The notes beneath the pieces were generated by a model that saw nothing but the letters and a program-made list of their open reading frames with translations, did no database searches and had not been told where the DNA came from. From Chloroflexota bacterium (GTDB taxonomy: Bacteria > Chloroflexota > Anaerolineae > Anaerolineales > UBA11579), in contig JACPVG010000022.1 in the NCBI GenBank assembly GCA_016191875.1, forward strand, positions 1 to 64,000: a DNA stretch of 64,000 bases. Reading direction: 5' to 3'. The position numbers and the translations under genes were made by a program. Shown piece by piece: positions 1-64,000 of this stretch. Positions within the stretch are counted from its first letter, which is position 1. Every line of letters starts with the position of its first letter.

Positions 1-262
1 CGATGTGGGCTCTTCGCATGCGTATACTGCGGCAAGGTCTTTTGCGCCATTTGGTGGGCTATTCGGGCCACTCGGACGTAACGACTTTCGCGTTTCATAA
101 CCTATGATTTACCATATCTCTTCATCTTTGCAACAGAGCAAGTGGTAACTGGTAAGTGGTGAAGAGATATCTGATGCAAAGACCGCTAAGATCGCAAGGG
201 AGGTCTTCTTGGCGAACTTTGTGTTCTTTGCGTGAGCCAGATTTTGATTTATGGAGGACGGC
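1..262. other. Left edge, no gene supported
   Basis: I see no supportable gene here. Two plus-strand frames end in stops near 99 and 105, so the C-terminal tail of a gene starting before the window is possible, but neither tail is recognisable. Positions 123-160 carry an intergenic sequence (CATCTTTGCAACAGAG followed by GTAACTGGTAAGTGG) that recurs in altered form near 18716 and near 33786-33916. Confidence 0.4.
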
Positions 263-751
263 ATGGACAAACAGGAACGCGATGCGTTGATTGAGGAATA
301 CGGGGCGGGGTACAGGAAACTCAAAGCCTGCCTGGACAGCCTGCCGCGCGAGATGTGGCAGTTCAAACCGGCGTCGACCGAGTGGAGCGTGCATGAGATC
401 ATCGTCCATCTGGCGGACAGCGAGAGCAACTCGGCGCTACGCGCCCGGCGGCTGATCGTCGAGCCGGGGCAGTCGGTGATGGCCTACGATCAGGACGTGT
501 GGGCAAACGGCCTCAACTACCATGACCAGAACTGGGAAGACGCGCTCGAAACCGTGCGCCTGGTGCGCAAGAGCACCTACGAACTGCTCAAGATGCAGCC
601 GGATGAGGTGTGGACACACGCGGCGGTGCACCCGGAATTCAGCGACCCCTACACCTTCGAGCGCTGGCTGAAAATCTACGCTGCCCATATCCCCGGCCAC
701 ATCGACCAGATGCGCGGGAATGAGAAGGTTTGGAAGGAACAGAGAAAGTAA
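263..751 (+). CDS. DinB-like putative metal-dependent protein
   Basis: A 162-residue protein with the look of the DinB / YfiT four-helix-bundle family, small cytoplasmic proteins that bind a divalent metal through three histidines. Visible signs are the N-terminal 'STEWSVHEIIVHLADSE' segment (His44 and His49) and a C-terminal 'HIPGHIDQM' segment that should supply the remaining ligand. An in-frame ATG exists at 251, but GGAGG at 253-257 lies correctly spaced for the ATG at 263, so I take that one. The gene stands alone between non-coding stretches. The substrate is unknown; related proteins include thiol transferases and damage-induced proteins. Confidence 0.8.
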   Translation: MDKQERDALIEEYGAGYRKLKACLDSLPREMWQFKPASTEWSVHEIIVHLADSESNSALRARRLIVEPGQSVMAYDQDVWANGLNYHDQNWEDALETVRLVRKSTYELLKMQPDEVWTHAAVHPEFSDPYTFERWLKIYAAHIPGHIDQMRGNEKVWKEQRK

Positions 752-752
752 G

Positions 753-829
753 CAAGTATCAAGTAGACAAGTATCAAGTAGATGAGTGCCAAATCGTAAG
801 CAGGAAGCAAAACTGATACTTGATACTTG
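753..829. repeat. Short direct and inverted repeat
   Basis: The 15-mer CAAGTATCAAGTAGA occurs twice head to tail (753-767 and 768-782), and its inverted form GATACTTGATACTTG follows at 815-829. The region can therefore form a hairpin between the DinB-like gene and the dehydrogenase gene. There is no clear T-tract after the inverted copy. Confidence 0.7.
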
Positions 830-883
830 TTTACCTGTTTACCTGATCCTTACATTAGAGTCACCCACACAACAGGAGCCCCC

Positions 884-1732
884 ATGACCATCCAACACAT
901 CTTCGTCGTCGGCGCAGGAACGATGGGCAATGGCATCGCCCAGACCGCCGCCGTCAGCGGCTACACCGTCACCATGATGGACGTGATGCCTGAAGCCCTG
1001 GAAAAAGCGCAGGCCACCATCGCCAAGTCGGTGGCCAAATTGCTGGAGAAAGAAAAAATCACGAAAGAGCAGCATGACGCCGCGGTCGGCATTAACACCG
1101 TGTCGAACATGGATACGCTTGGTAAAGCCGACCTTATCATCGAGGCGGCCACCGAGAACCCGGAACTCAAATTCAGAATCTTCAAGGACATGGACGCGGC
1201 CGCCAAGAGGGGCGCCATCCTGGCTTCCAACACATCCAGCATCAGCCTGACCAAGCTGGCCGCCGCCACCGGCCGCCCGGAGAATGTCGTCGGGATGCAC
1301 TTCTTCAACCCGGTGCCGCTGATGAGCCTGCTCGAAGTGGTGCGCGGGCTGCAAACCGATGACAAGACAGTGGAGGCGGCGCTGGAGGTCGGGAAACAGA
1401 TGGGCAAGTCGCCGGTGGTGGTCAAGGACTCGCCCGGGTTCGTCTCCAACCGCATCCTGTGCCCAATGCTCAACGAAGCCATCTATGCGCTTGACGAAGG
1501 CATCGCCAGCAAGGAAGACATCGACACCGTGATGAAACTGGGCATGGGGCATCCGATGGGCCCGCTGTGGCTCTCGGACATGATCGGCCTGGATGTCATC
1601 CTTTACGTGATGGAAGTGTTGCAGCGCGACCTGGGCGATGACAAGTACCGCCCGGCCCCGCTGCTGCGCCGTATGGTGGACGCCGGGTACCTGGGGCGCA
1701 AAACGGGGCGCGGATTCTACGAATACGAGTAA
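884..1732 (+). CDS. 3-hydroxyacyl-CoA (3-hydroxybutyryl-CoA) dehydrogenase
   Basis: NAD-dependent oxidation of (S)-3-hydroxyacyl-CoA to 3-ketoacyl-CoA, or the reverse, in fatty-acid breakdown or butyrate-type metabolism. The 282-residue protein starts with a Rossmann '[13 protein letters not shown]' motif, has the family signature '[11 protein letters not shown]' containing the catalytic His, '[10 protein letters not shown]', and a C-terminal helical dimerisation domain ending '[12 protein letters not shown]'. The length fits the stand-alone PaaH/Hbd family without a fused enoyl-CoA hydratase. The reading frame extends upstream to 827, but AGGAG at 874-878 and the immediate GxGxxG motif place the start at 884. 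A thiolase gene lies far away at 42 kb. Confidence 0.93.
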
Positions 1733-2108
1733 TCGGTAACTGACCCCGTGTGCGAGTTTCTTCGGCCTGCCATTTCGAGGAAGCGGTCAGCCCGGCTTTG
1801 AATTTGCGCTCAACCCCGCGACCGAGGAATCTCGCGAACAACACTACGTTGGCGGCAATGAAATGGCGGATAAGAGACGTGGTTGTCGAGATTTCCTTCA
1901 CTTCGTTCCCTTCACTCCGTTCAGGGCAGGCAGGACAGGCTCCCAGTCGGGTTTGGAGAAGATTATGAAACGGAGGGAGGTAACCTTCCCTCGGAATAAC
2001 AACGTCCTTATCAGTCTTCTTTGAAACAAGGCAATTGGGGATTGTTTTGAGGTTGTTGCGCATTTGTCGGACAACTCCCTGCTAAAATAGGGCAGAGGTA
2101 CAGACCTT
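1733..2108. repeat. Intergenic region with degenerate repeat, no gene
   Basis: I see no gene in these 376 bases. Positions 1740-1760 (ACCCCGTGTGCGAGTTTC core) match the reverse complement of 18806-18826 with few changes, so this is a dispersed repeat. Positions 1765-1945 look like a degenerate intergenic element made of 'CATTTCGAGGAAGCG', 'GAATCTCGCGAACAACACTACG' and 'GAGATTTCCTTCACTTCG'; the restated words 'GAGATTTC', 'CTTCGTTCCCTTCACTCCG' suggest a once-palindromic repeat. TAAAAT at 2083-2088 could be a -10 box for the next gene, but I see no good -35. Confidence 0.55.
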
Positions 2109-2465
2109 ATGGAAGAAAACAACCCGCTCGGCAATATCAGCATCGCCCCGCGCGCCATCGCTACGCTTGCCCACCACGCCGCCATCCAGACCTATGGGGT
2201 GGTCGGGCTGGCACCCAAGAGTTTTGTCAACGGGCTGACGAACAGGTTGGTCAAGGACCCGACTCACGGTATCGATGTGCATTACGGTGAGGGCAAGATC
2301 CACATTGATATCTATATCGTCGTGGAATACGGCACGCGCATCAAATCGGTGGCGAGCAGCGTCGCCAATGCGGTGCGCTTCAACGTCGAAAAGGCCATTG
2401 GCCTGCCCGTGGAAGCCATCAACGTCCACGTCCAGGGGCTGCGCATCAGCGATCCGGATGCCTGA
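2109..2465 (+). CDS. Asp23/Gls24 family protein
   Basis: A 118-residue Asp23/Gls24-type protein. Members are small alpha/beta proteins tied to the envelope-stress response and often encoded directly before DAK2-domain (YloV/FakA-like) genes, as here. Visible family features are 'GNISIAPRAIATLAHHAA', the 'GVVGLAPKSF' segment, and 'KIHIDIYIVVEYGTRI' followed by an amphipathic helix and 'INVHVQGLRIS'. ATG 2109 is the only sensible start. The next gene begins 93 bases downstream on the same strand, so co-transcription is likely. The molecular role is unproven; the neighbourhood suggests a partner in the fatty-acid kinase module. Confidence 0.88.
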   Translation: MEENNPLGNISIAPRAIATLAHHAAIQTYGVVGLAPKSFVNGLTNRLVKDPTHGIDVHYGEGKIHIDIYIVVEYGTRIKSVASSVANAVRFNVEKAIGLPVEAINVHVQGLRISDPDA

Positions 2466-2558
2466 GAAGCGAACCTCCCGGCCGGGCGCGGGCGACCTGC
2501 CTCCGGCGGCTTTCCATTCGCCCAAATTGGGCCGCAATCCTCGGGTTCAGGAGCCTTC

Positions 2559-4241
2559 ATGAGCGAGCACACCACCAGCCCCCGACTGAGCCGCCGTATG
2601 GCGATGGAGCGATTCGACATCGACGGCCAGGCGGTCAAGAACCTGGCGCTGGCGGGCCTGACTTGGCTGAAGACCAACCAGGAGGTCGTCAATGCGCTCA
2701 ACGTGTTCCCGGTACCGGACGGCGACACGGGAACCAACATGATCCTGACGATGAAGTCGGCGTTCGACGAGATCGAGAACTCGCCCGAAAACCATGCCGG
2801 GAAGATGCTGGGCAAACTGGCCCAGGGCGCGTTGATGGGCGCGCGCGGCAACTCCGGCGTCATCCTTTCGCAGTTGTGGCGCGGCGTGGCTCACAGCCTG
2901 GAGAACTCGCCTGCGATCACGGCCAAAGAACTGGCGAAGGCGCTGGCCCAGGCGCGCGATACAGCCTACAAAGGCGTGGTGCGGCCGGTAGAGGGCACCA
3001 TCCTGACCGTTTCCAAGGACCTGGCCACGGCCGCGGAGGAGGCGGCCAAACGCAGTGACAACCCGCTGGAGGTGCTCGAGGCGGCGGTGAAAGGCGCGGC
3101 GGAAAGCGTGGAGCGCACGCCAGAGCTTCTGCCAATCCTCAAAGAGGCCGGGGTGGTCGATTCGGGCGGCAAGGGCCTGTACTTCCTGCTGGAAGGCATG
3201 ATACGCTGGATCAACGGCCTGCCGCTGGACACGCCGGTCGCCAGTGTGACGCCGCTGGCAGCCATGAACTTCGAGAACAGCATGGAGGCGGTGGAGGAGG
3301 GCCAGGACTACGAGGTGGTGGTCGATTTCCGGCCGAGCGCGCCGCTTGAACTGGACCGCTTCTATTCCAGACTGGAAGAGATCGGCACTTCGATTCAGGT
3401 CGGGGAAGGCGAGGGCATGTACCGTATGCACATCCACGTCCCCACCGAGAAGCGCTACCTGGCGATCGACTATTGCATGGAATTGGGGACGGTCACAAAC
3501 GTCGCCATAGAGAACCTGATGGCTCAGATGGCCGCGATCGGCCAGGCCGCCCAGCAGCGGGCTGAGGTCAGACCCATCCAGGCCAACCAAATCGCCGTGG
3601 TGGCGGTGGCGCCCGGTCCGGGAATCGCCCGCGTGTTCGCGGAACTGGGCGTGGCGGCGATCGTCGAAGGCGGGCAGACGATGAACCCCAGCACCAAGGA
3701 CATCCTGGCTTCATTCGAGAACCTGCCAACCAACCACGTCATCATCCTTCCCAACAACAAGAACATCGTCATGGCCGCTGAACAGGCCGCCGGGCTGACC
3801 GTGAAGCAGGTGCGGGTGGTCAAGAGCCGCACTGTGCCGCAGGGACTGGCGGCCATGCTGCGCCTGATCCCGGACGGCGATTTTGAAACGGTGGTTGCGG
3901 ACATGGACAGCTCCCTCGCGCAGGTGGAGAGCGGCGAGGTCACCACCGCCACGCGAGATGTGGAGATCGATGGGGTGGCGGTTAGGACCGGCCAGATCAT
4001 CGGCCTGCACAACGGCAAACTGGTCGTCTCGGAAAGCAGCCTGCATGCCGCCCTGCTGGGCCTGCTGGAGGCGATTGGCATGGACAACTTCGAAATACTG
4101 ACCTTGTTCTACGGGGCAGATATCAGCCAGGCGCAGGCCGATGAGGCCGCCGAGGCCATCCGGAAGCGCCATACCGGGCTGGAAGTGGAAGTACATTCCG
4201 GCGGCCAGCCGCACTACCAGTTCATCCTTTCGGTAGAGTAG
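2559..4241 (+). CDS. DAK2-domain protein, FakA-like fatty-acid kinase
   Basis: Probable ATP-dependent kinase of the YloV/FakA type, which phosphorylates fatty acids held by a DegV (FakB) protein to give acyl-phosphate. The 560-residue length is normal for this family. The N-terminal DAK2 domain shows the Mg/ATP-binding 'NVFPVPDGDTGTNM' (Asp cluster) and 'GARGNSGVILSQL'; a middle domain and a C-terminal domain ('NNKNIVMAAEQAAGL', 'VVKSRTVPQGLAAML') follow as in YloV. AGGAG at 2549-2553 supports the start. The stop is only 6 bases before a DegV gene, and a second DegV gene follows, giving an Asp23-FakA-FakB1-FakB2 order. PlsX at 51.5 kb is the expected acceptor of acyl-phosphate. Confidence 0.88.
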   Translation: MSEHTTSPRLSRRMAMERFDIDGQAVKNLALAGLTWLKTNQEVVNALNVFPVPDGDTGTNMILTMKSAFDEIENSPENHAGKMLGKLAQGALMGARGNSGVILSQLWRGVAHSLENSPAITAKELAKALAQARDTAYKGVVRPVEGTILTVSKDLATAAEEAAKRSDNPLEVLEAAVKGAAESVERTPELLPILKEAGVVDSGGKGLYFLLEGMIRWINGLPLDTPVASVTPLAAMNFENSMEAVEEGQDYEVVVDFRPSAPLELDRFYSRLEEIGTSIQVGEGEGMYRMHIHVPTEKRYLAIDYCMELGTVTNVAIENLMAQMAAIGQAAQQRAEVRPIQANQIAVVAVAPGPGIARVFAELGVAAIVEGGQTMNPSTKDILASFENLPTNHVIILPNNKNIVMAAEQAAGLTVKQVRVVKSRTVPQGLAAMLRLIPDGDFETVVADMDSSLAQVESGEVTTATRDVEIDGVAVRTGQIIGLHNGKLVVSESSLHAALLGLLEAIGMDNFEILTLFYGADISQAQADEAAEAIRKRHTGLEVEVHSGGQPHYQFILSVE

Positions 4242-4247
4242 CCGCGT

Positions 4248-5096
4248 ATGCCGCAGGTTTGCATCCTGACCGATAGTACGGCGCAGTTCCCTGTGCCGGC
4301 CTTCGCCGGACGGACGCGCGTCAACGTCATCCCGCTGCACATCGAAGTCAACGGCCGCCGGTACGAGAAAAGCGAAGGACTGCGGGCGGCCGACCTGCCG
4401 CCCTCGGCCGGACCGGGGCTGGCGCCGCGCGTCCTGTCGCCCAGCGAGGCGGAGTTCCTCAGCATGTACGCCCACCTAGGGCAGTATTACAGCCATGTCC
4501 TGGTCATCCTGCATTCGGCCTACCTGGCCGGAACCTGGGCCAATGCTCAGGCGGCCGCCAACGCCTTTGCCGGGCCGGCCAAGGTGCAGGTGGTCGATTC
4601 CGGGACGACGGCCACCGGCCTGGGTCTGGTGGTGCAGGCCGCGGCGGCCGCCGCCGAGCAGGGATTCCCGGCGGATGAGGTGGAGAACATGGTGCGGGCG
4701 ATGCTGCCGCGGGTCTACTCGCTGTTCTGCATTCCGGGCCTCACCTACATGCACCATGCCGGGCATCTGGGGCTGGCACAGGCCCTGGTGGGTGAACGTC
4801 TGAACATGCTGCCCCTGTATGTGCTGGACAACGACCAGTTCATGCCCACCCAGAAGGCGCGCAATGGGCGGGCGCTGGTGGACCTGCTGCACGAGTTCAT
4901 CCTCGAGTTCGAACGGCTGGAGCATGTGGCGCTCCTGCAAGGCGTGCCGCCTTTCGAAAGCGAGACGCGCGGCCTGCGCGAGCGATTGAGCGAGGATTAC
5001 GGACCGGTGGCGATGAGCGAACACACCATCAATCCGGCTCTGGCAACCCTCTTCGGCCCGCACAGCCTGGGCGTGTTCGTGCTGCAGGGCGAGTGA
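4248..5096 (+). CDS. DegV family protein (FakB-like), copy 1
   Basis: A 282-residue DegV-fold protein. This family binds a single fatty acid and presents it to the FakA kinase. Recognisable positions are the N-terminal 'ILTDSTAQFP', 'SPSEAEFLSMY', the central 'VVDSGTTATGLGLVVQAA' and the C-terminal 'GPHSLGVFVLQGE'. The segment where typical members read 'SSKLSGTYQSA' is altered to 'LHSAYLAGTWANAQ', so lipid specificity may differ from copy 2. It starts 6 bases after the DAK2 gene stop, which points to translational coupling. I infer the lipid role from the fold and context; the sequence alone does not show which acyl chain is bound. Confidence 0.85.
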   Translation: MPQVCILTDSTAQFPVPAFAGRTRVNVIPLHIEVNGRRYEKSEGLRAADLPPSAGPGLAPRVLSPSEAEFLSMYAHLGQYYSHVLVILHSAYLAGTWANAQAAANAFAGPAKVQVVDSGTTATGLGLVVQAAAAAAEQGFPADEVENMVRAMLPRVYSLFCIPGLTYMHHAGHLGLAQALVGERLNMLPLYVLDNDQFMPTQKARNGRALVDLLHEFILEFERLEHVALLQGVPPFESETRGLRERLSEDYGPVAMSEHTINPALATLFGPHSLGVFVLQGE

Positions 5097-5158
5097 CGGT
5101 AGAGGCGGCTGCATTTCCGCCCCCTTCCGGCGGAAATCTGCGACTATACCTAGTGCAA

Positions 5159-5184
5159 CCACAAGCCCACGCTTGTGGAGGAGG
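5159..5184 (+). promoter_or_regulatory. Hairpin overlapping the ribosome-binding site
   Basis: CCACAAGC (5159-5166) pairs perfectly with GCTTGTGG (5171-5178) across a 4-base loop. The last two bases belong to the strong Shine-Dalgarno GGAGGAGG (5177-5184) of the second DegV gene, so folding would partly hide it. A second hairpin, TTTCCGCC / GGCGGAAA at 5114-5136, lies just upstream. Confidence 0.5.
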
Positions 5185-5190
5185 CTGTGT

Positions 5191-6021
5191 ATGAAGATTG
5201 GATTCGTGACCGATGGCAACGCCGACCTGCCTGCGGAGTATGCCGCGGCGCACCAGGTGGAAGTAGTGCCGCCGCTGGTCATCATCGCCGGTCGTGAACT
5301 TGTGGAGGGAGTGGACATCGGCCGGGCGGAGTTCTACGAGAAACTACCGGGCTTCGACCCACCGGCCACAACGGCCGCCCCGGCACCCAGCGATTTCACC
5401 GCCGCCTACGAGCGGCAGTTGGGTCGCGGTTTTGAGCACGTAGTTGCCATCACCACATCCGCCAAACTGAGCGCCATCTACAACAATGCCAATGTGGGAG
5501 CAGAATCGTTGCGCGACAACGTGACCGTGATCGACGGTGCGCAGTTGACGTGCGGGTTAGGCTACCTGGTGATGACGGCGTTGGAGGCCTCCGCCAAAGG
5601 CGGGACGCCGCGGCACGTGCGCAATGCGCTGCTGGCCGAACACTCCAAGATCCACGTAACGGCGATGCTGGATACGCTGGAAGCGGCGCGGCGCAGCGGG
5701 CGCGTCTCGTGGTTGCAGGCAGGGGTGAGCATGATGCTGGGCATGCGCATGTTCCTGGAGGTGCGGGACGGCACGCTGGAACGGGCGGGAGGCGTGCGCA
5801 CACGCCCCAAGGGCGTGGAAGAGCTGGCCCGGCGCATTAATGCGCTGGGGCGGCTGCGGCGCCTGACGGTGCTGCATACCGGCGCAGCCGCCGAGGCCGA
5901 GCAAGTGGCCGGCATGGTGAGCGTTCCAGTGGCTGAGGGCATCCGTGTGGATTACGTGGCGACCGCCATCGGAACCCATGTGGGCCCGAACGGCCTGGGC
6001 TTCGCGGCGCAGCAGGAGTAG
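5191..6021 (+). CDS. DegV family protein (FakB-like), copy 2
   Basis: A 276-residue DegV protein, second acyl-carrier candidate in this block. Signatures: 'FVTDGNADLPAEY', 'APAPSDFTAAYERQLG', 'ITTSAKLSAIYNNA', 'VIDGAQLTCGLGYLVM', 'LDTLEAARRSGRVSW' and the C-terminal 'AIGTHVGPNGLGF', which matches the conserved lipid-head-group region of DegV proteins better than copy 1 does. The frame opens at a TTG at 5173, but GGAGGAGG at 5177-5184 sits 6 bases from ATG 5191, which starts directly on the family motif. It is separated from copy 1 by 94 bases containing two hairpins, so the two copies may be expressed at different levels. Confidence 0.87.
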   Translation: MKIGFVTDGNADLPAEYAAAHQVEVVPPLVIIAGRELVEGVDIGRAEFYEKLPGFDPPATTAAPAPSDFTAAYERQLGRGFEHVVAITTSAKLSAIYNNANVGAESLRDNVTVIDGAQLTCGLGYLVMTALEASAKGGTPRHVRNALLAEHSKIHVTAMLDTLEAARRSGRVSWLQAGVSMMLGMRMFLEVRDGTLERAGGVRTRPKGVEELARRINALGRLRRLTVLHTGAAAEAEQVAGMVSVPVAEGIRVDYVATAIGTHVGPNGLGFAAQQE

Positions 6022-6072
6022 AGGGTTCCTTGTGGGTATACTGGGGGAAATCACGGAAGGAGAGGAAGCCCC

Positions 6073-6543
6073 ATGCCCACCATGAAGCAGAACCCGAGGC
6101 CGGCGCCCAAGCCGGCCGGTAAACCCGGCGGTTACGTCAAATTCTCCGACAAACTGACGCAGTCGCTCAATGATATCGAGCGCATGATCCAGGACCACAA
6201 GGACATGATCGATGCCATCCAAGAGGTGGCGCTCGAGCTGACCGGTGCGATCGGCACACTGCACACGCTGACAGTCAAGTATGCGGGGAAGGCCAACCAG
6301 ATCCTGGACGCGTTGCTGCCTATAGTGAAGAACCTTCCAATCATCCCCAAGAACGTGACGGCCCTGCTGGTGGAAATGGAGAAATACACTCAGAATATCA
6401 TCGACACAAGCGCCCGGACCGCCAAGACGATAAGCGATGTGCACGGTGGGCTGCAGACCGGTGACGTCTCAAAGTTGAAAGGCCATGCGGGCGACCTGAA
6501 AACAGTCACGAATACCCTTACGGCCATCCTGCCCAAGGCCTGA
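6073..6543 (+). CDS. Hypothetical helical protein
   Basis: I do not recognise this 156-residue protein. The first 20 residues are Pro/Lys-rich and probably disordered. The rest is predicted mainly alpha-helical with heptad-like spacing ('LNDIERMIQDHKDMIDAIQEV', then 'ANQILDALLPIVKNL' and 'VEMEKYTQNIIDTSARTAKTI'). There is no signal peptide, membrane segment or Cys. It follows the second DegV gene by 51 bases, has AAGGAGAGGAAG at 6057-6068 as ribosome-binding site, and ends just before a clear terminator, so it may close the DAK2/DegV operon. It resembles in style the 172-residue helical protein at 44.5 kb. Confidence 0.7.
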   Translation: MPTMKQNPRPAPKPAGKPGGYVKFSDKLTQSLNDIERMIQDHKDMIDAIQEVALELTGAIGTLHTLTVKYAGKANQILDALLPIVKNLPIIPKNVTALLVEMEKYTQNIIDTSARTAKTISDVHGGLQTGDVSKLKGHAGDLKTVTNTLTAILPKA

Positions 6544-6582
6544 CCACGCCGCACGTCCCTGCCTGGCTATCCAGGAATTGAG

Positions 6583-6613
6583 GCCCGCGTCCCACTAACA
6601 GACGCGGGCTTTT
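6583..6613 (+). terminator. Intrinsic terminator
   Basis: GCCCGCGTC (6583-6591) pairs perfectly with GACGCGGGC (6601-6609), followed by TTTTG. It ends the transcript of the Asp23/DAK2/DegV block. Confidence 0.85.
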
Positions 6614-6700
6614 GTCAGGCTGGTTCGATGACAAATGTCCTATTCCAGGGTATGAGGCGCGCCGGATAATATAGGTGCCGGACCTCCGGGTCGTGCTGTG

Positions 6701-8326
6701 ATGCGTCGCCGCGAACTTTTCTTCTCTCCCTCAGCAATCTTTGCGTTCGGAATCATCGTCCTCGCGCTCCTGGCATGGTATGCCTGGCGCGGCCAGACCA
6801 TCTTTAGTCCCGACCGGCTTTCCGCCGCTGGCGAACCGGCTGAAGCGCTCAACGGCTGGGCCAACCACGCCGAGTTCGAAGCGGAATGTGCGTTGTGCCA
6901 TCAGCCCCTGAAGGTGGAGATGGCGGTGCTATGCCTGGATTGCCATACCCCCATTGCCGAGGAAATCGACGCCAAGCGCGCCCTGCATGGCTTGTTGCCC
7001 GAAGGCGCGGGCTGCCTGGCCTGCCATACCGAGCACCTTGGGACGGACGCCGACCTGCGCGCCCTGGCGCGCCCCTATTTCGACCACAGCCTGGCTGCGT
7101 TCAGCCTTGCCTTGCACGCTGGGGACTATGGCGGCCAACCGTTGGAGTGCAGCGCCTGCCATCCCGGGCCGGGTTTCGAGTTTCGGGCGCAGGACTGCCA
7201 GGACTGCCACGCCGAAGATTCCCCCGCCTTCATGGCCGAGCACCTGGCAGCATTCGGGGGGGAGTGCCTCGACTGCCATGACGGTGTGGACCGCATGTCC
7301 GATTTCGACCACGCCGTGACGGATTTTTCCCTGGAGGGCGAACACGCCGGGCTGGAATGCCAGGCATGCCATTCGCCAGCGCAGGACGTGCCGCACCGTT
7401 GTCAGGACTGCCATGCCGAGCCGGAAGCGCACCGGGGCCGGTTCGGCATTGACTGCGTCGCCTGCCACACCCCGGCCGGCTGGAGCCCGGCGGCGTACGA
7501 TCACCCGGATGTGCTGGCCGCGGACTGCGCTGGCTGCCACTTGCCCGACCGACCCGAACCGCATTATCCGGGGCAATGCTCGCTATGCCATGGAACGGAG
7601 GCATGGACGCCGGCCACCTTCGACCACCGGACGGCGCAGGCCGAGGATTGCCAGATGTGCCATGCCGCTGTGAGGCCGGAACGGCACTATCCGGGCCAGT
7701 GTTCGGCCTGCCACAGCACGGAGGCGTGGACGCCGGCGACGTTCGACCACCGGGTGGCCGGGGCGACGGATTGCGCGGCCTGCCATGCGGGGCAGAAGCC
7801 GGAACAACATTATCCCGGTCAGTGTTCGGCGTGCCACAGCACGGAAGCCTGGACGCCGGCGACGTTCGATCATCAGGTGGCCGGGGCCACCGACTGCCAG
7901 CTCTGCCATGCCAATGACCAGCCAGCCAACCACTACGGCAGCCAATGCGGGGCGTGCCATAGCACGCGCGGCTGGACGCCAGCGTCGTTCAATCACAAGC
8001 TGGCCGGCGCGACCAACTGTGTGAGTTGCCATGAAAACGACCGTCCAGCCAATCACTTCCCGGGACAGTGTTCGCAATGCCACAGCACGGAGAACTGGAA
8101 AGCGAACTTCAAACACTCCTTCCCAATGAATCACGGCGACGCGAATGGTCGTTGCGATGCCTGCCACGTTACGGCCAGCTTCGGTGTGCCCTGCACCAAT
8201 TGCCACCGCTCGAGTGAAATCACCAAGAAGCACAATGAAGAAGGCATCTTCGATATCTCCAATTGCCTGAACTGCCATCCGAACGGGGATAAGGAAAAGG
8301 GCGGAGGCGGAGGGGATGATGACTGA
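6701..8326 (+). CDS. 22-haem c-type cytochrome, membrane-anchored
   Basis: A 541-residue multihaem cytochrome c exported by an N-terminal uncleaved signal-anchor (hydrophobic residues about 11-28, after 'MRRR'). I count 22 CxxCH haem c attachment motifs spread over the whole exported part (e.g. CALCH, CLDCH, CVACH, CQMCH, CNNC-type variants absent; the last is CLNCH). Many free His residues (FDH, HYPGQ) can serve as distal ligands. From about residue 247 the protein is built of 41-residue repeats, each with two haems. The C-terminus is a short Gly/Asp tail. It heads a tightly linked module with an iron-sulfur protein, an FAD oxidoreductase and a b-type membrane protein. An electron-conduit role outside the membrane is inferred; the final acceptor is unknown. 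Confidence 0.92.
   Translation: MRRRELFFSPSAIFAFGIIVLALLAWYAWRGQTIFSPDRLSAAGEPAEALNGWANHAEFEAECALCHQPLKVEMAVLCLDCHTPIAEEIDAKRALHGLLPEGAGCLACHTEHLGTDADLRALARPYFDHSLAAFSLALHAGDYGGQPLECSACHPGPGFEFRAQDCQDCHAEDSPAFMAEHLAAFGGECLDCHDGVDRMSDFDHAVTDFSLEGEHAGLECQACHSPAQDVPHRCQDCHAEPEAHRGRFGIDCVACHTPAGWSPAAYDHPDVLAADCAGCHLPDRPEPHYPGQCSLCHGTEAWTPATFDHRTAQAEDCQMCHAAVRPERHYPGQCSACHSTEAWTPATFDHRVAGATDCAACHAGQKPEQHYPGQCSACHSTEAWTPATFDHQVAGATDCQLCHANDQPANHYGSQCGACHSTRGWTPASFNHKLAGATNCVSCHENDRPANHFPGQCSQCHSTENWKANFKHSFPMNHGDANGRCDACHVTASFGVPCTNCHRSSEITKKHNEEGIFDISNCLNCHPNGDKEKGGGGGDDD
7439..8176 (+). repeat. 123-bp tandem repeat coding two haems per unit
   Basis: Inside the cytochrome gene six units begin at 7439, 7562, 7685, 7808, 7931 and 8054, an exact 123-bp (41-residue) period. 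Typical unit text is HYPGQCSACHST, EAWTPATFDH, VAGATDCAACH. Units 2-4 are nearly identical in DNA, while the first and last are diverged, which suggests recent internal duplication. Confidence 0.9.
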
Positions 8327-8347
8327 CCCGCGAAGGTTTTCCCGGCG

Positions 8348-8623
8348 ATGAGTTTTCGCGAGCACCTCACCAGCGAGGCCCGCCACCGGCAGGCGCTGGC
8401 CGTGGGACTGGTTGTACCCGACAACTCCCGCTGTGTGCAGTGCGGCATCTGTTCTTTTAATTGCCCGATCGGCATCGATGTGCGCCAGCATGCCTGGCTT
8501 GGCAAACCGGTGGAGGACAGCCACTGCCTGACGTGCGGCACCTGCATCCAGAAATGCCCACGCGGCGTGCTGCGGTTCGAGCGCGGCAGCCTGCATCTTG
8601 GCGCGACCGAGGTGGGGCGATGA
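8348..8623 (+). CDS. 2x[4Fe-4S] ferredoxin-like protein
   Basis: A 91-residue cytoplasmic iron-sulfur protein. Two complete cluster motifs are present: Cys29, 32, 35, 39 ('CVQCGICSFNCP') and Cys60, 63, 66, 70 ('CLTCGTCIQKCP'). The spacing and the short linker resemble HdrC / GlpC-type electron-transfer subunits rather than a free 2[4Fe-4S] ferredoxin. The stop overlaps the next gene's ATG (ATGA at 8620-8623), so it is probably translated with, and binds to, the FAD oxidoreductase. It would relay electrons between flavin and the membrane b-type protein. The partner assignment is inference from the operon. Confidence 0.9.
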   Translation: MSFREHLTSEARHRQALAVGLVVPDNSRCVQCGICSFNCPIGIDVRQHAWLGKPVEDSHCLTCGTCIQKCPRGVLRFERGSLHLGATEVGR

Positions 8624-9936
8624 CCCGCCATGTCATTGTCGGCACTGGAGTAGCGGGCGTTTCCGCCGGGCTGGCGATCCGCTCCGTAGACCCGGGAGCA
8701 GAGATCGTTCTCATCGGGCATGAGCCGGAAAAATACTATTCGCGGCCAGGGTTGGCCTACCTGCTTTCCAGCGAAATACCCGAACGCATGCTGTTCCCTA
8801 TGCAGGCGCGCGATTTCAAGGCCCGGGGGCTGACGGTGTTGGACGGAATCGTCGAGCGCATCGACCCGACCGCATGCAGCCTGCATCTGCGCGGCGGCCA
8901 GGAGATAGCCTACGACCGGCTGCTGGTGGCAACCGGCGCAGCGGCCGTGCTGCCCGACCTGCCAGGCATGGACCTGAAGGGCGTAGTGAAGCTGGATGAT
9001 TTTAGCGATGCTCGACGAATCCTGCGGCTGGCGCGGCGCGGCCGCCGGGCGGTGGTGGTGGGGGGCGGCATCACGGCACTGGAGATCGTTGAGGGGCTGG
9101 CCAGGCGCGGGCTCAGGGTGCATTACCTGCTGCGCAAGGAACGCTACTGGGCCAACGTGCTGGACGAAGCCGAATCGCGCATCGTCGAGGGCCGCCTGCG
9201 CCATGAGGGCGTGACGCTGCACTATCATTCCGACGTGGAGGCGCTGCTCGGCAAGCGCGGGCGGGTGACCGGCCTACGCCTGGCCGGGGGTGAGCAACTG
9301 GCGTGCAGCCTGGTGGCTTTTGCAGTCGGCATCCGCCCGCGCTTGGAACTCGCCCGGGCGGCTGGGCTGAACCTCGACCGCGGCATCCTGGTCAACGAGT
9401 ATCTCGAGACCGGCGTGGCGAGAATTTATGCCGCTGGGGATGCGGCCCAGGTCTACGACCCGCTGAGCGGCCGCCACATCCTCGATTCGCTCTGGAACCC
9501 GGCCCGCGAACAGGGCCGGGTCGCTGGGCTCAACATGGCCGGGCAACGAACTGCATACATCAAAAAGGCCGCTTTCAACGTCACCCGGCTGGCGGGACTG
9601 ACCACGACCATCATCGGCGCGGTGGGCGGCGGGCAGGACGCTGACCTGGTGGGAATTGCGCGCGGCGACAGCGAAGCCTGGCGCGACCTGCCGCATGCTA
9701 TCGCTTGCCAGACGCACACGGAGGTCAACCGGGTGCGGGTGATGGTGGGGCGGCGTACGCTGATCGGCGCCGTCGTGATGGGCGACCAGACCCTTTCGCA
9801 GCCCTTGCAGGAACTCATCACCGAGCAGGTGGACATCAGCCCGATGCGGGCAGCGCTCATCCAGCCCGGGGGCGCGGTGGTCGACAGATTGCTCGATTTC
9901 TGGAGTGAGTGGAGACAGACCCATGGCCCGCAATGA
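8620..9936 (+). CDS. FAD-dependent pyridine nucleotide-disulfide type oxidoreductase
   Basis: A 438-residue flavoprotein with two Rossmann folds: FAD site 'IVGTGVAGVSAGLAI' at the very N-terminus, NAD(P) site 'AVVVGGGITALEIVEGLARRG' near residue 145, and the second FAD motif 'ARIYAAGDAAQVYD'. It lacks a redox-active CxxxxC, so it resembles rubredoxin reductase and NirB-type reductases rather than thioredoxin reductase. The C-terminal ~120 residues form an extra domain probably for partner binding. The frame runs upstream to 8461 inside the ferredoxin gene, but the ATGA overlap and the FAD motif at once after it fix the start at 8620. Likely moves electrons between NAD(P)H and the iron-sulfur protein. 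Confidence 0.88.
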   Translation: MTRHVIVGTGVAGVSAGLAIRSVDPGAEIVLIGHEPEKYYSRPGLAYLLSSEIPERMLFPMQARDFKARGLTVLDGIVERIDPTACSLHLRGGQEIAYDRLLVATGAAAVLPDLPGMDLKGVVKLDDFSDARRILRLARRGRRAVVVGGGITALEIVEGLARRGLRVHYLLRKERYWANVLDEAESRIVEGRLRHEGVTLHYHSDVEALLGKRGRVTGLRLAGGEQLACSLVAFAVGIRPRLELARAAGLNLDRGILVNEYLETGVARIYAAGDAAQVYDPLSGRHILDSLWNPAREQGRVAGLNMAGQRTAYIKKAAFNVTRLAGLTTTIIGAVGGGQDADLVGIARGDSEAWRDLPHAIACQTHTEVNRVRVMVGRRTLIGAVVMGDQTLSQPLQELITEQVDISPMRAALIQPGGAVVDRLLDFWSEWRQTHGPQ

Positions 9937-10690
9937 CTCTCGTCCATTGTGGATCGCGCTGGCGGCCATTCTGGCGCTATCCGTCCTGTACCTCTGGGTA
10001 ACCGTGGTCATCGGCTCTATCCCGGCGGCCAGCGAATTCTTCGGCCACTCGCTGGGGGTGATCGGTTTTCTGCTCATGGTGAGTACGGAAACGCTTTATT
10101 CCATTCGCAAGCGCAGCCCGCGCTTCAATGTGGGCCGTCTGTCCATCTGGCTGGAGTTCCATATCGTCACCGGCCTAGTCGGGCCGTTCATGGTGCTGCT
10201 GCACTCGGCGTGGAAGTTCAATGGGCTGGCCGGGGTGGTGCTGTTGCTGACGGTCCTGATCGTATTGAGCGGTTTTGTGGGACGATATATCTACACCGCG
10301 CTGCCGCGCACCGCCGATGGGCTGGTGCTGGAGGCTGAGACGCTGAAGGCCCTGATGACCGACGCGCAGGCCCGGCTGGATGCTGTGCTGGGGCAGGTGG
10401 ATGAACGCACCCGCCGCTCGGTTCAGGTCCTGCTGGGGCGGCCGCGCGCCCGGCTGGGGTGGCTGCTCGCCCGGCGCGCCGCGCCCGGCGCGGCCCGCCC
10501 GCTTCTCCGCCAGGTGCAGGACGCCGCCCTGCGGCTCACCGCGCTGCGCCGCCAGCACCGCCTGCTGGCGGCGGCCCGCCGCGCGCTGGCGCTGTGGCAT
10601 GCGGTGCACGTCCCCATCGGGTTGGCGCTGTTTACCACGGCTTCGGTGCACATCGTCGCGGCGTTCTATTACGCGACAATGCTGCGCTAA
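9923..10690 (+). CDS. Putative di-haem b-type membrane protein
   Basis: A 255-residue integral membrane protein with about five membrane helices (roughly 10-31, 42-58, 74-98, 102-122, 224-248) and a basic, Arg-rich cytoplasmic loop at about 130-222. His80 and His94 lie in helix 3, and His229 and His243 in helix 5; each pair is 14 residues apart. This is the bis-haem pattern of ferric-reductase/NOX-like and cytochrome b proteins, so I infer two stacked b haems spanning the membrane. The start at 9923 (GGAGA at 9911-9915) overlaps the oxidoreductase stop; a GTG at 9905 is possible. It would link the cytoplasmic flavin/Fe-S proteins to the exported multihaem cytochrome. Confidence 0.75.
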   Translation: MARNDSRPLWIALAAILALSVLYLWVTVVIGSIPAASEFFGHSLGVIGFLLMVSTETLYSIRKRSPRFNVGRLSIWLEFHIVTGLVGPFMVLLHSAWKFNGLAGVVLLLTVLIVLSGFVGRYIYTALPRTADGLVLEAETLKALMTDAQARLDAVLGQVDERTRRSVQVLLGRPRARLGWLLARRAAPGAARPLLRQVQDAALRLTALRRQHRLLAAARRALALWHAVHVPIGLALFTTASVHIVAAFYYATMLR

Positions 10691-10705
10691 AGCCCCGGAA
10701 ACAAA

Positions 10706-10733
10706 AACGACCCTGCCGTGTGACAGGGTCGTT
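10706..10733. terminator. Bidirectional terminator
   Basis: AACGACCCTG (10706-10715) pairs with CAGGGTCGTT (10724-10733). Read on the minus strand it is followed by TTTTTGTTT, on the plus strand by GAGATTTT. It separates the convergent electron-transfer operon and M23 gene. Confidence 0.85.
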
Positions 10734-10748
10734 GAGATTTTGGAAAAC

Positions 10749-11966
10749 CTACGGTATCAGGAAATTGATGGGGTTGACTTTGCCGTAGAGTTCGCTGAGC
10801 AGTTCGAAGTGCAGGTGGGCGCCGGTGGAGTTGCCGGAGTTGCCCAACCCGCCGATCTGCCCGCCCTGGAAAACGCCCTGACCACAGGACACGCTGTACG
10901 AGAAGAGGTGCGCGTAGGCAGACTGCCAGCCGTTGCCGTGGTCGATGACGACCAAGTTGCCGTAGCCGGTGTTCGACCAACCGGCGTACACAACCACGCC
11001 GGCGTCGGTGGCGTAAATGGCGTTGCCCTCCGAGCCGCCAATGTCAATGCCGGGGTGGATGTCCGAGTAGCTGTAGCCGGAGATCTGCCGCGAGGTGGTC
11101 GGCCAAACGAATGTCCCATTGCCAATCGGGCCATCGTAGACCGCGCCACAGGCGCCCGGGCCGTAGTAGGCCGCCACAGCCGGGTTGTCGCGGCTGATGC
11201 GCGGCGGCCCCCAGTCAACCAATTCGCGTTCGCCGCCGGGAACAATCAGCCAGGCGCCATCCTGGAGGCCAGGGCTGTCAAGGTTGGTCTCGTAAGGGTC
11301 GAGGCGGTTGCCAGGGTACTCGACGATGGCTTCCGGCGCGACGCCGAAGAAGCGGGCGATAGTGCGCAGGCTTTCGCCAGCGTTGTATTCGTAATACACG
11401 CCATCCGTGGGCAGGATGTTCAGTTCCTGGCCGACCCGCAGGAAGTTGTAGTTGTCCTGGAGCGTTTCCTGGTTGCCCCACAAAAGAGTCTCCGGTTGCA
11501 GTCCATACTGCTCGGCGATGCTGAACAGGCTGTCGCCGGCCTGCACCACGTAGATGGTGACCTCCACGCGCGGCCGGCTGGGAATGACCGTTTCAGGGTT
11601 GGCTGCCCGGCGAACGCCACTGTCGGAAACGACCTGTCCGCCAAAGGCGGGCATGACTGCCGCCAGGGCGGCTTCTTCGCTGGTGAGCCCGGTGGCGGCG
11701 CTGACGGTGGGGGCGGCGATAGCCTGGGCGGTGGCTTGCAGGTCAAGAGCGGCCTGCTCGGAGAGCCGGGTGCTGAAGCCGCGCATACCCCAGAGAACCA
11801 CCGCCAGGACGGCGATGACAAGCACGGTGGTCAGGGCGCGCACGGCCTGCTCGCCCAGACCCAGGCGGCTCAGACGGTCGAGCAGGAGCGAGGCGCGGCC
11901 CTCCGGTGCGGGCGCATCGGTGGGATTCTCTTCGGTTGAGGGGGTATTCTTTGGGGAATCGTTCAT
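10749..11966 (-). CDS. M23 peptidoglycan endopeptidase with LysM domains
   Basis: A 405-residue wall-acting protein with a Pro/Ser-rich cytoplasmic start, one membrane segment ('VLVIAVLAVVLWGM', about residues 46-60), then two LysM-like modules (one with 'VVQAGDSLFSIAEQYGL', the second with 'YNAGESLRTIARFFGV') and a C-terminal M23 zinc peptidase domain. The M23 ligands are visible: 'HPGIDIGG' (HxxxD), then 'AYAHL' and 'HLHFEL'. It should cut peptide cross-links in the cell wall while bound to glycan through LysM. It ends next to the bidirectional terminator and has its own promoter upstream. Confidence 0.92.
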   Translation of the reverse strand: MNDSPKNTPSTEENPTDAPAPEGRASLLLDRLSRLGLGEQAVRALTTVLVIAVLAVVLWGMRGFSTRLSEQAALDLQATAQAIAAPTVSAATGLTSEEAALAAVMPAFGGQVVSDSGVRRAANPETVIPSRPRVEVTIYVVQAGDSLFSIAEQYGLQPETLLWGNQETLQDNYNFLRVGQELNILPTDGVYYEYNAGESLRTIARFFGVAPEAIVEYPGNRLDPYETNLDSPGLQDGAWLIVPGGERELVDWGPPRISRDNPAVAAYYGPGACGAVYDGPIGNGTFVWPTTSRQISGYSYSDIHPGIDIGGSEGNAIYATDAGVVVYAGWSNTGYGNLVVIDHGNGWQSAYAHLFSYSVSCGQGVFQGGQIGGLGNSGNSTGAHLHFELLSELYGKVNPINFLIP

Positions 11967-11984
11967 GGGTAGGTGTGCGCCGGC

Positions 11985-12013
11985 ATCATATCACCGCCGC
12001 ACAGGGGCGTCAA
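11985..12013 (-). promoter_or_regulatory. Promoter of the M23/LysM gene
   Basis: On the minus strand TTGACG (12008-12013) and TATGAT (11985-11990) are separated by 17 bases, close to the housekeeping sigma consensus. The -10 box lies 18 bases from the ATG at 11966. Confidence 0.7.
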
Positions 12014-12140
12014 GTTGGGCTGGTAGAAGGCGCTGTGGTGAGGAAGATCAGTCTAGGCCGATGCGCTAGCGGAAAACTTGCCAGATACTCGGCTAAAGCC
12101 TCGACTCCGGTGCGACATCCGCTTTGGCGGGCGCGGGACG

Positions 12141-13406
12141 CTATGGCCCGACGGCATCTGCGGCCTGGGCAGCGGCCTCGTCGGCGGAGAGTTCATGCTT
12201 GAGCACCGCCAGGGTGGCGTTTGCCAGGGGCGCGCCCAGCTTGTCCAGGATGGCCGGGTCCGGGAGGAGCTGCGCCAGGGGCAGGCTCTGGGCGGCCACC
12301 GCCAGGACGGGATTTTCTTCAGCGGCCAGGGCGCTGGGGCGGGCAGGCAGCAACCCGGCGGCCCGGGTCCACTCGGCGACGAATTCCGGCACGGTCAGGA
12401 ATTGGGCCAGTTCGGCCGAGATGGCCAGGTCGTCGTCATCGTCGCCGGCCAGCGCCCAGGCCCAGCCCGAGGCCAACGTGAACGGCTGGCCATTATGGGT
12501 GGGCAGGCCGGCCGGTACGATGCGGCTATCCGGGTTCTGGAGAAGGGTCGAGGCCCAAACGACGGCCATCGTGGCGCGGCCGTCTCGCAAGATCTGCCAG
12601 GCTTGCTCGGGTTGGTCGTATTGGGTGAGCCAGACGGGCATTAACCCGCTGCGGGCGGCCTGTTCGTAGAATTCCAGGACCGCGCGCAGTTGTTCCTGTT
12701 CCAGGCTGACGCGCCCGCTGTCATCGCTTAGCTGGCCGCCGCGCGCCAAATACAGCGCCAGGGTGGTGAGGGCGCGCGGGTCGGCGGCGGGGAAGACCAG
12801 CGGGCCGTTCATCTCCAGCGCCGCGGCCCAACTGACGGGCGGGGTATCCATCACCGTGGACCAGTAGCCGAGGACAAGCGCATCGGCGGCGAAAGGCAGG
12901 CCATATACCCGGTTGTCGACGACGGCGAACTCGGCTGCGAATGGGTACCAATCGGCGTCAGAGGGTTCGACCAACCAGGCATCGAGCGGGTGGATGAGGT
13001 CCTGGTCGGCGGCGGTTTGCAGGTCTTCAGGCGGCAGAGCGATCAGGTCCGGCAGGGCCAGGGGCGCGGCTTCGGCGGCGGCGTTGAGCGATTCCATAAG
13101 CCCGCCCGGCCCTTCGAGCGCTTTGACCCGCACGGTGACGCGCACGCCGGGATGGCGCTGGCCGAACTCGGCCAGGCGGGCGGTGAGCAGCGCGGCGGCC
13201 GGGTTTTCGGCGGCGGGGTCGAACTGCGGCGGCACCCAGATCTCGAGGGTGAGCGGACCGGTCTGGTTTTCAGGCGTCGGGAGGGGCGCGCTGGTCGGCG
13301 CGGCGGCCGGCGTGGCGGTGAGCGAGTCGCCTGCGCCGGGCAGGGGGCCGCAGGCCGCCAGGAGAATTATGCCGGCGAGGCAGGCGGCCTGAAAAATGGG
13401 CTTCAT
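12141..13406 (-). CDS. Extracellular solute-binding lipoprotein (ABC importer)
   Basis: A 421-residue family-1 (sugar-type) solute-binding protein. The start at 13406 gives a signal peptide with lipobox 'LLAAC' (Cys about residue 18), so it is anchored to the outer face of the membrane. A Pro/Thr/Ala-rich linker follows, then the binding domain opening 'LTLEIWVPPQFD' and containing 'VTVRVKALEGPGGLMESL', 'GLPFAADALVLGYW' and 'GWAWALAG'. The frame runs upstream to 13460, but that would put 18 extra residues before the signal peptide. No permease or ATPase genes are beside it, so its transporter partners lie elsewhere. The ligand is unknown. Confidence 0.88.
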   Translation of the reverse strand: MKPIFQAACLAGIILLAACGPLPGAGDSLTATPAAAPTSAPLPTPENQTGPLTLEIWVPPQFDPAAENPAAALLTARLAEFGQRHPGVRVTVRVKALEGPGGLMESLNAAAEAAPLALPDLIALPPEDLQTAADQDLIHPLDAWLVEPSDADWYPFAAEFAVVDNRVYGLPFAADALVLGYWSTVMDTPPVSWAAALEMNGPLVFPAADPRALTTLALYLARGGQLSDDSGRVSLEQEQLRAVLEFYEQAARSGLMPVWLTQYDQPEQAWQILRDGRATMAVVWASTLLQNPDSRIVPAGLPTHNGQPFTLASGWAWALAGDDDDDLAISAELAQFLTVPEFVAEWTRAAGLLPARPSALAAEENPVLAVAAQSLPLAQLLPDPAILDKLGAPLANATLAVLKHELSADEAAAQAADAVGP

Positions 13407-13449
13407 AGGTTTATTGTGGCAGGCAAATGGGCTGGCTGTCAACCCGGCC

Positions 13450-14457
13450 TCACCGGCCACCCAGTTTCACCGGCCTGGCGAGCAGGGCGAGCAGTAGTTT
13501 GACGCTGTTCTGCACGTCGCCGTAATCCACCATCTCCGAGGGGCTGTGGACATAGCGGCAGGGGATGCTGAGGCAGCCGACCGGCACGCCGGCGCGGGCC
13601 ATCTGAATCGAGCGGGCGTCGGTCGTGCCGCCGGAGAGCACTTCGCGCTGGAACGGCAGGCGGGCCTTCCTGGCCCCGGCTTCCATCCAGGCCACCACGC
13701 GCGGGTCGCTGATCATGCCGCTATCCTTGACCTTGATGGCCGGACCGTTACCGAGGGCGACGGCCATGGTATCGGCGTTGGGCGTATCGCCGGTGAGGGT
13801 GACGTCGAGGGCGATGCCCAGGTCGGGGTCGACACCGTAGGCGGCGGTCGTCGCGCCGCGGATGCCAACTTCTTCCTGGGTGCTGAACACCCCCACGACT
13901 TCGTGGGGAGTGGCTTTGAGGCCCTTCATCACTTCGACCAGGATGGCGACCCCGATGCGGTCGTCCATGGCTTTGGCGACGAGACGCCCGCCGAGGTCTT
14001 CGAAGGGCCGGTCGAAGGCGGCCACATCGCCAACGCTGACCTTTACCCCGGCGCGGCGGCTGGCACCCAGGTCGATGTACATTTTATCCAGGCCGGGGAC
14101 GCTGCTGGTGTTCTTGTGGGCTTCCAGGCCAATGACGCCGACCTGGCCGGTCTTGAGGAAGCGCACCCGCCCGCCGGCGGTGTTGCGTGGCAGGACGCCG
14201 CCGATGCTGGTGAAGCGCACGAAGCCGTTGTCGTCAATGTGGGTGGCGATGATGCCGATCTCATCCAGATGAGCGGAGAGCATGATGGTGAGGCCGTCCA
14301 CGCCCTTCTTGCCCTTGCGGGCGATGAGGTTGCCGAGCGCATCCACCTTCATCGAATCGACGTGGCCTTTGAGCATCTTCTGCACCAGAGCGCGTACTTC
14401 GCCTTCGTAGCCTGAGGGGCCGATGGCTTCAACCAGTTGGCGGATGATGTCTTTCAT
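13450..14457 (-). CDS. M42 family metallopeptidase, copy 1
   Basis: A 335-residue cytoplasmic dinuclear-metal aminopeptidase of the M42 (TET) family, which form dodecameric cages that trim peptides. All expected ligands are present: 'SAHLDEIG' (His63, Asp65), 'AMDDRIG' (Asp166), 'QEEVG' (Glu195/196 as catalytic acid and ligand), 'ALDVT' (Asp218) and the C-terminal 'RYVHSP' (His). It is the last of three tandem M42 genes transcribed on the minus strand; 52 bases separate it from copy 2. Family members differ in side-chain preference (Glu, Lys, Leu), which I cannot deduce from the sequence. Confidence 0.92.
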   Translation of the reverse strand: MKDIIRQLVEAIGPSGYEGEVRALVQKMLKGHVDSMKVDALGNLIARKGKKGVDGLTIMLSAHLDEIGIIATHIDDNGFVRFTSIGGVLPRNTAGGRVRFLKTGQVGVIGLEAHKNTSSVPGLDKMYIDLGASRRAGVKVSVGDVAAFDRPFEDLGGRLVAKAMDDRIGVAILVEVMKGLKATPHEVVGVFSTQEEVGIRGATTAAYGVDPDLGIALDVTLTGDTPNADTMAVALGNGPAIKVKDSGMISDPRVVAWMEAGARKARLPFQREVLSGGTTDARSIQMARAGVPVGCLSIPCRYVHSPSEMVDYGDVQNSVKLLLALLARPVKLGGR

Positions 14458-14509
14458 AGGAGTTCTCCAAACGTCCGGGTGTGAGCGCGGCGGTTGCGTG
14501 ATGCGTCGT

Positions 14510-15598
14510 CTAGCGCGCGCCCTTCAGGGTGTCGCGGTCGATATGGCCGAGGGCGGCGTGCACCAGGGCCAGGGTGTTTTTCCAATCGTCAAAGCGCACG
14601 ATGGCGGCCGGGGTGTGCAGGTAGCGGCCCGGCACCGAAATGGACAGGCTGGGGACGCCAGCTCCGGCCTTGTGAATGGCGCCCGCATCCGTCTGGCCTC
14701 CGCCGGGTTGGCGCATCTGGTGGGGGATGGCGTAGGTTTCGGCAACCGCCCGGAAGTGGGCCACCAGGCGCGGGTCCGCGAGCGTACCGCCGTCGGCCAC
14801 GTAGATGGCCGGACCGCCGTCCAGCCGGCTGCGGTAGAGGGTGTTCTCGCGGCCGTCCGAGACGGGCAGGTCCATGGCCGGAGTGCAGTCCAAGGCGATA
14901 GCGAGGTCGGGCTTGAGGGCATAGGCGGCCACGCGCGCCCCACGCAGGCCGATCTCTTCCTGGACCGTGAAAGCGGCCAGCAGGTCGATATTCGGCGGGG
15001 GGTGGCGCAGGATGGCGATGAGCGTGGCGACGCCGATGCGGTCGTCGAGGGCTTTGCCGCGCAGGCTGGGGCCCAAGCGGGCAAAGCGGGTGGCGAAGGT
15101 GGCCCAGTCGCCGGGTTTGGCTTTTTTGGCGCTGGCGGGGCCGAGGTCGATGCGCAGAGCGTCGGCTGTCAGGGCGTTGCTGCGCTCACCGGCGGTGGTC
15201 AGGTGGATGGGTTTGGCGCCGATAATGCCGGGGTGCTGTTTTTCGCCGACCCAGACCGGCTTGCCGGCCAGGGTGCGCTCGTCCAGGCCGCCGACGAGTT
15301 CGAAGCGGAAGATGCCGTCACCGTCGTCGGCGGTGAGCATGAGGCCGACCTCGTCCATGTGGGCGGCCAACATCACGCGCGGGAGGGCCGAACCGCGCCC
15401 GTGTTTAACCGCCAGGACGTTTCCGAGCGCGTCCACCCGGACATCGTCGGTTAATCCCTTGATCTCAGCCAGCACGATGCGGCGCACGGCCTCCTCATTC
15501 CCGGAGACCGCGCTGGCGTTGGAGAGGCGTTCCAGCAGATTGAGTTCAGGGGCGCCCAGGCGGGGGGCCTTCCAGGCGGACTTCTTGCGAATCGCCAT
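14510..15598 (-). CDS. M42 family metallopeptidase, copy 2
   Basis: A 362-residue M42 aminopeptidase, the middle gene of three. The metal and catalytic residues are intact: 'AAHMDEVG', 'ALDDRIG', 'VQEEIGLRG', 'ALDCTPAMD' and 'GRYLHTP'. Compared with copy 1 it has a longer N-terminus ('RKKSAWKAP...') and a distinctive segment 'GGGQTDAGAIHKAGAG' before the last His ligand. Its ATG shares one base with the stop of copy 3 (15598), so the two are translationally coupled. The divergence between copies suggests different substrate preferences, together covering a wider range of peptides. Confidence 0.92.
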   Translation of the reverse strand: MAIRKKSAWKAPRLGAPELNLLERLSNASAVSGNEEAVRRIVLAEIKGLTDDVRVDALGNVLAVKHGRGSALPRVMLAAHMDEVGLMLTADDGDGIFRFELVGGLDERTLAGKPVWVGEKQHPGIIGAKPIHLTTAGERSNALTADALRIDLGPASAKKAKPGDWATFATRFARLGPSLRGKALDDRIGVATLIAILRHPPPNIDLLAAFTVQEEIGLRGARVAAYALKPDLAIALDCTPAMDLPVSDGRENTLYRSRLDGGPAIYVADGGTLADPRLVAHFRAVAETYAIPHQMRQPGGGQTDAGAIHKAGAGVPSLSISVPGRYLHTPAAIVRFDDWKNTLALVHAALGHIDRDTLKGAR

Positions 15599-16683
15599 CA
15601 GGAGGCTTCTCCTTCGCCGGGCGTGTCAAGGCGCAATTTTTCCATAAAGGCGTCATCCAACCCGCTGATGAACTCAGCCAGCAGGCGGGCGGCGCGCTCG
15701 ATGTCCTTGGTGTGGATGATCTCGACCGGGGTGTGCATGTAGCGCAGCGGGATGCTGAGGATGGCGGTGGGGATGCCTTCGGCGGCCACCTGGAGCAGGA
15801 TGGCATCCGTGCCGGAACTCTGGGCATAGACGCTGGGCTGGATGGGAATCTCCAGCCGCCGGGCGAGGTTTTCCACTTCCTTATAAAGGCGGGGGTGGGT
15901 GTTTGGCCCCCAATCCAGAGCCGGCCCCTTATTCATCTCAAAGGCTTTGTGGGCAGGCGCGCCGGGGCTTTTGGCAAACGTCACATCGATGACCACCGCC
16001 AGCGTGGGGCGCAGGGCGTAGCCGCTGGTGAGCGCGCCGAAGAGGGTGATCTCTTCCTGGACGGTCGCCACCGCCCAGACATCCCAGGCGTGGGTGCGGG
16101 TCTGGAGCAGGCGCAATGTCTCCGTGAGGACGGCCACGCAGGCGCGGTTATCGAGCGAGTGGCCGACCAGCAGGTCGCCATCCAGTTCCTGTGGGAGGGT
16201 GGCAAAGGAGATCAGGTCGCCGACCTGCACTGCGCGCCGGGCTTGAGCCGGCCGCAGACCGGTATCCACGCGCAAGTGGGCGAGCGAAGGAACCCCTGAG
16301 GATTGATCCTCCGGCAGCGCGTGGGCAGGCGGGATGACGATAACGCCCGGCAGGTCGCCGCCGCGGGCATGCAGCGTGACCAATTGGCCGGGCAGGACGC
16401 GGGCATCTATCCCGCCGATGGCTTCAAGATGCAGCAGGCCGGCGGCATCCACGTCTTTGACCATCAGGCCGATGGCATCCATGTGAGTGACGATCGCCAG
16501 GCTGTTACGCGGGGCTTTGGCGCGCCCGCGTTTGAGGGCATGCAGGCTGCCCAGGCGGCTGGTGTGCTGCTCGTCGGTGAGGGGCTGCCAGGCGGATTCG
16601 AGCAGGGCATGGATGGGCGCCTCGTGGCCGGAAAGGCCGGCGACGCTGATCATCTGCTTGAGGTGTTCCCTGGTTTCTTCCAT
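15598..16683 (-). CDS. M42 family metallopeptidase, copy 3
   Basis: A 361-residue M42 aminopeptidase, first gene of the trio. Ligand motifs: 'VTHMDAIG', 'HSLDNRAC' (Asp kept, second Asp of the usual DDR replaced by Asn), 'VQEEITLFGA' (the usual Gly after EEI is Thr) and 'RYMHTP'. It is the most divergent of the three and, with these changes near the active site, may have altered specificity. Its stop overlaps the start of copy 2 by one base. The gene upstream is the Thr/Pro-rich protein 10 bases away, so all four may share a transcript. Confidence 0.9.
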   Translation of the reverse strand: MEETREHLKQMISVAGLSGHEAPIHALLESAWQPLTDEQHTSRLGSLHALKRGRAKAPRNSLAIVTHMDAIGLMVKDVDAAGLLHLEAIGGIDARVLPGQLVTLHARGGDLPGVIVIPPAHALPEDQSSGVPSLAHLRVDTGLRPAQARRAVQVGDLISFATLPQELDGDLLVGHSLDNRACVAVLTETLRLLQTRTHAWDVWAVATVQEEITLFGALTSGYALRPTLAVVIDVTFAKSPGAPAHKAFEMNKGPALDWGPNTHPRLYKEVENLARRLEIPIQPSVYAQSSGTDAILLQVAAEGIPTAILSIPLRYMHTPVEIIHTKDIERAARLLAEFISGLDDAFMEKLRLDTPGEGEAS

Positions 16684-16693
16684 TGTGGTCAGA

Positions 16694-17176
16694 TCATCCG
16701 GGCGTGTTGGTGGGTGTGGGGGTCTCGGACGGCGTGGCGCTGGGCGGCTCGGCCGTATTCGTCGGGGTGGCGCTTGGGGGAACCTGCGTATTCGTGCTGG
16801 TGCTGGTAGGGGTCGCGCTGGGCGTCACGGGCGTGTTGGTGCTGGTCGGAGTGAGGCTGGGCGTCACGGGCGTGCTCGTGGGCGGCGGGGGTGTGTTGGT
16901 CGGAATCGGGGTGTTGGTGGGCGTGGGCGTTTCAGTCGGCGTGTCGGTGGGCTGCGGCGTGCCGCTGGACGTGGCCGTGGGCGACAGGGTGGCGGTGGCC
17001 GTGGACGTTTCGGTGCTGGTGGGTGTGATGGTTGCCGTGGGAACCGGCGTGCGATTGCGCTGGTAAGAAACCAGGGCCAGGCCGCTGCAATAACAAGGGA
17101 TGGTCGCCAGGATAACGATGACGAGCACGTAGCGCACGCGCTGGCGCTTGACGGGATCGGTGTTGGCAAAGAACAT
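16694..17176 (-). CDS. Thr/Pro-rich membrane-anchored low-complexity protein
   Basis: A 160-residue protein with a basic start, one membrane helix ('VLVIVILATIPCYCSGLAL', about residues 17-35) and then about 115 residues consisting almost only of Thr, Pro, Ser and Ala in 'TPTxTPT' runs. The low-complexity part should be an extended, probably O-glycosylated stalk outside the membrane; no folded domain follows. The DNA repeats are codon-level (TPT/TNT words), not a perfect tandem. Such stalks are common in surface proteins of Chloroflexota, usually attached to a domain, so this one may be a remnant or a bare spacer. It sits 10 bases before the M42 trio. Confidence 0.75.
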   Translation of the reverse strand: MFFANTDPVKRQRVRYVLVIVILATIPCYCSGLALVSYQRNRTPVPTATITPTSTETSTATATLSPTATSSGTPQPTDTPTETPTPTNTPIPTNTPPPPTSTPVTPSLTPTSTNTPVTPSATPTSTSTNTQVPPSATPTNTAEPPSATPSETPTPTNTPG

Positions 17177-17244
17177 GAAGGGATTCCTTTAACGGTAAGA
17201 TGATATCACGGGCAGGCAGTAACTGGAAATTGCCAATTACCCCT

Positions 17245-17979
17245 ATGCGCCACATCTATCTTTCTGCCCACCTCGATGACGTGGCCTTCTCGTGCGGCGG
17301 GCTGATCCGGCAGCAGGCGCGCGGCGGCGCAGCCGTTGAAGTCTGGACACTGTGCGCCGGCGAGCCGCTGGAAGGCGCGCACTCGAAATTTGCCGAGTCG
17401 CTGCACGCCCGCTGGGGATTGGACGGCCGGGTGGCGGTGGGCAGGAGGCGGGCAGAAGACCGGCGCGCCTGTATGATACTTGGCGCAGACTTCAGGCACT
17501 TTGAGATCCCGGATTGCATCTACCGGCGCGGCGGAGATGGCAGGTTCCTTTACGATTCGGAGCAGGCCATCTTTGGGGCGCTGAACCCGGATGAGATCTC
17601 CCTGGCGGCGGGGCTGGCGGAACGGCTGGCAACCCTACTGAAAACAAACGACCATGTGTATTGCCCGCTGGGCGTCGGACGCCACGTGGACCACCAACTG
17701 GCGCGGCAGGCGGCGGAACGATTGGGCCGCCCGCTCAGGTACTATGCTGATGTGCCCTATGTGCTCCAAGCGGGGTCGGGATTGGGGGGCTACCTGCCGC
17801 CGGAGGGCGCGACGCGGGTTGAACCCATCGCGGCCGATGCCCGCGAGGCCTGGGTTGCGGCGTGCCTGGCGTACGCGTCGCAGGTGGGTTCGTTCTGGCC
17901 GGATGAAGCCGGACTGCGGGCGGCTCTGGCGGGCTACCTTGACGCGCAGGGCGGGCTGGGCCTCTGGCTGACCGGATAG
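17245..17979 (+). CDS. PIG-L family zinc deacetylase
   Basis: A 244-residue LmbE/PIG-L deacetylase, zinc enzymes that remove N-acetyl groups from GlcNAc-linked compounds (GlcNAc-PI, mycothiol or bacillithiol precursors, or antibiotics). The family signature AHPDD appears as 'AHLDDVAFSCGG' at the N-terminus, and the third zinc ligand region as 'YCPLGVGRHVDHQLARQA' (HxxH). The frame continues upstream to 17200, but the beta-strand leading to the signature starts at ATG 17245. The gene is divergent from the Thr/Pro-rich gene and is followed by greA with its own promoter. The natural substrate cannot be read from the sequence. Confidence 0.88.
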   Translation: MRHIYLSAHLDDVAFSCGGLIRQQARGGAAVEVWTLCAGEPLEGAHSKFAESLHARWGLDGRVAVGRRRAEDRRACMILGADFRHFEIPDCIYRRGGDGRFLYDSEQAIFGALNPDEISLAAGLAERLATLLKTNDHVYCPLGVGRHVDHQLARQAAERLGRPLRYYADVPYVLQAGSGLGGYLPPEGATRVEPIAADAREAWVAACLAYASQVGSFWPDEAGLRAALAGYLDAQGGLGLWLTG

Positions 17980-18031
17980 ATCTGCCAGGAGTCGGGTGCA
18001 ACCCCGTCACAGAATATTTGTTCCAATACCC

Positions 18032-18060
18032 TTGCACTCCGTTCCAAACTGTGATATAGT
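18032..18060 (+). promoter_or_regulatory. greA promoter
   Basis: TTGCAC (18032-18037), a 17-base spacer, and TATAGT (18055-18060) preceded by TGA, giving an extended -10 (TGnTATAGT). Transcription would start near 18067, leaving an untranslated leader of about 110 bases before greA. Confidence 0.75.
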
Positions 18061-18175
18061 CTGCGCCGCAGCGTGGACACCCGCAACTTCCTGTCCCCGC
18101 TGTAAAACTTTTTATCGCCGAAAGGTGGCTCTTTTACGGACCCCCGGGACGTAAAATTGCGCTACAGGAGTCAAC

Positions 18176-18646
18176 ATGCCACCCGAGTTCCTCACCGCTG
18201 AAGGGTACAAACGATTGCAGGACGAGCTGGATCACCTGCGCAATGTGCGCCGCAAGGAAGTGGCCGTGCGCCTGCACGAAGCCGCCGAGAGCAGCCTGGG
18301 CGAGTTTGTGGAAGACCCGGAGTTCGAGGCCGCCAAGAACGAGCAGTCTTTTGTCGAGGGCCGCATCCGCGAACTGGAGTTGTTGTTGGCGAGCGCCCAG
18401 GTCATCAGCAAGAGCCGCAAGAAATCGGAGGCGGTCGATATCGGCACGACGGTGATCATCCGTGAAGGCCGCCGCAAGCCGGAGGAGTACTTCATCGTCG
18501 GAGCGGCCGAGGCCAACCCGCGCGAGGGCAAGATCTCCTATGAGTCCCCGCTGGGCCGCGCCCTGATGGGCAAGAAAGTGGGCGACTCGGCCGAGGTGAA
18601 GGCCCCGTCGGGACCGTTCACCGTCAAGGTGGTCGAGATCAAGTAA
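18176..18646 (+). CDS. greA: Transcription elongation factor GreA
   Basis: GreA enters the secondary channel of RNA polymerase and stimulates cleavage of backtracked RNA. The 156-residue length is normal: N-terminal coiled coil (residues 1-75, 'GYKRLQDELDHLRNVRRKEVA') and C-terminal FKBP-like domain ('ISYESPLGRALMGKKVGD'). The acidic coiled-coil tip, normally Asp-Leu-x-Glu-Asn-Ala in family members, reads 'GEFVEDPEFEAAKNEQ': the two acidic positions are kept as Glu43 and Glu46, but the first Asp is replaced. GGAG at 18168 precedes the start. It has its own promoter and a strong terminator, so it is monocistronic. Confidence 0.93.
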   Translation: MPPEFLTAEGYKRLQDELDHLRNVRRKEVAVRLHEAAESSLGEFVEDPEFEAAKNEQSFVEGRIRELELLLASAQVISKSRKKSEAVDIGTTVIIREGRRKPEEYFIVGAAEANPREGKISYESPLGRALMGKKVGDSAEVKAPSGPFTVKVVEIK

Positions 18647-18670
18647 CTTCGTTGACGTGAAGAAATCGAA

Positions 18671-18700
18671 AACCCGCGCCGTTCAAGGCGCGGGTTTTTT
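18671..18700 (+). terminator. greA terminator
   Basis: AACCCGCGCC (18671-18680) pairs with GGCGCGGGTT (18687-18696), followed by a T run to 18700. Confidence 0.9.
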
Positions 18701-18805
18701 GTTGAGCAATTCGTAACTGGTAAGTGGCGCTGTGTGCAAGTATTCCATGCTGATCGGTTTTCGGGCCGACACACCGCCTGCGGCGGGTAGTCGGCCCCTA
18801 CGACT

Positions 18806-18826
18806 GAAACTTGCACACGGGGTTAG
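18806..18826. repeat. Dispersed intergenic repeat copy
   Basis: GAAACTTGCACACGGGGTTAG here is the near-exact reverse complement of 1740-1760. The flanking 18716-18805 contains GTAACTGGTAAGTGG (also near 140) and an inverted pair CGGGCCGAC / GTCGGCCC. Non-coding spacer between greA and the efflux operon. Confidence 0.65.
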
Positions 18827-18947
18827 GTAGTTGGCCGAAAGTATTTTGAATTCCGTCAGAGAGGTGCGGCGGCCACCATTAAAATGGCCTGAAGGCGTTT
18901 TGCGAGTCCCTACCCCTTTTCGCCCCAAGGTGATTGGAGCCGCGCAT

Positions 18948-20174
18948 TTACTCGAAGCGCAGGGCCTCGACCGGCTCAAGGCTGGCGGCGCGGTAGGCGG
19001 GATACCAGCCGAAGAAAACGCCGACCGAGACGGAGAAGACCGTCGCCAACAGCACAGTATCCAGTCCGATGATGGGATGGATGACGGTGCCATAGGCGGC
19101 GGCGATCACCTCCACCAGGGCGGCCACGCCCCAGCCGAGCAGGATGCCGAACAGGCCGCCCCAAAAGGACAGCAGGGTGGATTCCGTCAGGAACTGGACG
19201 AGAATGTCGCGGCGGCGCGCGCCCAATGCCTTGCGCAGGCCGATCTCGCGAGTGCGCTCGACGACCGAGACGAGCATGATGTTCATGATGCCAATGCCGC
19301 CCACCAGGAGCGAGATGCCGGCGATGCCGCCCAGAAAGATGGTGAGCACGCCGGTGATGGTCTGGGCGCTCTGCAGGACATCGCGCTGGTTGAGGATGGT
19401 GAAATCGTCCCGGCCGACCTCGGTGTCGTGGCGGGTGCGCAACACGTCGGCTACTTCGAGCAAGGCGGAGGTCACCGCGCTCGGACTGGCAGCCTGTACC
19501 AGGAGGATATCGATCTCATCGGCCGGGTTGCGCTGCAGGACGCGCGCCTGGGCGGTGGTCATCGGGATGAGGATGCGGTCGTCCTGGCTGCCGAACGGCC
19601 CGCCGCCCTTGTCTTCCAGGACCCCGATGACTCGGAAGGGCTGGCCCTCGATGCGGATGATCTCGCCGGCGACGCCCTCTCGCCGCCCGAACAGGTTCTC
19701 GGCCACTTCGCCGCCCAGCACGGCCACCGAGGAGCGCCCCAGCAGGTGGCCTTCGTTAATGAATTCACCCTCGGTCACGTTCCAGTCGCGCACGAGGGTG
19801 TAATCCGGGGTCACACCCACCACGCTGGTCAGGGTACGTTCGCCGCCGTAGGCGGCCGCGCGCGTCCCCTGCAGAATCGGCGCGACCCGCGCCACGCTGG
19901 GCGCCAGGAACGGATCGGCCGCGGCCTGGGCATCTCCCAGCGTGAGCGGCTGGGGGTTGAGGATGTCGGCGCCACCGCGGGAAAAGACAAAGAGCAGGTT
20001 GGTGCCAATGCCCTCGATGGAGGAGGTGATCTCCGCCTCGGCCCCGCGGCCGACCGAGAGCATGGCGATGGTGGCGGCCACGCCAATGACGATGCCCAGG
20101 ACGGTCAGCCCGGTGCGCAGGCGGTTGGCCGCCAGACTGCCGAGGGCCTCAAGGATAGTCTGGACGAAGTTCAT
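18948..20174 (-). CDS. MacB-type ABC transporter permease, copy 1
   Basis: A 408-residue permease of the MacB/FtsX superfamily, which drives export of macrolides, peptides or lipoproteins by a mechanotransmission mechanism. The N-terminal helix '[20 protein letters not shown]' is followed by a large extracytoplasmic MacB_PCD domain (residues about 40-280) and the FtsX domain with three helices ('[25 protein letters not shown]', '[15 protein letters not shown]', 'LFGILLGWG', '[20 protein letters not shown]'). It is the last gene of the operon and a close paralogue of the 407-residue permease at 20278, so the pump is probably a heterodimer. Confidence 0.92.
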   Translation of the reverse strand: MNFVQTILEALGSLAANRLRTGLTVLGIVIGVAATIAMLSVGRGAEAEITSSIEGIGTNLLFVFSRGGADILNPQPLTLGDAQAAADPFLAPSVARVAPILQGTRAAAYGGERTLTSVVGVTPDYTLVRDWNVTEGEFINEGHLLGRSSVAVLGGEVAENLFGRREGVAGEIIRIEGQPFRVIGVLEDKGGGPFGSQDDRILIPMTTAQARVLQRNPADEIDILLVQAASPSAVTSALLEVADVLRTRHDTEVGRDDFTILNQRDVLQSAQTITGVLTIFLGGIAGISLLVGGIGIMNIMLVSVVERTREIGLRKALGARRRDILVQFLTESTLLSFWGGLFGILLGWGVAALVEVIAAAYGTVIHPIIGLDTVLLATVFSVSVGVFFGWYPAYRAASLEPVEALRFE

Positions 20175-20190
20175 GAGTGAAGCGGGTCGC

Positions 20191-20234
20191 GTGTTGCGTG
20201 ATACGCGTCAGGAAACCTGCGTACCACGCAACAC
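20191..20234. repeat. Long hairpin between paralogous permease genes
   Basis: GTGTTGCGTG (20191-20200) pairs perfectly with CACGCAACAC (20225-20234), with further partial pairing inside (CAGG/CCTG). A third copy of the arm, GCAACACGC, follows at about 20242-20250. In the 103-base gap between the two permease genes it could stabilise the upstream mRNA or lower expression of the distal gene. Confidence 0.6.
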
Positions 20235-20277
20235 ATAACATGCAACACGCTGCGCCGGCATCTTTTTCGGGGGTCGC

Positions 20278-21501
20278 TCACTCGTAGCGCAGGGCTTCCA
20301 CCGGCTCCAGGTTGGCGGCCCGATAAGCCGGGTAGATGCCGGAGAGCAGGCCGACCAGGCTGGAGAAGATGGTCGAGAGCAGGACGGCGTCCAGGCCGAC
20401 GATGGGCGTGAGGTCGGTCTCGCTGGTGGCGGCGATGGCGCCTACCAAGAGGGACAGACCCCAGCCGAGCAGGATGCCAATGAACCCGCCCAACAGGCTG
20501 AGCAGCAGCGACTCGAGCAGGAACTGGATGAGGATGTCGCGGCGGCGGGCGCCCACGGCTTTGCGCAGGCCGATTTCGCGGGTGCGCTCGATGACGGATA
20601 CCAGCATGATGTTCATGATGCCGATGCCGCCGACTACCAGGGAGATTCCGGCGATGCCGCCCAGGAAGATGGTGAGCACGCCGGTGATGGTCTGAAAGGT
20701 GGCCAGGAAGTCCTGCTGGGTGAGGATGGTGAAGTCGTCCTGGCCGACGGCGGCGCGATGGCGGGCGCGCAAAATCTGAGAGATTTCTTCCACGGCCTGG
20801 TTGACCGAATCGCCATCCACGGCCTGGACGAAAAGGACGTCCACCCGGTCCGGCACGCTGCGGCGCAGGACGCGGGCCTGGGCGGTGGACAGCGGGATGA
20901 GGACCACATCGTCCTCGTTTTCCACCTGGCCGCCTTTTTCCACCAGCACACCAATGATGCGGAAGGGCTGGCCTTCGATGCGGATGGTTTCGCCGACCAG
21001 CGCCTCCTTGCGGCTGAACAGGCGCTCGGCGGTTTCCACGCCGATGACGGCGACCGAGGCGCGGCCGAGGATGTGGCCTTCGTTGATGAACTCGCCTTCG
21101 GTGACGTAGGCGTTGCGCACGGACGAGTATTCGGGCGTGACTCCGTTGATGATGGTGGCCGTGGCCTCGCCACCGTAGGAGACCTCGCGGTTGCCCTGCA
21201 GGGAGGGGGCGACGTTCAGCACCGAGGGGGCGGCGAGGGGATCGCGGATGGCGGCGGCGTCGCCCAGGGTGAGCGGCTTGGGGTTGCGCACATCTTCGCT
21301 GCCGCCGGGGACGACGAACACCAGGTTGGTGCCGATGCCTTCGATGGAGCCGGTGATGGTGGCCTCAGCGCCGCTGCCGATGGCCAGCATGGCGATAACG
21401 GCCGCGACGCCGATGACGATGCCGAGGATGGTGAGGCCGGAGCGCAGCTTGTTGCTGGCCAGGCTTTCCAGCGACTCGAGGAGGGGCGGGAGGATGTTCA
21501 T
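20278..21501 (-). CDS. MacB-type ABC transporter permease, copy 2
   Basis: A 407-residue MacB/FtsX permease, with the same layout as copy 1: N-terminal helix '[20 protein letters not shown]', extracytoplasmic domain, then '[23 protein letters not shown]', '[15 protein letters not shown]' and '[20 protein letters not shown]'. The copies match most closely in the membrane parts and differ more in the extracytoplasmic domain ('[12 protein letters not shown]' here against 'FGSQDDRILIP'), consistent with duplication followed by specialisation. Its start overlaps the ATPase stop by 4 bases. Confidence 0.92.
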
Positions 21502-22244
21502 TTCTTCTTCTTTCCGCCTTTCGCGCTGGCGCGCCGGGGAGGCGTGCGACGCGGTTTGGGCGCGGCGCCATCGAGGGCAACACCGTCGCGAATCTGGATG
21601 ATGCGCTGCGTGTGGGCGGCCACCTCTGGGTCATGGGTGACGATGATGAGCGTCGCGCCGTGGTCGCGGTTCAGGTTGAGGAGAAGCTGCATGACCTCTT
21701 CGCCGGATATCGAATCCAGGTTGCCGGTGGGCTCGTCGGCCATGATCATGGCCGGGTCGGTGACCAGGGCACGAGCGATGGCGACGCGCTGTTGCTGGCC
21801 GCCGGAGAGTTCGCTGGGGCGGTGGGTAAGCCGGTCGGCCAGGCCGACGGCTTCCAGCGCCGCGGCGGCGCGGGCGCGGCGGTCTTTGGTCCCGGCGTAG
21901 CGCAGCGGCAGTTCCACGTTGGCCAGGGCGGTGGCGCGCGGCAAGAGGTTGAAGGATTGGAAAACGAAGCCCACCTTGCGGTTACGCACGTCGGCCAGCT
22001 GGTCGTCGCTCATCTGGGCCACGGATTCGCCGTCCAGATAGTAGTCGCCGGAGGTCGGGCGGTCCAGGCAGCCGAGCATATTCATCAGGGTGGACTTGCC
22101 GGAGCCCGAGGGCCCCATGATAGCAACGATCTCGCCGCGGCGAATCTTCACCGAAAGGCCGCGCAAGGCGTGGACCTCCACATCGCCCATCTGGTAGACC
22201 TTGCGCAGCTCACGGGCGTCCACCACCCAATCTTCTTTTTTCAT
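21498..22244 (-). CDS. MacB/LolD-type ABC transporter ATPase
   Basis: A 248-residue ATP-binding subunit. Walker A '[12 protein letters not shown]', Q-loop '[11 protein letters not shown]', signature '[15 protein letters not shown]', Walker B '[12 protein letters not shown]' and switch His 'IIVTHD' are intact and of the LolD/MacB type. The C-terminal ~25 residues are a Lys/Arg-rich tail ('[19 protein letters not shown]') unusual for the family. It overlaps the adaptor gene upstream and the permease gene downstream by 4 bases each, so the ATPase, permease and adaptor are translationally coupled. Confidence 0.94.
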
Positions 22245-23644
22245 TGGCCGCCCCCGGGGCCGAACGGCCCGACGAAGGTCGACGGGGGGTTGAGGACGAT
22301 GGCGTCGCCAACGGCCAGTTCGCCGCCGAGAACTTCACTGAACGATTCGGAAGACGCGCCCAGTTCGACCTCAACGGTTTCGAGCGCGCCGTCTTTGAGG
22401 ACGTACACCACGCGTTTGCCGTCCACCACGCGCACGGCGCGGTTGGGGACGAGGAGGACGCCCTCCAGTTCGCTGACGACGATATTGACCCCGGCGGTCA
22501 TGCCGGGCTTCACCTGGGCGTCGGCGTCAAGCAATTCAACGGTGACGCGGAAGGAGACGATGCCCTGGTCGGTCTGGCCCACCAGGCCGACCTCGACCAC
22601 CTGGCCGTGGTATTCGCGGGCGAGGATGGCATCGAAGGCCAGGACGACCGGCTGGCCGACCTGAATGCGGTTGATGTCCACTTCTGAAACGTTCACGTCG
22701 ACGAGCAGCCGCGAGAGGTCATCCAGCCGGAAAGCCTGCGTGCCTGCTGAAACCAGGTCTCCGGGTTTAGGGAAGGCCTGAGTGATCACGCCGCTGAAGG
22801 GCGCGGCGACGCGCGCCAGGGCCAGTGTGGCTTCGGCGGCGGCCACGCGCGCCTGGGCGGCCGCCAGGTCGTCCGGGGCCACGCCGTTGAGCACCTTTGC
22901 GTAATCGGCCTCGGCGGCGGCCAACTGCGCCTGGGCCACCGCCAGGTCGGCTTCCGCCTGCCGGAGGTCGAGGTCGCTGGTTGTGCCGGTCAGGTTGTTG
23001 TAGCGGCGCACGGCGGCGTCGTACTCCTGCTGGGCCTGCGCCAGGCGGCTTTGCAGGCTGGCTTTGATGGTGCTGTCGGCCTTGTTTTCATAGGGCTCGT
23101 AGGCTTTCTGCGCCTTCTCGAGCACATCGCGGGCCAGAACCAGGGTGGCTTCGGCTTGGTCGATGTAGGTCTGGTCGACGGGCGAATTCAGGCTGTCCAG
23201 GCGGCGACGGGCGTCGTCGACGGCCACGCGGGCGTCGGCCACCGCCTGGGCGGCCTGCGCCACGGCCAGCTGGTCAACGCCTTTTTGCAGGTCTTCCAGG
23301 GCCTGGCGGGCGGCCACCAGGTCAGCCTGGGCGAGGATGATGCTCTGGGGCAGGGAGGTCTGGCGCAGGTCGGCCAGCACGTCGCCCTGGTCCACCGCCT
23401 GGCCGACCATGACGTAAGCGCCCTGCACAGTCCCGCTGGTTTGCCAGTTCAACGTGGCGGTCTGGTTGGCGCGCACCGTGCCGGTGGCCCCGACCATCGC
23501 CTGCAGGCTACCCAGTTCGACGGCGGCGGTTTGCAGGTCGGCGAATTGCGCCGCGGCCTGCTGGTTGCGCCGGAAAGCACTGAACCCGATGACCGCCGCA
23601 GCCAGCAGCGCTACCACCACTATGATTGTGATCCACCGCTTCAT
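22241..23644 (-). CDS. HlyD/MacA-like periplasmic adaptor
   Basis: A 467-residue membrane-fusion (adaptor) protein. One N-terminal membrane anchor ('[18 protein letters not shown]'), a biotinyl-lipoyl half-motif ('[17 protein letters not shown]', '[10 protein letters not shown]'), a long alpha-helical hairpin (about residues 100-270, heptad-rich with '[19 protein letters not shown]'), the second lipoyl half ('[20 protein letters not shown]') and beta-barrel domains. It would connect the MacB-type pump to outside components; in an organism without a typical outer membrane the adaptor may act with the permeases alone. Overlaps MarR upstream and the ATPase downstream. Confidence 0.92.
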
Positions 23645-24105
23645 TGTTGATTCTCCTTGTTCGGTTTGGATGTCATTTTTGACTCTGCCTGCCGGACGGC
23701 TTTCTCCAGCAGGGCGATGAGTTCGTGTTGCTCGTCGAGTGACAGGCCGCCGAGGAAAGTTTCCAGGGCCGAATGGCGCGCCTGGGTGAAGGTGGCGTGC
23801 ATGTCACTGGCTTTGCGGGTCAGGTACAGTTTTGTCGCCCGGCGGTCTTCCGGGTCGCGCTTGCGCTGCAACAGGCCGGCGCGAATCAGGCGCTGGACGC
23901 CCACGCTGATGGTGGGCGGGGTGAGGCCGAGCGCACCGGCAATCTCCTGAACGTGGCAGCCGGGGTGGCTGGCGATCCATTGCAAGAGACCGATCTGGGG
24001 CAGGCTGACGTTCACGTTGAGTCCGGCGGCGCGCGGGTCGAACAGACGCAGCCGGCGCAGGCGTTCCATCAGGGCTTCCAGTCGTAGTACGATGTCGTCT
24101 GTCAT
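23641..24105 (-). CDS. MarR family transcriptional regulator
   Basis: A 154-residue winged-helix repressor of the MarR family, which bind DNA as dimers and are released by small aromatic ligands or oxidation. The DNA-binding region shows 'ISVGVQRLIRAGLLQRKRDPEDRRATKLYLT', typical helix-wing (DRR) sequence. It is the first gene of the efflux operon, overlapping the adaptor by 4 bases (ATGA), and a perfect 17-bp palindrome lies directly in front of it, so it most likely represses its own pump operon and perhaps the divergent MFS exporter. The inducing ligand is unknown. Confidence 0.92.
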   Translation of the reverse strand: MTDDIVLRLEALMERLRRLRLFDPRAAGLNVNVSLPQIGLLQWIASHPGCHVQEIAGALGLTPPTISVGVQRLIRAGLLQRKRDPEDRRATKLYLTRKASDMHATFTQARHSALETFLGGLSLDEQHELIALLEKAVRQAESKMTSKPNKENQQ

Positions 24106-24118
24106 CCGGTTCTTTTAT

Positions 24119-24135
24119 TTAGTTAGTCTAACTAA
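24119..24135. promoter_or_regulatory. Putative MarR operator
   Basis: A perfect 17-bp palindrome, TTAGTTAG-T-CTAACTAA, located 14 bases before the MarR start and in the intergenic region shared with the divergent MFS gene. Size, symmetry and AT-richness fit MarR-family operators. Confidence 0.8.
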
Positions 24136-24263
24136 ACTTAACGGATTCTACCAGTTCCCGGCGCGGGGGGTGTAAAAAGCATGTAAAATCCGACGGTCTC
24201 AGATCGTTCGGGAGGGCAAGGTGGCGGCGGCCAAATCCTCCGGCGTTCCTGGAAAGGATGCAC

Positions 24264-25550
24264 ATGCGCAGGTTTCTCATCATCTGGTTTGGGCAGGTCG
24301 TATCGCTCATTGGCTCCGGGCTGACCGGCTTTGCCCTGGGCGTGTGGATCTACCAGGAAACCGGCCGGGCGACGCCGTTCGTGCTGGTGGCGTTGTTCAA
24401 TTCCATCCCGACCACGCTGCTCAGCCCGGTAGCCGGGGCGCTGGTGGACCGCTGGAGCCGGCGCAAGGTGATGATCGCGGCAGACATCGGCGCGGCGTTT
24501 TCGACGCTGACGTTATTCCTCCTGTTCACATCGGGGAATTTACAGCTCTGGCATCTGTACGTGCTGGCGTTCGCCACTTCGATCTTCGACATCTTCCAGC
24601 GGCTGGCGTACCAGACCTCAGTGACGATGCTGGTGCCCAAGGAGCAGTTCGGGCGGGCGAACGCGCTGATCCAGACCGGCGAATCGTTCGGCGGCATCCT
24701 GTCGCCCATCCTGGCGGGGGCGCTCTTCGGGCTGGTGGGCATCCCCGGCATCTTCGTCATCGACCTGGCGACGTTCCTGTTTGCGGTCGGGGCGCTGTTG
24801 CTGGTGGTCATCCCGCAGCCGGAACGGTTGGATACGCCGGGGGAGAAGAAGCCCGGCCTGTGGGCGGATATCCGCTTCGGGCTGGACTACCTGGGGCCGC
24901 GGCCAGGGCTGATCGCGCTGGGCGTGTTCATCGCCGTGCTCAACCTGCTTATCAGCGCTTCAACGGTGCTTTCGACGCCAATGATCCTGGCGTTCGCCAC
25001 GCCGGCCATCCTGGGGCCTTTGCAGGCGGCTTCGAGCGTGGGGCTGCTGCTGGGCGGGGCCATCGTGAGCGCGTGGGGCGGGCCGAAGCGTAAGATCCTG
25101 GGCATCGCCAGCGGGCCGCTCATCTCCGGAATCGGTCTGTTCCTGGCGGGATTGCGGCCGAACCCCTGGCTGATCGGGGCGGGGATGTTCATCTTCCTGT
25201 TCCCGATCACGATGGTGAACTCCTCGCTGCGAGCCATCCTCCAGACCAAGGTGCCGCCCGATTTGCAGGGGCGGGTATTCTCGCTGATCTTCATGCTGGC
25301 GCGGGCAAGCGTGCCGGTGGGGAACCTGATCGCCGGGCCGCTGGCAGACCGGCTCTTCGAGCCGCGCATGGCGGCCGGGGGCGAGTGGGCGGCGGGCTGG
25401 CTGGGGAGGCTGGCGGGGGTTGGGCCGGGGCGCGGCATCGCGCTGTTGTTCCTGATCGCGGGGCTGGGGATGTGGCTGGCGACGGCGGTGAGCGTGGCCT
25501 ATCCGCGCATGCGCAGGGTGGAGCAGGAATTGCCGGATGTGGTCGCGTAG
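24264..25550 (+). CDS. MFS transporter, EntS-like exporter
   Basis: A 428-residue major facilitator of the DHA3 / MFS_3 group, proton-driven exporters of drugs or siderophores. It shows twelve hydrophobic segments, the inter-helix 'DRWSRRKVM' motif A variant, and 'FGRANALIQTGESFGGILSPILAG'. ATG 24258 is closer to GGAAAGG (24251-24257) than usual; ATG 24264 has the right 6-base spacing and starts 'MRRFLIIWFGQ', so I prefer it. It is divergent from the MarR regulator with a shared operator between, hence probably under the same control. The cargo is unknown. Confidence 0.9.
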   Translation: MRRFLIIWFGQVVSLIGSGLTGFALGVWIYQETGRATPFVLVALFNSIPTTLLSPVAGALVDRWSRRKVMIAADIGAAFSTLTLFLLFTSGNLQLWHLYVLAFATSIFDIFQRLAYQTSVTMLVPKEQFGRANALIQTGESFGGILSPILAGALFGLVGIPGIFVIDLATFLFAVGALLLVVIPQPERLDTPGEKKPGLWADIRFGLDYLGPRPGLIALGVFIAVLNLLISASTVLSTPMILAFATPAILGPLQAASSVGLLLGGAIVSAWGGPKRKILGIASGPLISGIGLFLAGLRPNPWLIGAGMFIFLFPITMVNSSLRAILQTKVPPDLQGRVFSLIFMLARASVPVGNLIAGPLADRLFEPRMAAGGEWAAGWLGRLAGVGPGRGIALLFLIAGLGMWLATAVSVAYPRMRRVEQELPDVVA

Positions 25551-25704
25551 CGAATTTCTGGTCCGGAGCGATGTCTCGTTGCCTCCGCCGTGCTGGACAG
25601 CCGACAACCCAACCCCCGAGCCTTTCCCAGACTTAGGGCTTATACTGCGCCAGAAGTGTGGTCGTGTTCCATCATCGGTTCAGGAAACCAGCAAAGGAGA
25701 AGTC

Positions 25705-25947
25705 ATGAGGATCGGTCCTTGTCCGGAGTGCAATTCAACCGAAGTGTATTACGGAAAAACGCGTGAAGTGCAAGGCGGTCTGCGGGACGAGCATCAAGTC
25801 TACATCCCCACCAGCGGCCTGCCGCTTTATGCAGATACGTATGTTTGCCTTTCCTGCGGCAACGTCCGGTTATTTCTCGACGAAGAAAGCAAAAAGGATG
25901 CGGCAACCCAATTGCCGACAGACAAAGGTTGGACGAAAGTCTCTTAA
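25705..25947 (+). CDS. Zinc-ribbon microprotein, copy 1
   Basis: An 80-residue protein with two CxxC pairs, 'CPECNS' near the N-terminus and 'CLSCGN' about 40 residues later, which should hold one zinc. The segment between is 'REVQGGLRDEHQVYIPTSG'; the tail is Lys-rich. AAAGGAGA at 25693-25700 precedes the ATG. The frame runs upstream to 25537, but the intergenic part is not conserved in style. It is followed 38 bases later by a second zinc-ribbon gene with almost the same start region, so the two look like a tandem duplication. I do not recognise a function. Confidence 0.8.
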   Translation: MRIGPCPECNSTEVYYGKTREVQGGLRDEHQVYIPTSGLPLYADTYVCLSCGNVRLFLDEESKKDAATQLPTDKGWTKVS

Positions 25948-25985
25948 TTCACGCGGCGCGCACGCTTCCCAAAGGAGAAGACGTC

Positions 25986-26279
25986 ATGATGCACACATGC
26001 CCCGAATGCGGTTCTACCGAGATTGTTCCCGAATTGCTGGTTTTTGCGGATGAAGCGCTGATCGGTCAACATCCTCCATACGTCAAGCTGGTTGAGCCAA
26101 AACCCGAAAAAGCGCCTTTCATTTGGAGCCCAAAATCCGTGGCAACAGGTTTCCGTGCGGCCATCTGTGGCGCCTGCGGGTATACGCGGTTCTATACAAA
26201 ACATTACGCGGAAATTCTGGAAGCGCACAAAAAAGGATACACCAGCCAGGCATTCGACTTGAAGACTGTGACGGTCTGA
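25986..26279 (+). CDS. Zinc-ribbon microprotein, copy 2
   Basis: A 97-residue protein starting 'MMHTCPECGSTEIV' and with a second CxxC, 'CGACGYTRFYTKHYAE', near the C-terminus, so again one predicted zinc site. The sequence between the pairs is longer and Pro/Lys-rich compared with copy 1. Its ribosome-binding region CAAAGGAGAAG is nearly the same as that of copy 1 (GCAAAGGAGAAG), supporting tandem duplication and divergence. The frame opens upstream at 25845 inside copy 1, but ATG 25986 directly precedes the ribbon. Function unknown; such ribbons often bind nucleic acid or proteins. Confidence 0.8.
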   Translation: MMHTCPECGSTEIVPELLVFADEALIGQHPPYVKLVEPKPEKAPFIWSPKSVATGFRAAICGACGYTRFYTKHYAEILEAHKKGYTSQAFDLKTVTV

Positions 26280-26309
26280 CCTGTCAGGTTCGGGTTAGCA
26301 CGCCCCCGG

Positions 26310-28940
26310 CTAACGTTTCACACCACGCCGGGCAATCGCCTTGTGAATCCAGGCTTCTTCGGCCTGGAGGGCGCGCACTTCGCTGGGGCGAATCTTGCGG
26401 TAGACCTCGGCGGGCTGGTGGGCCTGGCCGTCTACGGTGAGCAGGCGGTCGATGGAGATGCCAAACAGGCGGGCGTTCTCTTCCAGGTAGGGCTCGATGA
26501 GCAGCCAGTCGGCCTCGGTCATCTCGGCGAAGCGGCCGCCGTTCAGTTGATCTGCGGCCACGCGGGCGTGTGGGTCGCGCACGTAGATGGCCCCTCCGGA
26601 GGCCAGCGAGAACAAGTTGCCGCCGGGGTAGGGGGTGTCGAGCGAAACGACCGCGTTGTTTTCGTCGAAGGCCAGGCCGTTGAGCACCACGAAGCCGCCG
26701 CCGTTGAGCGGGTCGCCGGCCATGAACGACTCGGCCAGATAATCCAGGCAGGTGCCGTTGATGACGACGCGCGGCTTGCCGACGGCGTTGATGAGCGGGC
26801 GGCCGGCGGCGTTGCCGAGCACATAAGCCTCGCCGCCCTTGGCCCCGTACATGAAGGTCTGGCCGACATCGCCGTGCACCACCAGTTTGCCGGACTTCAT
26901 GATCTGAGCCAGCTGGTCCTGGCCGTTGTTGTGAACGTGAACCTCCAGGCCGTCGGCGCCGGAGCCGAGGTAATCGCCGGGCGAGCCGTACACGTCGAGG
27001 CGCACACCCTTCGTGTCCGGGCCGAAACCATTGCCGATGAAGCGATGGCCGCGGCAGTTGACGAGCATGAACTGGGTGAAACCGGCTTCGTATAGCCGCT
27101 GGAGTTCGCGGGCCAGCGAGGTCTCGTCCTGCGGCGAATAGCCGCGGGCGTCGATGACGACCGCCTGTTTCTTGCTGGCGGGGACGGGCAGTTTCATGCC
27201 GGCGCGGTGAAAGATGAAATCGGAACCCGGGTCGCGTTGAATCATATCGATGACATCCGCGAGGCAGGCATCGTAGAGCGTGAGCAGGCTGCTGCGGCGT
27301 AGGTTGCCGATGGAGTGCCGCCGGTCGATGAGCAGGGTGAGCATGTCGATGACGTGGCGGCGTTTTTTCGGCTCCACGGCCGCCTGCGCCAAACCCGAAA
27401 TGAAGGTGAGCGCCTCGCTGTACTTCCAGCCCGGCAACTGGCCGGCGGCCCACTTGAAGAGCGAGGCGGCCGGCACGTCCGGAATCGAGACCGAAAGGCC
27501 GGGGGCGCGGCGCGTGCCGCGTTTGAGCGCCGGGGTGGACGTGGGGGTCGGCACGCGGCGGCCGAACTTATCCGTCACGGCCAGGGCGGGCTTTCCGTTC
27601 TCTGCCTGTACGGTGAACAGGAACGCGCCGCCGTCGGTGTGGCTGCCGCCGCGGGCATTCCAGAAGCGGTCGGCGCGCGGCCAGAAGCGCTTATCGCTCT
27701 CAGCCAGGCTTTCCAGGGCGGCGTCGATGCCCTGTTTCTCGCTGGCAGCGAAACCGATGGACACCTTGCGCCCGTTTTCCAGCGCCCGCTCCTGAAAGGC
27801 GAAGACCTGCGGGCGGAGCATGGACGTATCGGTAATACCGGCCAGGCGGTAGAGCGGGCCGCTTGGGGCGTGCGTGTCGGTCTGGGCGATCAGGAAGAAC
27901 CACGGGCCGTCCGGCGAGCAGTGCATGTGGGTGGTCTGGAGCATCTCGTAGGTGCGTTGTTTTTCGGCCGGCAGCCTGTGGAAGTCGCGCTCGGTGGTCG
28001 GGGCAAGCGCCTCGATGACGTACTCGAGCGGATAGTTATAGGTGCGGTGCAGCAGGTCGAAGACCTGGACCGCGACTTCGGTGTCGGTGAGGAACAGCGG
28101 GTAGATGTCGCGCTGGGCAAGGTATTCGCTGATGCTGGCGTGGTTGGCGAAGTCGCCGTTGTGCACCAGCGCCTCGTTGAGGCCGATGAAGGGGTGTGCG
28201 CCGCCGGGATGCCAGACGCGGCCCTTGGTGGGGTAGCGGTGGTGGCCGATCCAGACGTGGGCGTGTATGTCCTCGATGCGGTAGTACTTGATGACGTCGT
28301 CGCCATAACCGACCATCTTGAGCACCAGCAGGTTCTTGCCGTGCGAGAGGACGAAGGCCTGCTTGTCGCCGGTGGATTGGTAGAAGGTGGTGTTGAGTTT
28401 GTAGGTGTTCTGGTAGACGATCTCGTCTTCCACCCGGCGGCGCTCGACGTTCAACAGGTCGTGCTCGGCCATGAAGTCTTTGATGACTTTGGGCTTGATG
28501 CGCACGAAGTAGATGGCGACATCCGGCGGGCGCACTTCGAGTTCGGGGATGGCGCGAAAATCTTTGAGGTGTTTTTGTTCGTGAACGTGGTCGACAATGA
28601 AGGGTTTGCGGATGAAGTCTTTTTCGACCTGAGCGCGCACGCCGGGGTCCATGTAGGCCACAGCGATGAGGTAATCGTTTTCCAAAATCTCGCGGGTGAC
28701 GCCGAACTCTTTGGGGACGAGGCCGGCGGCGGCGATGCCGCCGCCTTTGCCGTTGCCGCGATTGCGCATCTGGATGAGGGCCTGGAGCATGTGGCGGGCG
28801 GCGACCTGTTCACTGGAGGCCATGCCGATGACGCCGCAGCCGCCTTCGGCGGCGTCAGGGTGCGGGAATTCGAAGCCGCCTTCCGGGCGCAGGGCCCGGC
28901 GGGAGGCGAGGAGTTTAGAGATGAAGTCATGCGTGTTCAT
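26310..28940 (-). CDS. Glutamate-synthase-like GATase II / GXGXG fusion
   Basis: An 876-residue protein joining two glutamate synthase domains. The N-terminal class II glutamine amidotransferase starts with a 34-residue lead, then Cys35 in 'EGGCGVIGMA', the likely N-terminal nucleophile after processing, followed by 'RNRGNGKGGGIAAAG', 'GHHRYPTKG' and 'VHNGDFANH'. The C-terminal part is the GXGXG beta-helix ('GDVGQTFMYGAKGGEAYVLGNA', 'GGGFVVLNGL'). The FMN domain of ordinary GltB is absent here and supplied by separate genes upstream. It would hydrolyse glutamine and channel ammonia. Third gene of the block, 84 bases after the FMN gene. Confidence 0.85.
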   Translation of the reverse strand: MNTHDFISKLLASRRALRPEGGFEFPHPDAAEGGCGVIGMASSEQVAARHMLQALIQMRNRGNGKGGGIAAAGLVPKEFGVTREILENDYLIAVAYMDPGVRAQVEKDFIRKPFIVDHVHEQKHLKDFRAIPELEVRPPDVAIYFVRIKPKVIKDFMAEHDLLNVERRRVEDEIVYQNTYKLNTTFYQSTGDKQAFVLSHGKNLLVLKMVGYGDDVIKYYRIEDIHAHVWIGHHRYPTKGRVWHPGGAHPFIGLNEALVHNGDFANHASISEYLAQRDIYPLFLTDTEVAVQVFDLLHRTYNYPLEYVIEALAPTTERDFHRLPAEKQRTYEMLQTTHMHCSPDGPWFFLIAQTDTHAPSGPLYRLAGITDTSMLRPQVFAFQERALENGRKVSIGFAASEKQGIDAALESLAESDKRFWPRADRFWNARGGSHTDGGAFLFTVQAENGKPALAVTDKFGRRVPTPTSTPALKRGTRRAPGLSVSIPDVPAASLFKWAAGQLPGWKYSEALTFISGLAQAAVEPKKRRHVIDMLTLLIDRRHSIGNLRRSSLLTLYDACLADVIDMIQRDPGSDFIFHRAGMKLPVPASKKQAVVIDARGYSPQDETSLARELQRLYEAGFTQFMLVNCRGHRFIGNGFGPDTKGVRLDVYGSPGDYLGSGADGLEVHVHNNGQDQLAQIMKSGKLVVHGDVGQTFMYGAKGGEAYVLGNAAGRPLINAVGKPRVVINGTCLDYLAESFMAGDPLNGGGFVVLNGLAFDENNAVVSLDTPYPGGNLFSLASGGAIYVRDPHARVAADQLNGGRFAEMTEADWLLIEPYLEENARLFGISIDRLLTVDGQAHQPAEVYRKIRPSEVRALQAEEAWIHKAIARRGVKR

Positions 28941-29024
28941 CAGGGGATCCTTCCATTATGCGGCCTTTGTTCGCGGTGCATGTCGTAGGGGCGAGGGGAG
29001 TTGCTGCGCAACTCTTGCCTCGCG

Positions 29025-30329
29025 CTAACCGACATATTTGAGCAAGTCCGGGCGGCCACGCAGTTCGGCGATGCTGCGCAGGCCCAGCCGGCGCAGGATA
29101 TCTTTCAACTGGGTGGCATAGGACGTGTAGAGGTTGTTCAGGCGTTCCGCGCCCCAATCCGGCTGGACGAACTGCGAGAGCAGCGGGTCGGTAGTGGTGA
29201 GGCCGAAGGGACAACCCCGGCCGCGTTCGCAGTTGGAGCAGCGTGTACAGCCCATGGCCACCAGTTCGCTGGTGCCGATGACCGCGCCGTCGGCGCCCAG
29301 GGCGATGACCTTGGCGATGTCCCAGGCGGTGCGGATGCCGCCTGAGGCCATCACCGTAACTCGGTCGCGAATCTCTTCGCTGAGCAAGTAACGGTGGACG
29401 CGTGGGATGGCGAACTCGATCGGCATGGCGATGTTCTTCTTGGCGATCTCCGGAGCCGCGCCCGTGCCGCCGTAGGAACCATCCAGGTGGACGATGTGCG
29501 CGCCGGCGAAGTATGAGCCGACGGCCACCATGTCCACATCGGTGGGGGTGGAGACTTTGACCGAGACAAGGGCGCGCGGGTTGGTCTGCTTGATCCAATC
29601 CACATGCTTGCGGTGATCTTCCACGGAATACACCGAATGGAAGGGGAAGGGTGAGAACAGGCTGACCCAGGGGACGCTCTCGCGAATCTCTGAGACGGTC
29701 TGGGTGGCCTTGTCGCCGAGCAGGTGGCCGCCCAGGCCGGGCTTGGCGCCCTGGGCGTACTTGAACTCCACGATGCGGGCGTTCTGGATGGTCTCCTCGC
29801 GCACGCCGAACATGCCGGTGGCGACCTGAGTGATGACGTTGTCCTTGTATTCGGTCAACGACCTGGGGTAGCCGCCTTCGCCGGTGCTGGTGAAGGTGCC
29901 CCAGTGGGCGGCGTTGCGCGCCCGGCTGAGCATGACCTGCTCACTGACCGAGCCGTAGGACATGCCGCCGCCGTAGATGGGGAGAGGGATGGAAATCTTC
30001 TCGAGATGGTCGCCGCGACGGTTGAGCGGCAGGGAGAGGTCGATCTCGGTGTTTTCCGGCAGCCACTGGCTTTCGGGCAGGAAGTTGAAGTCCAGCACGT
30101 CGAAGCCGCCGCCGGAGCGGCCCACCCGGTATTCCAGCCTGTCTTGCGGGGGATGGCCGTGGGCGGCCTGGTACCAGGTGCTCAGGATGAGGTCGTCGGT
30201 CCAGCGGTAGTCGCCAAGGGCAGGCGGCGGCGCGCCCATCTCTTCCGACCAGCGGCGGAAACCGGCGTGCAGGTTGGCCGTGTGCTTCTCGACGATGAGC
30301 TCGAAGACGGATTTATCGGCCAGGCTCAT
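29025..30329 (-). CDS. Glutamate-synthase FMN-domain protein (A)
   Basis: A 434-residue protein equal to the FMN/[3Fe-4S] domain of glutamate synthase (archaeal-type GltB, Glu_synthase). Signatures: 'PLPIYGGGMSYGSVSEQVM', 'GEGGYP', 'IVEFKYAQGAKPGLGGHLLG', 'VSVKVSTPTDVDMVAVGSY', 'LDGSYGGTGAAPEI' and the cluster motif 'CTRCSNCERGRGC'. With the GATase/GXGXG protein it could make glutamate from 2-oxoglutarate and glutamine-derived ammonia, or in other split sets (MgsABC type) a glutamate derivative. It overlaps the upstream paralogue by 17 bases. No NAD(P)H-dependent GltD is nearby, so the electron donor is probably ferredoxin. Confidence 0.88.
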   Translation of the reverse strand: MSLADKSVFELIVEKHTANLHAGFRRWSEEMGAPPPALGDYRWTDDLILSTWYQAAHGHPPQDRLEYRVGRSGGGFDVLDFNFLPESQWLPENTEIDLSLPLNRRGDHLEKISIPLPIYGGGMSYGSVSEQVMLSRARNAAHWGTFTSTGEGGYPRSLTEYKDNVITQVATGMFGVREETIQNARIVEFKYAQGAKPGLGGHLLGDKATQTVSEIRESVPWVSLFSPFPFHSVYSVEDHRKHVDWIKQTNPRALVSVKVSTPTDVDMVAVGSYFAGAHIVHLDGSYGGTGAAPEIAKKNIAMPIEFAIPRVHRYLLSEEIRDRVTVMASGGIRTAWDIAKVIALGADGAVIGTSELVAMGCTRCSNCERGRGCPFGLTTTDPLLSQFVQPDWGAERLNNLYTSYATQLKDILRRLGLRSIAELRGRPDLLKYVG

Positions 30330-31740
30330 AACCGTTCACTCCCGCGAAGGCTTCGCGTTCCAGGTCTTCCATGAACATCGCCCGCCCCATTTCGCCGCGC
30401 AGGCGGCGCACCTCGCGCAGCCCCATAGCGCCCATGATCTCGAGTAACTGGTCGCGCCATGAAGCCGCCAGGTTCACCAGGCGCTGGGCGCCCCAGGCCA
30501 GCGTCAGTTTGCGCGGCAGGCTGAAGCGGCTGGTCTCGCGGTCGCGGCACTCGCCGTGGAAACGGGCCTGCAGGGCGACGAGGGCGGCGGTGTCCAGCGC
30601 CACCGCGTCCAGCCCGCACAGGATGGCTTTGGGCACGTGCTCGGCATGGATGATGCCGCCGCTGCCCAACAGGGTGACCTCCTGACGGATGCCGGCCTCG
30701 ACGAAGGCTTTGTGGGCGCGGCGGATGAGGTCGAGCACGAACGCGCCTTTGGGGTCGCGGCCGTGGTAATCGGCGGTAAGGTGAAAGACGCGGATGCCTT
30801 TGCGGGCGAATTTGAGCAGTTCCTGGCCCGACGTGAAGGGAATGCGCAGGGCGACGAGGCTCTCCGGGAAGGCGGTGTGGATGGCGCGGTAGAGCCCTTC
30901 TTCCCAACCATCCATCTCGATGAGGCGCGGGGCCTTTTCCAGAACCGGCAGAGCGTCTTTCTCGCCAGGCCTCACCAGCGGGGCGACATGGTCACTTTCG
31001 AGGTTGTATTGCAGCACAGCCCCAATTGGGATGACCGCCAGCGTGCCCAGCTCGGTAGCGGCCCGGGCGGTGATGCGCCAGGTGCGCTCGGAGGCCGCGG
31101 ACTTTGGCAGGACGTCGAACAGCAGCGGCAGCGGAATCTGAAAGACGTGCGGGGTGCGCCCGACCGAGCGGCCTTCTTCGTCAAACATCAGGAAATTTGG
31201 CCGAGCGCCGATGTCCACGACGGTTGAGATGAACTCGCGCCCGTGGATGCCGTCGCGGGTGGGGCGAACGATCTCGGACATGTCCGTCCACATGCCATCC
31301 CAGCCCTCGCCGCCGAACTTGCCGCGGTAACCGGCGCCCTTGACGGGAATCAACCCGCTCTCGGCTTCGTAGGTGACTGAATCCACGACCCGGAAGTCGA
31401 AGAAGGAGTCGCCCAGTTTGCGGCGTTCCGGGTTGTGAGATACGCGCACGAAGTCGGGGAACTCGGTGGTGCAGCGCAGGCAGCCCACACAATGCTGGTC
31501 GCGCGGCATGAAGCCGCCCACCGGCCCGCTGAACACGCCATACAGGCATGGCCGGCTGAGGATGACGTCCTTATTGCGCGGGCCGTAGTGGAGCAGTTCT
31601 TTGATAATCAGTTTCGCCAGGCCGCTGCGGCGGACGCGCACGTTGAAGCGCGAGGGCCATTTCTCCACGTCAGGGGCGCGCTCGGCTACGATGTGAAAGC
31701 GGTGGTAGCCGTTGCCGTTGTTGTTTGGGTTGTCAGTCAT
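30313..31740 (-). CDS. Divergent glutamate-synthase FMN-domain paralogue (B)
   Basis: A 475-residue distant paralogue of the downstream FMN-domain protein. The (beta/alpha)8 part is recognisable in 'IRVFHLTADYHGRDPKGAFVLD', 'EVTLLGSGGIIHAEHVPKAILCGLDAVALDT' and 'LVNLAASWRDQLLEIMGAMGLREVRRLRGE'. Different from ordinary members, an N-terminal region contains 'CVGCLRC' (ferredoxin-like Cys pattern) after 'RDQH', while the C-terminal [3Fe-4S] Cys cluster of the paralogue is not seen. ATG 31740 has AAGGA upstream; the frame opens at 31758. First gene behind a long structured leader. It may act as a partner electron-transfer subunit or have a new substrate. Confidence 0.75.
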   Translation of the reverse strand: MTDNPNNNGNGYHRFHIVAERAPDVEKWPSRFNVRVRRSGLAKLIIKELLHYGPRNKDVILSRPCLYGVFSGPVGGFMPRDQHCVGCLRCTTEFPDFVRVSHNPERRKLGDSFFDFRVVDSVTYEAESGLIPVKGAGYRGKFGGEGWDGMWTDMSEIVRPTRDGIHGREFISTVVDIGARPNFLMFDEEGRSVGRTPHVFQIPLPLLFDVLPKSAASERTWRITARAATELGTLAVIPIGAVLQYNLESDHVAPLVRPGEKDALPVLEKAPRLIEMDGWEEGLYRAIHTAFPESLVALRIPFTSGQELLKFARKGIRVFHLTADYHGRDPKGAFVLDLIRRAHKAFVEAGIRQEVTLLGSGGIIHAEHVPKAILCGLDAVALDTAALVALQARFHGECRDRETSRFSLPRKLTLAWGAQRLVNLAASWRDQLLEIMGAMGLREVRRLRGEMGRAMFMEDLEREAFAGVNGYEPGR

Positions 31741-32167
31741 GTCAATCCTTATAACCAAAGGTCAACGTGTCGTCGGGTCAGCCAGGAAAGGCAAATGAAA
31801 TCCGTGCGCCTGGTTGGCTTGGGTTGTTAAACAAAACGCACGCCATCCGAAGTTCAGGCGTGCCGTTCTACGATTAAAAAGCAACGCCCTTCCTCAACCT
31901 TACCAGGAGTCAGGCCCATTTCATCCTGGGCCACCGCACCGCGCTTGGGTCCGCCGTCGCCGCCGGGTTTTCGCGCTGTGCTTTGTTCGGAAGGGAGAAA
32001 CGAAGCCCGTGGCAGGCTTCAGAGGCATCCGCTGATCATCCGATGTTCGGGGTTCGCCGGGGCGAACTCCCTTAGCGCTGCCCTCGCGGGCAGGAACCTC
32101 CACCTCGTAATCTTGGGCACAGGCCCAAGACTCAGTCGCTATCTCTCCAATATTCAGTTGTCAATCG
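31741..32167 (-). ncRNA. Structured leader RNA, class unknown
   Basis: The 427-base region before the glutamate-synthase-like genes holds no gene but has a strong promoter and a terminator. Predicted stems on the minus strand: closing stem GGAGAGA (32142-32148) with TTTCTCC (31994-32000); inside it an 8-bp hairpin (32111-32130), a 6-bp hairpin with CUGCCC/GGGCAG (32078-32093), a 6-bp hairpin GUUCGC/GCGAAC (32052-32067), and GAAGCC/GGCUUC (32002-32020). Downstream, 31913-31918/31927-31932 and 31903-31908/31924-31929 are mutually exclusive. It does not match any riboswitch consensus I can recall. It may be a cis-regulator, or an independent small RNA ending at the terminator. Confidence 0.6.
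31829..31863 (-). terminator. Terminator/attenuator in the leader
   Basis: On the minus strand GCACGCC (31857-31863) pairs with GGCGTGC (31838-31844), a 12-base loop between, followed by GTTTTGTTT. It lies 89 bases before the first ATG of the glutamate-synthase-like genes. Confidence 0.8.
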
Positions 32168-32173
32168 AGCGCA

Positions 32174-32202
32174 ATCTTACACGCGTGCGGCGGGGCTGTC
32201 AA
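32174..32202 (-). promoter_or_regulatory. Promoter of the leader RNA
   Basis: On the minus strand TTGACA (32197-32202), a 17-base spacer and TAAGAT (32174-32179). The predicted start is near 32167. It lies just 6 bases beyond the lysS stop codon, making the downstream unit independent of lysS transcription. Confidence 0.8.
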
Positions 32203-32208
32203 GCCGCG

Positions 32209-33744
32209 CTATGCATCCTCGCGAGAGCGCAGATGGGGGAAGAGCATGACCTCGCGGATGTTGGGCTGGTTGGCAAGGAGCATGGCCAGGCGGTCCACGC
32301 CGAGGCCAAAGCCGCCGTTGGGCGGCATGCCGTAGCGCATGGCGCGCAGGTAGTCTTCGTCCATTGGCTGGTAGTCTTCATCTTTTTCAGCATCGTACGC
32401 GCGCCCCATTTCCAAGAAGCGCTGTTCCTGTTCGAGCGGGTCGTTGAGTTCGGTGAAGGCGTTGCCCATTTCCATGCCGGCGATGAAGAACTCGAAGCGT
32501 TCCACGGTGGTCGGGTCGCCGGGCAGATTCTTGGCGAGCGGCGAGATGTCGCGCGGGTAGTTATACAGGATGGTGGGCTGGATGAGGGTGGGCTGGAGGA
32601 CGTCGCCGAGGAGGGCGTCGATAAGTTTGCCACGCGGCGCCGTCGGGTCGGCGGCCAGGCCTTTGACTTTCATGGCCGCGGCAAGGCTGGCGGCGTCGGG
32701 GCAGGCGTCGAGATCGATGCCTGCCAGTTCAAGGATGCCATCCTTCAATTCCATGCGCCGCCAGGGCGGAGCCAGTTCGACCGCCTGGCCCTGATAGGTT
32801 ATGGCGGTCGCGCCGAGCACCTGTTGCGCGGTGAAGGCGATCATCTGCTCGGTGAGGGCCATCACGTCGTTGTAGTCGGCGTAGGCCATGTAGAACTCGA
32901 GCTGGGTGAACTCGGGGTTGTGGGTGCGGTCCACCCCTTCGTTGCGGAAGTCGCGGCCGATCTCGTAGACGCGCTCCAGCCCGCCCACCAGCAGACGCTT
33001 GAGATACAATTCGAACGAAATCCGCAGGTAGAGGTCCTGGTGCAGCTGGTTGTGGTGGGTGATGAACGGCCGGGCGGCCGCGCCGCCATACAGGGGCTGG
33101 AGGATGGGCGTCTCGACTTCAAGGAAGCCGCGCTCATCAAGGAATTGACGCAGGGCGCGCAGCACCGCCGCGCGGGTCTTGAAGATCTGGCGTACGTCGG
33201 GGTTGACCGCCAGGTCGGCATAGCGCTGGCGGTAGCGCGTCTCGGGGTCGGTCAGGGCAGCATGACGCACGACCTCGCCGTCGATTTCCTCATCCTTGGC
33301 GGCCGGCAGCGGGGTAATGGCTTTGGCGAGCATGTGAAACGATTGGACCTTGAGGCTCACCTCGCCGGTCTTGGTGCGAAACATCTCGCCGCTGGCCTGC
33401 ACGAAATCGCCCAGGTCGAATTCTTTCTTGAACAGGTCGAGGGCCTGGTCGCCGACGTCGTTGCTGCGCAGGAACAACTGGACGCGGCCCTCGCCGTCTT
33501 CGATGTGGGCGAAAATCAGTTTTCCCATCAGGCGCGTGCTGCGAATGCGGCCCGCCAGTGTGGCGCGCACTGGTTCAACGCCTTCTTTGCCTTCCGCGGC
33601 CTCGAAGGCGGCGATGGCCGCCCGGCTGGTATGGGTGCGCTCGGCGCGCGGTGGATAAGGCTCGTGGTCCATCGCCTGCAGGCGCTTGAGCTTTTCCAGG
33701 CGGGTCTGTTCCAGGGGGCTGTATTGGCGGTCTTCGTCGGTCAT
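32209..33744 (-). CDS. lysS: Lysyl-tRNA synthetase, class II
   Basis: Charges tRNA-Lys with lysine in the cytoplasm. The 511-residue protein has an N-terminal OB-fold anticodon-binding domain ('VRATLAGRIRSTRLMGKLIFAHIEDGEG') and a class II core: motif 1 region, motif 2 'FRNEGVDRTHNPEFTQLEFY' and motif 3 'GFGLGVDRLAML'. The frame starts at 33819, but ATG 33744 is preceded by GAGGAGC and gives the normal family length. TATAAT on the minus strand at 33763-33768 could be its -10 box, with a very short leader. It is followed immediately by the promoter of the leader RNA. Confidence 0.95.
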   Translation of the reverse strand: MTDEDRQYSPLEQTRLEKLKRLQAMDHEPYPPRAERTHTSRAAIAAFEAAEGKEGVEPVRATLAGRIRSTRLMGKLIFAHIEDGEGRVQLFLRSNDVGDQALDLFKKEFDLGDFVQASGEMFRTKTGEVSLKVQSFHMLAKAITPLPAAKDEEIDGEVVRHAALTDPETRYRQRYADLAVNPDVRQIFKTRAAVLRALRQFLDERGFLEVETPILQPLYGGAAARPFITHHNQLHQDLYLRISFELYLKRLLVGGLERVYEIGRDFRNEGVDRTHNPEFTQLEFYMAYADYNDVMALTEQMIAFTAQQVLGATAITYQGQAVELAPPWRRMELKDGILELAGIDLDACPDAASLAAAMKVKGLAADPTAPRGKLIDALLGDVLQPTLIQPTILYNYPRDISPLAKNLPGDPTTVERFEFFIAGMEMGNAFTELNDPLEQEQRFLEMGRAYDAEKDEDYQPMDEDYLRAMRYGMPPNGGFGLGVDRLAMLLANQPNIREVMLFPHLRSREDA

Positions 33745-33944
33745 GCGTGCTCCTCGCGGAGGATTATAAAGCAGGGGAGGGAGGTAATTGGTAACTGGTA
33801 ACTGCTCTGCCGCACTCATCCTGACAGCACAACCCTTTCACCCCTCATCTCATTTGCTTTGCTCAGGAACAGCGGAGTGACAAGACTTCCAAATCGGCAT
33901 CTTTGCAACCGAGTAACTCGTAATCGGACATAGGAGGCCACCAT

Positions 33945-34514
33945 TCACGCCTTTGAAGGCGAGGAATCGGGAGAGGGGCGGCCGGCGAGGTGAGTGAGTT
34001 CTTCGGCGAAGAGGGCGTCGATGCGGGTGGCGGATTCCGCTGAGCGCAGGCAGGAACCGGGTTCGTCTGCGAGGGCCTGGGCGTCGTCGAGCGTGATGCG
34101 GCCGTGGTCGTCGAGGTCAAGCGGATGCAGGATACAGTAGAACGGCTTGAAGCGCCAGCCTCCCAGCCCGGCGTCTTCTGCGGCTATCTGGAGGGCGCAT
34201 TTGAAGTCGGCGCGCAGGAAGATGCAAGCGGTCCCCATGTAGTGTTGCGGGGCGGCGGCCACCCGGGTATGGCGGACCTGACCGCTCAGGGCGTGAGAGT
34301 CGTGTTCGAGCCGGTCATCAAACCAGTCGCGCGGGTCACGGGCGCCTTCGGACATGTGGGGCGCGATAAGGTCCGAGTGATTCTGGATGTCATTCGCTTG
34401 GGTGGTGTCCACCCAGACCCCGGCATAGCAGCAGGCTGCGCCGCAGACCGGCCAGCCGCAACGCTGGAGCGGTTCGGACTGGGAAAGACGGAGGGAACGC
34501 AGTGCGGGTTTCAC
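33945..34514 (-). CDS. Cysteine-rich putative metal-binding protein
   Basis: A 189-residue protein with cysteines grouped as in the YkgJ / DUF3109 type proteins: 'CGWPVCGAACCYAGVWVD' near the N-terminus (C-x4-C-x3-CC), then 'GTACIFLRADFKCAL' and 'FYCILHPLD'. These suggest a zinc or iron-sulfur site. 'DIQNHSDLIAPHM' and 'HYMGT' add His/Asp. The start is a GTG with no clear Shine-Dalgarno, so the true start may be nearby downstream. It is flanked by an EamA transporter on the other strand and a repeat-containing spacer. The family assignment is by Cys pattern only; the function is unknown. Confidence 0.6.
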   Translation of the reverse strand: MKPALRSLRLSQSEPLQRCGWPVCGAACCYAGVWVDTTQANDIQNHSDLIAPHMSEGARDPRDWFDDRLEHDSHALSGQVRHTRVAAAPQHYMGTACIFLRADFKCALQIAAEDAGLGGWRFKPFYCILHPLDLDDHGRITLDDAQALADEPGSCLRSAESATRIDALFAEELTHLAGRPSPDSSPSKA

Positions 34515-34653
34515 AATTGGGGAGGAACAGTGTTCTATGTGCGCGGCTCAACGCCGGATTCTATCACCGGGTGGGCGTTGCCGAGGGAATCTTGGAAACG
34601 TTTGCCGAAGTTCAGGAGTAGAATTCCTGCCTGTTGTGCAGGAAGGAGTGTGA

Positions 34654-35523
34654 ATGAAGACAAAAGACTGGCTGGCTTTTGCCGGGCTGAGCCTGGCATG
34701 GGGTTCTTCGTTTCTGTGGATCAAAATCGCCGTGGCGGAGGTCGGCCCGTTCATGCTGGTAGCGCTGCGGCTGCTCATCGGCCTAGCGGGGCTGGCCGTG
34801 GTGGTGGCCGTGCGCCGCCCGGAGTGGCCGCGCAACCCCGCGTTGTGGCGCTCGCTGGCGATGCTGGGACTGATCAACGTGGCCGTGCCGTTCACGCTCA
34901 TCTCATGGGGGGAGATCCACATCGATTCGGCGATCGCGGCGGTGCTAAACAGCACGGTCCCATTGTTCACGGCGGTGATGGCCCATTTCACGCTGGCGGA
35001 TGACCGACTTTCTTGGCGCAGAGCGGCCGGGCTGGCTCTGGGTTTCCTGGGCGTGCTGATGCTGGTATTCCGGGACGTGGACGGGGAGCCGCTACAGGTC
35101 AGCCTGCTGGGGCAAGGGGCGGTGCTGCTGGCGGCGCTCTTCTACGGCTACAGCGCGGTCTTCGCCCGCCGCAACACGCTGGGCGCGCCGCCCATGCTGC
35201 AGGCCTTGGTTCAGGTGGCGACGGCCGACGCGTTGATCTGGATCGCGACGCCGCTGGCCGAGGGCCCGCTGGCGCTGCCGCGGCTGTTCAACACCTGGGC
35301 AGCCCTCGTCTGGCTGGGACTCATCGGCTCCTGCCTGGCCTATCTGCTGTATTTCTATCTGGTGCATGCGGTTGGGCCGTCGCGCATGGCGATGGTGGCC
35401 TACGTGTTCCCGCTGGTGGGGGTTACGCTGGGAGTGGTTTTCCTGGGTGAGCGGCTTGACCTGCCCTTGGCGCTGGGGGCGGCCCTGGTTCTGGCGAGCG
35501 TGGCCGTCGTGAATCGGAAGTGA
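34654..35523 (+). CDS. EamA/DMT family permease, copy 1
   Basis: A 289-residue drug/metabolite transporter with ten predicted helices formed by two EamA repeats. The first opens 'LAWGSSFLWIKIAVAEVGPFMLVALR', the second 'ALFYGYSAVFARRNTLGA'; the conserved 'YLLYFYLVHAVGPSRMAMVAYVFPLVGVTLGVVFLGE' closes the second. GGAAGGAG precedes the ATG. Family members export amino acids, nucleobases or other small metabolites, and the substrate cannot be told from sequence. Two more EamA genes lie at 41.0 and 43.3 kb. Confidence 0.9.
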   Translation: MKTKDWLAFAGLSLAWGSSFLWIKIAVAEVGPFMLVALRLLIGLAGLAVVVAVRRPEWPRNPALWRSLAMLGLINVAVPFTLISWGEIHIDSAIAAVLNSTVPLFTAVMAHFTLADDRLSWRRAAGLALGFLGVLMLVFRDVDGEPLQVSLLGQGAVLLAALFYGYSAVFARRNTLGAPPMLQALVQVATADALIWIATPLAEGPLALPRLFNTWAALVWLGLIGSCLAYLLYFYLVHAVGPSRMAMVAYVFPLVGVTLGVVFLGERLDLPLALGAALVLASVAVVNRK

Positions 35524-35536
35524 ACGCGCAACGCGC

Positions 35537-36046
35537 TTAGGGCTCGCCCTGGCGCAGTTCACGCAGGTGGTTCTCGGCGATCTCGCGCATGACCGTGTCT
35601 TCGGCGGCCAATTCCAGGAAGCGTTCGAAGTCGGCGGTGGCCTGAGCCGTCAGCCCGATGGTCTTATACACCAGACCGCGCTGGAAGTAGTTATCTGCCA
35701 GGTAGGGCGCCAACTGGATGGCGATGGAATAGTAGGCGATGGCGCTGTCCACGTCGTCAAGATTCTGGTATGTCTGAGCCAGGCGTGAATAGGCGCGGAT
35801 GTAGTACGGGTCGCCCTGGATGGCAAAGGTATAGAACGTGGCGGCCAGTTCGTACTGCCCCTGGCTGAACAGCGCTTCGGCGGTCTGGAAATACTGGCGG
35901 GCGGTGGGCGTGGGCGTGGGGTAAATGACGTTGAGGATGACCGGCGTGGGTTCGGCGGGCATCACGCCCTCGGGCAGGCAGCCTGCCAGCAAGATCCCCA
36001 GAACAGGCAGCAGCACACTGAAGCGTAACCGCCGGCGGGCAGACAT
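35537..36046 (-). CDS. TPR-repeat lipoprotein
   Basis: A 169-residue lipoprotein. From ATG 36046 it has a signal peptide ending in lipobox 'LLAGC', a Thr/Pro linker ('PTPTPTARQYF'), then about three tetratricopeptide repeats ('YFQTAEALFSQGQYELAATFY', 'YYIRAYSRLAQTYQNLDD', 'LADNYFQRGLVYKTIG'). TPR modules bind protein partners; on the outer membrane face it could scaffold a complex. It starts 13 bases after the epimerase gene stop and is probably co-transcribed with mutA and mce, although a functional link is not evident. Confidence 0.87.
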   Translation of the reverse strand: MSARRRLRFSVLLPVLGILLAGCLPEGVMPAEPTPVILNVIYPTPTPTARQYFQTAEALFSQGQYELAATFYTFAIQGDPYYIRAYSRLAQTYQNLDDVDSAIAYYSIAIQLAPYLADNYFQRGLVYKTIGLTAQATADFERFLELAAEDTVMREIAENHLRELRQGEP

Positions 36047-36059
36047 CACCAGCCCGTCT

Positions 36060-36587
36060 TCAACGGCTATTCCCGCCCAGGCCGCGCAGGAATTCCAGGG
36101 CGCTGTTCGCCATGGCCTGCCCACCGGCCAGCACACGGTCGGCGAGGCGGCGGGCGCGCGCCAGGCGCACTTCGGGTTCCTGGCCGGTGAGTTCGTAAAG
36201 TTCGACCAGCACGCCGTGGGTGCTTTCAGGGTGGATGAAGGCGATCTTCTTGCCGCCTGTGCCGATCTGGGGGGTTTCGTTGATCAGCCGGATGCCGTCG
36301 GCCTTGAGGCTGGCGAGCGCGTCTTCAATGTCTTCGACCTCGAAGCAAATGTGATGGATTCCCGGCCCGCGCTTTTCAAGGAAACGCGCCACGCCGGTAT
36401 CGCGGCTGGTGGGTTTGACAAGTTCAACCTCGCTTGCGCCGGTGGGCAGGAAGGCGACCACGGATCGTTGGTCCGGCACGTCTTCGACGTGCGAAAGGTT
36501 GAGGCCGAGGGCGTCGCGCCAGAACCCCAGGGCGTTATCGATGTCGTCCACGACAATGGCGATGTGGTCGATTCTTTTGATCTTCAT
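36060..36587 (-). CDS. mce: Methylmalonyl-CoA epimerase
   Basis: Interconverts (R)- and (S)-methylmalonyl-CoA for the B12 mutase. The 175-residue VOC-fold protein shows '[18 protein letters not shown]', '[17 protein letters not shown]' and '[17 protein letters not shown]', with the metal-binding His residues of the family (His in IDHIAI, HHIC, and ELYEL Glu). The C-terminus has ~30 extra residues ('[17 protein letters not shown]') beyond the domain. Its ATG overlaps the mutA stop (ATGA), so it is translationally coupled to the mutase. Confidence 0.93.
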
Positions 36588-38236
36588 GCGGGCTCCGCGT
36601 TTTGGTATTCGCCCCACTCGCGGCGCAGGGCGTTGCAGATCTCGCCAAGGCTGAGGTCGTGTTCCACGCATTCGATGAACAGCGGCATCAGGTTTTCGTC
36701 TCCACGGGCGGCGTCCGCCAGGCGGGCGAGCAGTTGGGCGGTGCGGGCCGGGTCGCGGCGGGCGCGCAGTGCGGTCAGCCGGGCGCGGGCATCGGCTTCG
36801 ATGTGTGAATTGAGGCGCAACTGCTCCATTTCGATCTTCTCGTCAATCTTGTAGGCGTTGACGCCCACCACGATCTCTTCGCCGCGCTCGAGGGCCTGCT
36901 GGAAGGCGTAGGCGGCGGCGTGAATCTCGTTCTGCATGAACTGGTTTTCGATGGCGGCCAGCGCGCCACCCATAGCGTCAATGCGGGCGATGTATTCTTC
37001 GGCGCGGCGCTCGATCTCATCGGTCAAATGCTCGACCAGGTATGACCCCGCCAGCGGGTCAACGCTATCTCCCGCGCCGCTTTCATGGGCCAGAATCTGC
37101 TGGGTGCGCAGGGCGACGCGGACGGATTTCTCGGTGGGCAGCCAGAGGGCTTCGTCCATGCTGTTGGTGTGCAGGCTTTGAGTGCCGCCCATCACGGCGG
37201 CGAGGGCCTGGACGGCCACGCGCACGACGTTGTTTTCCGGCTGCTGGGCGGTAAGGGTTGAGCCGGCGGTCTGAGTGTGGAAGCGCAGCATCCAGGAGCG
37301 TGGGTTGGCGGCCTTGAAACGTTCGCGCATGATGCGCGCCCAAAGGCGGCGGGCGGCGCGGAACTTGGCGACTTCTTCGAGGAAATTGTTGTGGGCGTTG
37401 AAGAAGAACGAGAGCTGTGGGGCGAAATCGTCCACGTCCAGGCCGGCGGTGCAGGCGGCCTCCACGTAGGCGATACCGTTGGCGAGCGTGAAGGCCACCT
37501 CCTGGACGGCGGTGGAGCCGGCCTCGCGGATGTGGTAGCCGGAGATGCTGATGGTGTTCCAGCGGGGCACATGGGCCTGGCAATACTTCATCACGTCGGT
37601 GATCAGCCGCAGGCTGGGGCGGGGCGGGAAGATGTAGGTGCCGCGCGCCACGTACTCCTTGAGGATATCGTTTTGCACCGTGCCGCGCAGCCGGGTGGGT
37701 TCCACGCCCTGGCGTTTGGCTACCGCAATGTACAGCGCCAGCAGGATGGCAGCCGGGGCATTAATGGTCATGCTGGTGCTGACCTGGTCGAGCGGGATAC
37801 CCTCGAACAGGCGTTGCATGTCCTCCAGACTGGAGATGCTCACGCCCACCTTGCCGACCTCGCCAGCGGCGATAGGGTCGTCGGCGTCGTAGCCGATCTG
37901 GGTGGGCAGGTCGAAGGCGACCGAGAGGCCGGATTGGCCCTGGGCCAGCAGGTAGCGGTAGCGGGCGTTGCTTTCTTCGGCGGAGGCGTAGCCGGCGTAC
38001 TGGCGCATGGTCCATAGGCGGCCGCGGTACATGGTGGGCTGGATGCCGCGCGTGAAGGGATATTCGCCGGGGAAGCCGAGTTTTTCTGCGTAGCCGGCCT
38101 CTTCGGTGGGCGTGAGCAGGCCCGGCAATTCGATGCCGGAGGGAGTGGCAAAGGCAGCCTTGCGTTCGGGGTGTTCTTCAAGCGCGGGCTTGAGCGTTTC
38201 GTCTTCCCACTTTTTCCTGCGGTTTTCGAGAGTCAT
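36584..38236 (-). CDS. mutA: Methylmalonyl-CoA mutase, catalytic (alpha) subunit
   Basis: Adenosylcobalamin-dependent carbon-skeleton rearrangement of methylmalonyl-CoA to succinyl-CoA. The 550-residue protein contains only the (beta/alpha)8 substrate-binding domain; the C-terminal B12-binding domain is missing, as in heteromeric archaeal-type enzymes, so a separate small B12 subunit must exist elsewhere. Diagnostic residues: Tyr in '[16 protein letters not shown]' and Arg in '[10 protein letters not shown]' match those of methylmalonyl-CoA mutases rather than isobutyryl-CoA mutases. The frame extends upstream to 38626 through intergenic sequence; ATG 38236 ('[12 protein letters not shown]') is the reasonable start. 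Heads the mutA-mce-TPR unit. Confidence 0.93.
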
Positions 38237-38306
38237 GGCGCGGCCCTGACGAGCTGGAGAGATAATGCCAGTATACCGCATGGGTAAAACTGGCCTGCCC
38301 TTTCGT

Positions 38307-38334
38307 TTGACAGGCAAGGGCTGGCAGGTATAAT
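38307..38334 (+). promoter_or_regulatory. infA promoter
   Basis: TTGACA (38307-38312), a 16-base spacer and TATAAT (38329-38334), both perfect consensus. The predicted start is near 38341, leaving a leader of about 150 bases before infA. Confidence 0.88.
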
Positions 38335-38434
38335 TATGCATAGTTTGTGGTGCACGCGTGAACGGCAGGCCCCAACTGAATTGAGGTAAGCAAACAACAA
38401 ACTTGCGAATTTCAATCTCTTGAATGGTCCAGTG

Positions 38435-38465
38435 CCCGGCGTGTGTGCGTGAACCGCCGGGTTTT
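38435..38465 (+). terminator. Terminator-like hairpin in the infA leader
   Basis: CCCGGCG (38435-38441) pairs perfectly with CGCCGGG (38455-38461), followed by TTTTG. It lies about 100 bases after the promoter and 30 bases before the infA start, so it may act as an attenuator rather than a full terminator. Confidence 0.55.
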
Positions 38466-38494
38466 GCGTTGACAACCAAGGAGCAAGGAGTTCT

Positions 38495-38746
38495 ATGGCA
38501 AAAGATGAAGACAAGATCAAGGTCGAAGGCACCGTGATTGAGGCGCTGCCCGCCACCCAGTTCAAAGTGAAACTGGAGAACGGGCACGAAGTGCTCGCCT
38601 ACCTGGCGGGCAAGATGCGCCGCCACTATATCCGCATTCTGCTGGGCGACCGCGTGACGCTGGAAATGTCGCCCTATGATCTTTCGCGCGGGCGCATCGT
38701 GTACCGTTACAACAAACGCAGCAACCAGCCCGAAGAACTGGGATAA
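38495..38746 (+). CDS. infA: Translation initiation factor IF-1
   Basis: IF-1 binds the ribosomal A site and helps IF-2 and IF-3 in initiation. The 83-residue protein is a single OB-fold: '[29 protein letters not shown]', '[25 protein letters not shown]', 'RGRIVYRYN'. The last ten residues ('[10 protein letters not shown]') extend past the usual end. It has its own strong promoter and a terminator, so it stands alone and is not inside a ribosomal-protein operon, as would be common. Confidence 0.95.
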
Positions 38747-38771
38747 CCCTTCGCTCTCGCTTGGAACCTTT

Positions 38772-38798
38772 GCCCCCGCTGTGCGGCCGGGGCTTTTT
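38772..38798 (+). terminator. infA terminator
   Basis: GCCCC (38772-38776) and GGGGC (38789-38793) close a GC-rich hairpin, followed by TTTTT. The convergent wall-protein gene ends just beyond. Confidence 0.75.
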
Positions 38799-38801
38799 CA
38801 T

Positions 38802-40091
38802 TTAAGGGATGGTGAGCACCTGGCCGGGGTAAATGGTATACGGCCAGCCGATGCCGTTGGCGGCGGCCAGATCCTGCCAGGTGGTGTCGAACTTGCGCGC
38901 CAGCGCCACAAGGTAATCGCCAGCCTGGACGGTGTAGGTCTGGCCGCTCTGGCTGCCGCCCCCGCCGCCGGAACTCTGCCCGCCGCCGCTCCCGCCGGGC
39001 AGTTTGAGCGCCTGGCCGGGATAGAGGACGTAGGGCGAAACGAGACCGTTCAGGTTTGCGATCTCGCGCCAATCCAGGCCAAGGGCCCGGGCGATCATCA
39101 TCAGGTGTTCCCCGGCCTTAACGATGTAGGTGCCGCCGGTGGCCTGGCCGCCGCCCGGCGCGGGCGCGCTATCCGGTTTGGGGGTCTTGGTCGGTTTGGG
39201 CGCCGGAGCAGCTTCGCCCTGGCCGGTCTGCAGGACCTGGCCGGGGTAGATTGTGTAGGGCCAGACAATGCCGTTGAGCGCGGCCAGCTGTTGCCAGGTG
39301 GTGCTCCATTGCGCGGCCAGTTTGGTCAGGTAGTCGCCGGGTTGGACGACATAGGTCGCGCTGCCGGAACTCTGCCCGCCGCCCCCGCCACCGGACGAGC
39401 CTGATGTAGCGCCCGAACCGCTCTCTGAATCGCTGACGCCTCCCCCGCTACCGACCGCGGTGACCGCCATGTTTCCCAGCACCGCCCACGAGGCGCGGAA
39501 ATTGGCGACGCTATGGGTCTGGACGCTGCCGCTGCCGGCATCCACCAGATAGACGTTGTTCTCGTCGTAGCCGATGAGAATCATGGTGTGCTCGTAGGCG
39601 GCCACTGTGGCGGTCGAACCGTCCTGGGCGGTGTAGGTCTCCGGCGTGCCGCTCCAGACGAAACCGACCACCCAGACGATGACGGGCCGCCCCTCGGCGA
39701 TCTCGGTGCGCAAGGCCTTCCAGCTGAGGCTGTATTGGGCCTGGGCGTCCAGCCCGTAGTCGCGCAACAACCGGGCGACGGGTTTGGCGTGCACGCCGTA
39801 GGGGTTGGGCGGAACCTGGCCCCACTTGCCGTACACGTCGCCGACGAAGCCTTTGTCTGGATTGTCAGATTTGGGCAGGGCGTTGAAGAAACCGGTTTCG
39901 CTGATGCTGATGCCCCAGAAGGCGGCCAGGTCGGCGGCCGAGCGCGATTCGCATGACAGCGGCAGGCTCTGCTTATGGCCGACCACGCCGGAGATGTAGG
40001 CCGCGGCCGGGAGTTCCTGCGGCGCGGCGGCGGCCGGCGCGGCCAGCGTCGTGGAGAGGAGGACAAGTAAGAGGAGGGTTTTCACTCGCAT
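38802..40091 (-). CDS. Secreted C39-like peptidase with LysM domains
   Basis: A 429-residue exported protein with a signal peptide ('MRVKTLLLLVLLSTTLAAPAAA'), a papain-like C39 peptidase domain (about residues 30-210) with Cys in 'LPLSCESRSAADLAAFWG', His in 'AAYEHTMILIGYD' and Asp in 'VYLVDAGSG', and then three LysM modules separated by Gly/Ser-rich and Pro/Lys-rich linkers ('YVVQPGDYLTKLAAQWST', 'YIVKAGEHLMMIARALGL', 'YTVQAGDYLVALARKFDT'). It should bind peptidoglycan and cleave peptides or stay as a peptidase-like wall protein. ATG 40091 is chosen because it opens the signal peptide. Confidence 0.88.
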   Translation of the reverse strand: MRVKTLLLLVLLSTTLAAPAAAAPQELPAAAYISGVVGHKQSLPLSCESRSAADLAAFWGISISETGFFNALPKSDNPDKGFVGDVYGKWGQVPPNPYGVHAKPVARLLRDYGLDAQAQYSLSWKALRTEIAEGRPVIVWVVGFVWSGTPETYTAQDGSTATVAAYEHTMILIGYDENNVYLVDAGSGSVQTHSVANFRASWAVLGNMAVTAVGSGGGVSDSESGSGATSGSSGGGGGGQSSGSATYVVQPGDYLTKLAAQWSTTWQQLAALNGIVWPYTIYPGQVLQTGQGEAAPAPKPTKTPKPDSAPAPGGGQATGGTYIVKAGEHLMMIARALGLDWREIANLNGLVSPYVLYPGQALKLPGGSGGGQSSGGGGGSQSGQTYTVQAGDYLVALARKFDTTWQDLAAANGIGWPYTIYPGQVLTIP

Positions 40092-40215
40092 AGTCTTCGT
40101 TCTTGTCTTAAGGGTCACTGCGGAATCGTGCCCACGCTGACGTTGTCATTCTACGTCTGTGTGATGTCCGTTGCCATCGCTTTTCCGTGCCAGTTTCAGC
40201 ACTATAATCGCCGCC

Positions 40216-40923
40216 ATGGAATTTCTGAAACAGGAGGCGCTGGCGACGTTGGGTCTGGCGCTCTCGGATGAGCAGATGGCTGCCTATGCCCACTACGCTA
40301 CCCTATTGGCAGAGTGGAACACGCGCATCAACCTAACGGCTATCCACGAACCGAACGAAGTGCGAGTGAAGCATTTCCTCGATTCGCTCTCCTGCGCCCA
40401 GGCATTCGCGACTGTGCCAGGGAGCCTGGTGGATGTTGGCACGGGGGCGGGCTTTCCCGGCCTGGTCCTGAAGGTGTTGTACCCGGCCATGCGCCTGACA
40501 CTGGTCGAATCGGTGAGCAAGAAGGCGACATTCCTCGAGCACATAGTGCAAGAATTGGGCCTGACGGATGTGACCATCCTGGCCCGACGCGCGGAAGAGG
40601 TGGGGCAGGACCCGACACATCGGGAGCAGTACGAGTGGGCGGTGGGCCGGGCGGTGGCGCAGTTGCCCACCCTGGCGGAGTACCTCCTGCCGCTGGTCAG
40701 GATCGGCGGCTGGATGCTGGCCCAGAAGGGCGAGAGCGGCCGGCGCGAAGCGCGGGAAGCGCGCCGGGCAATTGAAATCCTGGGCGGCGGCCCACCCCGG
40801 CTGGAGCAGGTGCAGCTGCCCGGCCTGGACGACGAGCGTTACCTGATCATTGTAAAGAAGGAGAAAGGGACGCCGGGGGTGTACCCGCGTTTGCCGGGGA
40901 CTCCGGCGAAGAAGCCTTTATAG
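40216..40923 (+). CDS. rsmG: 16S rRNA m7G527 methyltransferase RsmG
   Basis: Methylates N7 of G527 in 16S rRNA using S-adenosylmethionine. The 235-residue protein shows the family's 'YATLLAEWNTRINLTAI' and 'VKHFLDSLSCA' segments, the SAM motif 'LVDVGTGAGFPGLVLKVLYP', and 'VGRAVAQLPTLAEYLLPLV'. ATG 40216 is selected because the family begins about there; an upstream extension to 40171 would add 15 unlikely residues. It stands alone here rather than next to gidA or parAB. Confidence 0.94.
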   Translation: MEFLKQEALATLGLALSDEQMAAYAHYATLLAEWNTRINLTAIHEPNEVRVKHFLDSLSCAQAFATVPGSLVDVGTGAGFPGLVLKVLYPAMRLTLVESVSKKATFLEHIVQELGLTDVTILARRAEEVGQDPTHREQYEWAVGRAVAQLPTLAEYLLPLVRIGGWMLAQKGESGRREAREARRAIEILGGGPPRLEQVQLPGLDDERYLIIVKKEKGTPGVYPRLPGTPAKKPL

Positions 40924-41003
40924 CCGAGAGCAGGAAGCAGCAGGCGAGTAGCGGATGGTGGGCAGCAGGTGGTTGACAGCAGGCAGAAGACAGAGGGAAG
41001 GGG

Positions 41004-41906
41004 CTAGACGAGGAAGAGAACGGCAACGCCGGCCAAAGCGACAAAGGTGCCAACCACGGCGCGGGGACTGATGTGTTCTTTGAAAATCAGCGCGCCCATC
41101 GGCAGCATGATGACCGGCTGGAGGGACATGAGCGTGCTGGCAATGCCGACCGGCGCATGCTGGATGGCGACCAGCGAGAAGTAGATGCCCAGGAACGGCC
41201 CGACAAAGGACGCAACCAGAATGGCTCGCAGCGCCTGCGGATGGCTGCGCATGGCCTCAAGCGTGTGGCGCGCCCGCCCCTGCATCAGCGTCAGCAGCCA
41301 CAACACAATCACCGACACAAACATCCGAATCAATTGGCCCGATAGGGTCGGAAAAGCGCCGTAGAAACCCAGTTTGGCCGTAACCAGGCCGCCCGCCTGG
41401 CCCAGCGCGCCCAGCAGGGCAAACCCGATGCCAACCAGGTAGGCGCGGGCGGTCATGGCTTGTTTGACTGTGTTCTCTTTCTCAAATACCACCCAGGCCA
41501 CGCCGGCCAGCGTAATGCCGATGCCCAGCCACTGGATGCCGCCGAGGCGTTCGCCGAGGAAGAGCCCGGCCAGCAGGGCGCTCAGAACGGGGGAAATGGC
41601 GAAGATGAGCAGCGTCAGGCGCGGGCCGAGCAATACCAGCGCCTGAAACAGCCCGGCATCCCCGATGACCAGACCGATGATGCCGGACAGGCCGAGCCAG
41701 AACCAACGGTCGGGCGCGGCGTTGAGCGTAAAAGGCGAGCCGACGAATATGGCATGAGCAAGGGCAATCAGGATGACGGCGAATACTAAGCGCATGCGGT
41801 TGACGACCACCGAGCCAACCGCCCGCCCGGCGATCGTGAAAAACGTCGGACCAACCGAAAAGCAAATGGACGTGGCAAGCGCGGCGAATTCGCCGAGATA
41901 GGGCAT
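41004..41906 (-). CDS. EamA/DMT family permease, copy 2
   Basis: A 300-residue transporter with two EamA repeats ('FAALATSICFSVGPTFFTIAGR' and 'GIGFALLGALGQAGGLVTAKLG') and ten hydrophobic segments. The second repeat contains 'QHAPVGIASTLMSLQPVIMLPMGALIFKE', the usual EamA ending. ATG 41906 starts directly on the first helix ('MPYLGEFAALAT'); the frame upstream to 42095 is in a different-looking region. It is divergent from the thiolase gene and the two share a 154-base promoter region. Substrate unknown. Confidence 0.9.
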   Translation of the reverse strand: MPYLGEFAALATSICFSVGPTFFTIAGRAVGSVVVNRMRLVFAVILIALAHAIFVGSPFTLNAAPDRWFWLGLSGIIGLVIGDAGLFQALVLLGPRLTLLIFAISPVLSALLAGLFLGERLGGIQWLGIGITLAGVAWVVFEKENTVKQAMTARAYLVGIGFALLGALGQAGGLVTAKLGFYGAFPTLSGQLIRMFVSVIVLWLLTLMQGRARHTLEAMRSHPQALRAILVASFVGPFLGIYFSLVAIQHAPVGIASTLMSLQPVIMLPMGALIFKEHISPRAVVGTFVALAGVAVLFLV

Positions 41907-42060
41907 ACCAGCCTCCGAATGGGCGAAGTATACCCGCACGGGCGTGCGGGGAGCGCGAAGAAAGCGGGCAACTGGTGTGGCTGGTTGCCTGATGTGTGAT
42001 GAACTGGTGAGAGACTGAATGGTAAAATCGCCGCGATTGGCCGAATAAAGGAGAACTGCA

Positions 42061-43287
42061 ATGGTCGCAGCCGTCATCATCGATGCTGTACGCACCCCGA
42101 TCGGGGCGTTGGGAGGGGCGCTGGCCGCCGTGCGCCCGGACGACCTGGGCGCACTGGTATTGAAGGCGCTGATGGAGCGCGCCGGGGTGGACCCGGCGCT
42201 GGTAGAAGAGGTCTACATGGGGTGCGCCAACCAGGCCGGGGAGGACAACCGCAACGTGGCGCGCATGGCCGCCCTGCTGGCCGGTTTCCCGGTGGAGGTG
42301 GCGGCCGTCACGCTCAACCGGTTGTGCGCCAGCGGCCTGAGCGCGGTGAACATGGCGGCGCGGGCCATCCGGGCGGGCGAGGGCGAAGTGTACATCGCGG
42401 CGGGCGTGGAGAGCATGAGCCGCGCTCCCTACTCGGTGGCGAAAGCGGAGGTGGGCTACCAGTTCGGCAACCAGACGATGTGGGACACGACCCTGGGCTG
42501 GCGTTACCCGAACTCCAAACTGAAAGCCATGTACGAAAATGAGAGCATGGGCGAGACGGCCGAGAATATCTACGACATCCAGTCGATCTCGCGAGAGGAG
42601 CAGGACCGTTTCAGCGCGCAAAGCCACCAGCGGGCGCTGGCGGCCATCGATTCGGGCAAATTCGCCGAGGAGATCGTGCCGGTGAGCATCCCGCAACGCA
42701 AAGGCGAGCCGTTGATGGTGGATACCGATGAGCGCCCGCGCCGGGACACCACGCTGGAAAGCCTGGGCAAACTGCGCCCGGCATTCCGCGAGGGTGGCAC
42801 GGTGACGGCGGGCAACTCCTCCGGGCTGAACGACGGCGCGGCAGCCGTGCTGGTGATGAGCGACGCCAAAGCGAAGGAACTGGGGATGAAGCCGCTGGCG
42901 CGGGTGGTGGCGGGCGCGGCGGCCGGGGTAAGCCCGCGCACGATGGGCCTGGGGCCGGTGCCGGCGGTTGAAAAGGCACTGGCGCGCGCCGGGCTGAGCA
43001 TCGCGGACATTGGCCTTGTTGAACTGAATGAAGCCTTTGCCGTCCAGTCGCTGGCAGTGATGCAGCGGCTGGGGTTGAGTGAAGACATCACCAATGTGAA
43101 CGGCGGGGCCATCGCACTTGGGCACCCGCTGGGAATGTCCGGAGCACGGCTGGTGTGCACGCTGGTGCACGAGATGCGACGCCGGGCGGCGGACGAGAAG
43201 CGCCCTTATTACGGACTGGCGACGCTGTGCGTGGGCGTCGGCCAGGGCGAGGCGGCCATCCTGGAGTGGGTGGGGGAGCGGGCTTGA
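42061..43287 (+). CDS. Acetyl-CoA C-acyltransferase (thiolase)
   Basis: A 408-residue type I thiolase that either cleaves 3-ketoacyl-CoA or condenses acetyl-CoA. The reactive Cys89 sits in '[19 protein letters not shown]', the second acid-base set in '[10 protein letters not shown]', '[16 protein letters not shown]' (His) and the C-terminal '[11 protein letters not shown]' (Cys). The insertion '[17 protein letters not shown]' is of the kind seen in beta-ketoadipyl-CoA thiolases (PcaF/PaaJ), so the substrate could be a longer or branched ketoacyl-CoA; I cannot decide. Together with the 3-hydroxyacyl-CoA dehydrogenase at 0.9 kb it would cover steps of beta-oxidation. Confidence 0.93.
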
Positions 43288-43318
43288 AGCCCGCAGCCTG
43301 AGTGTGAGGCAAACGACA

Positions 43319-44251
43319 ATGTCCAACCTTTCCCAGCAAGATCCAAGCATCCGATTGGACCGCGCCAGCCTGAGCGCCTTCGTTCTTATGGTCCTGATCG
43401 GCGGCAGCAACGCCGTGGCCGTACGTTTCAGCAACCTGGAATTGCCGCCATTCTGGGGGGCGGCCACTCGATTCGTTGCCACGGCGCTGATATTCTGGCT
43501 GGTCATCTTCAGCCGTCGTTTGCCGTTGCCCAAAGGACGCGCCCTGATTGGGGCGCTGCTGTTTGGCTTTCTGAGCGTTGGAGCAAGCTATGCCTTCCTC
43601 TATTGGGCGCTGGTGCATGTCCAGGCTGGCCTGTCGATGGTCATCCTGGCGCTCGGCCCGCTGCTGACGTTCTTCTTTGCCTGGGCGCACGGCCTGGAGG
43701 CTTTCCGCTGGCGCGGGCTGTTGGGGTCTCTTCTCGCGTTTGGCGGCATCTTCATTGGCGTGGGCGGCGAGATCGGCACAACGGTGGCCGTGACGCCATT
43801 GCTGGCATTGCTGGCTGGCGCAGCCTGCATTGCCGAAGGCTCGATTGTCTTCAAACTCTTCCCGAAAAGCGAACCGCTGGTGACCAATGCTCTGGCGGTC
43901 AGCACCGGCGCGCTGGTGTTGGTCGTGGTTTCCGTGATGGCTGGAGAGCCGCGCCCGCTGCCTGCCACGCCCACTACCTGGGCGGCGTTCCTTTACCTTG
44001 TGTTCATTGGTTCAGTTGTTCTCTTTTACCTGTACCTGTACGTGCTCGATCGCTGGACAGCCTCCGGGACTTCCTACGCGTTTCTGCTTTTTCCGGTCAG
44101 TGCCGTGGTCGTCGGGGCGTGGCTGGCCGGCGAAGTAGTCTCGCCGCGCTTTCTACTGGGTGGGCTGCTGGTGTTGTTGGGTGTGTGGGTTGGCGCATTG
44201 GCTCCGGAAAAGAGCGGGAGGCAAGGAGTCACTGGCGGCGACGTTGGATGA
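43319..44251 (+). CDS. EamA/DMT family permease, copy 3
   Basis: A 310-residue transporter with ten predicted helices from two EamA repeats ('FVLMVLIGGSNAVAVRFSN', 'ALLAGAACIAEGSIVFKLFPK'). 'YLVFIGSVVLFYLYLYVLDRW' and 'FLLFPVSAVVVGAWLAGE' form the second repeat end. The frame is open from 43118 inside the thiolase gene; ATG 43319 begins 31 bases after the thiolase stop and matches the family's short N-terminus. It is probably co-transcribed with the thiolase. Substrate unknown. Confidence 0.88.
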   Translation: MSNLSQQDPSIRLDRASLSAFVLMVLIGGSNAVAVRFSNLELPPFWGAATRFVATALIFWLVIFSRRLPLPKGRALIGALLFGFLSVGASYAFLYWALVHVQAGLSMVILALGPLLTFFFAWAHGLEAFRWRGLLGSLLAFGGIFIGVGGEIGTTVAVTPLLALLAGAACIAEGSIVFKLFPKSEPLVTNALAVSTGALVLVVVSVMAGEPRPLPATPTTWAAFLYLVFIGSVVLFYLYLYVLDRWTASGTSYAFLLFPVSAVVVGAWLAGEVVSPRFLLGGLLVLLGVWVGALAPEKSGRQGVTGGDVG

Positions 44252-44467
44252 ATGCGCGGCGGGAACTGATCATGGAACGGCCAACCTTCTGGCCGGCGAC
44301 GTTGGACCGTCCTCATAGAAAGCACTATAGGCGCGACCGCGCGAGTGGATTATCGTATAGAACATGCAGCGCCGAACGGACGTGCAGGAATGCCGCGCAT
44401 CTCATGTATAATGAAAACGCGCGGGACGTGCGGCGCACCGATTTCGAACGGTTGAGGAGGATTACCC

Positions 44468-44986
44468 ATGAGCGATTTGATGGATCAGGTCACCGCCGAC
44501 CAGGACCCGCTCAAGAAACTGTTGAGCAAGATTCCCGGCTTTAGTGGCTTCATCGAGCGGCAGAACCGCCGCGCCGCCGATCAGTTGCTGCGCGAGACCA
44601 TCGCCAAGCAGTTCCACGAATTGTGGAAGCGCGTCAGCGAGCTCCAGCAGGAATTCGCGGCCAGCGGCGACCTGGCCGTACTGGACGACCTGGAGACCGC
44701 GGCGATGAAAATCCAGACGTTCATTGACAAGGTCGAGACCGCGGCGCGCGGCTACTCGTCGTTCTTCGACGCGGTCAAGATCAACGAAGAAGAACTTGCC
44801 GCGATCTACCAGTTCGATGCCGCCCTGCTGGACCTGGCGGATGGCATCGGCAGCGCGGTGGACAATGTCCAGGCGTCCGTCGGAACCGACGGCCTGCCGG
44901 CTGCGGTACGCCACCTGGTGGGCCTGACGCGTGAACTGGTCAGCACCTTTGACCAGCGCGACGAAGTCGTCAAGGCCATTCACTAG
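44468..44986 (+). CDS. Hypothetical helical protein, partner of SPFH gene
   Basis: I do not recognise this 172-residue protein. It is predicted almost fully alpha-helical and acidic, with heptad-like runs ('FHELWKRVSELQQEF', 'LDDLETAAMKIQTFIDKVETA') and no membrane segment, signal peptide or Cys. GAGGAGG at 44454-44460 precedes the ATG, and TATAAT at 44407-44412 is a possible -10 box. The SPFH-HTH gene begins 29 bases after its stop, so the two form an operon; this protein may be the SPFH partner or a scaffold. A functional statement beyond that is not supported. Confidence 0.7.
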   Translation: MSDLMDQVTADQDPLKKLLSKIPGFSGFIERQNRRAADQLLRETIAKQFHELWKRVSELQQEFAASGDLAVLDDLETAAMKIQTFIDKVETAARGYSSFFDAVKINEEELAAIYQFDAALLDLADGIGSAVDNVQASVGTDGLPAAVRHLVGLTRELVSTFDQRDEVVKAIH

Positions 44987-45015
44987 TCTGAGGCCGAACA
45001 AGAGGAGTGTGAACC

Positions 45016-46065
45016 ATGGCCCGAGTATTTGACGTTATCGAATATCCGAATGAAATGCGCGAGGAACTCGTCCACCGCTTCCCCGAGAGCGGCTCAGGCG
45101 ACTTCCGCATCGGCTCGCAGGTGATCGTGCGCGAGAGCCAGCGGGCGGTGTTTTTCCGCGACGGCCAGGCGCTGGACGTATTCGGCGCCGGGCGGCACAC
45201 CATCGCCACTGCCAACATCCCGAAGATCATCGACTACATTGGCAAGGCGTTCAACGACCGCACGCCCTTCCCGGCCGAGGTGTATTTCGTCTCCATGCGC
45301 GAATTCCTCGACCGCAAATGGGGCACGCCGCAGCCGATCCCGATGCAGACCCCCGGCATCGGCCTGGGCTGGCTGCTCCTGCAGGGCTTTGGCGTTTACG
45401 CCTACGAGGTCAAGGACCCGCAGCAGTTCGTCACCCAGGTAGTGGGTCAGCAAGGCGCCTACCGCACGGACGATATCGAGAACGACCTGAAAAGCCGCCT
45501 GTTGCGCAGTCTGAGCGACATGCTCGGCGAGATGAAGGGCAAGTACAGCACCGTGCAGGATATCCTGGCGATGCAGGAAGAACTGGGCGCCGGGGTGCGC
45601 GCTAAGGTGCAGGACGACTTCGAGGCACGCGGCTTGCAGCTCAAAGCTTTCGTCATCGCCAACCTTTCGCCCTCCAAGACCAGCGCCGAGGACCTGCGGG
45701 CGATGGGTTTGCTGGACATGGCGACCTACACGCAGTTGCAGGCCGCCGACGCGATGCGCGATGCGGCCCAGAACCCCAGCGGCGGCGCGGGCCTGACGGC
45801 CGGCATCGGCGCGGGCGTGGGCATCGGCCAGATCATGGGGCAGGCGTTGCAGGGCGGTGTCCAGAGCGGGCAGCAGGGGGGCGCGGCTGCCGGGGCTGCC
45901 GCGGCCATGCCGGATGTTATGACCCCTTCCGAGGCGGCTCAGTTCCTCAAGGTTTCCGAGGAAGACGTGCTGGCGGCGCTGAAAGCCGGCGACCTGAAGG
46001 GCAAGAAGCTCGGCAAAGCCTGGCGCATCAGTAAAGAGGCTGTCGAGGCGTTCTTGAAAGGATAG
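45016..46065 (+). CDS. SPFH/Band 7 protein with C-terminal excisionase-like HTH
   Basis: A 349-residue fusion. Residues ~25-250 are an SPFH (Band 7) domain of the YdjI / virion-core-like type ('GDFRIGSQVIVRESQRAVFFRDGQALD', 'FPAEVYFVSMREF', 'ARGLQLKAFVIANLSPSKTSA'); residues ~255-298 are a Gly/Ala/Gln-rich linker; residues 302-348 ('MTPSEAAQFLKVSEEDVLAALKAGDLKG', 'GKAWRISKEAVEAFL') are a helix-turn-helix of the excisionase/MerR-like HTH_17 type. SPFH proteins form oligomeric rings on membranes; joined to a DNA- or protein-binding helix-turn-helix this would couple a membrane scaffold to nucleic acid or to itself. No membrane helix is present. Confidence 0.85.
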   Translation: MARVFDVIEYPNEMREELVHRFPESGSGDFRIGSQVIVRESQRAVFFRDGQALDVFGAGRHTIATANIPKIIDYIGKAFNDRTPFPAEVYFVSMREFLDRKWGTPQPIPMQTPGIGLGWLLLQGFGVYAYEVKDPQQFVTQVVGQQGAYRTDDIENDLKSRLLRSLSDMLGEMKGKYSTVQDILAMQEELGAGVRAKVQDDFEARGLQLKAFVIANLSPSKTSAEDLRAMGLLDMATYTQLQAADAMRDAAQNPSGGAGLTAGIGAGVGIGQIMGQALQGGVQSGQQGGAAAGAAAAMPDVMTPSEAAQFLKVSEEDVLAALKAGDLKGKKLGKAWRISKEAVEAFLKG

Positions 46066-46099
46066 GGCCGAACAGGCGAACGAAGGTTGAGAAACGAGG

Positions 46100-46127
46100 A
46101 GACCTCCCGGAAGGGAGGTCTTTTTTT
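46100..46127 (+). terminator. Intrinsic terminator after SPFH gene
   Basis: AGACCTCCC (46100-46108) pairs with GGGAGGTCT (46113-46121), loop GGAA, followed by a run of seven T. Confidence 0.93.
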
Positions 46128-46157
46128 CGTCCCAAGACAACCTCCGGGAGGACGCTG

Positions 46158-47804
46158 CTAGTCGCGAGCGAGAGTCACTCCATGCACTTCTTGCAGGAAT
46201 TCGGCGTAGCCGCCGGGATGCTCGACCAGGGAGCCAGTGCGCAATTCCAGAACGCGGCGGGCCACGCGATCAAGGAAGTAGCGGTCGTGGGAAATGACCA
46301 GCACGGTACCCTTGAATTCCTCGAGGGCGTCTTCCAGCGCTTCGGCCGAGCGGATGTCCAGGTTGTTGGTCGGTTCATCCAGCAGCAGGCAGTTGGCCGA
46401 GGATAACATCAAGAGGGCCAGTTGCAGGCGGCTGCGCTCGCCGCCGGAGAGATCGCGCACGAAACCGCGCATCTGTTCGTAGGTGAACAGAAATTTGCCA
46501 AGAAAGGCCACGGCGGCTTCTTCGGTCAGCGGTTTCGCATAGCGGATGGTCTCGACCAGCGTGCGGCCATAATCCAGAACCTCGTGTTCCTGGGCATAGT
46601 AGCCCATCTCCACACTTGGCCCGATCCTGAGCTCGCCGGCATCCGGGATCTCACTTCCCAGCAGCAGGCGGAACAGCACGGATTTGCCCGCGCCGTTCGG
46701 GCCAACCAGCGCGGTGCGCTCGCCGTGCCACACCAGCAGGTCGAGCCCGTCCAGCACCGGGCGACCATCGAAGGATTTGCGCAGACCGGCGAGTTCCAAA
46801 ACTTTGTTGCTGCCGCGCCAGCCGCCCAGTTCCAGCTGCATAGTTGGCCGTTCCAACACCGGTCGTTCGACTTTTTCGATACGGTCGATGCGTTTGAGGA
46901 TGTTCTTGCCGCGTTTGATGAATTTCTCGTTGTCGTAGATGCGGCCCCACAGCAGCAGGCGCCTGGCGGATTGCTCCAGGCGGCGTATTTCTTTCTGCTG
47001 GACCTGAAAGGAATGTTGCTGGGAGTACAGGCGTGCCTGCTTTTCGAAGGCGTATTCGGAGTAGTTACCGGGGTAGGTAACGAGATGGCCGTCTTCCAGT
47101 TCGACGATCTCATCCACCACCAGGTCGAGCAGATAGCGATCGTGCGAGACGATAACTACACCGCCTTTGAAACCCCGGATGAAGCGCTCAAGAACCGATT
47201 TGCCGTCCAGGTCCAGGTGGTTGTCGGGTTCGTCAAGCAGGAGGAGGGTGGGTTGGGTGACGAGGAGTTTTGCCAGCCCGGCCAGTTTCTTCTGGCCGCC
47301 ACTCAGAGCAGCGATGGGCAGGCCGAAGTCCTGGCGGGTGAAGCCCAACGAGAGGAGCGTGCTTTCCAGACGGCTCTGGAAGTTCAGGCCGCCGAGCGCC
47401 TCCAGACGCGCCAGGAGGCTTTCCTGGTCGGCCAGGGCGCGGGCAAGCGTCTTTTCGTTGCCGTACACGGCCGGGTCTGCCAGGCGGGCCTCCAGAGAGA
47501 ACAGCGCGGCTTCCACCTCGCGCAATTCCAGCGCCGCGCCAGCCACTTCATCCAACAGGACGCTCCCCGGGTTGAGGGCTGGTTCCTGGGGCAGATAGGC
47601 AATGCGGGCAGAAGCGTGCCGAATCACCCGGCCATCATCCGGGCTGAGGTCGCCCGCCAGCATGCGCAGCAGAGTGCTCTTGCCCGCTCCGTTGGGGCCA
47701 ATCAGGCCGACGACGCGGTCATCGTGCACGTCCCACAGCAGGTCTTTGAACAGAGTGCGGCTGCCGTAGCGGACGGAGACTTTGTGCATCTGGGCCGTGA
47801 GCAT
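46158..47804 (-). CDS. ABC-F family ATPase
   Basis: A 548-residue duplicated ATPase without membrane domains. Members act on the ribosome in translation control or antibiotic protection. Two ATPase cores are intact: first Walker A 'GPNGAGKSTLLRML' with 'LSGGQKKLAGLAKLL' and 'LLLDEPDNHLD', second 'GPNGAGKSVLFRLLLG' with 'LSGGERSRLQLALLM' and 'LLLDEPTNNLD'. Between them lies the interdomain linker (P-site tRNA interaction motif region) with an arm around 'YSQQHSFQVQQKEIRRLEQSA'. No C-terminal extension. Subfamily (EttA-like, Uup-like or resistance type) is not certain. Confidence 0.92.
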   Translation of the reverse strand: MLTAQMHKVSVRYGSRTLFKDLLWDVHDDRVVGLIGPNGAGKSTLLRMLAGDLSPDDGRVIRHASARIAYLPQEPALNPGSVLLDEVAGAALELREVEAALFSLEARLADPAVYGNEKTLARALADQESLLARLEALGGLNFQSRLESTLLSLGFTRQDFGLPIAALSGGQKKLAGLAKLLVTQPTLLLLDEPDNHLDLDGKSVLERFIRGFKGGVVIVSHDRYLLDLVVDEIVELEDGHLVTYPGNYSEYAFEKQARLYSQQHSFQVQQKEIRRLEQSARRLLLWGRIYDNEKFIKRGKNILKRIDRIEKVERPVLERPTMQLELGGWRGSNKVLELAGLRKSFDGRPVLDGLDLLVWHGERTALVGPNGAGKSVLFRLLLGSEIPDAGELRIGPSVEMGYYAQEHEVLDYGRTLVETIRYAKPLTEEAAVAFLGKFLFTYEQMRGFVRDLSGGERSRLQLALLMLSSANCLLLDEPTNNLDIRSAEALEDALEEFKGTVLVISHDRYFLDRVARRVLELRTGSLVEHPGGYAEFLQEVHGVTLARD

Positions 47805-47821
47805 TCAGATGCAAGCGGGTT

Positions 47822-48514
47822 TCAGGTGGAATCGACCAGCAGGCTGATGAAGTGGCGAATCTCCTGCGGTGACATCCTGGCGCCTTTTTCGTGATCGCGC
47901 AGGTAGGCGCGTAGTTTGGAAACATGCAGTGTGGGAATGTGAGCATTCTCCGCATCCACACTCCCATCTTCGTTGACGACAACGATGGCAGCATCCACAT
48001 GGGGCTGAGCCTCGCGATTCCAGTGTTTTTGCAAGTAACGGTCGAGGGCATCGGCGTCGGCGGCCAGGTCGTAATCCGGCCGGCCGATGCCGCCGAAGAG
48101 CGGGCCGAGGAGTCTGTCCGCCAGCCGGTTGCGTCGCACCCGCCAGCGGCGGCGGCGTTCGTCGTAGGCCAGTGTGCCGCGCACGTAGCGCGGCACGAGA
48201 ATCCAGATGCCGGCCGGGCCGGCCAGCAGGTGGGCGGCCGGGCTGGTGAAGTTGAACAGGGCGTAGTTGCCGTCCAATTTCCGCAACCCTTCCGCCAGGC
48301 GAACCTCGGCGCCCTGACCGTAGCGGCGCAGGGCGATACCTACCAGGAAGAGGACAAAGGCGAACAGAATCAGGCCCACCGAGACCAACTGCCCGACGCG
48401 GCCGGAGAGGCTGATCTGTGCGCCAACGAACATGAGAACCGGCGCGAGGAAGGCGGAAATCATGCCCACCCTGCGATTGCGTTTGATGAGAGCGTCGTTG
48501 GTGTAGGTCTTCAT
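47822..48514 (-). CDS. Membrane protein with NERD-like domain
   Basis: A 230-residue protein with two membrane helices ('MISAFLAPVLMFVGAQISL' and 'LVSVGLILFAFVLFLVGIAL', about residues 17-65) and a cytoplasmic domain. The domain pattern 'GIWILVPRYVRGTLAYDERRRRWRV' followed by 'AAIVVVNEDGSVDAE' is like the NERD (nuclease-related) domain found fused to membrane segments or kinases. ATG 48514 is used because it starts the first helix; the frame to 48601 is non-coding-like. It lies 17 bases upstream of the ABC-F gene on the same strand, so the two may be co-transcribed. Assignment is tentative. Confidence 0.55.
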   Translation of the reverse strand: MKTYTNDALIKRNRRVGMISAFLAPVLMFVGAQISLSGRVGQLVSVGLILFAFVLFLVGIALRRYGQGAEVRLAEGLRKLDGNYALFNFTSPAAHLLAGPAGIWILVPRYVRGTLAYDERRRRWRVRRNRLADRLLGPLFGGIGRPDYDLAADADALDRYLQKHWNREAQPHVDAAIVVVNEDGSVDAENAHIPTLHVSKLRAYLRDHEKGARMSPQEIRHFISLLVDST

Positions 48515-48620
48515 GCGCGCAATTGTAGCAGGGAAAGCCGGACGACAGCCGTTCAGGCGCGCTTGCGCTTCATCAATGACAAAATCGCCAAATTCAGGCA
48601 TAATAAGTCTGAATTACATG

Positions 48621-48638
48621 TTGTGCGAAATTGCACAA
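48621..48638. promoter_or_regulatory. Palindrome upstream of nirK
   Basis: TTGTGC (48621-48626) and GCACAA (48633-48638) form a perfect inverted repeat with a 6-base centre, the geometry of CRP/FNR-family operators though the half-site is not the standard FNR TTGAT. A possible promoter overlaps it: TTGCAC (48631-48636), 17 bases, TATTTG (48654-48659). Confidence 0.55.
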
Positions 48639-48685
48639 TTGACTCGAAATATCTATTTGGGTGGTAAACGCCCAGGAGGTATGGC

Positions 48686-50146
48686 ATGAATAGGAAGAAT
48701 AAGGCCAGATGGCTGCTGCCACTGACGTTGGTGCTGGCTCTGGCGCTCTCAGGTTGTTTCCCCGAATCGCCGGAGCAGAAGGACGCGCGCGCTACGGTGG
48801 TGGCCTTGAGCACCGAAATGGCCGCCGTGCAGTCCGAGGTCTTTCCGCAGCCGGCTGAACCGGTGGAGTACCCGGCCGCCGATGTGGTTTACACCCTGAC
48901 GACTGGGGCAGAAGGCACCAACCTGGTATTCATCGGCGTGGGCGGCGAGATCGACGGGGTGGTCAACCCAACCCTGACAGCCGACCCCGGGCAGGTGGTG
49001 CAGATTCGCGTGATCAACGGCATGGCGGTCGAGCATGACCTGCGGATTGATGAGTTCGATGTTGAGACCGGTTCGCTGCTCGCTGAGGGTGAGGAAAAGG
49101 TCATCACCTTCAGGGCGGACGAGGTGGGCGTTTACAAGTACTACTGCTCCATCCCCGGCCATCGCGCGGCGGGCATGGAAGGCACCCTGCAGGTTGGCGA
49201 TGCCGAAGTGGCAGGCGCTACCGGAGCGAACATCGTGCGCCACCCAGCTGACCTGCCCGGGCCCATCGGCGCGCGCGGGCCGGAACTGGTCCAGGTGGAA
49301 CTGACCGCCCAGGAAGTGGTGGGCCAACTGGCGGACGGGACAACGTACAACTACTTCACGTACAACGGTGCGATTCCCGGTCCATTCATCCGCGCCCGGG
49401 TGGGCGACACGGTGGAAGTCACGCTCAACAACGACACCAGCTCCACATTCGTCCATTCCATTGACCTGCATTCGGTGAACGGCCCCGGAGGCGGCGCGGT
49501 GTACACCCAGGTGGAGCCGGGGCAGAGCAAAGTATTCACCTTCCAGGCTCTGCAGCCGGGTGTCTACGTCTACCACTGCGCCACGCCCAGCCACGCTCAT
49601 CACATCCAGTCCGGCATGTACGGCCTGATCCTGATCGAGCCGGAGGGTGGCCTGCCGCCGGTGGACAAGGAGTTCTATGTGATGCAGGGCGAAATCTACA
49701 CCGCCGAGCCGTTTGGCACGGCGGGCCTGCTCACGTTCGACCATGAGGCCATGCTGGACGAGGACCCGGAATACCTGGTGTTCAACGGCGCGGCCGGTGC
49801 GCTGGCCAGCGAGGTCAATGCTCTGCAGGCCGAGGTGGGCGATACGGTGCGCATCTACTTTGGCGTGGCCGGGCCGAACTTCACATCGTCCTTCCACGTG
49901 ATCGGCGAGATCTTTGACAAAGTCTATCCGTACGGCTCGATCACGTCGCCAGCCATCACCGACGTGCAGACGGTGACGGTGGCCCCCGGCGGGGGGGTGA
50001 TCGTGGAGTTCACGATTGACGTGCCGGGACGATACATTCTGGTGGACCACGCGCTCAGCCGCCTGGAGCGCGGGCTGGTGGGCTTCCTGTTCGCCACCGG
50101 CGAGGGTGAGCCGGGCATCTTCTACGAGGGTCCGTACCAGCCTTGA
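48686..50146 (+). CDS. nirK: Copper nitrite reductase fused to N-terminal cupredoxin
   Basis: Reduces nitrite to nitric oxide. The 486-residue lipoprotein (lipobox LSGC, Cys24) has an extra N-terminal cupredoxin domain with complete type 1 copper ligands (His117, Cys154, His159, Met164), then an AniA-type nitrite reductase core. Core ligands: type 1 His257, Cys298, His306, Met311; type 2 His262, His297 and His455; catalytic Asp260 and His404 in 'SSFHVIGEIFDKVY'. The extra domain could feed electrons straight into the enzyme. AGGAGG at 48674-48679 supports the ATG at 48686. It ends before a strong terminator. Alternative: a multicopper oxidase, but all NirK residues are present. Confidence 0.92.
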   Translation: MNRKNKARWLLPLTLVLALALSGCFPESPEQKDARATVVALSTEMAAVQSEVFPQPAEPVEYPAADVVYTLTTGAEGTNLVFIGVGGEIDGVVNPTLTADPGQVVQIRVINGMAVEHDLRIDEFDVETGSLLAEGEEKVITFRADEVGVYKYYCSIPGHRAAGMEGTLQVGDAEVAGATGANIVRHPADLPGPIGARGPELVQVELTAQEVVGQLADGTTYNYFTYNGAIPGPFIRARVGDTVEVTLNNDTSSTFVHSIDLHSVNGPGGGAVYTQVEPGQSKVFTFQALQPGVYVYHCATPSHAHHIQSGMYGLILIEPEGGLPPVDKEFYVMQGEIYTAEPFGTAGLLTFDHEAMLDEDPEYLVFNGAAGALASEVNALQAEVGDTVRIYFGVAGPNFTSSFHVIGEIFDKVYPYGSITSPAITDVQTVTVAPGGGVIVEFTIDVPGRYILVDHALSRLERGLVGFLFATGEGEPGIFYEGPYQP

Positions 50147-50171
50147 TGAGAGAATCTCACAAGAGATAAAC

Positions 50172-50205
50172 AACACGGCCGGGACAGTTGTGTCCCGGCC
50201 GTGTT
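50172..50205. terminator. Strong bidirectional terminator
   Basis: AACACGGCCGGGACA (50172-50186) pairs fully with TGTCCCGGCCGTGTT (50191-50205), loop GTTG. It separates the convergent nirK and fabF genes. Confidence 0.88.
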
Positions 50206-50225
50206 GTTTCGACTCCTGGAAATCT

Positions 50226-51485
50226 TTATTCGTACGCCTGAACGATAACGACCGCGTTCTGGCCGCCCAGGCCGAAGGAATTGCTGAGGGCGGTCTTCAC
50301 CGCCAGTTTGCGCGGCTGGTTGGGGGTGTAGTCCAGATCGCACTCCGGGTCGGGGTTCTCGTAATTGATGGTAGGCGGGATGACGTTGTGCTGAATCGCC
50401 AGCACACTGATGATGGTCTCCAGCGCGCCGGAGGCTCCCATGGCGTGGCCCATCATGGACTTGGTGCTGCTGATGGCGACCTTGTAGGCGTGTTCGCCGA
50501 ACAGGGTCTTGATGGCCTGGGTCTCGGAGAGGTCATTCTGTTCCGTGCTGGTACCGTGGGCGTTGATGTAGTCGATGTCCGCGGGTTGCAGGCCGGCGTC
50601 TTCCAGCGCCCAGCGCATGGCGCGGGTCTTGCCTCGGTTGTCCGGGTCGGGGGCGGCCACGTGGTAGCCGTCGCTGCTGCTGGCCTGGCCGACCAGCCGG
50701 GCCAGAACGCGCGCCCCGCGGGCTCTGGCATGTTCTTCGCTTTCAAGCACCAGGGCGGCGGCGCCCTCCGAGAGGATGAAACCTTCGCGTTTGGCGTCGA
50801 AGGGCCGCGAGGCCTTCTCAGGATTGTCGTTGTACGATGTGGGCAGGGCGCGCATGGCGGAAAAACCGCCGATGCCAAAATCGCGGATGAAAGCCTCGGT
50901 ACCGCCCACCAGCACGAGGTCGGCCGCGCCGCGGCGGATGAGTTCGGCACCTTCACCTACGGCCTGGGTGCCTGCGGCGCAGGCGGTGGTGGTGGTGTTG
51001 TTCGGGCCGAGACACTGGAATTGCTTGCTGACCACGAAGGCGGGGAAGTTGGGAATCGCTCCGCCGGCGGTAAAGGGTGAGATGGCTTTGTAGCCCCTGG
51101 CGCGCAGAGCGGTAATGCCGTCGTCCACGAAATCGACGCCGCCCATGGCTGTGCCAAAGATCACACCGGCGCGCTCCGGCTCAGGCATCGTGTCCGGCAG
51201 GCCGGCGTCGCGTACAGCCTGCAATGCGGCGGCCAGCGCCATCTGGCTGGAGCGCGGCATCCGGCGGGCCTCCTTGACCTCCATGTAGGCGCTGGGGTTG
51301 AAGTCGCGCACCTCGCCGGCGATCCGGCAGGGCAAGCCGCTGGCGTCGAAGGCTGTGATCGGGCCGATGCCGGAGCGGCCCTCAATCAGGCTGTGCCAGA
51401 ATTCCGGGATGGCGTTCCCGAGCACGCTGACGACCCCCTGGCCGGTAATGACCACGTTGGGCCGTTTATTGTTTTGTCCACGCAT
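50226..51485 (-). CDS. fabF: 3-oxoacyl-[ACP] synthase II
   Basis: Condenses malonyl-ACP with acyl-ACP in fatty-acid elongation. The 419-residue protein has the KAS II catalytic set: Cys169 in 'TTTACAAGTQAVGEG', the first His in 'NAHGTSTEQND' and the second His with Lys in 'SSTKSMMGHAMGASG'. 'GQNAVVIVQAYE' near the end is the usual Gly-rich C-terminus. It follows plsX by 33 bases on the same strand, a lipid-synthesis operon. No acpP or fabD gene lies in this window. Confidence 0.94.
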   Translation of the reverse strand: MRGQNNKRPNVVITGQGVVSVLGNAIPEFWHSLIEGRSGIGPITAFDASGLPCRIAGEVRDFNPSAYMEVKEARRMPRSSQMALAAALQAVRDAGLPDTMPEPERAGVIFGTAMGGVDFVDDGITALRARGYKAISPFTAGGAIPNFPAFVVSKQFQCLGPNNTTTTACAAGTQAVGEGAELIRRGAADLVLVGGTEAFIRDFGIGGFSAMRALPTSYNDNPEKASRPFDAKREGFILSEGAAALVLESEEHARARGARVLARLVGQASSSDGYHVAAPDPDNRGKTRAMRWALEDAGLQPADIDYINAHGTSTEQNDLSETQAIKTLFGEHAYKVAISSTKSMMGHAMGASGALETIISVLAIQHNVIPPTINYENPDPECDLDYTPNQPRKLAVKTALSNSFGLGGQNAVVIVQAYE

Positions 51486-51518
51486 CTGATTGGGTACCTT
51501 TTGGGTTGATATCGTCGT

Positions 51519-52508
51519 TCAATCCAGCATCCCGCCGATGGCCTGGCGCATCGAGTCCAGCAAGTCGCCTTCGACAGCGGCGCGGGCGGTGCGGATAGCG
51601 CTGACCAGGGCGCGGGCATCCGAGCGGCCGTGGCCGACGAACACCAGCCCATCCACGCCGAGGAGGGGCGCGGCGCCGATCTCGGCCGGGTCGAGCATCT
51701 TGCGCAGGGCGTTGAAGGCCGGGCGGGCCAGCAGCGCGCCGACCTTGGTGCGCAGGCTGGCCATCAGATGTTCACGCAGGCTGTCCACCAGCAATTTGGC
51801 GACGGCCTCGCTGGATTTCAGCAGGATGTTGCCGGTGAAACCGTCCATCACCACCACGTCGGCCTGGCCGCCGAACAACTCCTTGCCCTCGACATTGCCG
51901 ATGAAGTTCAGGCCGCTCTGGCGGAGCAGAGGATGGGTTTCCTTCACCAAGTCGTTGCCTTTCGTCTCTTCTTCGCCGTTAGCCAGTAGGCCGACGCGCG
52001 GGTTGGGCTTGCCGAGCATCAGATGAGCGTAGATGGCGCCCATCTGGGCGAATTGCACGAGGTATTCCGGTTTGCATTCGGCGTTGGCGCCGATATCGGC
52101 CACGACGCAGTGGCCGCCTTTCACCGGGAAAAGCGCGCTCAGCGCCGGGCGCTTGACGCCGCGGATGCGCCCCAGCCGGGCCAGCGCAATCGCCATCGCC
52201 CCGCCGGTATTGCCGGCAGTCACGAAGGCATCGCCTTCGCCGGCCTTCAACAGATCAACCGCCACGCCCATCGAGTTCTGGACTTTGCGCAGCGCGCCGT
52301 GGGAGATCTTGTCTGACATTTCGAATACTTCCGCGGCATGGATGACGCGCACGCCGGCGGCGCCCTTGAGGAGGGGGGTCAGGCGCGCCTCATCGCCGAC
52401 CAGGATGATCTCGTCGCTGAACAGCCGGGCGGCCTGGATGGCGGCCTGCACTTCGGGTTCGGGGTGCTCGTCGCTTCCCATGGCGTCCAGGATGATGCGG
52501 GCGGTCAT
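51519..52508 (-). CDS. plsX: Phosphate acyltransferase PlsX
   Basis: Makes acyl-phosphate from acyl-ACP for phospholipid synthesis (PlsX/PlsY route). The 329-residue protein starts 'RIILDAMGSDEHPEPEVQAAI' (family 'DAMGGD' variant with Ser), continues 'VTAGNTGGAMAIALARLGRI', 'VKGGHCVVADIGANAECKPEYLVQFAQMG' and 'DGFTGNILLKSSEAVAKLL'. In other members the first motif reads DAMGGD, so the Ser here is a small deviation. It is cotranscribed with fabF and would also accept acyl-phosphate produced by the FakAB-like proteins at 2.5-6 kb. Confidence 0.94.
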   Translation of the reverse strand: MTARIILDAMGSDEHPEPEVQAAIQAARLFSDEIILVGDEARLTPLLKGAAGVRVIHAAEVFEMSDKISHGALRKVQNSMGVAVDLLKAGEGDAFVTAGNTGGAMAIALARLGRIRGVKRPALSALFPVKGGHCVVADIGANAECKPEYLVQFAQMGAIYAHLMLGKPNPRVGLLANGEEETKGNDLVKETHPLLRQSGLNFIGNVEGKELFGGQADVVVMDGFTGNILLKSSEAVAKLLVDSLREHLMASLRTKVGALLARPAFNALRKMLDPAEIGAAPLLGVDGLVFVGHGRSDARALVSAIRTARAAVEGDLLDSMRQAIGGMLD

Positions 52509-52536
52509 TGTCTGTTCCTGTGAATGAGGCCGTTTC

Positions 52537-52564
52537 TTGACATGGCAGATTGGCCGATTATAAT
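52537..52564 (+). promoter_or_regulatory. tRNA-Leu promoter
   Basis: TTGACA (52537-52542), a 16-base spacer and TATAAT (52559-52564). Transcription would start near 52571, twelve bases before the tRNA. Divergent from plsX. Confidence 0.88.
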
Positions 52565-52582
52565 ACGCCTGTTAACATATTG

Positions 52583-52667
52583 GCGCTGGTGCTGGAACTG
52601 GCAGACAGGCATGGTTGAGGGCCATGTGCCGCAAGGCGTGAGGGTTCGATTCCCTCCCAGCGCACCA
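52583..52667 (+). tRNA. tRNA-Leu (anticodon GAG)
   Basis: Acceptor GCGCTGG (52583-52589) pairs with CCAGCGC (52657-52663), followed by the encoded ACCA (52664-52667). The anticodon stem CATGG/CCATG (52610-52614, 52622-52626) encloses the loop TTGAGGG with anticodon GAG at 52617-52619, reading CUC and CUU. A long variable arm typical of tRNA-Leu follows, then the T arm GAGGG-TTCGATT-CCCTC. CCA is genome-encoded. Confidence 0.93.
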
Positions 52668-52672
52668 AATGA

Positions 52673-52703
52673 AACGCCCGCTGAGAAATCGGCGGGCGTT
52701 TTG
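52673..52703 (+). terminator. tRNA-Leu terminator
   Basis: AACGCCCGC (52673-52681) pairs with GCGGGCGTT (52692-52700), followed by TTGCTTTCTTT. Also lies at the 3' side of the convergent acr3 gene. Confidence 0.85.
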
Positions 52704-52721
52704 CTTTCTTTAGGCTGGCCG

Positions 52722-53783
52722 CTACCTTGCCGGAATGGGTGGGGCAACGAACTTTTCCTGAAACCGCAGGGCGATATTCACCAGCCCGATCATCACTGGA
52801 ACTTCGACCAGCGGGCCAATGACGGCGGCAAAGGCTGCGCCTGAGTGCAGCCCGAACACCGCCACCGACACGGCAATCGCCAGTTCAAAGTTGTTGCTGG
52901 CGGCCGTGAAGGCCAGGGTGGTCGTTTTGGAATAATCCGCACCGACCTTGCGCCCCATCCAGAAACTCACGAGGAACATCGCCACGAAGTAAATAATCAG
53001 GGGGATAGCGATTCGCACCACATCGCCGGGGATGGTGACGATCAGGTTGCCTTTCAGGCTGAACATCATGATGATGGTGAACAGCAGAGCAATGAGCGTC
53101 AGCGGGCTGATGCGCGGGATGAACACTCGTTCATACCACTCTTTACCCTTCCGGCGCGTCAGCGCCAGCCGCGTGAGAAAGCCCGCCAGGAATGGGATGC
53201 CGAGATAGATGAGCACGCTCTCGGCGATTTCGCCAATCGTGATGTGCACCACGCTGCCCTCCAGGCCAAAGAGCGTGGGCAGCAGCGTGACAAAGACATA
53301 GGCGTAGATGCTATAAAAGAAGACCTGAAACAGGCTGTTGAAAGCCACCAGCCCGGCGGCATATTCGTTGTCGCCCTTTGCCAGTTCGTTCCACACGATC
53401 ACCATGGCGATGCAACGCGCCAGGCCGATCATGATCAGTCCGGCCATGTATTCGGGATAGCCGCGCAGGAAGACCACCGCCAGCACAAACATCAAGGTGG
53501 GGCCAATAACCCAGTTCTGAACCAGGCTCAGGCCGAGTACGCGCCTGTTGCGGAAGACATCGCCCAAGCTTTCATAGTGCACCTTAGCCAGCGGCGGGTA
53601 CATCATCAGAATCAGACCGATGGCGATAGGGATGTTGGTGGTTCCCACGCTGACGGCTTCATTGAACGCGGACACTGTCCCCGGCAGCAGGTAACCCAGT
53701 GCGACGCCGAGCGCCATCGCCAGGAAGATCCAGAGAGTCAGGTGGCGGTCGAGGAAAGAGAGGATCCGAGGTCGAACGGACAT
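52722..53783 (-). CDS. acr3: Arsenite efflux transporter Acr3
   Basis: Exports arsenite using the proton gradient. The 353-residue integral protein has ten hydrophobic segments, with the conserved Cys in '[24 protein letters not shown]' that binds arsenite, and '[22 protein letters not shown]'. It is preceded by the arsR-arsC fusion on the same strand, 109 bases upstream. AGGAGA lies in front of the start. Together with the fusion it makes a two-gene arsenic-resistance operon under the operator at 54734-54757. Confidence 0.93.
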
Positions 53784-53892
53784 AGCGCGATATCTCCTGT
53801 GGGCAACCGGCGGTCAGCGCTCCTTGAAAATTCTACGGGATAAACCCAGGCGAGTAAGCGGTCAAATGTCCCGATTTTTGGTTCAAGCATCC

Positions 53893-54732
53893 CTACTTCG
53901 GGGCGCTTTTGAACCCGGCCACCCAGCCGCCTATCTTGTGGTCGATCTGGTCGCGCACCGCCCGAAACCTGGCGAGAATCTCTTCCTCGCTGCCCTGCGC
54001 CCGGGCGGGGTCTTCGAAGCCCCAGTGGAGATGCGTGCCCTGGCCGAGGAATGCCGTGGGGCAGTTTTGTTCGGCGTCGTCGCAGACGGTGATGACGTAG
54101 CCGAAATTGACGTGGCCGAGGTACTCGCGTACCCCCTTGGAGCGGTGCCCGCTCATGTCGATGCCGGCCTCTTCCATTACGCACAGGGTGTAGGGGTTGA
54201 GGCCTTTTGGCTCGATGCCGGCGCTGTGGACTTCAAAACGGTCCCCGGCGTACTTGCGCAGGAAGGCTTCGGCCATCTGGCTGCGGGCGGAATTGCCGGT
54301 GCAAAGGAAGATAACTTTGGGCTTGCTGGCGCTCATAATCGACTCCTTCTCAAGGTCAAGATAGCGGGGCGGCTGGTAGGGCATGGGGCCGGACTCCGGG
54401 CCGTAGTCGCTTCGCCGGGGCTGTATGCGGGCAGGGTGAAGGAAATGGGCGAGCAGGAACTGGATTTCGGTGAGCCGCCGGATGTCCGGGACGTGGTATT
54501 GCCAGCGGCGGTCGTGGGGGTCACGTTCCACGGTGACCAGACCGGCCAAACGCAGGGCCTTAAGGTGATGCGAGACGAGGTTGGGCGGCAGGTCGAGACG
54601 TTCAGCGAGGGCGCGGCTGGCGTGCACACCGCCGAGAATCAGGTCGAGCATCTGGAGGCGCTGGGGGTCGGCCAGTATCTTGAGGCTAGCGGCCACATCG
54701 TCGAGAGAAATCCCGTTCAGTAAATCTGCCAT
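53893..54732 (-). CDS. ArsR-ArsC fusion: arsenic repressor joined to arsenate reductase
   Basis: A 279-residue fusion. Residues 1-95 are an ArsR-type winged helix ('ADPQRLQMLDLILGG', 'NLVSHHLKALRLAGLV'); residues ~133-279 are a thioredoxin-coupled ArsC (LMW phosphatase fold) with nucleophile Cys144 in 'CTGNSARS' and the relay cysteines Cys217 and Cys224. The ArsR half contains no Cys at all, so the usual ELCVCDL arsenite-sensing motif is missing ('GGVHASRA' stands there). An internal ATG at 54336 (residue 133) is preceded by AAGGAG at the right spacing, so free ArsC may also be made. No Shine-Dalgarno precedes ATG 54732. Confidence 0.9.
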   Translation of the reverse strand: MADLLNGISLDDVAASLKILADPQRLQMLDLILGGVHASRALAERLDLPPNLVSHHLKALRLAGLVTVERDPHDRRWQYHVPDIRRLTEIQFLLAHFLHPARIQPRRSDYGPESGPMPYQPPRYLDLEKESIMSASKPKVIFLCTGNSARSQMAEAFLRKYAGDRFEVHSAGIEPKGLNPYTLCVMEEAGIDMSGHRSKGVREYLGHVNFGYVITVCDDAEQNCPTAFLGQGTHLHWGFEDPARAQGSEEEILARFRAVRDQIDHKIGGWVAGFKSAPK

Positions 54733-54733
54733 G

Positions 54734-54757
54734 ATAGTTCAATATAGGTTGAACTAT
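54734..54757. promoter_or_regulatory. ArsR operator
   Basis: Perfect inverted repeat ATAGTTCAA (54734-54742) and TTGAACTAT (54749-54757) with a 6-base centre, directly before the start codon at 54732. It overlaps the -10 region and transcription start. Confidence 0.82.
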
Positions 54758-54780
54758 ATCATCCTTGCCGAAAATGTCAA
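54753..54780 (-). promoter_or_regulatory. Promoter of arsR-arsC
   Basis: On the minus strand TTGACA (54775-54780), 16 bases, TATAGT (54753-54758). Transcription would begin about 15 bases before ATG 54732, leaving an almost leaderless mRNA without a Shine-Dalgarno. Confidence 0.75.
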
Positions 54781-54844
54781 GAGGGCTGACGCGCGGCGAG
54801 AAGCTTGCATTTATAATTTGCCCATCCACGCCGAGGAGATTTCT

Positions 54845-55258
54845 ATGCCAAGCTTTTTTCCCAGCGACGAATGGTTGACTGAACTCAAAGACCACCTCAA
54901 CCGGGACGAGAAATACGGCCACATCGCCCGGAATTGGGAGGGTGACCTGATCTTCCATGTCGAACCGAGCGGCGCGCTGCAAGAATCCCTGTGCTTCTAC
55001 CTCGATCTGTGGCACGGTAAATGCCGCGACATCCGCATGGTGCCAACGGGAGACCCGACCCGGGCGGCCTTCGACCTCACCGCCACCTACGACAACCTGG
55101 TGAGGGTGCTGAAGGGCCAGCTGGACCCGATGCAGGCCATGCTGACCCGCAAGCTGCAAGTGAAAGGCAGTATGCCCTACATGATGCGCAACGTCCCAAC
55201 CGTGCTGGAGTTCGTGCGCTGCGCGCAGGATGTGACCGACAACGTTCTGGGCGATTGA
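54845..55258 (+). CDS. SCP2 sterol-carrier domain protein
   Basis: A 137-residue protein matching the SCP2 fold, which binds lipids, acyl-CoA or sterol-like molecules in a hydrophobic groove. Recognisable parts are 'GDLIFHVEPSGALQESLCFYLDLWHGKC', 'TATYDNLVRVLKGQLDPMQAMLTRKLQVKGSM'. ATG 54845 is preceded by GAGGAGA (54833-54839); TATAAT lies at 54812-54817. The next gene starts 4 bases later, making a clear operon with the aldehyde:ferredoxin oxidoreductase. It could deliver a hydrophobic aldehyde or acid to that enzyme; this is inference. Confidence 0.82.
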   Translation: MPSFFPSDEWLTELKDHLNRDEKYGHIARNWEGDLIFHVEPSGALQESLCFYLDLWHGKCRDIRMVPTGDPTRAAFDLTATYDNLVRVLKGQLDPMQAMLTRKLQVKGSMPYMMRNVPTVLEFVRCAQDVTDNVLGD

Positions 55259-55262
55259 GCCG

Positions 55263-57089
55263 ATGCAGCCCATTCTGACCCTCGACCTGACCCGCGGCGA
55301 AAGCGGCATTTACGAGATTCCCGAGGACTGGCAGCGCGATTACCTGGGCGGGTCGGGGCTGGCGGCGCGCATCCTGTATGATGCCCTCACGCCTGAACTC
55401 GACCCGCTCGGACAGGAGGCGCCGCTGCTGTTCCTGAACGGTCCGCTTTCCGGGACGGCCGGCCCGACGGTGGGCCGGTTTGTGGTGTGCGCCAAGAGCC
55501 CGGCCACCGGCTTATGGGGTGAGAGCAATTGCGGCGGCTTCTGGGGCGTGGAGTTGCGCAAGACCGGCTTCGATGGGTTACTGCTCACCGGCCGGGCGGA
55601 AGGACCGGTGTATCTGTTCATCGACGACGGGGATGTGGACATCCTGCCGGCGGCGCACCTGTGGGGCAAGGATACGTATACCATCCAGGAAGCCATCAAC
55701 GACGAGATCAAAGGCGGGAAGGTGCGCGTGTTGGGCATTGGCCCGGCGGGCGAAAACCTGCTGCCGAGCGCGTTGCTGCTGGCCGACCACGGCCGGGTGG
55801 CCGGGCGCACCGGGATGGGAGCGGTGTTGGGCAGCAAGAACGTCAAGGCCATCGCCGTGCGCGGCACGCAGCCCATCCTGGTGGCGGACCCCGCCCGCTA
55901 CGACCCGCTGCGTTCGGCGGCCAACCGGGCGCTGAAGGGTGACAACTTCACTATTACACTCCGCGAAATGGGGTCGGCGACCGCCGCGGATTACTTCGAC
56001 TATCTGGGCGAAATGCCCAAGAAACACTTTCAGGCCGGGGTGATGGAAGGCGTCGAACGACTCTCGGGGGCCAGCATCAGCGAGTCGATCCTGGTGGGCT
56101 ACTCGGCCTGCCATGCCTGCGTGGTGGCCTGCGGGCGGGTAGTGCAGCTGCCGGGAGAAAAGCACAAGCGCAAGGGCCCAGAATACGAAACGCTTATGGG
56201 TTTTGGCGCCAACCTGTGGATCGACGATCCGGCTTTCGTGACCCGTATGGGCGAGATCTGCGATATCTACGGGATGGACAGCATCAGCACCAGCAACACA
56301 CTGGGGCTGGCGTTTTCGCTCTATGAACTGGGCATCATCACCAAGTCGGACACCGGCGGGTTGGAGTTGGAGTGGGGCAGCCATGACGTGGTCGAACGTT
56401 TGCTGCATATGGTCCCCGCGCGGGAAGGTTTCGGGGCGCAGCTGGCGGAAGGGGCGCGGGCTCTGGGCCGGCGCTACGCTGCCGAAGAACGCGCCGTCCA
56501 GGTCAACGGGCTGGAAGTGGCTTACCACGACCCGCGCGGCGCATCCGGCATGGCGCTGGTGTATGCCACCTCGCCGCGCGGCGCCTGCCATAACCAGTCG
56601 GACTACTTCCTGGTGGATATCGGCCAGGTGGAGGAAACGCTGGGGATGGAATTTCACGAGCGCCAGGGGGGCGCGGACAAGGCGGCCAACGTCGCCAAAC
56701 ACCAGGACTGGCGCACGGTGTTCAACAGCCTGGTGATCTGCTATTTCGGCAATGTGCCGCCGGAAACCGTGCTGGACCTGATCAACACCGCCTGCGGGCT
56801 GGAGTGGGGCATCGCGCAGATGCTGCGCTGCGGTGAGCGCGCCTGGAACCTCAAGCGGATCATCAACAACCGGCTGGGCGTGACGCGCGCCAACGACACG
56901 CTGCCCAAGGCGCTGCTGGAACCGCTGCCGGACGGCGGCTCGGCAGGCTACATCGTGCCCTTTGATGAGATGCTGCGGGCTTACTACAAAGCCCGGGATT
57001 GGGATTGGGAGACAGGCCGGCCAACCCCCGCCAAACTGCACGAACTGGGGCTGGGCTGGGCGGCCGGGGAGCTATGGCCGGAGAATTGA
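55263..57089 (+). CDS. Aldehyde:ferredoxin oxidoreductase family enzyme
   Basis: Tungsten (or molybdenum) pterin enzyme that oxidises aldehydes to acids with ferredoxin, or reverses it. The 608-residue length is normal for AOR. Features: N-terminal 'LTLDLTRGESGIYEIPEDWQRDYLGGSGLA', the pterin-binding 'TGRAEGPVYLFIDDG', 'GPAGENLLPSALL' and 'RTGMGAVLGSKNVKAIAVRG', the [4Fe-4S] motif 'CHACVVACGR' and the later cluster Cys in 'LINTACGLEWG'. Its start is 4 bases after the SCP2 gene and its end overlaps the epimerase start by 16 bases. The substrate may be hydrophobic, given the SCP2 partner. W or Mo cannot be told apart here. Confidence 0.93.
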   Translation: MQPILTLDLTRGESGIYEIPEDWQRDYLGGSGLAARILYDALTPELDPLGQEAPLLFLNGPLSGTAGPTVGRFVVCAKSPATGLWGESNCGGFWGVELRKTGFDGLLLTGRAEGPVYLFIDDGDVDILPAAHLWGKDTYTIQEAINDEIKGGKVRVLGIGPAGENLLPSALLLADHGRVAGRTGMGAVLGSKNVKAIAVRGTQPILVADPARYDPLRSAANRALKGDNFTITLREMGSATAADYFDYLGEMPKKHFQAGVMEGVERLSGASISESILVGYSACHACVVACGRVVQLPGEKHKRKGPEYETLMGFGANLWIDDPAFVTRMGEICDIYGMDSISTSNTLGLAFSLYELGIITKSDTGGLELEWGSHDVVERLLHMVPAREGFGAQLAEGARALGRRYAAEERAVQVNGLEVAYHDPRGASGMALVYATSPRGACHNQSDYFLVDIGQVEETLGMEFHERQGGADKAANVAKHQDWRTVFNSLVICYFGNVPPETVLDLINTACGLEWGIAQMLRCGERAWNLKRIINNRLGVTRANDTLPKALLEPLPDGGSAGYIVPFDEMLRAYYKARDWDWETGRPTPAKLHELGLGWAAGELWPEN

Positions 57090-58060
57090 TCCTCGTCACG
57101 GGCGGAAGCGGCTTTCTGGGCCAGCACCTGGTACGCCGCTTGGCCGGTTACGGCTACCCGGTGCGGGTGCTGGCGCGCCCCTCTTCGAATCTCACCCACC
57201 TTGAAGGTCTGAACATTGAGACTGCCCTGGGCGACGTGACCGACGCGGCCAGCGTGGCGCGGGCTGCCAGGGACTGCCGTTACGTGATCCACACGGCCGG
57301 GCTGTTCCGCTTCTGGGGCCGCCATAAAGACTTCGATTCGATCAACCTGGAAGGCACCCGCAATGTGGCAGAGGCTGCTCAGGCGGCGGGTGCGGAGCGC
57401 ATCGTGCACATTTCCACGGTGGCGGTGGTCGGCGACCCCAGGCCGGGAGCGGTCATCACCGAGCGTACGCCCTGCCGCCCGGCAGACCCCTACCAGCATA
57501 GCAAACTCGCCGCTGAGCACTATCTGCTGAGCCGGGTGACAGCCAGCGGGCTACCGGTCGTCATCCTGCGGCCGGGGGCGTACTACGGCCCCGGCGGGCG
57601 TTATGGGTTCAACCGGCTGTTCGTCGAGGAACCCTTGCGCGGCTGGCGGGTGAAGGTGGAAGGCGGCCAGCGGCTGACGTTCCCGGCGTTCGTGCCGGAT
57701 GTGGCCGAGGCAGCCCACGCCGCCCTGGGACGCGGACGGGTAGGCGAGATCTACAACGTCTCCGACCATTCAATCACCCACAACCGGGTCAACGCCATCG
57801 TCAGCCGGCTGCTGAACATTCCGGGTTGGCGGGTTTCGGTGCCACGGCGACCGATGATCCTGCTGGCGGCGCTGATGGAAGGTATCGCCAAACTGAGCGG
57901 ACGCGAGCCGTTCTACCCGCTCAACCTGCGGCATTACGTATTCAATGATTGGGACGTGAGCAGCGACAAAGCACGGGCGGAACTGGCGTTCAGGCCAACG
58001 CCAATCGAGGAAGGACTGCGCCAGACGGTGGCGTGGTATAAGGGCGAACAGCATACTTGA
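57074..58060 (+). CDS. NAD-dependent epimerase/dehydratase (3-beta-HSD type)
   Basis: A 328-residue extended short-chain dehydrogenase. Cofactor site 'ILVTGGSGFLGQHLVRRLAG', 'DVTDAASVARAARDCRYVIHTAG', catalytic YxxxK as 'YQHSKLAAEHYLL' and 'VVILRPGAYYGPGGR'. It is closer to the 3-beta-hydroxysteroid/flavonol reductase-like group than to UDP-sugar epimerases. It overlaps the oxidoreductase gene by 16 bases (ATG 57074) and stops 51 bases before the next start, so it belongs to the SCP2-AOR operon. Substrate unknown; a sterol-like or terpenoid compound is possible but not shown. Confidence 0.88.
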   Translation: MAGELILVTGGSGFLGQHLVRRLAGYGYPVRVLARPSSNLTHLEGLNIETALGDVTDAASVARAARDCRYVIHTAGLFRFWGRHKDFDSINLEGTRNVAEAAQAAGAERIVHISTVAVVGDPRPGAVITERTPCRPADPYQHSKLAAEHYLLSRVTASGLPVVILRPGAYYGPGGRYGFNRLFVEEPLRGWRVKVEGGQRLTFPAFVPDVAEAAHAALGRGRVGEIYNVSDHSITHNRVNAIVSRLLNIPGWRVSVPRRPMILLAALMEGIAKLSGREPFYPLNLRHYVFNDWDVSSDKARAELAFRPTPIEEGLRQTVAWYKGEQHT

Positions 58061-58111
58061 TCAATGGCAATTGGGTTGGGCAATCAGGCAGGCGTGTTGC
58101 GTAGCGAGGCT

Positions 58112-59680
58112 ATGGCACAAGTTGTCGGCAGTCCAAAATTCTTAAGTGTGGCCGAGATGATCGCGGTGGAACAGGCCACCGACGCGGCGGGATTGACCTA
58201 TGCCCAGATGATGGAGAACGCCGGGCGGGCGCTGGCCGACTCGGCCATGATTGCGTATAGCCATTTATCGAACAAGAGCGCGCTGGGTTTGGTTGGCAGA
58301 GGCAACAACGGCGGCGATACGCTGGTGGCGCTCGCTTACTTGGCAGAGGCGGGCTGGCGGACGCTGGCCTTCGTCGCCGGCGAACGTTCGACGGATGACC
58401 CACTGGCGGCGCGCTTCAAGTCAGCGGGGGGCGAGATCATTGGCGTCGAAGACGACCCGGATTGCGGGGAGTTGAAGCGCCGGATTCCCGAATACGGCGT
58501 GCTGCTCGATGGCCTGCTCGGGACCGGCATCCGCCTGCCGCTGCGGGAGCCGATGTCTGTAATCCTGGCGGCGGCGAGCGCCGCGCTCGCTGAAGCCGTA
58601 GAGCGCCCAGCCGTGGTGGCGGTGGATTGCCCTTCGGGGGTGAACTGCGACAGCGGCGCGGCCGCCGCGGAATGCCTGCACGCCGATCTGACGGTCTGCA
58701 TGGCAGCGGTGAAGCGCGGCCTGCTGGCGTTCCCGGCCTATGAATATGTAGGCCGTCTCGAAGTCGTCGGCATCGGCCTGCCGGAAGGCCTTGAATCGCT
58801 GGAACGCATCCGCCGGGAGGTGATGAGCGCTGAGGCCGCCCACGCTCTCCTCCCGGCGCGCCCGTTGGACGCCCACAAGGGCACGTTTGGGCGGGCAGTG
58901 GTGGTGGGCGGTTCACGCCTGTATGCCGGCGCGCCGCTGCTGGCGGGCAAGGCGGCTTTCCGAGTGGGGGCAGGCTGGGTTACCCTGGCGGTACCGGAAC
59001 CATTGCAACTGACGCTGGCCGGGCATTTTGCCGAGGCCACCTGGCTGCCGCTGCCGCACGTGGAGCACTCGCTGGCGGCCGAAGCCGCCCCGATTTTGCG
59101 GGCTGAAGTCGAACGCATCAGCACCATGTTGGTCGGCCCGGGCTTTGGGCAGGCTGGCGAGACGCGCGCTTTCCTTGATCTGCTCATGAAGAAACCCGAC
59201 CTCCCGCCGCTGGTGCTGGATGCCGAGGCGTTGCGCCTGCTGGCGGGTTTTAAGGATTGGCCGAAGCGCCTGCCACCCGTTGCAATACTCACGCCGCACC
59301 CAGGCGAGATGGCCGCGCTCACTGGCCTGGCGATTGACGTCATCCAGGCGGCGCGGCTGGAAGCGGCCGAAAAGCATGCCGAGGCGTGGAACTGTGTGGT
59401 GGTGCTCAAGGGCGCTTTCACGCTCATCGCCGCGCCGGACGGCCGCACGACGGTAATCCCGGTTGCCACGCCTGCGCTGGCGCGCGCCGGCACCGGCGAT
59501 GTGCTGGCCGGGACCATTACGGGATTCCTGGCGCAGGGTATGCCGCCCTATGACGCTGCGCGGCTTGGCGCCTGGGTGCATGCCCAGGCGGGGTTGGCCG
59601 CGGCGCGGCGGCTGGGCAGCACGGCCGCAGTGCTGGCGGGGGACCTGATCGCCGAGTTGCCGGAACAGCTTGCAGGTTGA
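58112..59680 (+). CDS. nnrD: Bifunctional NAD(P)HX epimerase / dehydratase
   Basis: Repairs hydrated, inactive NAD(P)HX. The 522-residue protein has an N-terminal YjeF_N epimerase ('GRGNNGGDTLVALAYLAEAGW', 'DGLLGTGIRLPL') and a C-terminal ribokinase-like ADP-dependent dehydratase ('VGPGFGQAG', 'VLDAEALRLLAG', 'LTPHPGEMAALTG', 'AGTGDVLAGTITGFLAQG'). ATG 58064 gives 16 extra residues and no ribosome-binding site; ATG 58112 follows GCGAGG and fits the family. Placed behind the dehydrogenase/oxidoreductase genes it would keep their NAD(P)H pool clean. It ends before a terminator at 59848. Confidence 0.93.
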   Translation: MAQVVGSPKFLSVAEMIAVEQATDAAGLTYAQMMENAGRALADSAMIAYSHLSNKSALGLVGRGNNGGDTLVALAYLAEAGWRTLAFVAGERSTDDPLAARFKSAGGEIIGVEDDPDCGELKRRIPEYGVLLDGLLGTGIRLPLREPMSVILAAASAALAEAVERPAVVAVDCPSGVNCDSGAAAAECLHADLTVCMAAVKRGLLAFPAYEYVGRLEVVGIGLPEGLESLERIRREVMSAEAAHALLPARPLDAHKGTFGRAVVVGGSRLYAGAPLLAGKAAFRVGAGWVTLAVPEPLQLTLAGHFAEATWLPLPHVEHSLAAEAAPILRAEVERISTMLVGPGFGQAGETRAFLDLLMKKPDLPPLVLDAEALRLLAGFKDWPKRLPPVAILTPHPGEMAALTGLAIDVIQAARLEAAEKHAEAWNCVVVLKGAFTLIAAPDGRTTVIPVATPALARAGTGDVLAGTITGFLAQGMPPYDAARLGAWVHAQAGLAAARRLGSTAAVLAGDLIAELPEQLAG

Positions 59681-59847
59681 GTAGCCGACCGAAAGCCTCT
59701 TTGCAAAAGTCTCTGACCTTCCAGCTTGACTCTCCTTGTAAGATGCCTGTGGGCTACTTTAATAATTGACCGCTGTTCCTCTCCGATGGAATCCAAAAAC
59801 CCTTACGGCCAACTACTTCGAGCCTGAAGCAATCTGCCTTAAACGCT

Positions 59848-59877
59848 GAAGCGCCCGAATCGGGCGCTTCATTTGTT
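59848..59877. terminator. Terminator between nnrD and ytxH-like genes
   Basis: GAAGCGCCCG (59848-59857) and CGGGCGCTTC (59861-59870) form a perfect 10-bp stem with a 3-base loop, followed by ATTTGTTT. The 59681-59847 stretch before it holds no supportable gene. Confidence 0.85.
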
Positions 59878-59897
59878 TCCATTCGAATTCCGGAAAG

Positions 59898-60302
59898 TCA
59901 GGATTTGCTTTCCGCCGGGGCATCGCTGCTGGCGGCGGGCTTCTTGGCGCTTTCCTTCTTCACCGGCGTCTTGGCGGCTTCGATCACGTTCTCAAGGCGG
60001 GCTTTTTGTTCTTCCAGCACCACCTGGCCGCGCACCTTGAGGTCTTCGGCACGCTGGCGGGCCACTTTGGCCAGTTCGTCGGCGCGGGCGCGGGCGTCGG
60101 CCGCGGCAGCTTCGGCGCGGTGGTAGGCTTCTTCGGCGGCGGTCACGGTCTTGTCGCGTAGTTCAACGCCTTTTTCTTTCAACATCTCACGCGTTTCTTC
60201 ACCGGATTGAGGGGCCATCAGCAGGGCAACCGCCGCGCCGATCAACCCACCGATCACAAAGCCGGAGAGGAAACTGCCCAGATCTCCGTCACGGTCTGCC
60301 AT
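59898..60302 (-). CDS. YtxH-domain protein
   Basis: A 134-residue protein with one N-terminal membrane segment ('SFLSGFVIGGLIGAAVALLMAPQSGEETREML') in the YtxH/DUF4407-like Gly-rich form, then an Ala/Glu/Lys-rich coiled coil ('AEEAYHRAEAAAADARARADELAKV') and a Lys/Ser/Ala-rich tail. YtxH proteins are general-stress or cell-envelope proteins of uncertain function. It lies 17 bases downstream of the DUF948-like gene, so both probably share one transcript. AAGGAG precedes the start at 60302. Confidence 0.85.
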   Translation of the reverse strand: MADRDGDLGSFLSGFVIGGLIGAAVALLMAPQSGEETREMLKEKGVELRDKTVTAAEEAYHRAEAAAADARARADELAKVARQRAEDLKVRGQVVLEEQKARLENVIEAAKTPVKKESAKKPAASSDAPAESKS

Positions 60303-60319
60303 AATTCACGCTCCTTTTG

Positions 60320-60766
60320 CTATCGCTGAAACGGTTTTTTCAACAGGTCGATGGTTTCCAGCATACGCCGGAATCCGGCCAGGTAACTGTTGAGTTTGAT
60401 GACCGGCTCGGACAGGTTCTCGCTCAGGAACTCCGCCGTGCCGCGCAGGGTGTTCATGGCGTTGTTGGCTGAGTCGAGAAGCGGGCGCACTTCGTTCTGG
60501 ACCATATTCACCAGCCGGGCGACCTGCACGGCCAGGGTGACCAGGGCCACGCCGAGCAGCAACAGTTCAACCGCCAGGGCGATGATGAGGATGTCGCGGA
60601 TGTTGGCGGCGCGTTGCGGATACGCCAGCAGGTAGGCCACGCCTGCCACCAGCCCCACTACCAGCAGCAACGCGCCCAGACCCAGGCCGGCAGCCAGCAG
60701 GCGCCGGCGGCGCAGTTCCTCCGGGGAGGGAGGTGGCGGGCTGTAAGCGGCGCTGTCGGGCGGCAT
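60320..60766 (-). CDS. DUF948-like membrane protein
   Basis: A 148-residue protein with an N-terminal Pro-rich cytoplasmic start, two membrane helices ('LLAAGLGLGALLLVVGLVAGVAYLLA' and 'IIALAVELLLLGVALVTLAVQVARLV'), then a helical region 'VQNEVRPLLDSANNAMNTLRGTAEFLSENL'. The pattern of helix followed by 'LLDSANNAMNTLRGTAEFL' resembles DUF948, often found next to YtxH genes. The frame runs upstream to 60895, but ATG 60766 begins just before the Pro-rich part. Probably an envelope stress pair with the YtxH protein. Confidence 0.75.
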   Translation of the reverse strand: MPPDSAAYSPPPPSPEELRRRRLLAAGLGLGALLLVVGLVAGVAYLLAYPQRAANIRDILIIALAVELLLLGVALVTLAVQVARLVNMVQNEVRPLLDSANNAMNTLRGTAEFLSENLSEPVIKLNSYLAGFRRMLETIDLLKKPFQR

Positions 60767-60867
60767 CGTGACCCGATTATAGCATACCGGCCCCGCCAGG
60801 CGCGTGGCCGCTGACTCATGTCGGCAGTTGACTGAGCCAACTGCGTGGGCAACCTGCAACCCAAGTT

Positions 60868-61280
60868 GTTCCCCCGGCTGGCCTGTAAGCCGCATTCTGT
60901 CCAGCGCGTCGTAATCGAGTTTACGCCCGAAGGCTTCATCCTCGCCCGACGTGCCTGGGCGGCCATCTCTCTGGGACGCAGGTTGCCCTGCGCCTCGTGC
61001 AGCCTACCCGGGACTCAAACGCAGCGGGCCGCTGCTCGTCCCTGCTTGGCCTTGCTCCGGATGGGGGTTGCCTGGCCGCCGCCATTACGGGCGGCGCGGT
61101 GAGCTCTTACCTCGCCGTTTCACCCTTACCAGCATTGCTGCCGGCGGTTTGTTTCTGTGGCCCGGTCCGGCGGGTTATCCCCGCCCCGGGAATTACCCGG
61201 CATCCTGCCCTGTGGAGTGCGGACTTTCCTCGAGAGTTCGCCGTGCGAACGCCCGCGGCCGCCCGGCCAGCCTGGGGGAC
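60868..61280 (-). ncRNA. rnpB: RNase P RNA (class A)
   Basis: Catalytic RNA of RNase P that processes tRNA 5' ends. On the minus strand the conserved pieces are clear: GAGGAAAGTCCG near the 5' side, GGTAAGGGTGAAACGG, CGAGGTAAGAGCTCACCG, AGAGAGATGGCCGCCC and the 3' block ACAGAATGCGGCTTACAGGC. The P1 helix is formed by CCCCCAGGCTGGCC (61265-61278) and GGCCAGCCGGGGG (60871-60883 region). The total length is about 413 bases. Exact ends are inferred from P1 pairing and the promoter position. Confidence 0.92.
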
Positions 61281-61284
61281 TAAC

Positions 61285-61313
61285 ATCATAACGCCAAAAC
61301 TGGCACTTGACAA
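61285..61313 (-). promoter_or_regulatory. rnpB promoter
   Basis: On the minus strand TTGTCA (61308-61313), 17 bases, TATGAT (61285-61290). The predicted start is at about 61279, matching the predicted 5' end of RNase P RNA. Confidence 0.82.
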
Positions 61314-61336
61314 CAGCCCCCGTCCTTCTATATAAT
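61307..61336 (+). promoter_or_regulatory. rpoB promoter
   Basis: TTGACA (61307-61312), 18 bases, TATAAT (61331-61336). It shares five bases of its -35 box with the divergent rnpB -35 box. The leader (about 61343-61430) contains a GGCTTC/GAAGCC hairpin. Confidence 0.85.
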
Positions 61337-61430
61337 GGGCGCTTGGCTTCTTCGACGAAGCCGCCCTTCGTGTTTAATCAGGCTCTGGATATCATCCACT
61401 TCTTTCTTACCCTAAGGGAGACGCGCGCAA

Positions 61431-64000
61431 ATGTCTAAATCACTTCCGACCAAACGGTATTCTCGCATCCCGGTCCGGCTGGACCTGCCCAATCTTATCG
61501 AAGTCCAGCTGGAATCGTTTGAGCGGCTGAAGGCGGAAGGTTTGTTCGATCTCTTCCATGAGATCTCCCCGATCGAATCCTATAACAAAGGCATGAAGCT
61601 GTTCTTTCCCAGCCACAGCCCGGAAGCCCAGGAGTGGGGGTTGACTTACTGGTTCGATGAACCCAAATTCTCCATAGACGAGTGCATCAACCGCGACCTG
61701 ACCTACGCCCGGCCGATGTACGTTTCCGTGCTGCTGGCCGGCCCGGATGTGCCCGAACCCATCAAACAAGATATCTTCCTGGGCGACTTCGCCGAGATGA
61801 CGCCCAAAGGCACCTTTATCATTAACGGCACCGAACGTGTGGTGGTCTCTCAGCTCATCCGCTCGCCGGGCGTGTACTTCGAGGCCCCCAAGGACCGCGC
61901 CACCGGCCGCCCGCTGGCGACCGCCAAACTGATCCCCGACCGCGGCGCCTGGATGGAGTTCGAGACCCGCAAGAGCGACTACCTGACCCTCAAGTTCAAC
62001 CGCAAGCGCACTGTGCCGATCACCATCTTCCTGCGCGCCCTGGCGGCTGTTTCGGATGGCCTGGATACCGCGCCGCTTAAAGAAGGCAGCGACGAAGAGA
62101 TCATTGCGCTGTTCGCCGACATCGACACCAACACCGAGCGCATGTACCTGCCGGCCACCCTGCGCCAGGAAGGCGAGTGGGACCCGGACAGCAATCACAG
62201 CATCGCCGAGCAGGCGCTCATCGAATTCTTCCGCCGCATGCGGCCTGGGGACCCGGCCACGCTGGACAATGCCCGCGAGTTCCTCGAAACCCAGTTGTTC
62301 GACCAGCGCCACTACGATCTGGAGCGCGTCGGCCGCTACAAACTGAACCAGAAACTGGAGATGGGCGATGACGACCTGGTGCCGCTCAAACACCGCACCA
62401 TCACCAAGTGGGACGTGATCCACCTCGTGCGGCGCATGATCCTTATTAATAATGAAGTCGAGAAGGCCGACGATATCGACCACCTTGGTAATCGCCGTGT
62501 CAAGACCGTCGGCGAACTGATCCAGAACAAGCTGCGCATCGGCCTGCGGCGCATGGAGCGGGTCATCAAGGAACGCATGTCCATCCGCGACCAGGAGCAG
62601 CTTTCGCCCATCACGCTCATCAACATCCGCCCGGTGGTGGCGGCGCTGCGCGAGTTCTTCGGCTCCAGCCAACTCTCGCAGTTCATGGAACAGACCAACC
62701 CGCTCTCCGAACTCAAGCACAAGCGCACGATTTCAGCGCTCGGCCCGGGCGGCCTGCGGCGCGAGCGCGCAGGTTTCGACGTGCGCGACGTTCACCATTC
62801 GCACTACGGGCGTATCTGCCCGATTGAGACGCCCGAAGGCCCGAACATCGGCCTGATCGGCCGCCTGGCCTCCTTTGCGCGCGTCAACGAATACGGCTTC
62901 ATCGAGACGCCCTACCGCCGGGTCATCAATGTCGTCAAGCCTACCATCAAGGACCTCACCGGCCGCATGCTGCGCGAGGACGTTATGGACAAGAAGGGCA
63001 AGGTCATCGCCAAGGAAGGCGTCCGGCTGGATGAAGAAAAGGCCCGCCAGATCGCCAACGCCGACCTGCCGACCAACGAAGTCCTGGTGGTGCCGTTCGT
63101 CTCCGAGGACATGAAATATCTCTCGGCCAACTTTGAGGATAAGTTCTTCATCGCTCAGGCCAATGCGCCGCTGAACGATCACAACGAGTTCGTGCGCCCG
63201 CGCGTTTCCACACGCTATGAATCCGGGTTCAAGTTCTCCTCGCCGGTGGACATCGATTACATGGATGTGGCCCCGCACCAGGTGGTGGGTATCAGCGCCG
63301 CGCTCATTCCTTTCCTTGAGCACGACGACGCCAACCGCGCCCTGATGGGCTCGAACATGATGAGCCAGGCGGTGCCGCTGATCCAGCCGGAAGTGCCGCT
63401 GGTGGCGACCGGGATGGAGGGTTACGCTGCCCAGGATTCCGGCCAGGTAATCGTGGCCGAGGAAGACGGCGAGGTGGTCTCCGTGACCGGCAGCGAGATC
63501 GAAGTGCTGGGGTACGAGAGCAAGAAAGTGCGCCTGTACAAATTGCGCAAGTACCAGCGCAGCAATCAGAACACCTGCATCGACCAGCGCCCGGCCGTGG
63601 TCAAGGGCCAGCGGGTAAAGAAGAACGAAGTCATCGCCGACTCCTCCAGCACCCAGGAAGGCCTCCTGGCGCTCGGCCAGAATGTGACCGTGGCCTTCAT
63701 CTCCTGGGAGGGCGGCAATTTTGAAGACGCCATCCTGATTTCCGAGCGACTGGTGCAGGAGGACCGCTTCACTTCGGTGCACATCGAAAAATATGAAGTG
63801 GAAGCCCGCGACACCAAGCTCGGCCCGGAAGAGATCACCCGCGACATCCCCAACGTGGGCGAAGAAGCGGTCAAAGACCTGGATGAGCATGGCATCATCC
63901 GCATCGGGGCGGAGGTCGGCCCGGCCGACATCCTGGTGGGTAAGATCACGCCCAAGGGCGAGAAAGAACTTACGCCGGAAGAGCGCCTGCTGCGCGCTAT
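61431..64000 (+). CDS. rpoB: RNA polymerase beta subunit (5' part)
   Basis: Beta subunit of RNA polymerase, cut off by the window end after about 856 codons. The protein starts 'MSKSLPTKRYSRIPVRLDLP' and shows 'FFGSSQLSQFMEQTNPLSE', 'KHKRTISALGPGGLRRERAG', 'HYGRICPIETPEGPNIGLIG' and 'NFEDAILISERLV'. In the rifamycin pocket the E. coli Asp516 position is Glu (codon 62688-62690), Asn518 is Thr, and Arg529 is Thr (codon 62727-62729); His526 and Ser531 are kept. AAGGGAG at 61413-61419 is a possible ribosome-binding site. rpoC is expected downstream. Confidence 0.96.
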   Translation, partial: MSKSLPTKRYSRIPVRLDLPNLIEVQLESFERLKAEGLFDLFHEISPIESYNKGMKLFFPSHSPEAQEWGLTYWFDEPKFSIDECINRDLTYARPMYVSVLLAGPDVPEPIKQDIFLGDFAEMTPKGTFIINGTERVVVSQLIRSPGVYFEAPKDRATGRPLATAKLIPDRGAWMEFETRKSDYLTLKFNRKRTVPITIFLRALAAVSDGLDTAPLKEGSDEEIIALFADIDTNTERMYLPATLRQEGEWDPDSNHSIAEQALIEFFRRMRPGDPATLDNAREFLETQLFDQRHYDLERVGRYKLNQKLEMGDDDLVPLKHRTITKWDVIHLVRRMILINNEVEKADDIDHLGNRRVKTVGELIQNKLRIGLRRMERVIKERMSIRDQEQLSPITLINIRPVVAALREFFGSSQLSQFMEQTNPLSELKHKRTISALGPGGLRRERAGFDVRDVHHSHYGRICPIETPEGPNIGLIGRLASFARVNEYGFIETPYRRVINVVKPTIKDLTGRMLREDVMDKKGKVIAKEGVRLDEEKARQIANADLPTNEVLVVPFVSEDMKYLSANFEDKFFIAQANAPLNDHNEFVRPRVSTRYESGFKFSSPVDIDYMDVAPHQVVGISAALIPFLEHDDANRALMGSNMMSQAVPLIQPEVPLVATGMEGYAAQDSGQVIVAEEDGEVVSVTGSEIEVLGYESKKVRLYKLRKYQRSNQNTCIDQRPAVVKGQRVKKNEVIADSSSTQEGLLALGQNVTVAFISWEGGNFEDAILISERLVQEDRFTSVHIEKYEVEARDTKLGPEEITRDIPNVGEEAVKDLDEHGIIRIGAEVGPADILVGKITPKGEKELTPEERLLRA

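Follow-up and report, generated by a model that had tools for sequence, protein, structure and literature searches.

The closest described counterparts of the locus reported here are two putative porin-cytochrome conduits from iron oxidisers, PCC3 and PCC4, whose inner-membrane protein has five helices, with a WX3HX13H motif on helices 3 and 5 and an SGXXG motif on helix 4 (He et al. 2017, PMC5566968). Members of the FRE/NOX family (PF01794) and bacterial MsrQ have two stacked b haems, also on helices 3 and 5, through which electrons of a flavin in the cytoplasm reach the cell exterior. Electrons leave single-membrane cells through FLEET (Ndh2/PplA), which works with quinone and flavin proteins, and likewise in Ardenticatena and Thermincola, whose surface multihaem cytochromes recall the cytochrome described below. 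The largest cytochrome reported for the Chloroflexi isolate A. maritima has seven haems, and no module like the present one has been described there (PMC5808234). In the Anaerolineales, large cytochromes were found without a porin complex, and the route across the envelope was left undecided (PMC7399161).

Here we describe a run of four genes, CYT-FER-FAD-MEM, in a Chloroflexota bacterium. In the reading that we consider likely, though by no means assured, the encoded proteins would form a quinone-independent conduit, NADPH-FAD-[4Fe-4S]-haem b-haem b-multihaem c, leading outward from a presumably monoderm cell.

Organization and conservation of the locus

The four genes form one operon-like run at positions 6701-10690 of the window (the whole 64,000-nucleotide stretch of DNA that was analysed), and the limits given in a first-pass annotation proved correct to the base. 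The features are as follows.

CYT, 6701..8326, plus strand: multihaem cytochrome of 541 aa, ATG at 6701 and stop at 8326, with 22 CxxCH motifs (about 25 aa per haem)
FER, 8348..8623, plus strand: 91-aa protein with two CxxCxxCxxxC motifs, Pfam Fer4/Fer4_10
FAD, 8620..9936, plus strand: flavoprotein of the Pyr_redox_2 class, NirB/PadH/AorC-like
MEM, 9923..10690, plus strand: five-helix membrane protein of 255 aa, predicted di-haem b
Terminator-like stem, 10706..10733, minus strand: stem of 12 pairs with a T run behind it, as read on the minus strand; a consensus match only

The FER and FAD genes overlap by 4 bases (ATGA, with FAD starting at 8620), as the annotation had it, and FAD and MEM overlap by 14 bases. 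The stem lies between MEM and the next, convergent gene, and its orientation fits that facing gene.

All 75 MEM members carry the motif set by which the PCC3/PCC4 membrane protein was defined, with WX3HX13H twice and SGXXG once, such that MEM resembles that protein motif for motif, a likeness that rests on the published motif definition. A multihaem cytochrome beside the membrane protein is a further shared trait, found at most MEM loci, and the 22 haem sites of CYT compare with a median of 21 in the periplasmic cytochromes of PCC3 (PMC5566968). In contrast to PCC3/PCC4, the cluster here regularly includes a flavoprotein and a 2[4Fe-4S] protein, and the host belongs to the Chloroflexota. On reading through the genes around the locus, we recognised no porin-like gene, nor did we recognise ndh2, eetAB or pplA at the four-gene locus. 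We found no paper naming this gene order in the openly licensed literature, which is weak evidence of absence. The initial statement that no named system with exactly this order was known agrees with the literature found but needs qualifying, as the membrane signature is common to the PCC3/PCC4 protein (PMC5566968). Judged from its motifs, the membrane protein is of a type already published, and it is the attached flavoprotein/[4Fe-4S] input that differs.

All four genes lie on one strand within 6.5 kb at 70 of the 80 loci encoding MEM relatives, and at eight of the ten loci that lack the full set a contig end interrupts the run; the suspicion that the genes are rarely together is thus contradicted by their co-occurrence. 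Most relatives within the host's order also have the set. Ktedonobacteria-like genomes have FAD-FER-MEM with no multihaem gene nearby, and the cytochrome is therefore not part of every version. The module also occurs in Chloroflexales such as Chloroploca, which are anoxygenic phototrophs, and this occurrence would suit an inward flow, in which electrons from Fe(II), other cells or an electrode pass through CYT and MEM to reduce NADP+ for biosynthesis. Iron oxidation has been proposed for PCC3/PCC4, and A. maritima performs both anodic and cathodic transfer (PMC5808234), both of which point the same way. However, entry into an inside-negative cell and a rise to the potential of NADPH would be uphill twice, and no energy-coupling subunit was seen in the cluster; we regard inward flow as very unlikely.

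The multihaem cytochrome

CYT contains exactly 22 CxxCH motifs, the number first annotated, whereas shuffles of its residues yield a mean of 0.33 and a maximum of 3. It has 44 Cys in total and 23 further His, by count enough for bis-His ligation, and is built of repeated HYPGQCSACHSTEAWTPATFDH units. Its Pfam matches are to Cytochrome_C7 (1.6e-21) and Cytochrom_CIII (1e-20), and a PDB sequence search gave no relevant match. Its N-terminus includes a hydrophobic stretch, residues 6-24, with a mean hydropathy of 2.4, which may hold the protein in the membrane instead of being cleaved off as a signal. Cytochrome c assembly genes were found in the host genome, which also encodes other multihaem proteins.

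Those additional multihaem proteins bear on a reading in which electrons from NADPH pass through MEM to CYT and serve surface reductases (nitrite, peroxide, metal detoxification, hydrogenase) and not distant solids. The neighbours of relatives with a short wire are in keeping with it, namely [NiFe]-hydrogenase in Alteromonas, multicopper oxidase in Spirosoma and metal-related genes in Rhizorhabdus and Methylophaga. We nevertheless consider such a supply role quite improbable, given that the cytochromes at the family loci are long, with a median of 19 and a maximum of 42 motifs, and frequently stand in tandem, and that no exported reductase stands regularly beside the four genes among the loci inspected.

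The flavoprotein and the iron-sulfur protein

FER matches Pfam Fer4/Fer4_10 at about 1e-8, and the eight cluster cysteines that the annotation had seen are all invariant in 74 sequences. It has two [4Fe-4S] motifs, lacks a membrane segment and is predicted to be a relay in the cytoplasm.

The FAD protein matches Pyr_redox_2 (1.9e-50), and its best PDB match is an AorC-like chain (8c0z_E, 7.5e-39). Its nearest relatives are PadH (phenylglyoxylate dehydrogenase), AorC (aldehyde oxidoreductase) and the N-terminal domain of NirB, and in PadF/PadH a flavoprotein is likewise paired with a 2[4Fe-4S] subunit. It differs from these relatives in scoring far under the NCBIfam cut-offs for PadH/NirB (173.7 against 475 and 175.8 against 578 bits), which rules it out as an equivalog, in an Arg that replaces the NADH-type Glu and in its context, that of a putative membrane conduit. 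An invariant SRPG (75/75) stands where the redox Cys motif would be, excluding an NADH oxidase/peroxidase or a CoA-disulfide reductase. Because this redox Cys is missing and R172, invariant in 75 sequences, occupies the position at which NADH enzymes have Glu, the predicted electron donor is probably NADPH. The flavoprotein proposed at the outset is thus supported, and its donor, originally given as NAD(P)H, is narrowed to probable NADPH.

The membrane protein and its distant homologues

H42, H80, H94, H229 and H243 of MEM are invariant in 75 sequences, and H226 is present in 74/75. The pairs His80/His94 and His229/His243 are 14 residues apart, as first reported, and HX13H occurs on two helices in 75/75 members. 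Shuffling the residues of the window MEM produces two such pairs in 0.8% of cases, and this rarity, together with their conservation, rules out a chance origin. Cytochrome b561 (PF01292) is matched by 34/75 members (E up to 0.01, best 8.9e-7) and ferric reductase (PF01794), weakly, by 2/75 (best 0.006), while the window's own MEM, searched alone, has no significant Pfam match, PF01292 included. MEM stands with a flavoprotein and a cytochrome wire, unlike b561 proteins, whose partners are catalytic subunits of hydrogenases or dehydrogenases. The b561 matches and the four invariant putative haem His also dispose of the alternative that the membrane gene encodes an unrelated permease.

The AlphaFold model of the window MEM has confident helices, five of them in the membrane, with a helical hairpin between helices 4 and 5. 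Foldseek searches of the PDB with this model and that of a short-loop member returned no haem protein, only BAR-domain-like noise; this result is neutral toward a b561-like fold, as the comparison is driven by single long helices and the models are haem-free. The structure prediction called for in the annotation thus gave five helices and no significant match to a solved haem protein, and PDB sequence searches with MEM and with a MEM profile gave no relevant match. Lys/Arg counts are 2.3 at the N-terminus and 0.5, 5.7, 0.9 and 15.6 in loops 1 to 4, and the orientation of MEM is read from this positive-inside bias. MEM is predicted to be a di-haem b protein with an inner pair, H80/H229, and an outer pair, H94/H243.

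Including the window type, MEM homologues recur with three different flavoprotein/Fe-S units. In Emticicia, the homologue is encoded on a plasmid together with a fused 2[4Fe-4S]-flavoprotein and a cytochrome, and FNR-[2Fe-2S] proteins stand beside homologues in Spirosoma, Alteromonas, Bradyrhizobium, Rhizorhabdus and Methylophaga. Alteromonas and Bradyrhizobium have FNR-MEM-cytochrome triads, and that of Bradyrhizobium is located among genes of the pentose-phosphate pathway, which is a source of NADPH. That distant homologues are paired with two further types of flavoprotein favours intracellular NAD(P)H as the point of electron entry.

These data also bear on a quinone-linked arrangement, in which MEM would exchange electrons with menaquinone, like the b561 subunits of hydrogenases, FAD and FER would feed or drain the same pool, and CYT would be an outer branch. 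A quinone-active role was proposed for the similar PCC3/PCC4 protein, which has the same motifs (He et al., PMC5566968), and this speaks against a direct wire. The b561-type matches would also suit a quinone-linked protein, and the invariant H42 and nearly invariant H226 could form part of a quinone site. Other branches of the MEM family, however, lose these residues, and complex I is already present in the host. Moreover, direct feeding better fits both an NAD(P)H flavoprotein and Fe-S relay with MEM at nearly every locus and the fact that distant forms have different NAD(P)H units in their place. On balance, we consider the quinone-linked arrangement unlikely.

Discussion

In the direct, outward conduit that we favour, NADPH would reduce the FAD enzyme in the cytoplasm, from which electrons would travel one at a time by way of both [4Fe-4S] clusters of FER and enter MEM at its inner b haem (H80/H229). 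From there they would pass to the outer b haem (H94/H243) and on to the membrane-anchored 22-haem CYT, which would lead them from the membrane to an extracellular acceptor, be it a mineral, humic matter, a partner cell or another cytochrome. The conduit would work on the principle of a ferric reductase/NOX whose outer haem is extended by a cytochrome wire, with no quinone needed; it differs from FRE/NOX in having separate flavoprotein and Fe-S subunits and a multihaem cytochrome after the outer haem. The path first sketched for this locus (NAD(P)H-FAD-[4Fe-4S]-b haems-multihaem c) is supported by the invariant cofactor residues and the conservation of the gene set, and we infer its direction and haem occupancy, along with the contacts between partners.

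As a tentative generalization, such a conduit, NADPH-powered and quinone-independent, may be widespread in the Chloroflexota and belong to a modular reductase family. On its cytoplasmic face, the di-haem b hub could be connected to one of three different flavoprotein/Fe-S units; on its outer face, it could have long cytochromes of 15 to over 40 haems, one of 7 haems or none. If so, the orphan PCC3/PCC4-type membrane protein would be re-read as a hub fed by nicotinamide cofactors. The swapped flavoproteins open the function of the uncharacterised MEM family to test, including in cultured Emticicia, Alteromonas and Bradyrhizobium. Two WX3HX13H helices plus SGXXG, adjoining FER and FAD, provide a search signature, and the concrete prediction is that the donor is NADPH, not quinol. 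Anaerolineae are single-membrane bacteria that abound in sediments and bioreactors and have many large cytochromes, and for them the four-gene unit offers a testable answer to how electrons could cross the envelope; it could be the means by which bacteria that have no outer membrane respire minerals or partner cells.

A four-gene redox module in a respiratory host

The host draft genome (3.2 Mb in 36 contigs, 91% complete) encodes complex I and a haem-copper oxidase, along with the genes for cytochrome c assembly and several further multihaem proteins, and the host is therefore respiratory and probably facultative. The first-pass annotation had described an electron-transfer module of four genes at 6701-10690, and these are as it reported them:

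6701-8326, plus strand: CYT, a multihaem cytochrome with 22 CxxCH motifs
8348-8623, plus strand: FER, a 2[4Fe-4S] protein with two CxxCxxCxxxC motifs
8620-9936, plus strand: FAD, a flavoprotein
9923-10690, plus strand: MEM, a putative di-haem b membrane protein with H80/H94 and H229/H243

A 21-base gap separates CYT from FER, FER overlaps FAD by 4 bases and FAD overlaps MEM by 14 bases. Residue shuffles of CYT give an expectation of 0.33 CxxCH motifs against the 22 observed, and the 23 histidines beyond those of the motifs would suffice for bis-His ligation of every haem. A small helical ORF lies immediately 5' of CYT (6073-6543), as it does in the nearest relative (locus L024, 12338-12838); it was not seen as a regular module member at other loci. 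Elsewhere, the window encodes a protein with cupredoxin and multicopper-oxidase domains (48686-50146) and, on the minus strand, three adjacent similar peptidase-like genes (13450-16683) that, judged by eye, are probably an M42-type tandem family.

The four genes are conserved together

Of 61 sampled near relatives, 15 have a MEM homologue, as do 57 of 400 Chloroflexota genomes. Using a scan with one genome per species, in which the closest named public relative by MEM was an Anaerolineae MAG (71% identity), we read the best 80 of 205 loci. Anaerolineae predominate among these 80; the others include Chloroploca and Oscillochloris (Chloroflexales), two MAGs labelled Planctomycetota and one labelled Actinomycetota. 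Joint conservation, which the first-pass annotation had put forward as a check, was borne out: at 70 of the 80 loci all four genes sit on one strand within 6.5 kb, a count that starts from MEM, so that MEM implies the module, and that describes the best-scoring loci, from which more distant members may differ, as MEM homologues with other partners show. In eight of the ten exceptions a contig ends close to MEM or a partner gene; at L096, MEM and a cytochrome reach the contig end 1.4 kb on, and at L058 a 15-haem gene directly 3' was overlooked by the best-hit rule. The commonest orders are FER-FAD-MEM-CYT (45 loci) and that of the window, CYT-FER-FAD-MEM (16), and many loci carry one to three extra cytochromes with 10-42 motifs each. 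Between loci, MEM, FAD and FER diverge in step (pairwise correlation r 0.72-0.76 versus a shuffle maximum of 0.29), consistent with inheritance as a unit, with shared species history contributing to the correlation. At two loci (L028, 14343-18002; L037, 681-5079) the module lies near a 15-CxxCH cytochrome, a Tat-exported protein and a membrane protein, which by eye resemble a quinol-oxidising module.

MEM is predicted to hold two stacked b haems

Across 75 MEM sequences H42, H80, H94, H229, H243, W76, W225 and S116-G117..G120-R121 are invariant, H226 is kept in 74, and 34 match cytochrome b561. An AlphaFold2 model has five membrane helices and a helical hairpin; protein lengths indicate that about one-fifth of members lack the hairpin, which argues that it is not required for core function. 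Lys+Arg counts (N-terminus 2.3, loop 1 0.5, loop 2 5.7, loop 3 0.9, loop 4 15.6) place the N-terminus, loop 2 and hairpin inside. With this orientation the H80/H229 pair would sit close to the cytoplasmic face and the H94/H243 pair close to the outer one, the arrangement expected for two stacked b haems.

FAD residues point to NADPH

NirB, PadH and AorC are the nearest relatives of FAD, with matches that all fall below the family cut-offs. Where NADH oxidases and CoA-disulfide reductases have a cysteine, FAD has an invariant S-R-P-G, so it is most simply read as an electron-transfer flavoprotein. In the second dinucleotide motif, the AorC Glu (VVEMGDR) aligns with L171 of FAD; the next residue, R172, is invariant, and R175 nearly so. 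Glutathione reductase uses NADPH and has Arg at this motif, and lipoamide dehydrogenase uses NADH and has Glu. R172 fits the former pattern and points to NADPH as donor. The window also holds an aldehyde ferredoxin oxidoreductase gene (AFOR_N and AFOR_C; 55263-57089), 45 kb from the AorC-like FAD, with no adjoining AorB/AorC-type partner noticed.

Distant MEM homologues swap analogous partners

With a profile of Chloroflexota MEM (E-values scaled to a million-sequence database), we found homologues retaining all four haem-type histidines on plasmids of Emticicia (E 8e-44) and of Alteromonas, Methylophaga, Bradyrhizobium, Spirosoma and Rhizorhabdus (1e-22 to 1e-11), as well as in a group of Chloroflexota with large genomes. 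The Emticicia MEM is partnered by a flavoprotein from a different family, fused to its 2[4Fe-4S] part, and by two cytochromes, one with 23 CxxCH motifs and one with at least 32. In the other five genera, an FNR-[2Fe-2S] protein, the MEM homologue (annotated as a hypothetical protein or an iron reductase) and a 7-CxxCH cytochrome form a recurrent plasmid triad (loci L139, 4058-7541; L140, 3945-7301; L141, 6979-10469; L142, 4160-7514; L119, 3857-7442), neighboured by hydrogenase, pentose-phosphate genes, metal-related genes or multicopper oxidase. The large Chloroflexota genomes (L120-L128) have FAD, FER and MEM with no multihaem gene nearby; upstream in several is a conserved small membrane-anchored protein (~110-130 aa) that could be the outside partner there.

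The constant part across these forms is MEM with its four haem-type histidines; every inner unit combines an NAD(P)H-type flavoprotein with an Fe-S relay. An unrelated neighbour would not be swapped for a functional analogue, which makes this recurrence the strongest support for the electron path. H42 and H226 track long wires: Emticicia keeps both, and the 7-haem and no-haem forms have lost them.

Relation to known systems and proposed electron path

The closest known kind is PCC3/PCC4, putative porin-cytochrome conduits whose membrane protein, proposed as a quinone-active di-haem b protein, has exactly the motifs of MEM (five helices, WX3HX13H twice, SGXXG); porin-less clusters with a similar membrane protein and another redox gene have also been described (He et al. 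2017, PMC5566968). Because no porin-like gene was recognised on reading the neighbourhood of the window cluster, because the cluster carries FAD and FER, and because the likeness of MEM is at the level of published motifs, we do not file the module there. Anaerolineales have been reported to have very large cytochromes and no porin complexes, with the mechanism left open (PMC7399161). Among the openly licensed papers searched, we found none that names the four-gene order.

The path from NAD(P)H through FAD, [4Fe-4S] and b haems to multihaem c, or its reverse, suggested by the first-pass annotation, is supported as far as sequence goes by the invariant histidines and the swapped flavoprotein and Fe-S partners. 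Most likely, electrons would pass from NADPH to FAD, to the 2[4Fe-4S] of FER, to the inner and then the outer b haem of MEM, to CYT and finally to an acceptor outside the cell. We favour outward flow, as leaving an inside-negative cell is downhill in both redox and electrical gradients. The donor (NADPH versus quinol) and the direction are the testable points of this reading. Because outward flow would spend some membrane potential, the module would serve as a redox valve or for extracellular respiration linked to NADPH, and not as a proton pump.
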